Shown here in pieces: positions 1 through 64,000 of a DNA stretch of 64,000 nt. Made by a program: the position numbers and the translations under genes. Location: assembly GCA_009869945.1 (NCBI GenBank), contig WIXG01000249.1:53509-117508 (forward strand), given 5' to 3'. The notes under the pieces were generated by a model that searched no databases, was not told the DNA's origin, and saw only the letters and a list, made by a program, of their open reading frames with translations. Source of the DNA: Mesaphorura yosii (taxonomy: Eukaryota; Arthropoda; Collembola; Poduromorpha; Tullbergiidae). Position 1 is the stretch's first letter; every line of letters starts with the position of its first letter.

Positions 1-3000
1 ACGACCAGCCAGCCAGCAGTATGAGTTGGTCATTTGTAATCAACTTAGCGTGCATGGAGAAAGAAGGACGTCTGCAGTCGCAGGTGTGCTTGCGCATGGA
101 AGAAATTGGTTTTTGGCTGCAGGTTGCAAAGGCTCAGAGCAAGGAATTATTACGCGACACGCACTCGGGCGCAGTACATTTAATAAATTAACTGAAACCT
201 TAACTGTGGCAAACTTTACACATTTACAACGCCTTGGCCCAAAGAGTTAAGCCATGCCATTATTGCGGGCGCACATCGTTGATAACCGCCACGTTAGAAT
301 GCGCTGACTTGGTTCGAGTTGAGCGTAACTGGTCACAGTGCAGCGCATTTACGCATTGTCTGCATTGTATGGGAATGGGAATTAACTTGGTTCTTTCTCT
401 TCGTAATGCAGTAATAACGTAATAAGCCATGCTGACTTTTACGTGTCTGCCGGGCACTGCAACAGTACCACGAAAAACATCTTCGAACTTAACGAACCAT
501 GACTTTCGAATTCAATTGTGATACAGCAGCGGTAGAAACAGTTTCGCGAAACAAATCATGGCGATTATTTACATTAAAGTTTAGGATTCATTTCCACAAT
601 AGGCTTTATGCTACCACCACAGCTGCTGAAGATGATTTCGAAGCTGGTAAGCGTGAAGTGAGGTAGTAAAATATTTGCATTGGCAGCCTGATGCCGGTAT
701 CAATTTATGACTTCTTAACGAGGCGCGATGCAATGCTCCTTAAATAGCAGCATCATTTGCGTTATTGTCAATAGCTTAATAAGTGTTCTGTTTCGGCTTC
801 TCTGAAAATACGGCCATGTGTCATGCGCATTTATTGGGCAATTTGACCAAATGCGGCCAAGTAGACTAAAAAAACACACAAATGCGTGCGTGCGTACTGA
901 CTTACTACAGGGCTGAAGCAATAAAATTATTTAACGGAACGCAATATTGATACCCTACTTGTCTCGTCGCCGTTGTCGGCTTGTTGGTGCGTAGTAGCTT
1001 GTCTTATGTTGCATTGACACGCGAGGAATGGAATGGAATTTCTATTAATTGACTTGTAAGGTAATGGATACGGCAGCCATCGGCCGCTTGACGGCTGTCT
1101 TGTTGAAGGATAACTATCACAACACTTCTGTTTCGTGCAAGGAAAGCGATTGTAAAGATATTTAGAACGGTTTGTGCACATAGCATAAATTCACGTGGTT
1201 AAGTGAGGCTTGACAGCATGCTTAACCCATTACTGTTTATGGCTTTGGCTGCAAAATCGGACCAAGAAAAAGAAAATTGTTTCGATGGTTTTTGGAGCTT
1301 CTCGCTTTAATTGTTATTGCTTTACGACCCAATTCATACGCTTCACGTAATTATTGCTTTAGGAAGCACACATAATTGTGATGGCTGATGGCTAACTTGA
1401 GCCCACAATAAGTAAAAGCATGCGATGATAGCACAAGAACAAAGTATACCATTTTAAACTCATTTACTCACAAACTCACTGATTAATTACAGCGAATTGT
1501 GCCTCTTGTCTCGCGATCCACGGTATTTATGGCTTTAATTTAAGGTTGTGCGATTTTCCTTCATAAATCCTTGCAAGTTCTTTGGTCCAGTCAGTGCACT
1601 GTACATTAACATCGATTTAATTGTTGTTTGAATAAATTGCGGATGTATTGCAATTTAGTCAAAGTATGAACCACCGAGCGAGCCTGGGAAAATGGAAGCA
1701 TCGTCGTAAAGTTAGAATCCTGTACCAATTAACCGGCATCGCAATTCTCATAATTTTATTGCGCAAAAACTTCGGTTGTAATTTGTAATATGATTAGTAT
1801 AATTTCATTTTGAATTATGATTCATGACTCTGGCTTGATGTCTTCGGGGTTTGACGTAAACGTGGACGATGATAACTCAATCACCAAGTACTGGCACGTA
1901 TGAATTATTACGCAGCAATTGAGATTTCGATGAACGATTAACTCACGATTTGCCGTGATCGTGGAAACTTGGACTCAGCTGTCATAAGCATGAATTTTTC
2001 AGACTTGCAGAGATTTAAAGACCTGCAATTTGAACCTTAAAGTATTGTGCTGCTTCTTCAAACAAAAATTCGAAATTAAGATCTCAGCCAAGCCACATCT
2101 CGCTCAGTCGAGTCAAGAATTTAATCTTCAGCACCACAGCGTCATTGGAATTCAATGACTGCATCAGTCGAAGCTATAAAGATCACAATCAGTTGATTTG
2201 AAACGAAGTGAGCGAACACTTCTTCCGTTGCTGAGTAAATTGGTTCAGTTTATAGCTTAATTATTATGAAGCTCACAAGTCGCAAGATCGCCAAACCAGT
2301 TAGTTAATTAAATTTGAGCCATGGATCGGTTCAGTAATTCGACCAGTCAGAGTGGAATTCAAATCGCAATCGCAATAAAATCTCATTACACCTCATCAAA
2401 GTGAGCGTCAGGACGTGGACGCATCGAGTCGACTCGGGAAGCTCGAACTTGGCTGTGATGGGCCGTGTCGAGCCGAGTTTCGAATCGCGAATCGAATATC
2501 ATGTAGATTTAATTACATTTGTTACTTGTTACTTGATCATGTACGATTTACGATTCAGTGAACTGGATTTATCATTCTTCTCATCTTCCCTTTCTTGTAC
2601 ACTTCTCTAAGTTCTCTTCTTCTCTTCTCGGCTATGTTATTGAGTGAGTCTAAATGTCATGGTCATAGCAAGGCTGCTCTGCTGTTGCGAATGTGAATGA
2701 TTCAACAATGCAACGCCTAATGGAATGAAATCGTAATGATAATGAGAGCAAGAAATGGAACTGACTCGAAACTTTGGCTTCACTTGCCATAATAATGCGA
2801 ATTCCTCCTGAGTCTGAGCTGTGTGACTGCGCTGCGACTGTATCTCCAAATGAGATGAGAATCTTTATAATGCAAAATGCTTCATTTCACAATGCCATGT
2901 TGTTATAAGCAATTTTATACCATTGTGGAAGTAGCACTTGTGAACAAGTTCAATGTACCCACGAAAGAGCACAGCGCTCGACCGTCGCTGACTGCCCGAG

Positions 3001-6000
3001 TCAGGATTCAAGAAGACAACAATTTACAGGATTTTAATGTCAAATTAAATCCCACAAAAATTTAAACCAATTTCTGCGGATTGAGGCTCATAAGGAGGCG
3101 AAGGTGTTGATGACTCTTATCTTTATGATTGTTACAGATTTCTCGGCTTTCTACTTGGGCGGATGGGTGAATAAAACTGACAGTAACCGGATTCTCAGGC
3201 TACTTGAACGTCCACGTTGGAATTCCGCGCAGCGTTATTTTACAAGGCAAGCAATTATTAATTTTATAACCTTGCTCTGCTTGCATAATATGCTTGAAGT
3301 TCAAAGATTTATTGAAATTACACCTGGTGGAGTGAGAAAATGATTTCAGATGAGCATCGTAATGACGAGATGCCGAAATGCTGATCCAAGTATTTATTAT
3401 TTAAGCTGTCGGCTTCTTTTCAATCCACCACTTTCTGAAACTACTTCCATTCTTTACGCCTTGCACCCTGCTTTTTTGTCTTGGTGTAACATAATTTGAT
3501 GAATATAAATCCGATTTTGCGAGACTGACGGTTTTTGCATTGCATTGCATCCACATTTTACATTCAGAGATTGTTCTTTGTGTGAGTTCTTTCGTGCCAC
3601 TTTTTCCACTCCTGAATTTATTGTTGATGATTGTTAAACCTTTTCTATGTAAGTCTGAACACCTGAATTGAACTTATGTACACTGCACACACGGAATGGA
3701 TTCCAGAAGCTTTCAAAGGCAAATCCGTGCAATTACCTTTTCGTATTTCGCATGTGAGGCCCAACACCAGCAAAAAATGTTTATCACGCATTCGGAGTCC
3801 TTTTGTAATCTCGGACATTGTTTCCGAATATGTTATTCATAATCATTAGCAACTCTGCGCATCTTATTATTGCTCATATTTTATTATTACTATTTATACG
3901 CGGGAAAACGTGATCGTCGTCTCTTGCCGTCTTTTTGCGGATTTGCAGAAGGTGTGACGTTATCTCGAGACAGACCAAGTTACATGACCAAGGTGGTTTT
4001 CAAGCATTTTGAGCAATGTCGCAATGTTTTGATGGAACAACACAAAGGCAAAAATACGCATTACTAGATGGAGAGGCGAATCGTCATATTTTCTTTATCT
4101 TACACAATACGCACCCGCTCAGGAATAAAGAATCGTGAAAGTGTTCAATCCAATTAAACGCAAGCATTCCTGTCGCCGCAGCGCAGCTGAAATTGCGTTC
4201 ACAAACGACATTTGATTACGCTTTGCAATTAATGCAAGCCGACGACAAACGAAGATCTAAATGCAAATGATGTTGCGAAATTGTAATTAGTTCGCGTAAT
4301 GAGTACATTATTCGATACTGTGCACACGTTGTGTGAAGTAACGGTTGAAAAGTTTCGCTAATTTGTGATTCTATTCATTGCAAGCAAAGGAATCTTAGGC
4401 TGAACTGCAACGGCACAATGATGCATTCGGGTTTGGATTGCATCATTTTAGTCTGTCTTAAATCCATTAATTAAGAAAATCAAAGAAATGTGAGTCGGTC
4501 TTGCGTTCTTTTTTTGGGCATGCCATAAATTCCAGGCTGTTGAGGATTAAGGAATAGATTGGAATCAATTCTCTTTTAATTACAGTGGTTTGCGAAAGCC
4601 CATGCGCCTCTTCTGGCAGGCGGTAGAAATCACCACATGTTAATTGTAAAATAAATACGGAATTATGAACTCGTAAATTGTGAGCCAAACTCGTTTCTTA
4701 ATACGATAGGAAAATATTTTGTTCGTCGGATGGTCGGATCACCAATATCCTGAACACACGAGAAGACGAACATGAACACGAGCAAGCTTGATTAAGTCAG
4801 ACATTAATATTTAAATGCTAATGCACTAAGCTGATCGTCGTGCCATATAAGTGCAATGTTAATGAGTTAAATGGCATCCATTATTGCCATTCCATTTAGT
4901 AACAATGGAGGTCCGATGTAATGTGGTGCTTTGTTGTAAAGCTAATGTGCTTTTGTTAGCTCGTGGACTGCATCGAGTAATCTCTTGTCGTAAAGCCATA
5001 ATGAGTACATTTAATAGGATTAAGCTGGTATCATGCCCAAGATGATCCAGGCCAAACTCTGCATGGGGCACAAATAATGGGCAGAGTATGGATATCGCCG
5101 GTGCCATTACGTGCATGCACGGTGCGCGATTAATTCGCTTTTCGCTATTCGTGGATGAATGAATGCCAAATTGACAGAATAGACCATTACGTAGGAAGAG
5201 GCTCTCGAGGAAGAGTAAACTAATTGGTTCTGAATTAGAACTCCCAAGGGAGGACAAAGCGGCTAATTATTACATGCATAAACTAAGGGACATGCAGAAT
5301 CCGTATAGTAATGGCTGAATGGCACTTGGTGGGACTGTGAATGGGCCAAATTTGGGCACAATCTCATTAGCATCATTTGAAGATTACCCGTTTGCTGACC
5401 ACGCGTCCGAAATAACGGAATAAGAGATTTGCTTTGTAATTCATCAGATCCTATTAAAAATTTGAGACAGGGAAGTGTCTTGCCGAGGCATATAAGCCCG
5501 AAGAGAGGAGCAACTCAAGACGACCGGAAACAGCAGCAATACCGGGCGCAGATGACATTATTTGTGAGCAAAGAATTAATTTCTAAAGTTTTCTGTGATT
5601 TCACAGACTTTGAATTTACATCTATATAAAGCCGGATTTTATTCGGCGTGCGACACACAGAAAAAGAATCACGATTATTGCCGCAATTATACGGTTATAA
5701 ACTTCGACGCATTAAGACCCGAAGCCTGAAACTCTACAGTCAACAGTAGCTACGGAAGCCAGCACAATAAAAGCTTAAGCTGAAAAGTGACAGCGACAGT
5801 TGACGGTTTTCACAGCCTCTCAAAGGATTTTATAACTTAATCTTGCAACCATAAATAATAATTGCAGTGACACATGTAAACTCTGGGTATTATAAAAATA
5901 AACATAAATCCCATGTAAAATATTGTCATTTAAGCGCCTGCGTCTACGTCCATTACCATCTTCTTTTACACGGGAAGATTTTATTTTTGACATCTTCACT

Positions 6001-9000
6001 CTTGCATGAATTTCATTTCAGGTGCTTTTAGCTTTGTGTCCCAGCCCAAGCTTGTCTCTTTTCTTTGTATTTGTGTGATCTGGCTATTGGTTTTTATAAT
6101 GCCTGGATTTAAGCATTGAGCATCCCGACAGTTTAGTGTGAGAATTTTATTTTACAATTCCCACACAAAACAGCAGAGCAGCAGCTTCTGCGTTTTGTTT
6201 TGTATGGGAAAGCACTCGAAGCTGTTAACGTCCACGTTCAGGTCACAATTTTTATTTTAGTCCCGTGCTTGAGAATAAACACATTACACAATGTGATTGA
6301 GTCTAAAAGCCAAGCTCAATTTGGTACTTCCTATTCCAATTACCTGGCTGCTGGATGGATCATCGCGTCAATGCCAATGCCACAGCTCAGCATGGCATGG
6401 CGCAGCTTTTATTCTTATGGAACAACAATGGAGCTTGCATTTTTCATGTATCACGTTCATGACCACAACGTTAAACCATACGTTCTGAATCCGACATGCA
6501 CGGAGCTCAGCTTACGTGTGGATTTTTATATGACTGTCATCAAAAATATCTCCACACACACAAGTTCAAGAGTTTCGTACTTTCACTAATATTCATCATT
6601 AAAGCTCTTACAACACAGAAAGGGCAAAACTGGCAGAGTACATGTACGAAGATCGTATTTGACTTTCAGTCACACCCTCTTCACTTTGCATAAGCACCAC
6701 ACATGATAAAATGGTCCATTTGAGCAAATTATGATTCTAAAGTCTTGTTTCTCGTGTAATGTATTATCATTACGACTATTTGCATTTACAAGCACTTGTA
6801 TTAATTTCTTGAATTTTATTCCGGCTCGGCATTTCGCCTCATCGCTGAGAGAGTAACACGCCTTTGGCTATGAATGTGCTGCAGAGCACAAAGTCGCACG
6901 AGAGTGTTCATCCAGAGTTTATAAGGTTAAATTGTAAGTGCATGCAAGAGCAAGAAGGATGGTCAAACTCTTATTGACGAATTTGATTAATAATACGGGC
7001 TGCTTGCTCTCATCTCCTTCTCTTCGTTGTTGAGTCGTTGAATGTTCTGTCAATACATTTCCTCATTAGCGACTTGCACATTACGAATAATTACACATTT
7101 TTTGTGGTGAACCTTTTGACTCCATTAAAGCAAATGGCACTGTGCCATTGCTATTGCCATTGCCATTTGTGTACTGCGCTGGTTCAATAATGCCCTACCA
7201 ATTCTTGTTCAGTTCGGACTATTGGGAACCCATTTGTAATTGCACCACATCACACTATCTCCGAACATGTAAATGTGATACGAGTACAAAGGAAATCAAA
7301 GCCATAATTCATTGTATTGACTTTGATTTATGTTGCTGAACTTCTCGTTCATGCCTGCATCGTTTTTATGCTGGGCTGGCTGAAACTGGACTTGAACTTT
7401 GTGCATTGTGAATTTGAGCGTAACGTGTCCACTATCCGCATTCAGCATGCTCGTTGTGCACCTTATTCACGAGCGACGCCCATAAGTAAAGGAATTACGT
7501 GACATTATTAAGAGAACATTAAAACATTCACTACTCGATCGGCTCTTGTTCTCACGTAAATCTGCCTGAACTGCCAATACCTTCTTCTATTCTGCGTCTG
7601 TTTCAATCTCCGGTGAGAACCGCTTTTGGTCTTTGTAATTTATTATTCAATCATCCACTCAGCACTCGACCGGCAGCCAATAGGAAAAGACAAAGGAAAA
7701 GGAATCGTGTAAATTCGGAATTGCTTTTCTTGCTTTCACAAAGTACAAGAATGCTGCCGTTATAGTTTAGCTGCTGCTTTTCTCGATGCTGCAAATTTCG
7801 ACGTATTACAAAAGATTTCTCACTCACTGAGGTAATTACAAGTATGCGGCCGTGGAACATGATAATTTATCAGTTCTTGTTACATTCCTCCTTGTCTTGG
7901 ACTTGAACTCTGATATCGAGGATCTTATTACATCAAATTACAGTCAACGTGAAAAAACTGGCTGAAGATGTTGATACTAATTACAGGATTTGAGTTTTTT
8001 TTTGCGTGTATACGAATTTCAGTAAAATCAGAGTAAGGAGAAATGCTACGATCATGTGATCCTGAAAACTCATTTTGACGTGAAGACTGCGAATTATGTA
8101 TTTACCATGATTATACACTGCAACCCCGCATCGAGAGCTTGCACAGCGAAAAGTAAAAGCGAACTCGTGATTCTATAACCTCTTTCATGATTCAGGAATC
8201 AAGTAGGAGCAAAAAATGCACCTGTTGCCTAGGCTGGCTCGTTGGTTGCGGTTTTCTCGCAAATCGAAATGAGCTTGTGTGGTTTTATTATTTTTGGTAG
8301 TTTATAATCGCATTCGCGATGTAATAATTCATTATGAGCCAAGCCTAGCTTGTGCTCACACGCCACAGAAGTCTTTGAGCAATTTATTACTTAAGCCTCG
8401 CATTGAATTCCTGTGCCATTACATGTGAATTGCATTGTGGTTTCGGGATTGTGAATTTGTGAAAAATATCAGAATTCATCCTCTTTACACGCATGCGCTA
8501 TTAAACGGACGCGAAATGTTAATCCAAATTAGTTGGTCATGTTTCCATTATTAGCGAACTTACGCTTTGAGCTAAGGTGCAGTGGCAATGAGCAAACTGC
8601 GTGAACAACGATAATTTACGAAATTTCACAGATGCAAAAAAATGATTCCATTGTTACAAGGTAGTGTGGTGATGGGAGGACTCCATTACACCAATATAAA
8701 TTATTGCTACACATTTGAAATGACAAGACGCAGAACAATGGACGCAAGCTGAATGCTAAGTACACACGAGACAAGCGCATGCACCTTTTCCATTCGTTCG
8801 TACGCGATTACGTGCATCACGTCTCAGTGAACGAGGCTGAACACAGGATTAGCTTAATCAGGACCGACAACCAGCGCTGACTTTACTAAAGTCCCAAGAA
8901 AATAGATTAACTTGATATTTACTTTGGGCAGGTTTTTCTCAAAGTTGAATTAATGATGTGAGATTATGTTTCGCCGGTGAAAAATGAAGCAGGCTAGATT

Positions 9001-12000
9001 TGCACTGATCTTTGAAATGGATTCTACAATGTCCGCAACTTCACTGGTCACAACCGAGCACCATCACCATGAGCATATTCGCTGTGTGTGACATTTCCCT
9101 CCCGGCTACGACCAGTCACTTTCTAGGTTGATGAAAAATGAAAAATTGTAAGAATCCTTCTCCTCACTTTATCATCATCATCGTAACTAGCCAGTCTCCA
9201 CTTCTTTTGTCCATTTCGTTGTGAATCTATCTGTCTGCAAAAAATAAAACGTCTCTTTGCTGTCTCATTAAAGCGGTTGTGCAATTTCTGCTGCACTGAA
9301 AAGAGGAATGACATATTGAAAGCCAAGAGTCAAGCGTATCCAAATATTTGTGCTTTGGCTTGCCTGAAGAAGAAAAATACAACTTTCGTTTAAGACGGTG
9401 AGTGTAAATTAAAGTGAATCGAAGTCGATCTGATTCGCAATTTGCAATTCATCGATTCGAAATCCCGCTTAAAGTGGAGTCAAGAATTCGTAACCTTTCT
9501 GCCAGCGGCAGTGACGGTAACCAATTTTGTACTTGATTGAACTCTGAAAGTGGAAAAGGTAAATGGCGATGATGGCAGTGGGCTCTTTTAATCTTCCCTG
9601 TCAACCATCAACCATCCTCTGTGAGGTCTTTTAAGGAAATGAAGATAATCGAAGATGCGATGTTCATTCCATTCGCCTTACGCAATATGCGGGCAGGCTC
9701 GTTTCATAAATGATTTATGTTCTTGTCGAAAGGTGAGATTCAAGAGCGATAGCCGAGACCAAATGGACAATTATTGTTGTGGGATGAAGGAGGGATGGCA
9801 AGCCATGGCGCACTCGGTCCTCCGTAATGCAATGTATTAAAATCTTAATTTGAATTTCTGATTGACGTGATTACGTCCAACTTTTCCCATGCCTTTGTGC
9901 CGCATCTTATTTACAGTGCAGCCAAAACTTAATCAGCATTGGAATTTCTTCAAGCTTTCTCCCAACCATTCATTACACATACACGCGGAATCTCTAATCT
10001 CTGATTTGGGCCTGATATAATTTCAAGTACACTACAATAAATTACGACTCATAAAAATGCCATTGTAACTGGCTCAATTTGCTCGCCGTCTTTAATAACT
10101 GATAACAATAATCGAATTAAGCAACAAATCTGCGCTTGCCCTTGCGCTGAGATCAAGTCAGTTTGGAGTTCCTTTCCCATGAACGCATTAATAAGCATTT
10201 GACTTGTATGTCTGTCCGTTCGAGTTCGGGCGACTCCTTTTCCTGTTGTTGTACAAATAGTTGTCTTTCTAAGGAAATCCATGCCTACGCGGTGTATAAT
10301 TATGTTAAGGAGTTGTAAGAACTGAATTCCTCGTCGTTGCAGAACAAGCAACAAATTCTTGCAAGTGCGTACGTACGTATTAAAAGTATTAATCTCAAAA
10401 ACCAACATTTTAGATAATAACTGGGGTTTGGGGACGACAGCAATGCCAGTGAATTGTTAAGTGCACTTTAACGTATTTCGATGGGGTCACGACCTCGCAT
10501 TAAAAGACGAATATCAAATATGCTCAGCGCATTGTACAGGGTCGGCCGGCCGTCAATATTCAATCAATATTCATCTGTTGCCTTACAACAACTTACAACT
10601 TACAATCAGCACCCAGGATTTAGTGTAATTATTTCGCAAGTATTGGATCTCAGTTACAGGCAAGAAGCATGCAATTATTCAAGGGCCAGTGTCATTAACA
10701 TTAACAAATACTGCAATTATTATTCAATTTTTCTCGTTGTAGTCGGAAATGTGTGGGAAACTAACGTATGTCCTGTTTGCCTTCCGCGGGGTGGGCGAGG
10801 AACGAAATTCACTTAGCTTGAGAAAAGACATGGGACAAATATCAAGCGTCAAGACACAAGACCGGACGGACGTCGCATTCGCATTTGTAGAGATTACATC
10901 GCGTGAATATTAATTCGTGTGGCACGCTACGATACGCGACAGCAACGGCAATGGCTGTAATTTAAGCATTTCAGTTCAATTGTTGTGCCATTTAGATAAA
11001 AAGAATTCCTCCTTGCACGACACTCTGGCTGGATAACGAGAAAATTCGTAATTTAATAACACACCTGTATTCAACTTGTTTTCTGAGTGCAAGTGAACAT
11101 GTGTTTTGGCTTTTTGTGGGAGAAAAAAAATTCTTGCACTTGTTGCTGCCGATGCGAATGCCGATGTAATATGAATTAGCATGCCACTCTATAAGAAACG
11201 TGAGTCGGACGGTTAAACATATCAACGTAATTTGATACCTCTTCAAACTTGTACAACGCTCTCGTGAACTTCGTATCGCTTAATATGACTGACAGACTGG
11301 TCACTGATTTGCAGAATTTGAAGTCAGAAATGCATTTGTGCATCAAAGTGGTTTCTATTTCAGTTTGATGGTGGCAATGCTTTCTGGTCATAGGCGGAAT
11401 TTTATGTCAGGAAGTTTCCTTTCGACGTTCCAAGGTTCTAAGTTCGTAATGGCAAGCCCAAAAGCTTCGAATGACTATAATTACGAATCTTTTTATGCCA
11501 AAACGAAAAATCAGGCGGTAAATGCCTGGTGTCAGAATCAGCTGTAGACTACCGGACGCCAGCGGAAGGAAAATATCCTCGTACGCGTGGCTCGACATCC
11601 AACAGGAAGTTCGTGTAGTTTGGTACGTTTAATTATGAATGAATTCAAGACGGGACATAAAAATTCAAGTATGACAGCTGACAGCAGACAGGCTTTCAGC
11701 CGGGCTGCACTTACTTTAAGAACGACGAAAGCAAGCAAGCAGGCAATGATTAGAACAAGAAAATCATTTACCAAATTACATCACATTGCTCTGCATTTAC
11801 ATTTCAAACAACACTCTACACTGTTGTAAAGCAGCAGAAACTTGCACCTGTTTCCTTTCGTGGGCTGGCTCGCTCGGCTAGCCATACGAAACAATGACAT
11901 AATCATAAATGCAGTGCGCCTCGTGATTCAGACTTGAGTCTGGAGTCTTACTAGAAATAATTGAGCGTATTTCTTACATAAAAACACAATTTTAGGTAAC

Positions 12001-14767
12001 AACGCAATGAAATCAGATTTCAATTGGCTCACTTCGCTTTGCAAAGGCACAGGCAAGCACGAAGACATGCATCGTTTGTGAATTTAATGATATAGCTTTC
12101 CACAGTCTTGCGTTTGCATTTGCAGTGCAGGCAGGAGGTAAGGTAAAGTCTACAAATCTTACGAGTCATGTCAAAGAGACAAAATTTACTACGAAAATTT
12201 ACTTGAGCGTATATCCTACTCTTAAACTGTCTCAAAAATAAGAAGCCACCAACAAGCTGAACAAAGGCTCACTGGTTGACGAGTCCTAGCCCAGACTTGA
12301 AATACAAATGTAACGATCTGATTTCAATCATCTTGTAAAATTAGCTTCAAGTTCAAGTGACAAAAATCCACCTGCTGTTCTTGCACTTGCACTTGTCCTG
12401 GGCTGGAAGACAAAACAAGACATGGCTTGCATTTGCATGCATGTAATTTATAAATTAGGTCATGCTTCACTTGCATGTAAAAGAAACACCCTTAAAATAG
12501 CCCTTTTGTATGAGTAATTTTCATGCAATTGCAATATGAATATGAATCATGTTTAAAGGAATTCATGTTCTGTTCTCGTGAAAAGTGTGTTTCATTTTGT
12601 ACGCCTTCACCTGCCTGCCACACCCTTGCCCGAATGTAATGATCGTGTCCAAATGGGCCAAAGCTGCGCAGGTCCAAAGTGCCTTTCAAATTTTGGCTAA
12701 ATTAAATGCATGAATTGGAGTTCAGCTTTTTTGGTGAACTTCTTTCTCCAGTCCAAAGTCTAGTCCAGTGCAACAACCGCACGCATTAAAAGTAAAAATA
12801 ATTCATTCCCTCCTACCGCGCCGAGATAACTCTCTGTCAGGAGAAATCTTCAGTCTTTATTAACAAAAGAGAGATGAGAATGCCCAGGATTCGTTTCTAC
12901 TGTGCACAATAATTTTATTGTAAGATTATAATACGAGAAACTAATTATTACGATGCGATCCGGAGCATTTGCAGGTAATTATAACAGAGCCGTCACAATA
13001 GCTCGAATAAATTGATTAGAATGGTTTTAATTTGAAAGCAAAATGTTTCGAATCATGAACCCCACGCCGCTATCAAGCTCTACGGCTATGGAACGATTTC
13101 ACGTTCACATGTCAGTTTTACGGGGGTTCAAAGTCAATCAAACCGCAATTCGGAGCCTCCGAGTCTAAACGCAACTGGCTGACCGAGTTCAGGCTTTGGC
13201 CTGGAACGGATAATGAAACCTTTCTTGATCTCACATCTCGCTGTGCAAGGCATGATCTATTGTCATCATTAAAAAGTAACTACTGTGGAACTCGAACTCG
13301 TCTCGAGTAACCTGCACTGGAAAGGGCAACCTCAAAAAAGGTTAACCACGCCGGCGTAGTCTGGCCGTTGCGCTGACCAGGATGAATAATGACGCTATCT
13401 TCATTGTGGAAAGACGTCTATACGAAGCAGGTTCAAGAAGGTTGTGATGATAAAGGACCCAGAAGTAAAATCTCATAAAAAGTCCCTTCTCCATGCGTCT
13501 GTTGGTCTTGGACAAAGAGTGGCCAGAGTCAGAAAGGTGTACGATGCATCTCCTTCAAATATCAAATAGTAGATCGTTCCTTTTGTTGGGTGGGCCCACG
13601 CATCCACGCACAGGTGCAGTGATGAGCCACAAGGAACATGAGAATTTTTACGATAAATATTTCTCATCTTGTCCACGTCCGTCCAAACCCATTTGGGAAA
13701 GTCTCATTTTATACGGTCATGTCTCACGTAAAATGTGCGCCTGTTGTGGTTTCGAAGGAGAGGAGGGTCTGGGTCCAGCCTTTGAATATTTTTATAATTT
13801 CTTGGGCAAAGCATAAAGTTTTAGAAACCACAGTCATGACGAAAGGCGAAAGCTCGAGCATTCCTTCAAGATGTTGTGTATAAATTATGGCCTGGTCAGT
13901 TGTGAGTAAGAAATGCCCAGAATTCGGGTCCTGGTAAAATATTCAAGCCCTCGGAAGCATTCATTATTTTACATAAGCGAACAAAGACAGCTTCCCGCAA
14001 GATGAAAGAATGAATGCGTTTAAACTCGAACATGAATTTCAACTGTGCTTTCGCGTTGTGATTTTCACCTGCTCAAAGCCATTTGCAGCTAAATTAGGAG
14101 CGGTGCCTCGTCAAGCCCCATTATTACGGCGTACAGTTTTATGCAGTGTGAAATGTGAGTTATTGCTTATTATCATGTATTTTTGATAAATTGTATGTTT
14201 TCCATAAAAAGACATAATCATATCCTTTCATTATTACGGCTTGACACATTTCTCGAAGAAGTACAGATTCAGATTAAGCCATTACGTTTCTTCTTTGCAC
14301 TGCACCGTGCCTGAGTTTGGTTGTGCCACGTCTCTTCGAGCTTGATCACGAGACGCTCATGCATGAGCGGTGAAGACAACGGGAAATTTATCTCTCCGAC
14401 TTACACCGCGTCAGATTGCATTTTACATGAGCTATCATTGCTTTCATTACGACTGCGTTATGAACCGACACAGTTTGAAGCTCAAAATATTCATGTTTCA
14501 TCCACAAAGGAAGTAATGGGTTAGTTGGAGCTAAACAGCTAATTTCGGTCTTCTTCAGGCTTACGGCGCAGTGATTCATCCTGGAACTGAAAGAACATTT
14601 ACGTACTCCTAAAAATTACGAATAGTTTAAAGCACGATGTACTTGTACATTTTCCAGGTCCAAGTACAGGTTCTATATAATAGTTTCGACGGTTCGGTGA
14701 GTTTAGTGAGAGTGAAGTGAGCCACTTTAAGTCTTGTACCTTTTTCCTTAAAACACACAGCTTAATG

Positions 14768-14787
14768 TAAGACATGTACATGTCTTA
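14768..14787. repeat. Perfect 20-bp palindrome
   Basis: The sequence TAAGACATGTACATGTCTTA equals its own reverse complement over all 20 bases. It sits in the gene-free left part. It could be a dimeric transcription factor site or a chance or cruciform sequence; nothing in the sequence decides between these. Confidence 0.6.
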
Positions 14788-15292
14788 AAAAAGGTACCAT
14801 GGTTCAGTGATTTGTGTAAACTTTTTTAATGTTCTACCCACTTTTATCGTGCAGGTATCAAATCTTAGATTGTGCCATGGGCCACGACTCGCTCGACGGC
14901 TCAACTTGCTCATACATTTCTTGAGCAAGCAATAATAAGGGTAATAATAACCTTAATAATGATATTGTTAACTTTACATCAAGGTACCAGAGATTATAAG
15001 CGCAAGCCCAGCGTATCACTCGTGCTAAGTGTATCAGTTCCCTACAACGCACGAGAACAAGTGCACGCAGCACCAAAACAAGATCAAATCAGGCCCGAAT
15101 TAGTGCAATACGAGTTGAAAGTGCGTATCCATAAAACAGCACACAGTCCACCGAGTTTTCCATCATAACTTTGAGAAATGTGTTCTTAATGCAGTGAAGT
15201 GCTAAAAGATTACTGCTACAAAAAGTCCCTTGAACAATAAGAAATACGAAATGAATCTCCGCGATGATTTTTTCTGAAAATTCTCTCACTCA

Positions 15293-15311
15293 ATGTCAAG
15301 TCGCACGTGGA
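15293..15311 (+). other. Candidate first coding exon of the SAM-domain gene
   Basis: An ATG at 15,293 opens a frame reading M-S-S-R-T-W that runs into GTGAGG at 15,312. Cut there, it ends one base into a codon, which is the phase needed to join the acceptor at 18,299/18,300, giving M-S-S-R-T-W-S-D-L-E. A stronger donor (GTGAGC) lies five bases further on at 15,317 but would give the wrong phase. A TCAGTT initiator-like element at 15,804 lies downstream, not upstream, so it does not support this exon. This is a weak proposal based on phase alone. Confidence 0.12.
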
Positions 15312-18299
15312 GTGAGGTGAGCAGCTTGTCTGCATTATTGTTCAGATTTTTCCGACTGCTTTTGTGCACCGTCGTCGTGGCTCTAAATAATGGCAAAGGC
15401 AGAGCAAGCGCGAGTGCGAGTGTTATAATCCCTGCAAAAAAGATAAATTGCATCTGCAGCACAGGTACACTGGCATCAGAAGTGTTGAACAAAGCCGTGC
15501 TGTAGTTATGAATGATTACATTTTTACAAATAAGAAAAATCCATCGCATCTTGACGATCAAGTTATTGTGCGGTGTAGTCAGTCGAGAAGACAAGAGTCG
15601 AGTTACTACAAACGCAACCTGCCTGCACGAGAGCTGCGTGCACAAATTACAAGTTGGAAACAACAATAATAATAACAATAACCACTTATATTATTATTGC
15701 TGCATCGTGCTCGGTGCACGACGCGACGACACGAAAATTCTCAAGCACAACAATTTTTGTTCTCTTTTCGAAACATTTTAACTTTCTTTTCGCTAATGCT
15801 CAGTCAGTTGTGATTTGGAGGCTGGGCTTGGTCTCGTGAGATCTCTGCTGTCTTGCTTGAGACGGCTTCAGAGAGTCGGAAGTGGAAGGAAGTGATCTTC
15901 GTTGTTCACCTGCTCGAACCTCAAGCATCGTTGTCGTGAAGTGTCTGTGTTAAATCAATTGCGAAGGTTTTTCTGTTATCTCTTGTTTAATCCGATTAAT
16001 TTAAGTGAAAATCGTCACCACAATGGGTTAAAATGCTCACCCTCGTGTTCAGTACGTGCGCATGCCTCACATGCTGCGGATGCTGGAAGCTATCCATTGC
16101 CGTCCTGGTTAATTAACCACATGTAATATGTACACGACACCACGTAAAGTTAAGCAAGAATCAAGACTGAGAAGATCTCTTTCGATGACAAATGCAAACC
16201 GATCAGCATCACCCGATTTAATCGGTAAGGTGACCTTTGCTTTTTCAGGCTGTTGAGTCCTGGACACTTGCTAAAGATTGCGGTTCAGGGCTTCACTTGT
16301 TGCTTATTACGTACTGCCTGCTAAGCTAAGTTGCTTCCAGTTAAAAACTATTCAGGAAATTCTTGTTCCTTGGCCGATTAATTTATGGCGACATACTTGT
16401 TGAAGCGGGCCATTTAATTTGCATATGAATAAGAACATGGTTTCCCGCCGCACTCCCTTCACCCATTTGTCACGAGTACTTTTGACACTATTCTTTGTCC
16501 AAGCGTTCATAAATCTCAGGCTAACTGGCAAGGGTCAGACGTGCGACGATTGTTTGTTCATTTCCTGACCGCTGAAGTCAGGCTGACTGGCTCCTTGAGG
16601 ATGGATAATCTGCAAAGTTGGTAACTAAACTCTTGTAATTTACTCCAAGATTTTCCTCACATTTTGCTTGTGGTTTGATGCTAATACTTTACATAAAATG
16701 GTTGCATCGGGCACCTGCCTATTCGAACAATAAGAATCAGCCCGTGGCAGTCGAAGGAATTTAATTGATATTTGAATAGTCAACGAGCTTGACCAATTTC
16801 AAATTAACAAGCTGCAAGATTGTTCCGCAGTTTATCTTTAATGTACAATTTATGTAAATGCCGGAATGCTTGAAGGGTACCCGAGTCGTTTGAGGTAATT
16901 GATTAAGATTGCCATCGCCTTCTCACTGCCACCGCCAGAAATCCAGTCCGTGGAATCTTGTTAAACTTGTCAATAATTATTGGTTTTGGATTAATAGTAA
17001 TTGTTTGTGGGGATTATTATGGCATTTTGCAGCATCATCATGAGGCAAGCAAGTGCAAGTGGTCAGTCGTTTCCTCAAGCAAGATTTGCGTAAATTCACA
17101 ATCCAGCTTCATGCTCAGATGAAATGACCTTAGATCACTATCACACAATTTTTTCAATTAACTTTTCCCATTACAAGTGCAAAGAGTGGAAAATAATGCT
17201 GACTTGCCTCTTCATGCCGGAGTTGAACTTGAGGCTGCTGAGTTTGAATTAAATTGTAAATGAAAGACATTTCGGATTGCACAAAACGCAGGGAGTTAAT
17301 GAAAAGTCGTTGCTGACACTTTGAGTTGAATTATGAAGAATTTAAAATGAATTGCGCTGTGATCCTGCGGACAAGCGCCTGAACCCAAGCTCTACGACTT
17401 CTTACATCTTGCTCACTCGTTCTCGTACGCGTACGCACACGCGCAGGTCATCATCGCAATTGTTGCCTGTGAATTATGAATTCTAGTCCAGGAAGTAATA
17501 ATGTTATATGACAAGTGCGTGGACGTGGAATCGCAAACGGAGAGCAGATCTGGCATAATTTATACGCGTACAAATACGCATTTCGATCGCAGCAGCTCAG
17601 CATGTTGAAAAGGACCTGTGGTTTTAATAATCCTAAAAGCCAAACGCACAATAAGACTTATTATATTAATAATGTCACTTGCTAAATTTGTAATAGATCA
17701 TCATCAAATGAAACTTGTTTCAAAGTCCAATGCGTATTGTGTTGCAACGCAAGAATTCGCTCCAAGCTCCTGTCATTTATATTATTCATTTCTTGGATCA
17801 TAAATCTTCGCTCGAACTTTGCTTGCGATCTAATGTGTGGAATTCATTAACGCATTCATGGATTTCTTGAACCTGCTGCAATAATATCGTGATGCTGGAT
17901 GCCGGAATTTCAAATGTGTAATTTAATTACATATAAATATAGCACTGAGATCTTGAAGAATTTGTGAGAAAATATTTTGAAGTCATAATGAACGGTTACT
18001 TCATAATTTCTTGAAAAGAGGCCGTCGCTGAGTTGCAACAAAAGATGATGAACTCATAGCACGACGGCAGAGCAAAAGGAAAAGCGACTGGGCGTGTTCT
18101 TCCCCATACCGTTCCGGCCGACCTTTGAGTTCATTTCTCTGACTCCGACTGCAGATTGTGGTCTAAAGTGATGGGCTATTAATAAAACTATTAAACCTGT
18201 GCTGTGAAGCGAAATGGAAGGAAATTGCTCAAGTGTACTCGTGTAAGGGACTATCTCCATTGTGCTAATGATTGGAATTTTCTTTTATGTTTCCTTCAG

Positions 18300-21200
18300 G
18301 TGATTTGGAGCTATCTCCAGTGCAAGCTCAGGCTCAAGCTCAAGTCCAAGCAAGTGAAACTGGACCAACGGCTGCGTTTGCGTCCGTGCCGGAGACGACC
18401 GAGCTTATCTTTTGTGAAGAGACTAACCCTTCATCATCATCATTTCTCCTTCATCAACATCATCTCCTGAATACCCCCGCTGTTGAGTCACCTCTACCTG
18501 CTTCGTCCAATATCAGCACTAATAATCAAGGCTTGTCGGCATCCTCATCATTGAACTTGGCTTTAAATCACTTTGAGCATCATCCACCACCATACCGAGA
18601 CCCACCGGTTGCTGTAGGCGCTTATAGTAATCATAATCATAATAGTAGTAATTCACGTTTGGTCGGAGAACCACAACCATCGCCGCAACAGCAATTTCAG
18701 CACCAGGAAAAGGATTGGAATAGTTTTCAGAGCAAGAGCGCGGCGACCGGACAAGAGCTACAGTCTCCAGTCGCTGCTGGCCGTCATAGTCGGACGTCTT
18801 CGAACAGTTCTGAAGGTTACCAGACGCATTCGTCAAAATTTCCGGTAAGAACCCACTTAACTTAAATTTCGGACTTCCGTATTCAAAAACTATCTTTCAA
18901 GAAGAGTAGGCAGGCAAAAGACATATTTGTGATCGCGTACATCCTTCCTTCATTTTATCGAACTGTGCTAGCAATCAGGCATCAGGCGGATATTCGTAAT
19001 TTATTGTCAGCCCAAGCCAGGAGTCCAGGTTTCACTGCATTAGGGAAATCTCAGGCTATGTGCCCGCGCTGCTATGCGAGGAAAGCGGAAATCAGGCTCT
19101 GAATGAATTCGTCATGTTGTACCACCAACGCATTTCATTTTCACTTGGAATCCCAGAACAAATTAAATCCCCATACATTACAGTGGAGAGCAGTGCATCC
19201 TAAAATACCATAGAGCGTGTCTGTGTAGTTTCGGAATGCCAGATTTCAAAGTCAGATTGGCCCAGGTACTTACTGACACTGGATGCGTGGTAACTGTGGC
19301 TGTTGTAGGTGGCGAGTGGAAGTGGAAGTTGTCTTTCCTTCCGAAATTTTACAGTTGACTGCTCTTTTGTAGTTTCATCCATACATCATACTTCAAATTG
19401 TATTCATTCCGAGCCAGGTAGGTTAATCTCAAAGTCACCCCAAGCTAAGCAAACCCTTGTGCCGTCCCGTGCTCCGCCGTCGGTTCAAATGCTTGCTCAT
19501 TTCCTGTCTAAAAGTCAGAGATATGTATTAAATCTCACATTGCAACAATAACAAATAATAACACTACACACTGAAACTGAAAAATATTACAGAGCTCATT
19601 AAAAACATAATATATTGTTCACGTAGCGTACGTACGTGATGTGCGTACCTGCTTATTGAACGACTGGGACCGGAAAAATAAAAAATGCGATGCGATACAG
19701 TACACGCCAAAAGGTCGAAGGCTATGGCTAGCCACTCAGGCCATGCACTTACCTGTGTAAGTTCATCAAAGTTTAATACAATTGCAAAATAGCATCAGCA
19801 GCTTCGGCTTAGCGTTTTAATTTCATTTAGCCAAAGCACATGTGAAAGTTTAGCTTCAAGAATCAAGATTAGTTGGCTCGCTTGCCTGCAGGATTGAATT
19901 TCCGGTCTGAGTTCCCCTTTGATTACTAACGTTAACAGTTGGTCGTTTCTTTGCCATTGCCATTAGGATATGAATTATTCACGGTAGACATTGCGCGTTG
20001 GATTACAGGCCGTGTGCTGCGCACGTACGGATACGGTTACTTGTGTCCTGTGTCCCTCGTCCTGCTTCTTACCCTATCACAATTACAATTCACACCTGTT
20101 GTACACTCGTCGCTCGTGTGGGACGTCTTTTGTGCGTACTGTCATCAATACTGTACATTGTCATTGGATTCTTGACCTGAACCCCTTTGTGTATTGTGGT
20201 AGTGCAACAACAATATTAATTAGCCGTGATTAACCCTGAGAAAGTCCAAACGATGCATTGCATTGTCGATTTAGCATTGTCATTGTGAATTGATACGACT
20301 TGCCTTTTAATTAAGACGCAGCGTAGGAAAGTGACCCGACTCAAAAGAGGCGCCTCTGAGAGGAACTTCTGATTAGTCGCCTAATTTATTACCTGCCCAG
20401 TTCTTGTGCGCGCCCGCGTCGCCTATCACGTTGTCTCTTCGTTTGCAATTTGCAATGTTACAGCAGTACCATCGTCAAGAAAATCATCAATATGCAAATC
20501 AGACGATTATATATACCAATAATTTAAGTACAAGTGAAGCGCATTCAAGTAATTTAATTTGTCTCCGTTATACATTTACCGAGCAGATCGTGAAAGAAGT
20601 GATCCTCTCCCAAACAAGTGGACCTGCCGGACTCAGCGGGAGTGCACAGAATCTGTCAAAAGCTCTTCCTGCAGGAGTGTCATCGTCAGCGAACGGAGTC
20701 ATCAACAGTAAATCACAACCTCAAGCAGCAGCAGCAATAGCAACATACAATAAGAAAATACCTTCGAGTTTAGTGAATAGTGCCAGTAGCCTCAAAAGTC
20801 AATTACCATTTGTTGGATGGACAGCAGACAATAATCGAAAAGCGGTAAGTGTGAATTTTATGTCTTGATTTGAGCAAATATGCGAAACAAAACTCACATT
20901 ACATAAATTCTGAAAAATCTCGTCTCATCTCGGCTTTGTTGAATGCCCTGAAGTCAGCTTCCCTTTTGTTATTGCATCCTGGTAGTATTTAATTACATAT
21001 TTGCGACTCCAGAAAATTAATTACCTTGCTCGAGTATGTGAGTAGCATTTCTTCGACCTGCGAGCAGAGAAGCCAGCAACGCGCTGCTTTTGAATAATTG
21101 ATTTAAACTGCCTTTGAGCAAACTGCCAGCTCGCAATTAAGTTCAGCCAGATCCGTTGTGAGAGATAATCTTCTCGAATTGAGTAAAACTGTAAAGACAA

Positions 21201-24200
21201 AGACCAATCCCATGCTGATCTTTTATTTCATTTTATAGCGACTTTGACACGACAATCACATACAATAAATTTCATTTAATTCCGTAATGATTTACTATTA
21301 TCCCGAGCAGGATCGTAAAACTATGTAAGTTTCTTGTAAGCGCTCTCTCTTTACGTTTTTCGGGATTGCATGTTGGCCGAAATCATAAATTAAGGACAGT
21401 TTTTTGCTCGTGTATCGGATCAAATATGGAAATGCGTGCATGCTGCACAAAGGCAATGCCAATTTCAATGTAATACGAAGCACGGCTTGAGATGTTGAAC
21501 AATTTTATGAGACAGATTTATACTATTTCATCTTTGACAGTCGCAATCCACAAAATGCTAATCCTACTTGCGCTGCAAAATGGTCAACATGAGCTCAGTT
21601 TCGAAAACAACTTGAAACTTGTTTTTGGCTGAAAGAATCTGTCTCCATTGCATTGTGCTGTCTTTCGTAAATGGTTTCATGCATTTCATTTCATTCTGAC
21701 GAGGTGATTATTTATTAATACTCTTGAAATCTTACACGCAAAGAATTGTGCGTCAGTTAAATTTGGCTTTTCGACCCTAAATCTTGAGTCGAGTGCAAAA
21801 TTTACATAAATTCTTTGAGCAAATATTTGCAGTTAGCTCTTGACACTTGGTCCTAGCCAACACAATAATCATGGTTCGTAGAACGAAGTGTGCCCAGTTA
21901 CTGAGACAAAAGATACACAATGGACGATGATAAATTGACCTGTCTCGCTTCAAGTACGCACTGTATTTTATCCCACAGTTTACATTGGACGGTCGTTCTG
22001 CGAAGAAAGTTCAAGACCAGCTTTGCTCAACAGCCAACTCACCCTCACAGAGATTCACGCGACGAAATAGTTTGGACTTGGAGAAATTTATTCAGGTAAA
22101 TGATTTATTTGTGTACAAGCGTGCAATTATCATGAGGAGTAAATATTTCGCGTACTTTTTAGCATAAATTTGCAAATTCTGAATTCGTGAATTGGCGGAT
22201 TTTGTATTTTCTGATTCTGGCCCGCAATGAATGCCATGCGCCCCGCGTTCATGCACATACAAATTAGCATTTGAGAACAAGACATTAATTTTGCTGGTCA
22301 TTCGTAGCGCATGAATTGTACAAAAAGTACGAATTCATTGTACCTGGTGCTAATAATCTTATTCCGTAACGGAACTCTGCACATCCTCGTTCACAGTCCG
22401 CCGTCCAAGTGCCTGAAACAAATGGTTGTCATCGCGTACATTTATTACAACATAATCATCATCATTAGGAATTTCATTGTCTCTCGGCTTGGCATCACTT
22501 GGCACTGGCATTGCGCTGCCTCGCACTGCAGGCACGAATATAAGCACATCTGATATGAATAAGAATGTGAACGAATCGTAATCAAGATGGTAATCAAAGT
22601 AATAATGCACACGCAAATTCCTTTACTTTAATGGGCATAATCAATGGTTGTTCTCTCGTATCAATGCCAGCTATCTGTTCTCAAACATGTTTATTAATTT
22701 CTTCCTTTTCACTCCGTTCGCGTTCGTGTTTTGTGCTCTATGCTCTTCTTGTATATTGTGTAGTGCTGGTTTGGGCTTTCTTTGTGAAAGCTGGAGCTGA
22801 CAAGTTCACATCTCATTAGCACCATGATGCTCATTGCGCTTAAGCATGACTTCCGATTTCCGTAATTCATTAAAATAAGCGGGCACGGAAATCAGGGCAT
22901 GCAATTTCTAGAAAGAAGTCAGCGTCTTGATGCCTGCAGTCGTCCGTACAATACTCACGATGAGAAGAATGACTGTGCGTTTGCATTGATTTGATGAGCA
23001 ACAGTAAATCAGTTCATCTGGTTCATCTTCACAATTGTCATACGTGCAGTGCAATGCATAAATTTCGCAGTTATTGAAGCGTGAAGGCAATAAATTTTGA
23101 CTCGCTATTGTGCGTGTGGATTCATTCATTCATAAATTTAGATTGAATTTACTCTGTGGTGCCGTAAAATATTTAGCGCATTTCAACTCATGTACGGTCT
23201 AATGTGAAATACAATTGCATGACTCTGTTCCGTATCCTGGCCTTTCTGAAAATAATGACAGTGTTTATTTAGGCTGATCATTCAGTGACTATTAAGTGCA
23301 TGCGTTTACCATCAATACCAATAGTATTGTAAAAAATGCCATTGTCATTCATTTACCTAGTGCAATGCTCTCATAAGGACGAAGTTAACCAATTCGATAG
23401 AGTCATAATTTTAAAATTTTACCAACTCCGCGCACTGCCGTATGAAAACTCCTTTAATTGAGAAGTAAACCTAACAAGTGTCCATAGATGAGCCGTTGTT
23501 TGCGAACATTGCGAAGAGTATTAGTCTTGACTTACGAAGTAAGTGTTACTCTTTTAATCCACTGATCTCACCATTGAGCACTTAAATGTTCAACGAAATC
23601 AAGTTTAGCTGAACTTCTGAACTGATCAATGAATTTTTCTCAGCTGGCAATCCAATACTTGGAGTTGGACCTTCCAGGGAGGCTTTCAACTTTCGATTAA
23701 CTAAATGGTTCATTGTCCCAACACCATCTCGTGTCAAACCTGATGCCTCTTGCACTTGGCCGTGGCGTGTCATTCTGCACATTATATAACGCTCCACCTT
23801 GTATCATTATCAGCGGTAATAGATTCTACATGTTTGCTGTTATAATACTCTGGCGGTATCACTAAGTTTAGTAATTGTCTTGTAGTAAAATCGTCATTAC
23901 GGTCGCCGCCGTAGACCATAGATTGGTCTGGCCCACCCAAGCATAATGTTTTTATCATGTCTGAAACAAAAAGGCCAATAAAACACTTCTTGTCTTCCGA
24001 ACAGAAAGAAATTGTCTGTAAAATCTCAGCTCTGCTCTGCCTTAAAGTTACGCACAGATGATAAAAGTCATTATTCATCATTGCTAATGAGACAATTTCA
24101 GTCATCTTCTCAAAACTTACTTCGACTTGCTCTCTTCCACCTGCGCACGGCACATTAAACACAACACGCTTATTGCATGATATTATGATATGGATATGTT

Positions 24201-27200
24201 ACTTGCTGCTTTTTTCGGATTGCTGTCGGTGGCAAAGTAAACTGACCGAGAAGGCCCATCAATTATATTGCCAGGAGCTGGGCTGGTGCTGGTGGACCGG
24301 TGTTTGAATACCTTTTCAGAATCAGAATCTGACTGGCTGTTTTATCTTAATGGTCGTTACCTGTCTTGTCCACAGGTCTTCAATGAGGAACAGATTCTGA
24401 TGGCCTTCATGCACGGTCACGGACTGCAATCGTCCACCGGTAGCCTCGGCGGCATCGACAACCCCGCGTTGGATCTCACCGGTTCGCATTCCAACATTTC
24501 TTCCGCGTCCGCCATGTACAATGGTAACGGCAGCAAGGCGTCAAGCTACTACTCTTCCGACTCGGCCAACTCGACGTCAAATTCATCACAGTCACAAAGT
24601 CTATCATCGTCAAACACTGATAGCTTGGACACTGTCATCTTTAAAGGGTATGTCACATAGTCGCTTTCGCCATTCGTAGTTCACTATTTGTCACGTCGCG
24701 ACAGAATGCAGAATGTCGTGACAATTTGTTACTAGTCATCTACCGGCTGTTGGCTGACAATGCAGGTGCGTTTTAATCCAATTATAAGGATTAATGCAAT
24801 TCGAATACGGAATTCCTTTCATTTGTCAGAACATTAACGTCTCACGTTTCGCTTTCGCTCAAAAGATGATCAGACAACTGCAAAGATGACGTGCACAGAT
24901 AGACTTAATCGTTTTTAAATCACCTTTGAAAATTTTTTCTCGTTTTTGAGCATGTGGGTCTTTTTATTATTGTGAAATACTTTCATGATGAACGACACAA
25001 ATGTTTCATGAATCATGATTGACACGCAACGTCTCTTGGAAACGCACAAATCTCTTTTGACATGACCAAGCCATTGCATTGCATTGCGTGGGATTGATCT
25101 TTCTGTGTGCAATTATTGCTGCACATGTAAATATTAATCTTCGCGTATGCTTTGAATTCACAATGAGACAAACGCGCACAAGACATGTTTATGAAACTGC
25201 GACGGAACACGTCGAAAATTAATTCCTCGCTCATTGTGCCGCTACAATTTTACATGTCAAAATACTGTCATCTTTAAAATGCAATACATTTATAATTAAC
25301 AAAGGACCGGGCAGTGAAAACGTGATTGGTGGTCAGCATTCATCATAATTCTCATCATTAATAAAATGCTGCTACGTGTATTGTCAATTGAGCTGCCTTT
25401 GCATCCCAGTCGTTCATTGTCCAATTGTCCGTCCAGTTGATTATTAACGCTGTAGAATGAATGAAGTCTAATTCTTTGTTTGTATTGCAGACCACCTTCC
25501 GTTGGATCCATTCGAGATTGGCAACACCAGCCAAGAGCTTCCATGGAGGCGAGCATGGAACACCAGCAACACATCCCATTAGATTATAATCACAGTCGAA
25601 GTAATAGCCGTACGAGTGAAAACAATGTGTTTCGTGACACCACCGGTGGGACGATGGCGGCGGCTTACGATGGACAAGCTTATCAGATCCCTCCGTCTCA
25701 GGTAACCGTGATCGTAATGATCCCGTGAAATATTATTCATTGACCCGTGTGTGCCCAGTCGGCCACGTGCAGTGCGTGTAAACTTGATCGCGTCTGAACT
25801 TTCCTTAAGAATCAGTGAATCAGTGCAGCTTATTATTATTCCTTGAATCTGAGTCCGGGCAGTGCAGCCAGCCAGCAGGCTTCTCAGTCTTGTGACCTGT
25901 TTGCCCTCTGAATTCAGGATCAAACGAGTTCAGGCGGTCCAGGCAAAAAATTAACCTGGACCCAGACCAAGAGCGGCAGTGCAGTAGTCAACTGTCTTTC
26001 AATAATCCTTTCATGCATAATTTCCTTCATTGTAAACTGTGAATTTGCTTTTGATTAATGCACTGAGCGAAGAATCAAGAAAACTGGTTGAAGTTGATTA
26101 ATTGTTGGCTCAACGCTTGTTTCGTTTCATATGATCGGAGTTGATGTTGATTCTGAATGAATTAAATACCTTCACCTGGCACTCGCGAGTAGAGACTAAA
26201 CGACGATTACTCGCGGCATTGACACGAGTCAAAAGAACAACGTACATTGTAGAATAGTTGTTACAGAAAGCGTGTCTTTATCCTCAGTGAGCGCAAGATC
26301 TGATTTAATTTTGTCTGCTCTTACAGACATCGCCTTATCAACCCCACTACAACTATCCAATGGAGTATCGGCCTGCTCAGCAACACGCTCAACAGCTGCA
26401 TCATCAGCACCAACATCACCAGCAGCAGCAGCCTCCACATAAACAGCTTCCGCTTATTCAGTCCAGCAACTTGAGAAATGGACACAATGCAGCCGCCGCG
26501 GTGTATCACCAGCAGCAATTACAGCACCAACAACAGGGGTTGCTCGGCTCAAACCCGCAATTGCCAACCAAAAGCCCGCTCTTGTCCCAAAAACAATTTT
26601 CATCCACCGATGGCCTCTTGGATAAAGCCAAAGAAGGCAACGGCAAGCAGTTTTCGGCAGCGACTGCTAAAACGTACAACCATATCAAAGATATGATATC
26701 TAGTCGATTCGGGCCCAGCATGAACCAGCAGCACAATAATAAAAACAGTGGTTTAAGTGCCAGTGTTCTAAACAATAATACGAGCTCATATAATGGCGGA
26801 AACGCGCATTCGTACAATGGTTCTATAGACATGACCGACATTGGGCTGCCCAGTACGTCTTATGGAGCTCATCTTCAGAGTGCACCCCAGCATCACCACC
26901 AACAGCATCAGCAGGTAAATGGCCACCATCCATACCACAGCCACAATAGCCCACCGTACTACGCAACGCCACAGCCAATATCGCCCTACAACGGACACCC
27001 AGCTGCGGCTGCAAATGGAAACCAAACGTCAGGCTCGTATCTGAAAAGCCCATCAATGAGTAATGATCGGAAGAATGTGAACACGAGTTTTCGCAAAGCC
27101 ATTCAAAAGAGTACACAGAAATCTAATTTGGTAGAGGATTCCCTGCAAATGAGAACAATTCAAGAGTCCCCTGCTAATTTGAATGCGAACTCCAATTCCA

Positions 27201-30200
27201 TGCAGCAGCAACAGGCAACAATCATTGCCGAGCAGAGGGCTCAGAGAGCTCTCGATAAATTGTTGTGTGATGGGGGAAACGGTTTAGGACCAGCACCAAG
27301 TTCGCAACAGCAGCAATTCAGATCCCATCCCAAGCATCCACCACAGGGAATGTCAGGATTTGAGCCTCAGACTTCACAAAGACAGCCACCACCGTATCCT
27401 GAGAAAAGCGTGCAACATCACCCGCAGCACTCCATTCTCAGAAATCCTGGCACAAACACATTCTCAATTAAACCACCCATCGGGAGTGTATTAACATCCG
27501 ACAATACACCACATTACTCCAAACCTCCAGCGCAGCGCCCGGTTGACGAACCTCCGCCTTTACCAACAACTAAAACCCCGAGCGTGCAAGACGTGCGTGA
27601 AACCGGTGATGGAAGTGCCGCTGAGCCTAAAACGACTGTTGAAGGGCAGAAATTGTCGCCGAACAGTGCAAAAAGTGAACAGTTAAAACAAATGACGAAT
27701 GATTTACAAAATCTGGCCCTGTCAGTTGTTGTGGGCATGAATGGCAATGGAGAAGCGCAGTCGAGTGGTAGTGAAGGTGACATGAAGGGATCTCAGCGTG
27801 TTGGAAGTGGACAGTCGCATGACTCTGGAGTGGGGACAATAAACTCTTGCAAAGCGTCGCCACCACCGGTTCTGTCGAGCGGAGGAAGCGAGCCGTTGCT
27901 CATCGATGGCTTAATTGGTGAACGGCACAAGTTCAGCAATGTGGCTGGGAGCAATTCCTCTGGTGAGTTTTCAGAATTATGAATGAATGACCGGTTTTCT
28001 CTGATTCAGAATATCTAAGCTTAATTTTAATCAAAAACGAAATCAAGTTTGGGTTAAACGTTTAGCACAGACTTGCCTTCAATATAATGTTTCGTTAATG
28101 AACTTTGACCTCCTGTAGGCATTGAGTTGCCGCCAGTTGCGACACAGCGTGTAGAAATCGTAACTCAGTCATAGAACTTGACGATTTGATTTTTATTTAC
28201 GCGTTAGTCACATTATATTCGTCACAGTGTCCGAAATACTTGACCCATGATCCCACGCGTAAAGATTTGGAAAGGCCATTTTACATTCATGAGTACAGAT
28301 CCCAAGGCCAAGAAGTGGCACGGAAGAAGACTCAAAATGCTTTCTTCTTGATTACAGGAAATGATTCTGAATGGGTCGACATTGTTGAACCAGAGATTAA
28401 GCAAATAATCGAGATGCAACGCGGAAACAAGCCAAACACTCCCGGGACAAAGAATCCGTCCGCGAATACGCACCAGCAACAAGATGGCGGCCCCAGTTCA
28501 TCGGGAACACAAATGCAGAAAACGACGCAGTCACCGAAAGCACCAAAGAAATCTGATCTCACTATTCATAGGTACATTTAATTTATTTTATTTTGAATGA
28601 TAAAGCGCGTGAAAGAGTTTGTAGCAAATTAGTCAAGTTCAAGGTTGCCGAAATCGTAACGTTTCCATCACGCATTGCGCCTCAGAAAATAATGCGTGGA
28701 AACTTTTATAAAGCTGAGATCGTGGAAAGACCAGCCAGACCAAAAACTGGCTTGACCTATGTGCAAGAAATCCTGCTACATCTTTCAACGATCCTCAAGT
28801 GGTCATTAATTCATGCTCATTGAGATAATCATGTGATGATCTCTGTTTACAGTAAAAAGTCCAACCACACTGCAGGACCAAGCTCAAGTCATGCTCTTTC
28901 TGCAGCCACAAATACGGGTATGTTTGGTAATTAGTTCTAGACTCCGACTTCCTTACATCATGTATCATGTTCTACTGTGACCTGTGTTATGGATGTGATA
29001 TCGTGCTCATCTTCTGTGTTTGGCGTTGATACAGGTCAACCGAATAATGCGAGCGGGTCAAACAATAATTCCAACACATGGAATGCTACAAGGCCACGAC
29101 TTGAGAAAGCGGCTGCTAAATCTTCCACAATGAATCGAGCTGCTGCCAAAGAATTGACCTTGACTAAATCAGGGAAATTAACAAGAAGTGCGATGAGTAA
29201 GTGAACACGAATAAATGGTATGGAATTTTACGTTGCGAATGAAAACGAATGTTCGTGCACAGATCAAATATTGTACTCACTAAATGATGACACTGGCGAC
29301 ATTACATCGACTACAACGGGCGGATTAGACGAGTCCATGCTGGACGGGGTAACCGAAAATACCTCGGATGATGATGACGATTTGAGTACAACAATTGACA
29401 CGACTGATGCCCATGCTATTAGAAGACAGCTGGAAAGTCTTGAAACAATGTACACTGAAGTGAGTTCCGTTTAATTCGAAATTATGTTCATGATGAATAC
29501 AGGCATGTCAAAAATCTGAATCCCTCTTTTGACAGGTTCTGAAAGTCTTGGGTGGGAAGAAGTTTGGTGGTGCAATGGGGCCTCGCTATTCGGGCACGAA
29601 CGACCTTCGCGGATTGAGGCGTCGGCCGTACGGCAGCATGAGTTCGTTGCCGAGCTCCGTCAGCAGTCGTCCGTTTAAAGAAACGAAGCGAAGATTTGAC
29701 GAGAAAAGAAAAGTAAAAGATATCAAGGTAATGAAGCTGTTTACAATATGCGAGACCTTTTCCACTAACTCTGCCATTTCTACAACACGCAGAGCATTAA
29801 TCGAAGGTTTCAACGACTGGAGTCTCATGTCGTCACCTTAGCCAGAAGTGTTGCCCATTTGTCGAGTGAAATGAGGACGCAGCATTTAATGGTTCAGGTA
29901 TGACAACCAAGTAATATGCAATCACACAATTTCTGTAACTGAATTGAATCGATTTCTCTTCCAGGAAATGGAAAGCATACGAAATGAGCTGAGTCAGTTA
30001 CGGGCTCAAATTATGAAGATGCCTGTTCACAATCCGAACCAGCCTTCTGCTCAAACATATGTGGCTATGGCGCAACAGCAAAGTCAAAAGGTTCTAGGGC
30101 GTCAAGGTGGGCACGTAGTAAATGCAACTGACTGGACATCATTCAGAAACGCGCTTCCGTCCCTCACAAATCCATGCCGTGTTCGAAAACTCACAAAGTT

Positions 30201-30549
30201 CTTTGGAGACGAGCCGCCTTTAATCAGAATATTTCTGAAGAAGTTGGGCTATGAGGTATGCCTCCTTCACAAAATCGATTGGAAGGGATTACGGTTCAAA
30301 GACTAATGCTAAATATGCGCTCTCTTGTATTTTTAGAAATATGCCATTCATTTTGAACAAGAACGAATCGGTATTATGGAACTGCCCTACTTGACTGAAG
30401 AGAGACTGCAGAAAATGGGAATCCCGATGGGACCACGATTGCGAATTTTGCAGGAGGCTCATATGTGCCTCAAACCAGGAGCTCATTTCACAGTGGAACA
30501 TCCATTGCACAATGGAAATACGGGAAATTTAAGTGTCTATGTTGTTTAG
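18300..30549 (+). CDS. Large SAM-domain, coiled-coil scaffold-like protein (5' end missing)
   Basis: Fifteen exons join in phase: 18300-18844, 20587-20844, 21979-22095, 24376-24647, 25491-25701, 26327-27962, 28119-28159, 28228-28571, 28853-28917, 29035-29196, 29263-29459, 29536-29727, 29793-29897, 29965-30255 and 30337-30549 (TAG). About 1,549 residues are visible. The first acceptor (TTCCTTCAG) starts inside a codon, so the start codon lies further upstream. Most of the chain is low-complexity Ser, Asn, Gln, His and Pro; the 1.6-kb exon carries poly-Gln/His tracts and proline-rich PPPYP-type motifs. Exons 13-14 encode a likely coiled coil (SINRRFQRLESHV to RNELSQLRAQI). The last two encode a SAM domain, from KLTKFFGDEPPLIRIF to MGPRLRILQEA, ending about 25 residues before the C-terminus. 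There is no signal peptide or membrane segment, so it is probably cytoplasmic or cortical. SAM domains mediate self- or partner assembly. I do not recognise a named orthologue. The 41-base exon at 28119 is the least certain. Confidence 0.82.
23582..24162 (-). other. Antisense open frame in an intron, possibly a nested or broken gene
   Basis: Inside the 2.3-kb intron between SAM-gene exons 3 and 4, the minus strand holds a 126-codon frame (24162-23782) with a protein-like composition, including the stretch MTEIVSLAMMNNDFYHL and several Cys and Leu at regular spacing. It ends near a second 71-codon frame (23797-23582) in another phase, as if one longer frame had been broken by a shift near 23,790. 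GTAAGT occurs early in the first frame, so a splice site there is also possible. I recognise no family. Chance frames of similar length occur elsewhere in the window, so this may not be a gene. Confidence 0.2.
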
Positions 30550-30870
30550 GTTTAGATTTTTGGCTATTTATCCTTACAAGTTAGTTTACTCTCACGCAGC
30601 AGACAAGCACCACCGTCGTTTTTTATTACGCAGATGACCACTTACGTCAGCAAGTTAGCCTTGCACGATCGTATTCAATTCGCTTTAAGTCTAGCCTAGT
30701 GAGATAGCATTGAAAGATTCTAATCTATTTTTTAATGAGTTTATGTCAACTTGCTATAAATGTGAATATATTTGCCAAGATGGTGTGTACATAGAATGCT
30801 ACTTTTACGCATTAGTAAGTCGTTGATATCTATATTTTATACACATTTTTGCTGCATGAATTCACGTATC

Positions 30871-30896
30871 AATAAATATGCAGACGTAGGAATAAA
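30871..30896 (+). terminator. Poly(A) signals of the SAM-domain gene
   Basis: Two AATAAA hexamers (30871-30876 and 30891-30896) lie about 320 bases after the stop codon in an AT-rich 3' UTR. Confidence 0.55.
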
Positions 30897-31403
30897 TATT
30901 ATCAAATTACAAACTCCAGTCACAATTTACTTCAATTTATTCAATTGATTTATCAAACGTCATCACTTTACCACGAACGCTGCGTCTCTGATCCGGCTGG
31001 AAGCATTTACGTAAGCATTTTCTTCTCAGAAAGGGGATCTTTCATGATTGGATCTCAAGGAGCAATCAACGCCAATGAGCACCACTCTCAGCCGCTCTTC
31101 AGCAAATTGATACTTAGTGATCTTTCATTTGTATCACTAGTCGTCGTCGCCGTAATAAATCTCATTGATAACTTCTTGCTATGACTTTGAGTCCACGCGG
31201 TCCGCACCGTATTACAACGATGAAAGCAGTGGACTTGCGTTCAGAGCTAAATTAATCTCAATTACCTCAGTCCACATTTGTCCTTCATCTCACGAGGACG
31301 TTTCAATTGCTGCTTGACCCGAACGACGAACTTTGCAACTTTGTTCCAAAGTATCAAGTCTTCCGTGCGGTTGTTCTTTAATCAACTTTGGACAGGAATT
31401 ACG

Positions 31404-32152
31404 ATGACAATGGAGTCGAAAGTGCTCCTTTACGGACTTGGAGTGGTTTTCCTGGCCAGTTTTTGTGCCTGTGATTTAATCTATACGTCCAACTGTCAAA
31501 AGGAGTCGGACGCTCAGAGTAAGCGACAAATTCCAGGAGAAATTTAAGCCTGTGCTCTATCTGACTTTACGTTTAACTAAATTCGCATTTCGCAATTTTT
31601 TCAGCGCTTTCGACCGTGCACAATGTCAGTGTCAGCCCCTGTCCAGGAGCCCCGGACAACCCTTGTGAATTCCCGCTGGGAATCAATGCCACCATCACGG
31701 TCGTTTTTACTCCAAGTGAGTTAGCACTCAAAATCAAAAGCTTTCTGAAATCTTGTCCTTGTTCTTGTCTCATGCTAATCCCTTCACTATTGTAATGCCT
31801 TTTTTCAGCACAAAGGATTAATAAGCGAGCCCGTCACCTCTACGCATGGGAGCAAAGCTCAACTCGGGATCTACCATTCGTCGGCATTAATCCAAAGGCA
31901 TGCAAGTCGATGAAGTGTCCAGCAAGGAAGAACAAGGTGACAACCTACAACGCTGTGATTCCAATCAGGAAGAATTTGCCAAAGGTGAACCTCCAGATTG
32001 AATGAAACCATTGCGCCCTTGCGACATTTATGGGCTGGTGAACTTAACTCCAACTCTCTTTTTTTTTACAGTCAATCTACGACACGAAGGTGAAACTCTA
32101 CGATGGAAGCAAGGTCTACTTTTGCGTCGTGTTCAAAGTTAAGCTTGTTTAG
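31404..32152 (+). CDS. Npc2: NPC2-like ML-domain lipid-binding protein
   Basis: Four exons in consistent phase (31404-31518, 31605-31715, 31809-31984, 32072-32152) give a 160-residue secreted protein, close to the usual 130-160 of the family. The N-terminus MTMESKVLLYGLGVVFLASF is a signal peptide ending near CACD. The mature part has six cysteines in the NPC2 order: one near the start, a C-x8-C pair (CPGAPDNPC), a C-x4-C pair (CKSMKC), and one in the C-terminal YFCVVF strand, matching the three disulphides of the ML beta-sandwich. ML proteins bind sterols, other lipids or small hydrophobic odorants; arthropods usually carry many copies, some in lysosomal sterol export and some in antennae or immunity. 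Which role applies here cannot be told. A second in-frame ATG follows two codons after the first. The gene lies 855 bases after the SAM gene on the same strand. Confidence 0.93.
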
Positions 32153-32372
32153 ATGGAACGATTCATAGTATAGCTTTTAAGGAACATGATTCTAACTCTT
32201 CAATTCTTTTCTTCAGCTTCTTCAATAATGCAAGTTGATTAGTCAGTGATGCAAAAATTGTAATTTATTTTAAAGCAACAATTAGGTGTACAATACTTAT
32301 ATGCTTACCATTGCTCGTAATTTCGAAACAGCTCCATTGACACTTCTACATTAAGACAAGAGATTTTTGCAA

Positions 32373-32378
32373 AATAAA
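32373..32378 (+). terminator. Poly(A) signal of the NPC2-like gene
   Basis: AATAAA about 220 bases after the TAG stop of the NPC2-like gene. Confidence 0.5.
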
Positions 32379-32939
32379 CAAAATTCTCAGAACTATCGGT
32401 CTAGTCGTTGGCAATTTTCCTTCCTCGTGTAGCTAGCAAGCGAAGCGGAGGTTAAAGGGCATCAATTATCACGTAACAGGCAAATGGACCCTACAGGTCA
32501 GTGGAAGCGGATTACAGAAAACAAACTGTCAGCAAAACGCAAATCCCATTTCACATAATTCTTCAATACTCTTTCGCATAATACTGTGTATAAGTTCAGA
32601 TTTCATACTTTCATTTGACTTTGGCGTTAACCTTTTCATCAGGTCAAACTTTAAGTAGGAAAGAATTTGTGAACTGAAATTCTTGGCTTCAGGTATCGTC
32701 TATTGGCACTTTTCTCGGAACACAAAAACCGTTAAACCGACTTTACATATACCTCGACTTTATTTTGTATTCTACAAATATTCGGTTTGTAAACGACAGT
32801 CTCCAAAATGTCTGTAAGGGCACCTTCCATCTCACAAATGTAGTAACTGCTACGGGTTCACCGGTTTTCAACCTACAAGCTCTAGCCATTAAGAATATGG
32901 ACATAGGACATTTGTTAATGAGTAACAACTGCACAGACT

Positions 32940-34347
32940 TTACAGAAATAATTTCCTGAGTCGATCAAATATGCCGTCGCTTTTGAATATTGGAATGTCT
33001 AAGCATGCCGGATCTTCATCCTGACTATTCTTGCGTTTTTCGGGTTTTGATTCTTCTGAAGAAGGCAACAGCATCGACTGTTGAGGACGAGAATTCCACC
33101 ATTTCTCGATATTCTCATATGTCTTTCGTACCTTGGCGTCCCTGTGAGTGGCCAGTTTCTCGCAAAGTGCACACCAGCCTGGCGCTGGTGATCGAATTAC
33201 GGTGTAATCTTCCTTCCACTTGAAATACGCGAGATATTCTTCTTCATGTGTATTCAAGTACAGCAAATAATTTGCGAGATCCTTCGAATTATTAAAGTTT
33301 CTTGCATCAATGAATGAATTCGGTGGCGAAATGCGACTGTAATTAGCGCGTCCATACACAACAGGTATGATGTCGTTATGCAGAGCGTCGAAATACTTCT
33401 CAGTAACGTAGTCGGCACACAAACTGTTCTCAAATGACAAATAGAACTTGTATTTGCTCGCAACATGCTTGTAACAATCTTCACCAGGTGGTGGGCAGGA
33501 GTACGATCCGCAGCTACCATAGATATCTACTTCGATGTATTCGCTAAGTTCTTTTACGAATGCTTCACGATTACTGTGGGTGATACAATTTGAAACGATC
33601 CATGCTACTAACTTTGGTTTTGAAATCAGACTCGTAATTTTGGATTGAGTAAAATAGGAACCGGAGTAGTTGCTGGTCAGCCCCTCGATGTTTCGCAAAT
33701 TATATTGCAAGACACTTCGGCCTGGGATGGGACTACTTCCATCCTTTTGAATAACGACTCCGTACGGATAATACACATCCGAGTCCAGGCGGTAGGTCAA
33801 TGTCCAATTGAAGATATTTGCATATGGTCTAAGGTCCACGAATGTGTTGAAGGGAGACTCCTTATTGAAAAATATCCATGTTTGATCCGGGTGCCGAATG
33901 GACGGAAGTGGTACACTAATAGAAGTTGAAAATGTATCCATCGGTACGAATTAGAAATGAGAATCGCTTCAGTCTGACTTACCTCATAATATCCCTGATA
34001 TGAAACACAACCGCATCGCTCGACATCAAATTCAACTTATCCGTTGTAAATACGCATTGGACAGGGCAGTTGGTAAGTGTGTTTAGCCTTACTCCATAGT
34101 AGTGCAGCTCGTAGCGGCCAAAGAATGGTGTCCAAAGCAAAATTGTTGGCACAGACGAATTGAACCTGGATTTCTTCCATTCTTGGATTGTCAGCGAACT
34201 CAGAAATCGGTTGACAGTAGAGTTGTGCGTGTAGTTCGGAGGACCTCTCAAGTACCAGTCATGGTAGACGGTGTAGATTATGAATAATGCCACTGATAAG
34301 TAAACTAAAGCAACTAAAGCCTGACGCTGACGTCTCCGCGACATCAC
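32940..34347 (-). CDS. Alpha-1,3-fucosyltransferase (GT10 family)
   Basis: Two exons (34347-33983 and 33915-32940, minus strand) encode 446 residues. The enzyme should transfer fucose from GDP-fucose to glycans in the Golgi. The N-terminus is a short basic tail (MMSRRRQRQ) followed by a hydrophobic signal-anchor at about residues 10-28, the type II topology of Golgi glycosyltransferases. A stem with Asn-X-Ser/Thr sites follows. The catalytic C-terminal half contains the GT10 donor-binding region FYLSFENSLCADYVTEKYF followed by IIPVVYG, plus an upstream AWIVSNCITHSNR segment and a CG-type cysteine pair (GSCGSYSC). Invertebrate members include core alpha-1,3 enzymes (FucTA, which makes the HRP epitope) and Lewis-type relatives; I cannot assign this one to either. 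The intron carries clean GTAAGT and ATTAG sites, and the codon spanning it is serine. Confidence 0.93.
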
Positions 34348-34716
34348 ACGGGATGGGTCACATTACCATGCGATAAAGTAAAATTAACTATTGACACACA
34401 ACATTCTGACAGAATCTTGTAATACTGAAACATAATCGATTTACTTCTCTTCGAAACCAATGAACTGACAGCCAAATTCTTGTGCCGCGTCACGTGAAGG
34501 ATGTCTCAAGACAGGTGCAAGCAAAGATCAGAAAAGCAGGCTTTGTTCATTCGCCTCTTTCACTTCTCGAATGAAGCAACAATGACGCAATTCTGGTCCT
34601 GCTGCGATTTGACCTCCGTCAAAATGGAATGACCAGATGACGACAATAATGTGGCAACTCATGCTTAATTAACTGGAAACCATGCTATGACTAAAACGTA
34701 CATACATAAATTAACA

Positions 34717-34722
34717 TTTATT
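34717..34722 (-). terminator. Poly(A) signal of the innexin gene
   Basis: AATAAA on the minus strand (TTTATT as written), about 40 bases after the innexin stop codon. Confidence 0.5.
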
Positions 34723-34758
34723 TCTCATTCCTTTTTTGATTTTCCACATTTGAAACTT

Positions 34759-36458
34759 TTACTTCATCAATGGGTCTTCTGGGTCTTCTTCCTGCTCTTC
34801 CTGCTCGTGTTCTTGTTCTTCATTGCTCAATTTAGTATGCATTCCTTTCAAGGAATCATCATCCTGGTACATTGGGGGCGGCGTCCCGACAAGACTGTCA
34901 TTTGAACTAGGCTGATTGGCAGCTCCGCCATTAGAATTGACATGCTGATTCCTCTCTTCAAGCCATGCGTGCTTTATGCTTTGGCAGAGTTCACCAAATC
35001 TCAATCTGTTGAAGTTGTGCGATAGTCGTTTCAGAATGAACCAGTCGGGATATGAGACCTGATCAGCAATGAAATCTACTGCGGAGCGATCATCCTTCAA
35101 CGCTCGAGATATAATTACGCGAGTTCTGATCGCTGGCACAAAATGTACTAGAATCCTGTAAATGAGCCCAAGCCCGCCGATGATCGCTGCGATAACGAAC
35201 CAGAACCTGAAAGCGTTGCGAAGTTTTAGCGAGATCGTGAAATTTCGAGCGACTTGAAATTAGAATTGGAATTACCATAAGAAAGTATAAATCTTCTCGT
35301 TTAAAATATTCAAGGGAAGAATGCACATGATGTCGTAATTGATCAGATTTCCTGTACAAAGAGTCAAATAGCGTAAAATACACTTAATGCCCATCCATTG
35401 GGTGTACGTTACCTCCTGGTCCGTATTTGTGGAAGTCGCACTTTGTTACTTTTGGAAAGACTTCATTCAGTGGATCGTTTCGGTCTTCAGGATCTTGGGA
35501 CAAGAATTTTACTACACTAGGCCCATACTTGGAAAATTGGTGTCCCAGAAATGCGTCGGTGATGTAAATGTTGAGCACGACAATGACGAAATTTAAAATC
35601 TCACAAAAAATGTACGTGTACGCGTAGAAATTGTTGTACGTCAAGTGTTTGATGTAGTACTCAGCGGCCATGCTCAGTTTTTTGACCTTAGTTTCCGAAT
35701 CCTTGTCGACGAGGAGGGCTCTTTGCTAGAAACAAGAAAACAATGCTTAATTTGATACTCTAATTCCTCCCAGTAAATTCCTCTTCAATAATTCCATCGC
35801 CTGAATTACCTTCAGCATGATCTTTTTTCCTTCAATCTCGGCAATCTTCAGGTTGCAATACGTCTTGATTTTATTGCCTTCCACTGCCTTCCAAATATAG
35901 TGCGGAAGCAGAAAGAAGAGACCCTGGAAAAACAGAACGAAAGGCACCCACTGGTAGTAGTTGTGGTACTTCGTCTGATGTTCTTCGTTCTCAGGAATGT
36001 AAGGTCCGACTCCAAAATGTGGCGTGTGGATTCCGATCGTTTTGTTGTACCTAGTTAGAAATGGAGGAGTAAAACTCCTACTCCTAATGCCGGCCAAGTA
36101 CTGTTTGCTGTGTGAACTTACAAATGTGGAAGCGTGTAAGTGCTCATGATGAAGCAGTACGTTTCCACCGCCTTTGGGTTGTCTCCTAAATCCTCTTTCT
36201 TTGGAGTGAGACATTTTATGTTCGCTCCTGGAATTAAACACATCAGTCCCATTCAACAAGGATGCTTTCCACTAGGTCTGAGGTGACCTTACCAATGAGA
36301 TCGTGCAGCGTGACCAAGCCGCAGCTCAAAAATAAAATTGCGACGGTGGCCTTTGAGAATACTCGAAAAACTGGATTTTCGATCCTGATTTTGTCAGTGC
36401 TGACCTTCAGCTTGGCAGACACCTCTTGCATAAATTTAGCCGATAAGACCTTCTCCAT
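34759..36458 (-). CDS. inx: Innexin gap-junction subunit
   Basis: Six exons (36458-36293, 36227-36122, 36050-35810, 35725-35413, 35351-35276, 35206-34759) join in phase to 449 residues. Four membrane segments are visible: near residues 35-55, after the first extracellular loop (VPFVLFFQGLFFLLPHYIW), around the third (YIFCEILNFVIVVLNIYI), and FWFVIAAIIGGLGLIYRIL. The innexin signature YYQWV precedes the second. Each extracellular loop has two cysteines (loop 1 ANIKC and ETYCFI; loop 2 KCDFH and DIMCIL), as in the family. Innexins form hexameric or octameric hemichannels and intercellular channels. The protein is longer than typical 360-400-residue innexins because of a hydrophilic C-terminal tail that ends in a Glu/Gln/Asp-rich stretch (EEQEHEQEEQEEDPEDP). 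Which innexin class it belongs to is not clear. AATAAA follows the stop by about 40 bases (34722-34717). Confidence 0.95.
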
Positions 36459-37870
36459 TTTGACGGAGAAAAGATGAAGACACGACAGAAGTATAAATTG
36501 TGCCGAGTGAGCGTATGGTTCGCCAAGTTAGAAAAATGAAAGCGATGTCTGGCATAGCATTTATGGGGCGCATGCTTCGAAATTCATATTATCAGTACGT
36601 CGCTCCCATTATCAGCATTGATAGTGACGCGATTTTAAAACCGGTATTGACAAATATGGACATCGTGCATTCATACACGCACAGCACACGATGCTGACTG
36701 GCGGCGATGATGCAACGGGCATGAGAAATGGAGCCTGCAATTTATGAATCGCATCACACCTGCAGATTAAACAGCTATCAGCTCAGCTCTCTATTTGTCC
36801 CAAATATTGCTGTATTTTACAAAAATACATGCCCATGAGCTTTATTTGCACGAGGTGGGATGAATGATAACTTCTTATCCCGCTCGTTTGTTCTTGTTGC
36901 GGTCGGTTAAATTCTTCCATTTTATTTAGTTTAGCAACGACGTACGGAAGTGTAATAAATACATGAATCATTAGTTCTTATTTGTATTGACACTTTCTGC
37001 ATGTGACAACCTGCATTGGCTTGCGCGTGAACATTAGAAATGAATAAATTGGAAGTAAACTTCACGCTTTTGACTGGCTGTCGCAATTCGCGATATATGG
37101 AATCATTTTAAGCAGAAAATACGTAAATGCAGGATGTATGAAATCTGCCTCTTCTCTTGAAATTTAATTCCAACGTAGCGTGTAATTCCTGTGTAGCATA
37201 GACACGTAGACAGAAGTGACGGCTATAAGGTCATCACTGCTTATTGCGAATGTGATTTCGCAGACCAATTGGACTTGGTCTCAAGCTGACACATTTCAAC
37301 GCTCCACTAATGATCACGATATATCAAGGTCTTTGAAAATATGCAAATTGTGAATTGAGATGCATTTCATATATCAGGATAAAATGACTTTTGTCCAATT
37401 CCATTGACATTACGATGAGTGATAAGCAGTAAAATAGATATGTGCCAGACAAGAGATATTAATACATTCGGTTTCAAGGCTCTCTAAATGAGACAGGACA
37501 GCATGTTTGACGATTGAAACATAAAATGTACTGTTCCAAATTCAAATTGGACAGTAATTTGTCATGTCGGTTTATGGAGCGCGATTTGAACTATATTCGG
37601 GCTTACATTATTTAGGCATTTTGACCATGTTCTCTTGATCTTCAAGCCCAATTGCAAGTCGAACTAATTTGGAAAACATGCTTCGGTGTTGTCAGAATAC
37701 GTGAAACATGAAGGCAGAGTCGAATTAGAACAGAACTCAATTCTAAAAAGGACTCTGTCTTGTGCATTTACCAGGAATTCACTTATTGACGCTTGCTCAG
37801 GTGCAATTTGAAATTAAACAAGTTTCCATCATGAACAGCGTCAAATACAACTGATGTATTTTTTAAGGAG
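36459..37870. other. Intergenic region between innexin and chemoreceptor 1
   Basis: Divergent upstream region of the innexin (-) and chemoreceptor 1 (+). No exon-like frame was recognised. It must hold both promoters, but I could not identify convincing core elements. Confidence 0.5.
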
Positions 37871-39293
37871 ATGTTGAAAGTGATTTGGGTGACATGGAGT
37901 CAGAGCTCGTTGAAGCCTGAAGTTGGCAAGATCTCAGCAATGGGGATCGTGGCGAAGGTGAGACTACTGGCATTCCAGCAACGAGAAACTTACATTACCG
38001 ATATTCAACTCAAGGTGATCCATTTCTTTAGTTTCTTCAAAGCGATTCCATTCTACTGCGATCTCGAAAATAAGAAAATTCTATCGTACACCTTGAGCAA
38101 AGATCTGAAAATATACATCTATTACTACTTTGTATTGGACTGCACATTCAAAGCGATATTTACGACAGTGCAAATTGTTCTGCACTCAATCGAGTGGTCC
38201 AAACATCAGGCTAGTTTCACCTTGATGTATGCAGTAGCATACTGGTCCTTCGCTGGATTTAATTTGGGCGTGCTTGCAAAGCACAAGGAATTGGAGAACT
38301 TTTTCAACACGTTGTCCCTTTGCTTGAGGAAGGTTCTAGGTGGGTTCCAGTAACCACAATGTTCCAGTAGAATGGTCATTGGTTCAGTTTTAGTTACAAG
38401 AGATTTGCCTTTTTGTTAGAATTCGATCTAGGAAGCTTCCACGCAAGCATTCCTTGTCTTGCCTACAAATATTTTCTACCATGGATTCAGTATCTTCTGT
38501 TTTACGAAAGTCTTGCTGCGCTGCTAATCTTCGTCAGTGATCCCACAAATGACCGGTACTACTTGTCAATTCTAACCCGGCTCGAGTTGGTACGCCAAGA
38601 CAATTGGTGGTTAATCAGTTATTTCGCTCTGCATGAATACGCTACTGCAGCGTTTGGATTGTTCGGAGTTTCTTTTCATATAATTTTGGTCGTTCCCGTC
38701 TACTTCATCGTGGCCTACCAGTGCGTGAAGGGATTGACGTAAGCTCCTTAGCATTTTGTATCTCGCGTTTAGGTTTTTACTTTTAACAGTTTAATTATTG
38801 CAGTAATGATGCTGAACTTGGATCTGAGACTTCATCTAATATTTATTTGCTCTGCTTCCGGTATCGCTGCTACCAGATTTTGAACCAGCGATTCACCTTT
38901 ACCTATTCCGACATCATTTTGCCGGTATTTCAATATCTGACTATCTCCATTGTCATTATTGGGAACGTCACAACCGCATCTTTTCATGCAGAACTTCCAT
39001 GGACCACACTCTCACTCATATTGAGTGGTTCCATCTGCATTGTTATCGGTATTCGTCTAGCGTTTCCACTGGCTGCGAGCGTGTACTCGAATTCTTCACG
39101 ATTTATTCGCATGTGCCGCGTTCAAGCATTGCGTAACCGAACTGACGCATGCAACAAGAGAGTGCTCCGTTCGCTGATGCCCATTAAAATTAAAATTGGG
39201 CAATTTATGGTCATTACAAAATTTGCGACTTTGGCTACACTTGGGTTTATTATTTATGCGACATTGAGGGTACAAATCATGCTCAAGAACTAA
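37871..39293 (+). CDS. Seven-helix chemoreceptor, gustatory-receptor type (chemoreceptor 1)
   Basis: Three exons (37871-38339, 38420-38738, 38804-39293) join in phase to 425 residues, the usual size of arthropod gustatory receptors. Hydrophobic segments include YYYFVLDCTFKAIFTTVQIV, LMYAVAYWSFAGFNLGVLA, KYFLPWIQYLLFYESLAALL, FGVSFHIILVVPVYFIVAY, ILPVFQYLTISIVIIGNVT, LSLILSGSICIVIGIRLAF and a final TLATLGFIIYATLRVQIML. The last helix sits where gustatory receptors have their Thr-Tyr...Gln-Phe motif, but the motif itself is not clear, so the protein is divergent. The long loop before the last helices contains basic residues (FRYRCYQILNQRF), as in the intracellular loops of this inverted-topology family. 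The start is the first ATG after an in-frame stop at 37,832. It converges on the otopetrin gene. Ligand unknown. Confidence 0.8.
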
Positions 39294-39401
39294 GAATAAG
39301 TCTTGACATTCACCACCATTTTAGAACGTGATTTCCTATATAAGTTTAGTAAATGATTTTGACAGGAGGAACAAGAACATCATTTTTGCCTACACAAACA
39401 G

Positions 39402-42367
39402 TTAATTTGAAGCATGTTTCAGCTTGAAAGCTTTCTTCCAAATTTCACAAAGGCAGACTGTCGAATGAAATCGATAAAAGATAGCCAGTGGCATAGAGAA
39501 GTCTATAAATAAAAAAGACAAAAATTACTAAAAGGCTGACGCCTGTGAAATTGAGTGGTCAAAGCATTTCTTTACCCGTAATGATTGTCCATGCCCAAAC
39601 ACCATAAAAGTGCAACTGGTGTGGGTGCGAGTCATTCTTGGATTTTTCCAGCGCATTGATTAACCACATTGCCAAATTGCACACCAGCAAGAACGTGACG
39701 ACTTCGCGGCCCGGCTTTCTTCGCATATGATCAGTCGTCACCACAACTCGCTTGGATGCGTCGAGAATGAAAAGAGTTTGTAGTACAATTTGTACGAGAC
39801 ACATTAAAGGAATTGTAAGGCTTAGTGGATCGAAATGCTGAATGGCGAGATGTTCACCAATTATGCAGAAAACGTTGAACAGAAACGAACCAGATTGTGC
39901 AACTATGAGAAGAATGTTGTCCAGCTCAAGATTCTTCCCTGCCTCGTATCGAAGTTGTCGCATCTGTGAACGTATGCGAATACAGTCTTAAAACTGAGTT
40001 ATAATACAGTCTCAGATTCTCACCAAACACATTCCAAGAAGTACAGCAAAAGTGCAAGAAGTGTACAGCATGAGTTCCGTAATATTAATCACCAGCGTGG
40101 CCAGTTCATGGTATTGATCATGTTTAATCAGCACAAAATTGAGAATAAGGCTCATGATAGTAAACACCAAAATGAAGATGCCTGTAAATAGCCCTTTGTT
40201 GGATCCCGCGCAGTCAACCTGAAGGAGTAACACATTATCCTTTAGAAGATTCGGAATATTAGCAATAGATTAGATCGATCGAATCGTTGAAAATACCGTG
40301 TAATGATGTGGTGATCTCGTATGAGCCAGGTTATGTCTCCTCATTTTACCGGTTTGTCCTTCAATTGACACAGACTCCACAGATCTTCGTTTGTACGAAA
40401 TTCGTTCGATGCGTCGCACCGCCATGTCCTTCCACATTACGAAACAAACAGCAGCGCAGATCAAAGAGTACTCAATTGTGCAAGGGAACAAAAATGGAGA
40501 CGCGTTGTCAACCAGAGAGCCCATGATGTTGTCACGGCGGCATTCGTACATGCTGTGAGGTCCTGTCAGACCACGTCTAACGCGCGTATGAAGAACATCA
40601 TTTGATAGGCCAACCAGTGTCGAGGAGTTGTAGTTGGACGCTTCTGTCGTTGTCTTAAAACCAATGGAGTAGCCACTTGTGGTGGAGGCTCCGGTGACAT
40701 TTTTCGGGTGGTAAAAGTGTACAATTTCATGCTTCGTTTCTTGCACAAGTACATTCAACCAGACAGCCAGATTCGTCCCAATCATGTGCATGAGTCCAAA
40801 CTGTTTGAGCAGGCTGACCTTCGAGATGGAAATTCGTGAATTGAGAAATATGAAATACATTTGCATGAATGTGAACACCATTCGCACAGCAGGTGTGAGT
40901 ACAACTGCTAGATTGTAACACTTCGACTCGTGTCTGAACTCAAAATATTGCCCAAATTCCAGTGCGCTGTAGATCACACTGCCGATTCCAAATGCTGAAA
41001 TCATAAATCCTCCGGTCAAGGCTGTTCAGCTGCCCTTTTCCGTAAATCCTTACCGACAGCTCCTATTCGCAAGTAGAAACTTCCAAAATTTGTGCCCGTA
41101 GAAGCGGGCGGCTCTGAACGTTTCTTTGACAAGGGTTTGGTTTCCACCTTTTCGATATCTTTGCACAATGTGCAAAATCTGGACGCTGAAGGAACGACTC
41201 CATTTTCTCTGTGAATGCAGACCTTTCCTGGAGAGTGTACCATGATTTCTTTACGCTGGTTACGCCCGTGCTTCGGAACTGTTGTGTGTCCATAAACAGT
41301 TCGTTCATCGTCAGAAGACTCGTAGTCGGTTGAAGTGGAAATCTGCCTGTTTCGAGCTAGTTGAGCCACGTCTGGCGTGTGCTGATTATTCTCATCTTTC
41401 AATTCAAAGTTATCAGTTAGAGCATGTTCTCATTCCATTCACGATTAATCTACAACAAACGCTGACCATTCTTTGTAGTGTCTGTAATCTCATCAGCTTG
41501 TCCGGGTTTTCTTCGCAGATTCTTGAATTTTAGCATTTGTCCAAACGAGCAAGCCATAAAGAAAATACTCCCAAAGTACAGATACAGGTAGAAACCCTGC
41601 GTCGAAGTCATTAGGGAATTCAGTAATTAAGCTCATTACGACAGTAAAATTATTCTGGTGACAGTGTTTGAGTTTCAAACCCGGTGATGTTACGTTTGCA
41701 TGCAGTACTAATTGCAATTACGTGACCGTCACAAACGTCGCAATGTGAACGTGAACTTACATCGTAGTACGAAGGAGGGATGTACGTCGAGATTACCTCC
41801 GACATTGGGAATGCGATTCCCAGCACAACAATTAGTTTTGCGTAGAGCGCGGAAACTATGTTTCCAACGCTGGCACTAAAAACGTCCCAGACCCCTAATT
41901 AGTAATGAAACATGCTAGCTCGACAGACTGTAGACAGACAGCCAGATAGAATGCTTCGCGTGTCTCGCTTACTTGCCCTGTTGCCTCCAAAGTTCGGGAT
42001 CATGCACTCGAATCTTTTCCTGCTGCATCTGAATAATTGTAGGGGTTCTGTTTCCAGTTGGAAAAAGATCACCTTCCCCGGCGTTGTTAACTTTGTCTTC
42101 ATCTTCTTCATCAAATTGTACACCAGCTTGTTGTTCCGCCGCAAAGCGGGCCGCTCCGGGGAACAATGGTCCACCTCCAGCCCATCTATCACGACACGAA
42201 GTTGGAGTCATTTGATCATTAATTAATGTGGGGCACGTGGCAGACAATCCGACTTACCCAGGCAGCGATCCGGATCTTAAACGATTTAGAATTCGAACTG
42301 CGGAGTTTCGCCTTCCTTGATTAATCATCGTAACGATCTGGTCGGACCACCTGTTTCTGGTCGACAT
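39402..42367 (-). CDS. Otop: Otopetrin proton channel
   Basis: Nine exons on the minus strand (42367-42258, 42185-41973, 41875-41761, 41596-41467, 41395-41054, 41021-40297, 40218-40024, 39963-39576, 39502-39402) join in phase to 772 residues. Otopetrins are dimeric proton-selective channels with twelve helices; in flies they mediate acid taste. Diagnostic pieces are a first helix with LYAKLIVVLGIAFPMSEVI, then GFYLYLYFGSIFFMACSFG, the repeated otopetrin-type segments GTNLAVWLNVLVQETKHEI and CNLAMWLINALEKSK, and a C-terminal PLAIFYRFHSTVCLCEIW. The N-terminus is a hydrophilic cytosolic region of about 110 residues, and the exon at 41395 adds a long charged loop with Ser/Asp and Cys residues between helices. 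The fourth intron has a weak donor (GTCAGC at 41,466, or GTTTGT just after, same phase), so the protein there is uncertain by one or two residues. Confidence 0.94.
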
Positions 42368-43375
42368 CTTAAAACACAGTCACCGCTTATACTGCACTGG
42401 AGCGAAAGGAAGAGGCAATGCCGCTCCACGAATAAATTGTCAGTTCAGAGAAGCTTGTCCATAAGAACCCAGTCCATTTGATACAAGCAATTTTTTTTCC
42501 TTTCAATTACAATAATTCTTTTAGCTTCTTTATCTCATGCTGCATAGAAATCGAGTGCACTCACACACACAACATTTAATTTTCGCAAATCCTTCCTGCA
42601 AAAACTGCAGATTTGCAATCTTGAAGTTATTTTGAGATTTTCGAAATGTAATCCGGCTTATTTACCAATCAGTCAACGTACAATTTATTGAGAAGCTGCA
42701 ATAAATCCACAACTAGTTAAGCTAAGCTGCTTCAGTCTCCAAGACTGGTTGATGATTGCTGTATGTGGTGAATTAATGAAGATCCAGGAGCTAGAACAAA
42801 GAAAGAGTTCAAACGTGTACTATGCCGAGCCCGAATACAAAAGGCAGGATGCAATTGTCAATTAGAATTAGTAGCTTCCAAGCGCAAACGTCGTCGTGTA
42901 CCTCATTAGCGATACGGTTGCTTTCAGATGGACGATTTTAGGCATGAAGACCCATAGAAGAGGAAACAACTTATGAATCTAGTCGAATTGTTACTCATCC
43001 ACGCGTCGAGATTTCATCGCAAGAATTAAAGATTATCGGAATGTGAGCTTAATGCTAATTTGCTAATCACTTAATCTGACATAAGTGCGTTTTCAACATT
43101 GGCTTTGGGATCCATTGAACTCCGCACTTCTCAAGCTTCTTACATCAACAAGCTTGCATCATAGTTAAGACAGCAAACCAAACGAACCAAATGGAGCCTA
43201 GGGCGTAGCAGAATCATGCTGCAAAGTTATCACAGGTCACATTAGTTAGCAACAACTGATTAAATGATAGACGATTGGCTAGAAAGAACGCTTTATTGCT
43301 TGTATTAAAAATATGGTTAGAAGGGTACAAAAATATAGTTAAACTGACAACAATGAAACGATGTACTCTTTAAAT
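42368..43375. other. Intergenic region between otopetrin and cuticle protein gene
   Basis: About 1 kb holding the otopetrin promoter side and the cuticle gene 3' UTR. No further coding sequence was seen. Confidence 0.5.
43292..43297 (-). terminator. Poly(A) signal of the cuticle protein gene
   Basis: AATAAA on the minus strand (TTTATT as written) about 80 bases after the cuticle protein stop codon. Confidence 0.55.
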
Positions 43376-44512
43376 CTAATATCGTTGAGATTGCAGCTCA
43401 CTAAAGCCTCCACCGGGGCTCACTTGTTGTGCTTTACCCGGGTTGAAATCAATCGTAAACTGACCACCATTTCCTAAGTCAAAATTGCCGGCGTATGGTC
43501 CCGCAGGCCCAGCTTGCTGGTACGGGTTGTGGGCGGAAAAGCTGCTGCTGGAACCTCGTGGACTATGCGAAGCAACATTGCTGGAATACTGTGGCTGTTG
43601 TGATCCGAAGTTGGATGGTCCGAAATCTTGGAAGCCTCTGAATCTTCCGCCTGAGGAAGGACTGGCGCCGGTCGAGTACTGGACGCCATTGCCACCGTGT
43701 TGACTGTAGTGACCAAGGTTTGATTGCGAGTTGTACGATGGGCCAGCTGGCCGTGGGTAGGCTTGATGAATTGGCTGCGGGGCAGAAGCAGGTGCTGGCG
43801 CGGGAGCGTAGTGAGCCCGTGGCACTGGTGCTGCTGGTCTGTGTTGAGAGCTTGAACCTCTTCCGTTTGCGCCATTCGTATTAATACTGGTGAGGTAGTC
43901 CTCATCCTGGTCCGAATGAGCTGGCACCTGAGGTTGTCTGGGCAAGTGGTCGCCCTCAGCCTGGAAACCGTTTTTTCCAGCAGTATATTTGACGGTTATC
44001 ATTTTCCCATCAGCGCCGGGATAAGAGTAAAATCCGCGGCGAGTTCCATCAGGGTCCACCGTCTCACCCTGCTGCAACCCGTTGTCAGCAGCATAACTGA
44101 AGTTGATTGTGCCGTCATGATTCAGTTGACGGTTATCCTGCAGGATTTGAGCGTAGACTGGTTTCTCAGACAGGTGTGATGGCGAGTAGGACTTGTACGC
44201 TGGCTGATGGTGCACGGGCTGAGGTTGATGATACTGTTGAGGCTGCGTGTACTGCGTGTGGCTTGGCTGACTAGGGTAGCTTCCATCGTCGTGATGTCCA
44301 CCAGAATTGGAATTATGTCCAAAGGACTGACTAGTTGCTTGACGAGGAGACTTGGCTGATTTGGAACTTGGCTTCTGTGCGAACGCGACAGCGATCAGGC
44401 AAGGCACGAGCTACATAAGATGGAAGCAAATCAAATTATTTGACCATCCAAAATTTAATCCTCGTGACTGAATCTGAGAATTACGTACCCACAATATCCG
44501 GAAAAGTGCCAT
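43376..44512 (-). CDS. Cuticle protein with Rebers-Riddiford chitin-binding domain
   Basis: Two exons (44512-44489, only eight codons, and 44410-43376) encode 352 residues. The signal peptide is split by the intron, the classic layout of arthropod cuticle genes; it reads MALFRILW then LVPCLIAVAFA, with cleavage expected before QKPSS. After a His/Gln/Tyr/Ser-rich spacer comes the chitin-binding domain (chitin_bind_4): QLNHDGTINFSYAADNGLQ, then GFYSYPGADGKMITVKYTA and NGFQAEGDHLP, closest to the RR-1 pattern. The remaining 190 or so residues are Gly/Ser/Pro/Tyr/Gln-rich with Ala-Pro repeats (APAPAPASAP), typical of structural, possibly sclerotised matrix. The protein is secreted into the exoskeleton, where aromatic residues of the domain stack on chitin. 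The stop is TAA; a poly(A) signal follows at 43297. Confidence 0.94.
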
Positions 44513-44573
44513 GTTGAATCTGTGAAATAAAATCTGCTTAGCACGAGCACTGACAGAGCGATTTCATAATATT

Positions 44574-44608
44574 GAAGTGCAAATGATCGCAACATTCCCC
44601 TTTTTATA
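44574..44608 (-). promoter_or_regulatory. Candidate TATA promoter of the cuticle protein gene
   Basis: On the minus strand TTTATAAAAA (around 44610-44601) lies about 30-34 bases before TTCAAT (near 44574), a spacing typical of a TATA box and transcription start. The ATG follows about 60 bases later. Strongly pulsed cuticle genes commonly use TATA promoters. Confidence 0.4.
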
Positions 44609-45909
44609 AAGAATCGGCCAATTTGCGAAGAATTCAGTGGAGCAATAAATTAACGATTTTTCTCAAATAAGTGAGCTCTAGTTAAACCCAAACCAAGATA
44701 CGACTACGACTACGGCTGAAATTAATAATGCAGTGAATCGAGTACATTGTTTCAACTTCGAAGCTTCAGCTCAGCTCGACTGGTAGCTTGTGCTGTAGTT
44801 GCCCTGTTTTCCTTAATGTTAATGCAATTCACAGGTTTAATGTTTTGTTTTACGTATTGTTGCATAACACTCGCGGACGCGCATCGTGCATTTTGGTATT
44901 TTGGTACTCAGATTTATGAGAGGAGCCGTAATTCATAGAGTAAATTTAGCTTCACTTTAAAACAGCCTTGAGAAACAACTAAATTAGAGTCTCGACTGCC
45001 AAAAAAAATCAGAGAAAGTTTTCGCAGATGACGATGGTCAGGCAGTGCAAAACGCAGCGGCTGTTTCTCGAGGTGATTAAACCATCAAACCAAAGCATGA
45101 TTTGCAGAAAGATTAGGGCCATAAATAAATACGCGTATTACGTGATTCTTGATTCCTGTGCCGCCGTGGTTTGTGGATTTGGCTTTAGTTTCACGATTTA
45201 GCCTTAGCCACCACCGCAGCGTTCATTTCACGCGCTTGCAATTTCGAAGGCGAGACGGGTGTGCGTTCTGCTTTGTGATGGCGTATGGGAAGTCTTACGC
45301 AGTTACGTATTTACGGGCAAATTCGTATCGAAATCGAAAGTGATCATGTAATAACTCTAGAATTAGAAATGCATTCGATTTGGCAGGAGGTAACATGAGA
45401 CTGACACTGACGCTTTAAGCCGCAGCACAGCGCAGATAAAACCACAAAACATTACACGATAGACTCATTTTATGGCACACAGCTGCAGCAAGTGGCATCA
45501 TAATCAGAGTCAGAACGATCGATCAAGTTTTCTTCGCTCTAATTTACTGTACTTGATTTGCAGCAATGTTCACAGACAGACATGCATTCTGCTTCAAGGT
45601 CCAATGCACATCATGACTACGACATGACTAGGCAAATACTTGATACAAATAAAGCAAGGCCAAACAGTGTGCAACCAATTAAACATGGCTTTATTAATCA
45701 AAATTACAATTTCGTAAGGCTTGCAACGAAGAAATGAGAATGCTCTGATTACGGACTACTATGGACAGAATCATTCTGCTATTGCTCATTCGTGACCCTT
45801 GATCGACGGAAACTTTAAAGCCGAAATTCACTGACAATAACTTTAGTACCGGTAGAGTGCGTCAAAGTTTTACACTGTTGTGTTGCGTTGCTGCACTCAA
45901 AACAGGTAC

Positions 45910-45944
45910 CGCTTGCAGCTCTTCGCTTGCAGCTCTTCGCTTGC
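45910..45944. repeat. 14-bp tandem repeat, 2.5 copies
   Basis: The unit CGCTTGCAGCTCTT occurs twice perfectly (45910-45923, 45924-45937) followed by half a third copy. Confidence 0.85.
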
Positions 45945-46651
45945 TAAATATTAATAGAAAGTCAAGTAGAGCCGCAATAATATTGGCATGGCATATTGAT
46001 GCATGCATTGTCAGGCAGAACACAGGACACATGCCAATGGTACGTATGTGCCCTCAGGTAGTGGTAGAGTTGGGAATTGCAAGCATAATTAAGGTGCACT
46101 TAATTGAATTGCATTATGCATAATGCACTCATTGTGTTCTTGCATTGTTATTGCTATTATGTAACAGAGCAGTCAACAACACTCGCCCGAGTCCACGAGT
46201 CTCAAATTCATGCGGAAGCATCGCATTTCGCAAATTGCACTTAATTAAAGCGAATTCAAGCAGCAACGCTATATGTGTAATGGCGCATGTACCATTTACA
46301 CGGATGGCTGGATGGAATAATTAGCTCATGAACTAAGAATTCTTGCAGGATATTAGGATCGGACTAAATCGCGCTTGCAACGGCAATCGCATGTGTCTCA
46401 AAATTCTCCTGTTGGCTTTTTCAAGAAAGGAACGCAATGATCAACGGAATGCGACTGAGCGATACACAAGTTTCACTTAACATGACTTTTATGAAGTAGT
46501 TGCATTTGGCGTTCGCTACTCGATTGTAATCTTGAGTTGAATGTTTTCCATTCTAGCTTCGCCTACAGATTTGTTTTTGTTCGCTTTCTGCAATTGGCAA
46601 TTAATTACGACGTGTAAATTCTCCCACAGTGAGGTCTATGAACCGCCAACA

Positions 46652-46700
46652 CAATTATCTCGGGCATCTTAGTATCTGCCCAAATTATCTTGAGCATCTT
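46652..46700. repeat. Imperfect 30-bp direct repeat
   Basis: CAATTATCTCGGGCATCTT (46652-46670) recurs as AAATTATCTTGAGCATCTT (46682-46700), offset by 30 bases. Confidence 0.6.
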
Positions 46701-47052
46701 GAAAGAATTGTAACACTCGCCAAATATTAAGAAGGTCTATAATTTCTGCGCTGCCATTTGCACTTTCCACTACAGAAGCGAGATGCCAAATGTACGTAGT
46801 GCAGGACGTAATGTGGATTTTCAGGTTCACCAATTTGAAAATATTCTTGTGTGAATCCGATCTTACTGTAATAATTTATTATTTAACTACTGCTAATTGG
46901 ATTTCGTTTGCAAGTTCAAATAGTATAGCAGAGACTACACGACGGGGACCGGGATTACATAATGGCAAATGGCACTTGAAATCTGACAAAACAGAAGATC
47001 CTGTGCATAGGATGCCGGATATTATTGTCGCCAATACCGTCTGGCCCGCTGA

Positions 47053-47532
47053 ATGCAAAATGCGAGTCATGTTAAGTGCAATGGCGAATTCGGCACCACT
47101 GTGGCTTCCGCTGGATCGAGGCTGAAGGGGGCGAGGAATCATTTCCAGTATCGTCATTGTCATCGTGCGCAGTCGGGTCTTATTTGTATCGCGAGGCGAT
47201 ACTGCCACTTCACACCTCGACTCAAGAACGGCTGGGTGATCCCTGAGTCTAGAATTCAAATTGGAGAGGGTCATCCAGCTGTAATGCATTGCAAGTTTGT
47301 AGTCAATCCGGAATCCCTGGTCCAGTCAATCATCTTCCGTCGACAGGAGGTACTTCAAAGGACTTCACACGTTTCTAAAATCTTGCTCGAGTCGAAAAAG
47401 AATACTAGATTTGGTCCGAGAATTAGAGTAAGCTTTCAGAATTCTCATTTCGTGCAGGCTCTCAAAGAACTTACGCTTAAAACTAATTGTGGCCTACCTG
47501 TATTGTACTTTTCCAGAATGCCGGATGGATGA
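47053..47532 (+). pseudogene. Possible Ig-domain exon or fragment (Beaten-path-like)
   Basis: A 159-codon open frame. Its second half reads like the first Ig domain of the Beat/Side type: RIQIGEGHPAVMHCKF (Gly-Glu then a strand with Cys), then SLVQSIIFRRQEVLQR where that family has a strand leading to a Lys/Tyr-rich loop, then VQALKELTLKTNC where such domains have an LK-x-V-T-L-x-T-S-G strand before the second Cys. The pattern breaks after TNCG, and no signal peptide, flanking exon or clean acceptor was found. It may be one exon of an unidentified gene, a decayed fragment, or chance. The resemblance is from reading only. Confidence 0.22.
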
Positions 47533-47656
47533 AGACTTCAGGTTTTGGATTTTTTGCACTACAGGATGGATGGATTTTCCATACAATGAATTTGCTCGTC
47601 TACCTTCTTCATTGTTCAATTGTTTTTTTATTGATTAATTAAATGATTGTCAAAAG

Positions 47657-47662
47657 TTTATT
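47657..47662 (-). terminator. Poly(A) signal of chemoreceptor 2
   Basis: AATAAA on the minus strand (TTTATT as written) about 125 bases after the chemoreceptor 2 stop codon. Confidence 0.45.
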
Positions 47663-47784
47663 GTCCTAAGTAGGTTTATGATTTGATGAGCGAAGTATTA
47701 ATTGCCTTGTGTGTCTATTGCCTTTTGCCTATAATAATTGAGTTTTTCTTGTATTATCGAAGTGTGTTGGTCTCATCCTGTGAT

Positions 47785-49683
47785 TTAGTTCGGTCTCAGC
47801 TCCACCATGATGATTGCAAACGTAAGCATGAGTGAGATCCACTGTGGAAGATAAGGATAAGATATAATTGGAAGTACAATGACCATGATTTTGCAGCAAA
47901 AAATTGTTTCGCCTTACAGCTCCCAGGAATTCCGTTGTAATGACAAAGAATCCGCCCGCACTGATTCCGATATTCTTTCCATACTGAACTGCCATCATTT
48001 CTGGAATGCCAAATGCTTTCGGCTGGCTCGTTTTAACTTTGTAGTAATTCCGGCGCGAGCTCAACCAATCTTCTAAATACTGGGCCTGATTGAAAGTTAG
48101 AGTTTCGCAACAACTTGTGGCTGGCGTAACTTATGCGGCTTACCTTTTTGTTCACCTTGGCCGCAATTCCAACAAAAATTAAAAGCACCGCAAAGTAGAT
48201 GAAGATTTTCAGAAACAACCATATTGATTGCGGGCTTAACATTTTTAGGAAGTAGGTGATGAAGAATGGGAGAGAGCCAAGAGTCAGGGCAAATGTGAGC
48301 AACCCGATTGCCAGGTTCATTTCCTTTACAACATGACGAATTTGGTCAAAATCCTCCAGAATGGTATTCATGTTAATTGTCGTGATGGGAAGATCGTCGT
48401 CGTGGTGCTTGATTACGCGTGTCATGTAAAACGTTGGGCTCGCCAAATTCGAGCAAAATGTCTGTAGAAAGTTGAAGAGGGCGATGGCGGAGAATATGAG
48501 GAGCATATCCCCGGAGCACATGACCAGATTCTCTCCGAAGCAGGACACTGCATGAACGAGTATGAAGACAAGGTTCAGCAGTCGACGGGCTTGTGGTTCA
48601 GGCGCTACAGACACTCGTGTTAGTGGCGCAACCGAGGAACTGATGAGAGCATCAGTCGTGGAGCCCAGCTGCTGTACAGTAGCCGTCGCTATTGTATTAA
48701 TCGAACTATCCGTTGTCGTTTCATTCAAGAAAGCGTCAGTGTCCATTGAAGCCGTTTTATTCTGGGGTGGGAAGAACATGAGAGACCTGCCTTCGTCTCG
48801 CATGGTTTGTATCATGACATTTAGATCATCTTCACTGTTTTCAAGATAAATCGCTAGAGTGGTCAGGTATGAGAATGTGCAGTAGAATCCCCACATGAAG
48901 ATCCAGATCGTGATCTGCCCAAATAACATTCATATGTGATTAAACTTGCCAGACATTAGCATGTTATTCAGACGAATTTCGGAATTTCCTACTTGATATC
49001 GCTGGAAGAAACTGGATCTTCTAATCGCAGCATTTGCTCCTGGTGTAAAATAGGGGCCTTCATTCAGTTTTCGCCGTCCAAATCTCTTCTTTTGTCTCTC
49101 CTGCACCTTATAGAAAAGATTTAGGATCCGAAGGAACTCTTCACTCCGGAACCAGAACGTAATCACAATTGCGCAGTAGTAAAAGAGGAGGGAGAGCTGC
49201 TCAGCAGCGTCAAAATATTCGATGGGATTTCGATCTGTACCGACGACGGGAACAAACACCTTCAAGTCTCGAACGCCTTGAATTCTGGTCAGAGCACCAA
49301 AAAGAATTAAAGTTGCGCAGCAAGCCTGCGTAGAACAAACTGGCGTTAACAATAAATGTTTTGATATGCACTTGGATACTTACCACTTGGATAAAGTTTC
49401 TGTGGACTTGAAACTGGCGTGTTGAGGAATTGAATTTAAACTGAAAGGGACACACCACAACGTAGAATGTTACGCGTAGATACTTTCGAATCAGGCGAAG
49501 TGGTATTGGGGATGAAGTTGAGCCGGACACGGTTCTTAGGTTCGGAGTGGAGTGAGCATTCTTAACTGGTGCAGGTGCTCGGACCCTGGACATCGGCTGC
49601 TGTGATAGATTGCAAATTCCGGCTTTTGAAAGGTCACCGTTTTGTATGATTTCATTTCTCAGAGGGTAATACGTGCCTTCCAT
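47785..49683 (-). CDS. Seven-helix chemoreceptor, gustatory-receptor type (chemoreceptor 2)
   Basis: Five exons (49683-49384, 49325-48993, 48914-48144, 48085-47918, 47841-47785), all split between codons, give 542 residues. Hydrophobic segments include LSLLFYYCAIVITFWF, ITIWIFMWGFYCTFSYLTTL, LVFILVHAVSCFGENLVMC, GDMLLIFSAIALFNFL, AIGLLTFALTLGSLPFFIT, LFLKIFIYFAVLLIFVGIAA, GISAGGFFVITTEF and the last WISLMLTFAIIMVEL. The final short exon holding the last helix is the usual arrangement of arthropod gustatory receptors, and LTFAIIMVEL sits where the Thr-Tyr...Gln-Phe motif belongs. The protein is longer than normal because of a polar N-terminal extension (about 75 residues) and an insert of roughly 80 Thr/Ser-rich residues with N-glycosylation sites between helices. 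The start could instead be an in-frame upstream ATG (49845 at most). Function as a taste-type receptor is inferred from fold; ligand unknown. Confidence 0.78.
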
Positions 49684-49976
49684 TTTGAAGATCATGAATG
49701 TGACTAATCGGACCAAGTTTGCGGATTGAACTTTGAAGAATTGGGTAAAATATGAACACGATGTACAAGTAAATAATGTTTCAAAATATGTTAGGGAATT
49801 CATAATTTTATTAACCACAAAGTAAATGCTCAGGTTTAGCAACAATTTTGCAGGGAGACAGACATCACAAAATGTACAGATGTTTTAGGCAAGGACGCGC
49901 GGTGGTTATTTATAAAGTAAAGTACAAGCGATTGGAAATATTCATTGATCATTCATGCCTGACGATTACCAATCCA

Positions 49977-52838
49977 TCATATCTGAGTGTTCTTCATCCC
50001 CGGTCCCTCTCGACGCAGACTCGCTTTTCGCGATGACGACAAACCCTCCAGCTTGAATTTCACTGGCTTAAATTCCACGGCGGTCAATCCTGCCTGTTCC
50101 CCATGATCCACGGGTGTTAGTTGTGTTCGAACACGTGTTCCCATGTAGTCCGAATCTGCACCTTTACCAACATGGACTGGAAGGTGGATGAGGTTCAAGT
50201 CTGAGTCCAAAGTTGCCAAAATCCGAGGACGAATGGCAGTCACTAAGAACATTAGCATGTAATGCTTCCTTTGGGAAAGCAGTCCATCCAGATGAAAACT
50301 TGCGAATGTTGCAATCAAGAGTCCACCAAGAGCCGCTGGAGAATGTAAATGTCCATAGGAGTTAAATGGGTTTAAAGTTAAAGTTCCTTGACCCAGATGC
50401 AACAGTCCACGTAAGAAATTCACCACGAATACTAGGCCCGAGATCTTTGCGGATTCCACAGCACATCTCTTCAGCAAGTACAAAGCGTTTCGGTTGCGAG
50501 TCCCAGCTCCAATGATCCCAATCGCAAATACAGCGCACAGGACGACATGGTGGTCGTCGTCGTGTAGCAATTTCTGTAGGATGCCTAATATCTCTGCTTC
50601 GGGATTTTAGACGTAAAGCAGACCCAAGGCCAAGGGTATGGCACGACGAATAAATTTGCATACTAAGCCACACAGCTTCAAAAATTCCACCAACAGACGT
50701 GTTGACATTTGAGTTCTAAGCTGATCTCCCATGTTTACAATGGCAATTCCAATTGTTGTGAAGGCCTTCTTGTATCTGTTCGCGGTGTTATCAATGCTAT
50801 CAAGTTTTGCGCACGCGTCCATAAGCATAAGGTTGTGGATCACATCAACGTTGCCAGATCCAGCGTATGCAAATATTTCCACAAGCTTAGCCACAAGATG
50901 TCCTCGAGTGGTTCCAAGTTTTGACAAGTTCTCTATATCTGGCTCCGCTCCATTTCTTGTTTCCAAATAGCAAATCCCCAAGCCTGTCACACTTGGCCAA
51001 TTGTTATCCATGTCCAAGTCTTCCTTATTTGACAAAGCCAGACCATTCTGAATGGAAGTAGATGCTGTAGATGATCCTGCTCCCATATGTATTAGCCCTC
51101 TTGCCAAATTAGCAACATTTAAGACCCATAGTGAAAATTCGTCATTTTGAGTTGAGACTGGATGGCTGAGTGGAGGCAGATCTTGCCTGTGAGAACCGGC
51201 AAAGGCGACCGCAGAAGCCAATATCAATCCCAATTGTATGGCTTTTGAGTCGGGACGTGGGAAGCTGCAGAGAAATTGAAAGAACTTATCATCAGGAAGG
51301 TCCAAGATGTTGATGCTGCTAATTCCAAGTGCAAACAATGCTCCTCCAATAGCAAACTCATTAGCTGTTTACGAGGTTAGTTCCTCGTATTTTTGCAGGT
51401 AATTTTCAGGAGGGTCCCAGAGCAAGCTCAGCCCGATCAGAGCTACTGCACCAAATAATTCTTCTTCTTTGTTCTTCTCACAAATGAGTCGAATTGTTGC
51501 CGGATCGATAGTGTTTCCCGAACTGAAGCCACAAGCGGAATAGGCAAGCCCACAAGTAAAGCACCTGCTCAGCGAATAGTCTCCAGCTTGAAATACGTCC
51601 TTTACACGATGTGGTCCCGACAAACCGAATTCTTTCAAGCAAAGTTTGAGCAACTTGCTAAAGTATCCGTTGTTGACTAAGTCTTTTCTGGGTTGACCCA
51701 ATAATTCGCTTAATTGGGAAACTTTCACAGTTGAGAACGGCCTCGATGGAGTCTGCAAATTATCTCGTCTTAATATTGTGAAGAAGTAAGAAACTACATA
51801 ACGTGAAGATGATAAATGGTTGTGTCCACACCCGTTTAGCTTGAAGCATCAACTGTCTACGAAGCATCTCCCGGTTTGAACAATTCATCAAGATGTTCTT
51901 CACCAACTCATGATCTTGCAATTTCAGCGCAAGGTGGCTTGCTTCTACCATGTTTCTGGCTTTAATATGTAGCTTTCCGAGTGCCGTCCAAATTTTATGC
52001 TTGTCTTGCCCTTGTCCTTCAAGGAGCGGTTGACAATTTGGGAGGTAACTGCATATTTTCCTGGCGGATGAAACACTCATATGGCGATTCGCAAGAAGGT
52101 CCAAGTCTTGGATTTCCAATGCCAAATCGCATGCATTAACTTCATGATTTTGCTCAATGAAGTACGCCATGATCTGACTTGACATATGGCTTAGATTGTG
52201 ATTCAATTGTTTAACAAATTCGGAACTTTCCTCTCTGAGAAAATTATTTAGAAGAAAGTGTTGCTTATGCTTGAAATATTTTATTGTTTTGTAAAATATT
52301 AATAATACCTTCCCATTCTCATTCCGATCTCTTTTGTTAGCTGAACCACGTAATCAAATCCCCAATCTCTAATATCAGTTTTGTTCATCGCGGCCATCGA
52401 CGAACTTAGCATCTTGTATGCTAAACACTCGCCAGATCCCTTTGCCATTGAGAGGAATGAAATGATGTCAGCACAGATGCGTCTTGCATCTCCATTTTCG
52501 CCATCTTCTACCTCAACTTCCCTATGGATGGACTTTAGCTCTTGAACGTATGAATCCAACTCCGGCATCGCCAGCAAAACGCGACCGGTTCTCATGATAA
52601 AGGTTTGTAACAATGTTCTCATCTGGCGCAGAGATGAACCAAGCTCTGAACGCGCCCGTATAATCAGCGCTTCTAGTTGAACCTTCACATGAAACAGCTC
52701 GAATAAATAATGGAGCAATAACCTCATTTCATGCACATGGAAGATGAGATATCTTACCTTCAAGACACCCAGTGAGTCAACTACACCCATGGCTTCAATA
52801 TCCATGTTGAATTCGGATAAAGATGAAATGAATGCCAT
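49977..52838 (-). pseudogene. PSMD2-like: Divergent 26S proteasome Rpn1/PSMD2 paralogue with two in-frame stops
   Basis: Four exons (52838-52758, 52682-52309, 52234-51832, 51752-49977) would encode about 875 residues, close to the roughly 900 of Rpn1, the ubiquitin-receptor scaffold of the 19S base. Homology runs the whole length: the N-terminal helical part (RRICADIISFLSMAKGSGE, MAYFIEQNHEVNACDLALEI), the centre (GAVALIGLSLLWDPPENYL), the PC-repeat toroid (IGGALFALGISSI, VEIFAYAGSGNVDVIHNLM, RRAIPLALGLLYV, CAVFAIGIIGAGTRN) and the C-terminal LGQGTLTLNPFNSYG and HGEQAGLTAVEFKPV. Sequence is far more diverged than expected for the essential, highly conserved orthologue, so this is a paralogue. 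Two TAA codons (51371-51369 and 50609-50607) interrupt the last exon in frame; reading continues in the same phase with homology on both sides, and the second replaces the serine of the conserved VSNP segment. Introns are kept, so it is not a retrocopy. No splice pair removes either stop without deleting conserved sequence. Confidence 0.85.
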
Positions 52839-53479
52839 GCCGATTTATCGTTCTGCGAAGTTCCACAAAAGTCAGTACGGATACCTCAATTTGCAATTAA
52901 TTAAGGCAAGTACTAACTTGTGATCTTAAATGTGTCGGCCAAGCTTGCTGTACAAGACGACCCAAAATGAAGATTCGGGAAGAACGTTTCGTGTTGGTAG
53001 GTGTTCGAACAATTTGACAAGAATGAGTTCGCACTTTTCTTGAGCCAGATCAAGTCCCTGCCTCCCTGCGACTATGAGAATTTTACAGTCGCTTCTTTAG
53101 CTAGAAGTGTAATAATTTAGGTTGCGAGACTCCAATGCGTTTTGTCAACCCCTGGGAATTATGTAGCATTCTTATAATTTTGCGAACTTTAGCTGAATCA
53201 CTTGTTAATGTTAGAATTCACTCACCGTACTCGGGCCACCGCTTCACACGAGATTCTTTGTGCAAGGCTTGAATTCTACGCAAATGCACGTTTCATGTCG
53301 GATCCGCTAAACTGTGCAAACTAAAGCGAATTCAAATGGCAAATGCCGGGCACAATGTGATCAATGTAACTCCTCTAAAATGGTTACCGTAATTTTCCGT
53401 GAATATTTTAATTAGCGCACGTTTTCCAATGTATCCCGTTAAAGTTGGCATTTTTATTAATTAATCCGACCAGTTGACA
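52839..53479. promoter_or_regulatory. Divergent intergenic region between the PSMD2-like gene and COX10
   Basis: Some 640 bases separate the two outward-facing starts, so promoters for both should lie here. I see no clear TATA box; housekeeping genes such as COX10 commonly lack one. Confidence 0.4.
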
Positions 53480-55157
53480 ATGATTTTGCGAATTCTCTGT
53501 TCCGCTTGTCATACGAATGGGAGGCACGTCATTAGACCAGTTCTGATCTCTCAGTGTTCATTGTATGCATCGAGCAGCGCATCTAAAGCCAGCAATAAGT
53601 CGTCATTAGAATTAGTCGTCGAAGAGGATCTGCCACCACTTCCAGTTGACAAAAATGCACCCGCATCTACTGGGTCGATATTTCAAAAGGTGAGCCTTTA
53701 TTCCCATTTATACAATCGGGTCATGGCCAAGGACGTATTTCTTTGATTAATCTATGGAAATTTTGCCAGGTCCAGGAGAAGGCATCAATTATCCGACCTA
53801 CGTCGCCATCATCTTCAATCTCAACCTTATCGACCGCTGGGCTGCCTTCTTTTACGACCAAGATAGCCGCAGATTGTCTTACGCCTTCACAAATCTCGAT
53901 AAAGCAGACTCCTTTAAAATTAGTCAATGCATTGGATGGAAGAATACTAGAACGCAAGAAATTAGAACTAAGTGATGTCCCATTTTACTATTTGAGTCTC
54001 TCCAAGTCAAGACTAACGTCCCTGGTAGTTGTGACTTCAATGGCGGGTTATGCACTTGCACCAGCTGCGTTTACTTTGGAAACATTTCTATATTTAAGCG
54101 TAGGTACCGCATTAACTTCTGCATCAGCTAATTGTGTCAATCAAATGATTGAAGTGCCATATGACTCGAGAATGGATCGTACCAAAAATAGAGTATTAGT
54201 GAATGAATTAATTAGGTGAGTCTCGCGTCTTTAATATCTTGAATGAAGAAATCGTCTTAATCTCATAAATAATGTAAATGTAAATGCTTCCACAGTATTC
54301 CTCACGCACTTGGGTTTGCCCTCATAACTGCCGGAGTCGGTCTTACTACGCTGTATATAGGTGCCAATGAATTAACTGCTGCACTTGGAGCAGCGAATTT
54401 ATTTTTATACACAAGTGTGTATACCCCATTGAAGCGGCAGTCAATCCTAAATACGTGGGTGGGATCAGTCGGTAAGGTCGAATACCGGAGAATGAAGATT
54501 TACATACTTTCGTCACCAAGTCTAGTTTAGAATTATTTGGTCATAGTTGGTGCAATTCCACCGTTGATGGGTTGGGCAGCTGCAACCGGTTCGTTAGATA
54601 TTAACTCCTTAATAATTGGAGGAATTCTTTATTCTTGGCAATTTGTGCACTTCAACTCCTTATCTTGGAACTTGAAGAACGATTATAAGCGTGGAGGTTA
54701 CCGCATGATGTCAGTCACGCATCCTGGTACGAATTATAAAACAATTTTGAGTACTGGAGATAAGAGTGAATTACGAAGACTATTATTGAATTTTTAGATT
54801 TATGTCGGAGAACAGCCCTTCGATACTCCGTCTCACTTTTTGCCCTTTGCACTTTAGCCCCGTTGTTGGAGCTAACAACGTGGACGTTTGCATTCGATTC
54901 GCTTCCCGTGAACGGGTATCTTACTTATTTGGGTAAATTCAATCACACTAGCAAATTCGTCAATTAATGAAAATCTTTTAATTGAGTTCCTTGTATGAAT
55001 CACAGCTTGGAAATTCTACAAAGATGCAGATTCATCCAGCTCGAGGAAGTTGTTTAGATTTAGCCTAGTGCACCTGCCAGCTCTAATAATGTTGATGCTA
55101 ATTAGTAAGAAATGGTCTAGTCAAAAGACATCCGCCAATAAAGACGCAGAAACATAG
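53480..55157 (+). CDS. COX10: Protohaem IX farnesyltransferase (haem O synthase)
   Basis: Six exons (53480-53689, 53770-54215, 54296-54471, 54547-54726, 54798-54932, 55006-55157) join in phase to 432 residues, near the 443 of human COX10. The enzyme adds farnesyl to haem B in the inner mitochondrial membrane, the first step to haem A for cytochrome oxidase. The N-terminus is Arg/Ser-rich and lacks acid, fitting a mitochondrial presequence. The UbiA-type first aspartate-rich region is [20 protein letters not shown], followed by RVLVNELI; the second conserved region is [17 protein letters not shown] after [11 protein letters not shown]. The conserved [14 protein letters not shown] and TTWTF pieces are present. 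About nine membrane helices are expected. The gene converges with adenylosuccinate lyase, the two stops being 133 bases apart. Confidence 0.97.
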
Positions 55158-55171
55158 ACTAAACCCCTAAC

Positions 55172-55177
55172 TTTTAT
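55172..55177 (-). terminator. Poly(A) signal of adenylosuccinate lyase
   Basis: AATAAA on the minus strand (TTTATT as written) about 115 bases after the ADSL stop. Cleavage just beyond it would place the ADSL 3' end at or within the last exon of COX10. Confidence 0.45.
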
Positions 55178-55290
55178 TGCACATTGGTTTCTCATGATTC
55201 TCATCTGAATTCAGCTTTGAAGCCCATTGGTTCCGAAAGTCCTGTTGCGCCTTCCCGCCTTCGGCTGCTCTATTCTGCCAGTGTATCCTC

Positions 55291-57289
55291 TTAAATTTTT
55301 AGTAAGGCCGAACCTTCCAGTTTTCCTCTGTACTTAGCGAGCATTGGATCGACTTCACTCTCGATGAATTCTGCAACCTGAAACAGTGAAATTATCTCTC
55401 ATTACAATATGGCCTTTGTCTTTCGTTGCCTTTTCATATTGCTGTTTGGTTGACAGATTTCTTTGTCTCACCTGTTCTGGAGCCCTTCCGACGAAAGTTG
55501 TGGGATCCATTAACCTGTCTAGTTTTCCCCAAATCGGCTTGAAGTAATCACATCGTTTAACTCTGTCAATCAAGTCGTTGTCCTTCCCTTCAACTTTTAC
55601 TACACGACCAGCTTCATGTGATAAGACGCGAATCTGTTCATGACATTCCTGACGGCTGCCCCCAATTTCAACCATTGCCATTATGATGTTTTCAGTCGCC
55701 ATAAATGGGAGTTCACTCATCAAGTGCTTTTTGATAATTTCTGGGTAAACCACCATTCCTTCGAATATGTTTTGAAGTGTGCACAAAATAGCGTCGGCTG
55801 TCAGGAAGACTTCAGATAATGTAATGCGACGGTTTGCTGAGTCGTCTAAGGTTCGTTCGAGCCACTGAACGGAAGCAGTTGCATTCGCGTTTTGCTGAAG
55901 CGTCATCAAGTGTCTTGCCAATGAGCACACCTGCAAAATTAAGCCAGAGTCATCGTAATTTCACGTAAAGCCGTTCTTGGACAGCTTGATCTATGTGCTT
56001 ACTCTTTCACTCCTCATTGGATTTCGCTTGTAAGCCATGGCACTGGATCCAATCTGGTCCTTCTCAAATGGTTCTTCAAGCTCCTTCATGTTTGCAAGTA
56101 ATCGAATGTCGCTACAAATCTGAAAATGGTGGTCATGTCATGTTTAGAATTCGAATTTCGAATTTTTGGAATGCAGCCAAGTGCATTTTCAAGACATGCC
56201 CGGAACTAAATGCGTACCTTATGAGCACTTGCTCCTAAACCCGCAACTGCCGCGACCACATCAACGTCAACACGTCGACTGTACGTTTGGCCAGTAACAG
56301 CATACGCCTTTTCGAATCCTGCGTATTTTGTAATCAACACATCCAATTGTTTAACTTTCCCTTGATCCCGGTGAAATAGTTCCATGAAACTAGCTTGCGT
56401 CCCGGTCGTTCCTTTCGCTCCACGTGCGCGAAGATTGTGTCTCATGCGATCAATATTCTCTTCGTCAAATAGTAAATCTTGAAGCCAAAGGCAGGCACGT
56501 TTCCCAACTGTTGTTGGTTGAGCAGGTCTAAAAGAAAACGAGAAGTTGATCACTCTTCATTGGGTGGCAGCGGGTCAGAATATTTCACTTACTGTAAATG
56601 AGTGAAACCCAATGTTGGTAGGTCTTTCTTATCCAGGGCGAACTTTCGTAATCGATCAATACACCTGGCAATCTTCGGTAGCAAAAGGTCCAACCCGTCG
56701 CGAATAACGATAAGATCCTAAAACGAGCGTTTCATTTATCCTCGAGTCGTACTCAGCCAGGACCTGAATCCCGAATAATGTTTAAGTCGTATGTTCAACT
56801 CACTGCATTATCAGTCACGTAACATGAAGTTGCACCCAAGTGAATGATGGGCGCCGCTTTCGGACACACCAACCCAAAAGTGTGAACATGCGCCATGACA
56901 TCATGTCGACGGACCTTCTCTTCCTCAGCAGCAACGGCGAAGTTGATGTTAAAAATGTTGGCAGCCATTTCCCGTAGCTGCTCTTCGTTGATTTCGGGTA
57001 GGCCTAGCTCCTGCATTTGCATAGAAAGACCATTTGGAAGGCAATCATAATTGAGTGAGTTTGTGACTTGTTCATTGACTGTTGACTCCGGAAAGCTTAC
57101 CATTTCAGCCTTTGCCAGGATGTACCATAATTTCCTCCATGTCGAGAATTTCTTAAGATCGCTAAAATTGTAAAGCATCTCTTGCGAAGCATAGCGCGTG
57201 GAGAGTGCGGATCTGTACTTCGCTTCCTCATACTTGGGCTTCGCGTCCTCCTCTCCAGGAAATGTGCTCAGAAGATTCGTGGCAGCCAT
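55291..57289 (-). CDS. ADSL: Adenylosuccinate lyase
   Basis: Seven exons (57289-57101, 57010-56804, 56717-56593, 56527-56218, 56119-56003, 55930-55472, 55377-55291) join in phase to 497 residues, matching the 480-490 typical of animals. The cytosolic homotetramer cleaves SAICAR to AICAR and adenylosuccinate to AMP, each releasing fumarate, in de novo purine synthesis and the purine nucleotide cycle. Conserved blocks are [12 protein letters not shown] and [14 protein letters not shown] near the N-terminus (substrate-binding His), GTTGTQASF with the following catalytic-region [11 protein letters not shown], and the fumarase/lyase signature [15 protein letters not shown], which carries the mobile loop serine acting as catalytic acid or base. 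The C-terminal [20 protein letters not shown] is also typical. All expected catalytic segments are intact. Confidence 0.97.
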
Positions 57290-58943
57290 CTAATCAAAAT
57301 TTAACCACAAGAGAATTAGGATGTCACTGTCACTCGTAGTCTCGTGGAGCCACGCTAATTTTGGTAGTGCGAGTAGGATTACGTGATGGAACCAAAGCGC
57401 GTGCTTCTTTCAAGAAGGTTGCATCAGAAAGGGCAAACCTTTTTCTCAACTGCTGTGGCTGTGCTGTGATCCTTTAATCTATGGTGAGATTACATCATCA
57501 CCCGAGTACAGAGCAAGGAGCATTGGCACTACATGTCAAGAAATACAAGCACATGTGATTCCGCCCCGTATGATAAAACCTTGACCCTGATAAACACGCG
57601 AACACACACCCTCTTATGGCTTGTATCAGCTTCGAAACGGTGATCGGTATTAGTTTGAAATTGAAATAAAAAAACCTGCCGTTTCGTTAAGATAATCAAA
57701 CTAATGATGGATGTGACTTTAGTTAATACTTTTCCATGTGATGAGATGGTGTAGTGTGTTCGTACCTTAAATATGCTTGTCCCAATAATTACTTCTATAG
57801 GCCTGCGATCGCGCCAACCTTTCCTTTGCAATTGATTGAGAAGCACAAGCACTAACTGAACTAAAACAGATTATGTCAGCAAACGAGCTGACCGTTGCTG
57901 CTTTTGGACTAACCATTAACCGGCCATGAAGGCTCGTTTAACTCGAAATATACCTTTAACTTGAGGTTTCCGAACTTGCCAGCTGAGAACCGGCTTAGCA
58001 AGGCAAGACTATACGGCAATGGAACACAAGTCTCGCGCGGTTCCAGGTTCTGCTTTTGATACAGTCGAATTCGGAGTGTTTCAGGACTGAACATGTACGC
58101 TCTTTGTTCGGCATACTTGCCAAAGTAGGTGCCAACTCTAGTGGCGGGCTACTTCCGATGATAAATCTGGAAATTAAGTTGAACATTTCAAAACATTCCA
58201 CCATTACAACGTCGGACAATTCTGAAGGGCGAAGTGCGGCTTCATCTCATCTAATGAATCATGGTGTTGGAACCGCGACCAGCCCACGGCGAACGGTTGA
58301 TGATAATGCGGGGTTAGCACAGCTAGCTTAATTTGTTCTCTGTTCGCATGAAAGGAAAAATTCGCAATCAGTTGAACTTCATTAGCTCAAGTTGTCAAGG
58401 AATGTAATGAACGAACGCTTACAATACGACCTTGAGCAGAGAAGAATTTCAAGTCATTTCCAACCTGGCGTTGGCTCGTAATCGGGCGAAATAACTTAAG
58501 TTTTGTATGTTTGAAGGCAAAGCTGCGCCACAACTTTATGCGTCCGCACGACTGATGTGAGGCTTCGCGTTCTATCTCTACCTGTCTCCAACGAAAGAAT
58601 TAATTAAACGCTTTAACACGAGCTTGAAGTAGCACCTGAATAAATTAACGCCTGTACGCAGCAGTCAGGCTCCGGAACGCAGTTGCCTTAGTTTTGATTT
58701 AACATTTTCGCCTTTATAATTCTCCATGCATAAAATCATGCGATCCTGTGGACGTCTTTCAATCACACATCGCATAGCGCACCTGAAACTCTCTTTCAGT
58801 GGTACAGTCTGAAGAGACACAAGAAGGTGCAAAGCGGAGTTGACTTGGATCAATCAGAAACAAAGGTGCATGTTCTAAGATCCTTCATTCATGCAGACCA
58901 TTAGTTCCGGATTCTGGAATAAAGAATACGGTAAAGTGCAATG

Positions 58944-59036
58944 CAGCGCAAATGTGCCATCACTTGCTTGCATACAGCACAAGTTCTGTTACAGCAAATG
59001 CGCCGTCGTTTCTGTACAGCGCAAGTTCTTGCGCAC
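58944..59036. repeat. Imperfect tandem duplication of about 46 bp
   Basis: The unit beginning CAGCGCAAATGTGCC and ending CAGCACAAGTTCT (58944-58991) is repeated as CAGCAAATGCGCC to CAGCGCAAGTTCT (58992-59036) with small gaps. Confidence 0.65.
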
Positions 59037-60263
59037 AGCATTTGTGTGGATATTGACATGGATGAAACCTCATAGACTAGACACTTCATACACTAATCCA
59101 ACAATTGCAGAGTGTTGTGAAAAATAAATGGAGGAAATCAACAATCAAAATTGCAGTCTCATTTCATCTCGTTCAAGAGTTCTCGAATTTCATGTATTGG
59201 AGTTTGCAGTCAGCTACAAGCCCTAAAGGAAGTATCACCACAATGAACCCCATCCTCGTTTCTTAATGCACTCTGACACGTTTATGGTACTTGAGCTTAA
59301 TTTACTATTACACTTGAGTACATCGTACAGCAATAATAATATTCGTGAGCCCGTGAGATTATTGTACGTGCACACATTGTTGTTGTTACCTGTTGCTCGT
59401 AGACAGAGACGCGGATGAAGCGGTGTTTGTCTTGAGATTTCTTTAGTCTGGTGAGAGGATTGAAAGAGTTAACAACAAGAAGCACTTAATGCAGTTTAGT
59501 TTCTTTCTTAGGGTTTGTTTGCCTGACTGACAAAGACGGATAGAGTTGTCAGTCTGAAAAATTGATAAGGTTTGGTTGTTGCTGCTGCATTCGTGGCATC
59601 TGTATCTTCACTTGTCTTGGCTTGACTTGCAAGTGAACTTTGTGAAAAGTTGAGACTGGAATTTTGAGTGACATTTATCTCGAAGTGTAATCTCTGTTTA
59701 TATTCACGGTGGACTTAAGGCTAAGACGTCTGACTTCCTCATATCCTCCTGGAATTTGGAGGCTTGGTGAATTTGCCGTAAGTGATATCTGCACCGGTGA
59801 CTGCTCATTTCCGCACTCCCCGCCTGCCGCTGAAGGTAAAAGACATTTTATTGTAACTTTTAACGAATTAGATGACACCGCATCGGTGCGGTGACTGCTG
59901 ATGGCCGTGATGGCCTCATAGGTGAATGCTTAATTTGCACTCGCTTAATTTTAACTTAACTCATTCACTGCAGTTTCCACTGGAGGGAGTCCAGGGTCTA
60001 GAACTATAACGCGCTTTTGCAACGCGATGCTTGACCCTTCTCACGTTCACATTGAGGTTGGATTTTGTTTCCCATTTCTACGTTCATTGAAAGGCGCTTG
60101 TGAATGAAGAGTAGGATTCAAGAACAGATAAAGTTAACTGTATCAACTAGCGAACACAATTCAATTCAACCTAGCGCAAATACGAAACGAATATTCTACG
60201 TAACTACGTCATAGCATGTCATAAGAGTCTCACTTTTTACGGGTTTAAACTGGCTGCTCGCTA

Positions 60264-60269
60264 TCAGTT
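60264..60269 (+). promoter_or_regulatory. Candidate arthropod initiator (TCAGTT)
   Basis: TCAGTT matches the arthropod initiator and lies about 230 bases before the ATG at 60,496, with a CG-rich GACGTCGTG stretch about 25-33 bases downstream where a downstream promoter element would be. No TATA box is evident. Suggestive only. Confidence 0.25.
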
Positions 60270-60495
60270 AGCTCCATTGCGGTTGAAGCTGACGTCGTGA
60301 GAATACAATTTATTCATTAACTTGTAACAAACTCTAAACATAACTGGTGCCACAAGTGTGAATTTCGGTTGATATCGACGATGCTGTTGTGTTTTCTACA
60401 GTAGTGCCGGAGAAGGTGTCCATAACTTACTTGACAATCGGGAAAATCACTGTGAGATCGAGGAAAGTGAAGTTTGACAGAGCATCACGGCAGCA

Positions 60496-60688
60496 ATGAA
60501 AGATTCAGTGGTCGTGGACACAAGCTTAGTTCCTGAGAAAGATAGTGCGCCGGAGAACCCTGCCCCGGCATCTCCTGGTCTGACTTCAACCGCTCCTGGA
60601 TCCAACAACAATGGCCGTACTCGCGTCCCAGTTAGCCACAGTTCCACCTCAGCATCGAGTTCCCTAGGAGCATCGTTTAATGAAAGCG
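60496..60688 (+). CDS. First coding exon of an unidentified gene (rest outside the window)
   Basis: An ATG at 60,496 opens 64 codons plus one base, ending at a strong GTAAGT donor (60,689), so a phase-1 intron of more than 3.3 kb follows and the next exon lies beyond the window. The peptide is acidic and then Ser/Pro/Ala/Asn-rich (ENPAPASPGLTSTAPG, HSSTSASSSLGASF), with no signal peptide and no domain, so it is probably a disordered N-terminus of a cytoplasmic or nuclear protein. The gene cannot be named. The donor, composition and placement support a real exon, but it could be chance. Confidence 0.45.
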
Positions 60689-63600
60689 GTAAGTTCACTG
60701 AGTTTTTAATACGCGTTGGTGTTGCTGAAACTTGATACTGATTGCAATTGTGACATCATTGGGTAAATACACTGGTGGCATCTTTTAATTGAATTCTGAT
60801 TAGGCTTCTGCATCCTTCCAGTTAAAATTAGCCATTACTATTTCGCATTAGTCATTTAGCGCACAGGTTAAGGCAGGCCTGGCATTTAAGTGTGTAATGG
60901 AATCATGAAGTGCAAACACCGCAGGACCTTTGCCGACTACAAGCGTATGAACCATCAAACTACGATAGAGATTAGATAATTCATTTGAATTCTTCGGTTA
61001 GCGTGCGCACACGATAACATCTCAATTATGTCAATGCCAAATGCAAGAGCACTTTTACTTTACTCTTGACAGCATAAATTATGAGCGAATTACGACGAGT
61101 GGAAGTCCCATTTGCGAATATTCGCATCTGCAATATTCTGTGCTGTACCGCAAATATTTGTTGCATGTAGCCGGCATGGGCATGACACACAGATTAAAAG
61201 CGTATGCATTGTTGTTTCATGCGATTAGAGACACAAATGTATTGTTGTTGCATGACTACATTACGCTATGCTGCATTATCGTATGCATTAACGTATGATG
61301 TAATAACTCAAGTCTGTACTCAAAGTTAAGCCCTCCACTTAGCACATTCACTTCTTGCCCGCGTGCATGCGACGGATTTGGATTTAATTCACTGCAGTGT
61401 ACTGTGTTATTGTGCGCTTTTCTACAGCTTTGTGGCCGGTTTACTTGCTAACAGTTTAGAGCTTATTGCGAAATCATTAATTTAATGGTATTTGATCTCT
61501 GCTTAGAATGAATTCATTCAAATCAAATGTAGTTCAACTGCGAAATTAAACGAGTATGACTAAACAATGATAGTTGCGAGTAGATATTTGAGATGTCCGA
61601 GTCTTTGTAATTTTGTTTTGGTTGGAACCAGAATTATTTCATGAAACCTGCGCTGATGCTCCTTCATCGATCATAATATGCAAATTGTGAACAGTCGTGC
61701 ATTGAAATATTGCAATAAGAAAGCGAAGTTAATTGATTTTGTCGGCTGCATTTTTACTTTTACACGTTCGATAGACTCCAACTCCAAAGGTGTCTAAATG
61801 AGACTTCATCCATTCCATTCATTTCCTCTTTCACTCGGCTCGTCACTCGTTACTCGCTGAAGCAGAGCCATTCCTGTCCTCCACACCTTAATGGCTTAAT
61901 TTTGCAAACTTAGCTTTTGTTTGGCGAATAAAATACGTAGTTCAGTGTGGAAAGGGAAAAGGAAACCGGAACTCATCTGTATCTGTTGGTCCACCCTTTG
62001 GATACTTCACGAAGTATAGAACACAACGCGGACCTGTAAAATAGGCAATAAAATATCTACTGTCACAACATAAGCATTTTTAGGCTGGGACTTTATCACC
62101 TTCCATTGAACCATCCCAAAATGTGAACATTAGCATTCGGTTTCTTTCAAGTTCTCAAATCCTCTTCACACGTATATGTGCACATATATTTTAAACAAAA
62201 GAACACTTGCACTGCACCACGTCCATGTTTTTCCATTCATTGTTGAGTTTGTCGTTGGAGCCGTTTCGTTTTCAAATACCGCAACTACTGCTTTAACAAT
62301 GTGCAGCAGCTTGGCAGCAGGTCTTCGCTTCAACATTCAAACAATGAAACCGAATGCATCATTTTCCTGTGGTGCTGTGGAACACCTGCCTAATAATACG
62401 CTTCTCTCGTCTTGTCTTAGTTCTGGCCAAAACAAAATTAAGCTTAAACAAAGCGGCCCGTGTCCGTGACCATATTCTTGGGCATTCCATCCGGTTTTAT
62501 TCGCTTATACCTTATCTTCATCCTATATATGCTATGCAGTGAGATGGGCAAAGCTAAAGTCTTCAAATAACGATCGACGAAGCGTTTTCACGCTGTCGTA
62601 AGAAAGTAGGCAGCAACATGCAGTCATAATTCAGACAGTTCATTATTGCTATCAGTACACAATGCATTATGAATTGGTTCGATAAGAGTTGACATATGGA
62701 AACTGCCGATAGATTTAGAAAGTGAAAAATTTATACCTATTTAAAAACATGCCGCTTTATGTTTCAATCCGCAATTTATTACTTAACATAAACAACACGC
62801 ATGCCAGTAGCCAGTAGCTAGATAAAAGAAATTGCATGATATTAATTATGTCACAGGTGCAGTGTGATACACTGCAAAGTGCCAAGCTGCCGTTTGTAGT
62901 AAATCGATATCGTACATCGTGGAGTGCTAACATCAAATAAATGTTTGGACGAACTGACCGGCGACTGGCACTGGCTTAAGAATTCTTTCGCTCTTCGTCT
63001 TTCTTTTGTTCGTATATTAAGGAGTCATTAAGATCAATGCAAAGATTACAGAAATCTGCACGGCAGGAGCTCCGGGACCGCTAGTAACTGGCACAGATTA
63101 TTTACACGAGCGTACGAGCTTAATCTGAGACTTGAGAAGCGATAAATTATGCTACCTTTGATCTTTCGTGCGAGATCCCTATTAAAATAATGCGTTTTAC
63201 ATTAGCTTAAGGTGCTCAAGTAACGAGCTTGTTAACTTTACGGAAGTTAACAATGCCTGATGTCTTAGAGTTGAGTGCGTGCTGATGCTGTACATTTTAT
63301 TGCGCATTTCCGTTTCAGGCCTTGTAACGTAACGCAAACACAATGCAGATTTTTCCTCAATTCAAAATGCGCTAAGATCACATTGACATAACTTGCGAGT
63401 ATGTGCATTTACGTTCAATACTTCCGTTTTATGCTTAATCATTCTAATAACTGTTCTACTCACAGCTCAAGCAAGCGTATTCTAATTTGGTTCCTATTAT
63501 GTAAGAACTGAACCATGACCAATGTGGTACCTGTACGTAGTGCGCAGGTCTGTGTTTTTGCATTGTGTAACAATGCGTATTTGGACTTAACACAAATAAC

Positions 63601-63806
63601 TTTTCGAAAAAATTCATCTTGACCTCTCCTTGAATTTGATTTTACACGGTCGGGTTATTTCAAACCACAAACACACGCCGTCCATGCTGCTTTGTGTGTG
63701 TTGCTAAATCATGGCTGTCATTGTTCGAAATTAGCTAGTGCGTGTATGAATTGCCCACCTGTGGGCCAGGTTCCTATGTTCTGTTGAGTGTTGAGACCGA
63801 ATCCAT

Positions 63807-63892
63807 GACAGCTGCCCCTACGACAACTGCCCCCTCCCAATTCCCCCCTGTCAACTGGCCCCCGTCATTTGCCCCCTGCGTCAACTGCTACT
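63807..63892. repeat. Degenerate C-rich minisatellite
   Basis: Five related units of about 14-16 bp follow one another: GACAGCTGCCCCT, GACAACTGCCCCCT, GTCAACTGGCCCCC, GTCATTTGCCCCCT and GTCAACTGCTACT. The consensus is GTCAACTGCCCCC with short spacers. C-runs of four to six give the minus strand several closely spaced G-runs. Confidence 0.8.
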
Positions 63893-63925
63893 GAACTGCA
63901 GTCCAGTTCTGGCAAAGAAGTCCTT

Positions 63926-64000
63926 TAAAGTTGTATTTACTCCTCTCGGCCTTATCAGCTCGCAGAGAAGATGCTGAAGAGAGGAGTAAATACAACTTTA
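63926..64000. repeat. Perfect 22-bp inverted repeat with a 31-base loop at the window edge
   Basis: The arm 63926-63947 (TAAAGTTGTATTTACTCCTCTC) is exactly the reverse complement of 63979-64000. The right arm reaches the last base of the window, so the repeat may extend. Such fold-backs occur in MITEs and other DNA transposons, in hairpin RNA genes and at assembly joins. Confidence 0.85.

Follow-up and report, generated by a model that had tools for sequence, protein, structure and literature searches.

The window, the whole 64,000-nucleotide stretch of Mesaphorura yosii DNA analysed here, contains a four-exon relative of Rpn1/PSMD2 at 52838-49977 on the minus strand, with three introns in the gene model. 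The Rpn1-like copy is 877 codons long with two in-frame TAA codons included, and a single frame runs across all four exons save these TAA at codons 414 and 668, ending at TGA 49979-49977. An earlier note on this DNA had proposed an intron-bearing Rpn1/PSMD2-like gene here, and the frame-keeping model together with the Pfam and PDB matches confirms it; both TAA codons were also found directly where the note had placed them, in one frame. The features of the copy are listed below.

52758..52838, minus strand: exon 1 in the frame-keeping model, starting at ATG 52838; predicted, and the weakest part of the model
52309..52682, minus strand: exon 2, N-terminal domain (RPN1_RPN2_N, 5.9e-11), with a phase-2 intron at its end as in the matching canonical exon
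51832..52234, minus strand: exon 3, N-terminal domain (RPN1_RPN2_N, 1.5e-19), with a phase-0 intron at its end as in the matching canonical exon
49977..51752, minus strand: exon 4, read in the frame of the earlier note as far as TGA 49979-49977 and covering the C-terminal region as well as proteasome/cyclosome repeats (PDB Rpn1/PSMD2, 4e-16 and 9.1e-34)
51369..51371, minus strand: the in-frame TAA at codon 414, the first of the two, within an insertion of two codons between repeats
50607..50609, minus strand: the in-frame TAA at codon 668, the second of the two, at the position of the VSNP serine that the canonical and human proteins share
50041..50067, minus strand: stretch with a probable frameshift, by eye directly before the FVILRK-like motif (about 50048-50043) and at about 50067 in a frameshift-aware alignment
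49966..50043, minus strand: C-terminal tail in the shifted frame (frame 2 translation), FVVIAKSESASRGTGDEEHSDMMDW, with its stop at 49968-49966
49807..49812, minus strand: AATAAA, a possible polyadenylation signal, seen directly in the sequence

Among the splice variants tried, eight stay in frame, and the same two stops lie in all of them; four of the eight retain the first intron, which weakens the support for exon 1. The start at ATG 52838 is predicted from an in-frame TAA immediately 5' of it. The introns of the copy are 74-79 nt long with donor scores of 6-8 (of 9), and the six introns modelled in total measure 74-103 nt.

Four neighbouring open frames in the window gave clear Pfam matches, and the cuticle protein among them points to an arthropod; a COX1 search gave no match.

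32940-33941, minus strand: fucosyltransferase (family 10)
40270-41019, minus strand: otopetrin
43376-44407, minus strand: insect-type cuticle protein
55355-55936, minus strand: adenylosuccinate lyase C-terminus

Directly downstream of the copy, a 298-aa open frame at 48033-48929 (minus strand) has several hydrophobic stretches and may resemble an arthropod gustatory-type receptor; it matched nothing in Pfam at E up to 0.01 and nothing in the PDB. Searches of Pfam and the PDB at E up to 0.01 also found nothing for a 540-aa open frame at 26360-27982 (plus strand) that is rich in glutamine, histidine, serine and proline.

The Pfam family RPN1_RPN2_N matches exons 3 and 2 of the copy at 1.5e-19 and 5.9e-11, exceeding the curated cut-off. 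Against the PDB, the block between the stops finds PSMD2 at 4e-16 and the last block finds Rpn1/PSMD2 at 9.1e-34, and in a protein search exon 4 is 33% and 40% identical to the animal's own canonical Rpn1. Judged from these matches, the homology of the copy to Rpn1/PSMD2 is beyond chance. The copy is also nearer to Rpn1 than to Rpn2, both in the last block (PDB Rpn1 chains from 9.1e-34, Rpn2 chains from 0.034) and in exon 3 (RPN1_RPN2_N at 1.5e-19 against RPN2_N at 0.0018). The stretch from the start of exon 4 to the first TAA has no significant match in Pfam or the PDB when searched alone, and its placement is based on alignment with the animal's own canonical protein. The PC_rep profile barely meets its cut-off in the last block (22.5 bits against 21) and gives no match in the block between the stops, the same block that aligns with PSMD2 at 4e-16; in the genome search, one of the 12 PC_rep matches listed lies on contig C249, at 19.1 bits and below the cut-off. 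RPN1_C (PF18051) is not among the four families listed for the last block of the copy at E up to 1, and a genome search with E up to 10 detected it at contig C458 only. The C-termini of Rpn1 chains in the PDB do align with the copy, and the probable frameshift falls within the RPN1_C part.

The assembly (93,006,257 bases in 1127 contigs) holds one canonical Rpn1, on contig C458, with 2625 modelled bases and no premature stop; the model omits an N-terminal exon upstream of L019:4500, and one genome match counting stops extends past the modelled exons. In the C-terminal part of the canonical protein, 387 of 544 aligned residues are identical to human PSMD2. The copy and this canonical 19S base subunit have the same N-terminal RPN1 domain, the same proteasome/cyclosome repeat match and segment order, and two in-phase introns, whereas the copy is 27-41% identical by block and is without most of a lysine- and glutamate-rich loop between repeats, and RPN1_C is detected at C458 only. 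The two shared introns are in phases 2 and 0 at alignment columns 152/150 and 287/289, at most two columns apart, and the copy therefore arose by DNA duplication. The parent's third intron is missing from the copy, and the copy's first intron matches no modelled parental position. A retrocopy (processed pseudogene) was ruled out by the three introns in the model, two of them common to the parent. A DNA search of the assembly returned the copy itself and no other, and protein searches found no third Rpn1 copy, these counts being lower bounds; besides the copy and the canonical gene, the protein searches gave a weak match, probably Rpn2, on C42, a contig with other proteasome/cyclosome repeats. 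Of the 147 sites at which canonical Rpn1 and human PSMD2 have different residues, 35 carry the canonical residue in the copy and 20 the human one (p = 0.03), weakly suggesting that the duplication postdates the split from vertebrates. The copy is probably of the duplicated pseudogene type, with a parent elsewhere that has no stops in its modelled exons.

Translation from the ATG would stop after 413 codons, yielding the N-terminal domain but little of the repeat region beyond its start. Both TAA codons had been described as lying within conserved sequence; this stands for the second, which is at a serine of the canonical and human proteins, but the first is not at a conserved residue because it lies within a two-residue insertion relative to both. 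A third lesion, a frame change near the C-terminus, is probable from the translations. After LEG (about 50043), the listed frame reads LSSSRKASLRR and the neighbouring frame reads FVVIAKSESAS, where the canonical and human proteins have FVILRKNP. The shifted frame scores 23 and the listed frame 4. Across the rest of the gene, 1674 out-of-frame placements gave a maximum of 16, and 1 of 20000 shuffles reached 23, for a motif that is short and whose R-K pair is also present in the listed frame. These scores indicate that the claim of no frameshift in the remaining frame is probably wrong. The frameshift-aware alignment to the canonical protein accepted no shift at penalties of 30, 20 and 15. At a penalty of 12 it accepted this C-terminal shift, placed about eight codons further upstream, and two compensating shifts near intron 2; ten shifts were accepted at 10 and more at 8 and 6, penalties at which the alignment no longer discriminates. 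Those two shifts, accepted at penalties of 12 or less, would span the intron 2 boundary at about 52318-52221 (minus strand) and compensate each other against the canonical frame; a slid splice donor would account for the pair just as well, and it may also be due to chance.

Protein identity to the canonical Rpn1 is 0.274 in the block before the first stop (365 aligned codons), 0.331 between the stops (245) and 0.407 after the second (199). Compared with the canonical gene, identity at codon positions 1/2/3 is 0.395/0.559/0.337 in the N-terminal block, 0.453/0.596/0.253 in the middle block and 0.538/0.653/0.312 in the C-terminal block. Position 2 exceeds position 3 in every block (p = 2.6e-9, 3.3e-14 and 1.8e-11, respectively), a contrast whose size is partly compositional, as position-3 identity is also depressed by the high third-position GC of the parent (0.68, compared with 0.452 in the copy and a total GC of 0.419 in the window). 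The copy retains 148 of 366 residues that the canonical and human proteins share, compared with 35 of 147 canonical residues at sites where the two differ (p = 2e-4 overall). By block, this test gives p = 0.008 in the middle and p = 0.015 at the C-terminus; it is not significant in the N-terminal block (19/59 versus 2/12, p = 0.24), where the human stretch spans just 71 positions. On these comparisons, all three blocks, those past the stops included, show old coding constraint. From the codon-position pattern and the retention of conserved residues, we thus infer that the sequence past both stops was selected as protein during most of the history of the copy.

Two stable folds are predicted in exon 4, one at 50609-50507 (minus strand), starting shortly after the second TAA, and a stronger one at 50786-50684 (minus strand). 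In a coarse grid of exon 4, none of 70 windows reaches z = -2.35, and the only two at -2 or below (51392 and 50624) contain one TAA each. In a fine grid, 5 of 185 windows, which overlap and are not independent, reach -2.35: 50786 (-3.35), 50615, 50609, 51389 and 51029. The windows at 50615, 50609 and 51389 contain a TAA, and that at 50786 has no stop inside.

We put the probability at about 85% that the copy is an Rpn1 paralogue that arose by duplication, was constrained for a long time and has recently been disabled; this is the simplest account, and an ordinary kind of thing. It could instead still work in part of the population, the stops being segregating null alleles or errors of assembly. 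The lesion count is low (two or three in 877 codons), with the start, the splice sites and most of the frame kept, as this explanation would have it, and just one copy was recovered when the assembly was searched with the DNA, leaving no second haplotype for comparison. However, two TAA codons and a probable frame change stand on one haplotype, and the canonical Rpn1 has no premature stop in 2625 modelled bases, so false stops are not general in the assembly as far as this one-gene control goes. It is also unusual for substitution errors to create TAA twice in one gene, and we regard this explanation as improbable. Still less credible is a functional truncated product of 413 codons carrying the N-terminal domain. 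The first block is open and its splice sites keep the frame, but such a product would lack most of the repeats, and the blocks past the stops are closer to the canonical protein (0.331 and 0.407) than the first block (0.274) and have the same codon-position pattern, so the truncation appears recent.

Removal of both stops as introns is equally hard to believe. In-phase GT..AG pairs of 40-250 nt do exist inside exon 4, 26 spanning the first TAA and 36 spanning the second; a GTGAG donor at 51481 serves three of the 26, which would remove 39, 47 or 80 codons, and another is a 57-nt pair at 51372-51316 with the donor GTAAAC. But this 57-nt pair is shorter than the six modelled introns (74-103 nt) and would cost 19 codons of repeat, none of the 36 pairs at the second TAA has a GTAAG or GTGAG donor, and a donor score of 6 of 9, that of the weakest introns of the copy itself, is reached by 2 of 26 and 4 of 36 pairs. 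The homologous codons lost would number 18-83 at the first TAA and 16-82 at the second, and the canonical gene has no intron at the stop positions. The earlier statement that no splice pair removes the stops without deleting homologous residues is therefore borne out with a reservation, in that pairs exist, all costing 16-83 homologous codons and none convincing. Readthrough of both TAA codons into a full-length protein is very unlikely as well. The old constraint does extend past both stops, and the available text of one study names 35 double readthrough candidates in Anopheles (PMC5100048). The best evidence for readthrough comes from the predicted folds: a hairpin just after the second TAA has z = -2.35, matched by 2 of 200 shuffles (z = -2.63 in a second run), a window that begins 18 bases upstream of the first TAA reaches z = -2.56, and three of the five fine-grid windows at -2.35 or below contain a TAA. 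Directly after the first TAA, however, no unusual structure is found (z = 0.73, with 155 of 200 shuffles folding as well, and 0.65 in the second run), and a stronger fold lies away from both stops (z = -3.35 at 50786), indicating that structure is not confined to the stops. Both stops are a TAA followed by A, which is a tight stop context, and neither stop has a leaky context. The usual readthrough stop is TGA, according to the same available text (PMC5100048). In addition, the stops lie inside the protein and not at its end, and the probable C-terminal frame change would be left uncorrected.

The earlier note had offered recent loss of function, readthrough and variation between individuals as options. 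Recent loss is the best supported of these, because two stops and a probable third lesion lie in blocks with former selection, and readthrough is poorly supported. On this reading of a recently disabled paralogue, DNA duplication of Rpn1/PSMD2 would have produced an intron-bearing paralogue, not a retrotransposed one, which would then have diverged for a long time under protein-level constraint. Its function would have been lost recently through the two TAA codons and probably the frame change near the C-terminus, in an order and at a date that we can only infer, and the full-length protein would no longer be made. Assuming a transition weight of 2, one unit of neutral divergence is expected to create roughly 102 stop gains; two stops then correspond to a neutral divergence of about 0.02, and three lesions with assumed indel rates of 0.05-0.15 per substitution correspond to 0.0075-0.015, rough figures drawn from two or three events. 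The neutral divergence estimated from the stops (about 2%) is far below the divergence of the copy from the canonical gene. At the same assumed indel rates of 0.05-0.15 per substitution, the probability of at most one frameshift among three lesions is 0.51-0.16, and such an outcome is therefore not unusual.

Like duplicated (non-processed) pseudogenes in general, the copy is an intron-bearing paralogue that carries its own stops and, probably, a frameshift and has a parent free of premature stops, but it appears to have had long coding constraint before its death, and its parent is just 27-41% identical. In Drosophila, duplicated 20S and 19S proteasome subunits are expressed in the testis, according to the available text of a review citing Belote and Zhong 2009 (PMC12650242). 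The copy resembles them in being a second proteasome subunit gene of an arthropod that has diverged from the first, but the Drosophila subunits are expressed in testis and the Rpn1-like copy is broken. By analogy with the Drosophila testis 19S duplicates, it would probably once have acted as an Rpn1-like scaffold in some proteasomes or cells, perhaps in a special proteasome. A former second Rpn1 scaffold of this kind agrees with the long constraint seen in all blocks, and the earlier suggestion of a lineage-specific proteasome variant fits a diverged former gene. The further idea that the lineage has a second, deeply diverged Rpn1 scaffold of a special proteasome, one that still functions in some individuals or via readthrough, or that died so recently that sister species still use it, is rather unlikely in our view. 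A thin search of the open-access literature, in the parts of the texts that were available, found no description of an alternative form of Rpn1. Gene duplication and loss are common, and the interest of this locus lies in an Rpn1 paralogue that seems to have been constrained until it was 27-41% identical to its parent and then died. Working orthologues in relatives, if there are any, would represent an alternative form of the proteasome scaffold that acts as a ubiquitin and UBL receptor.
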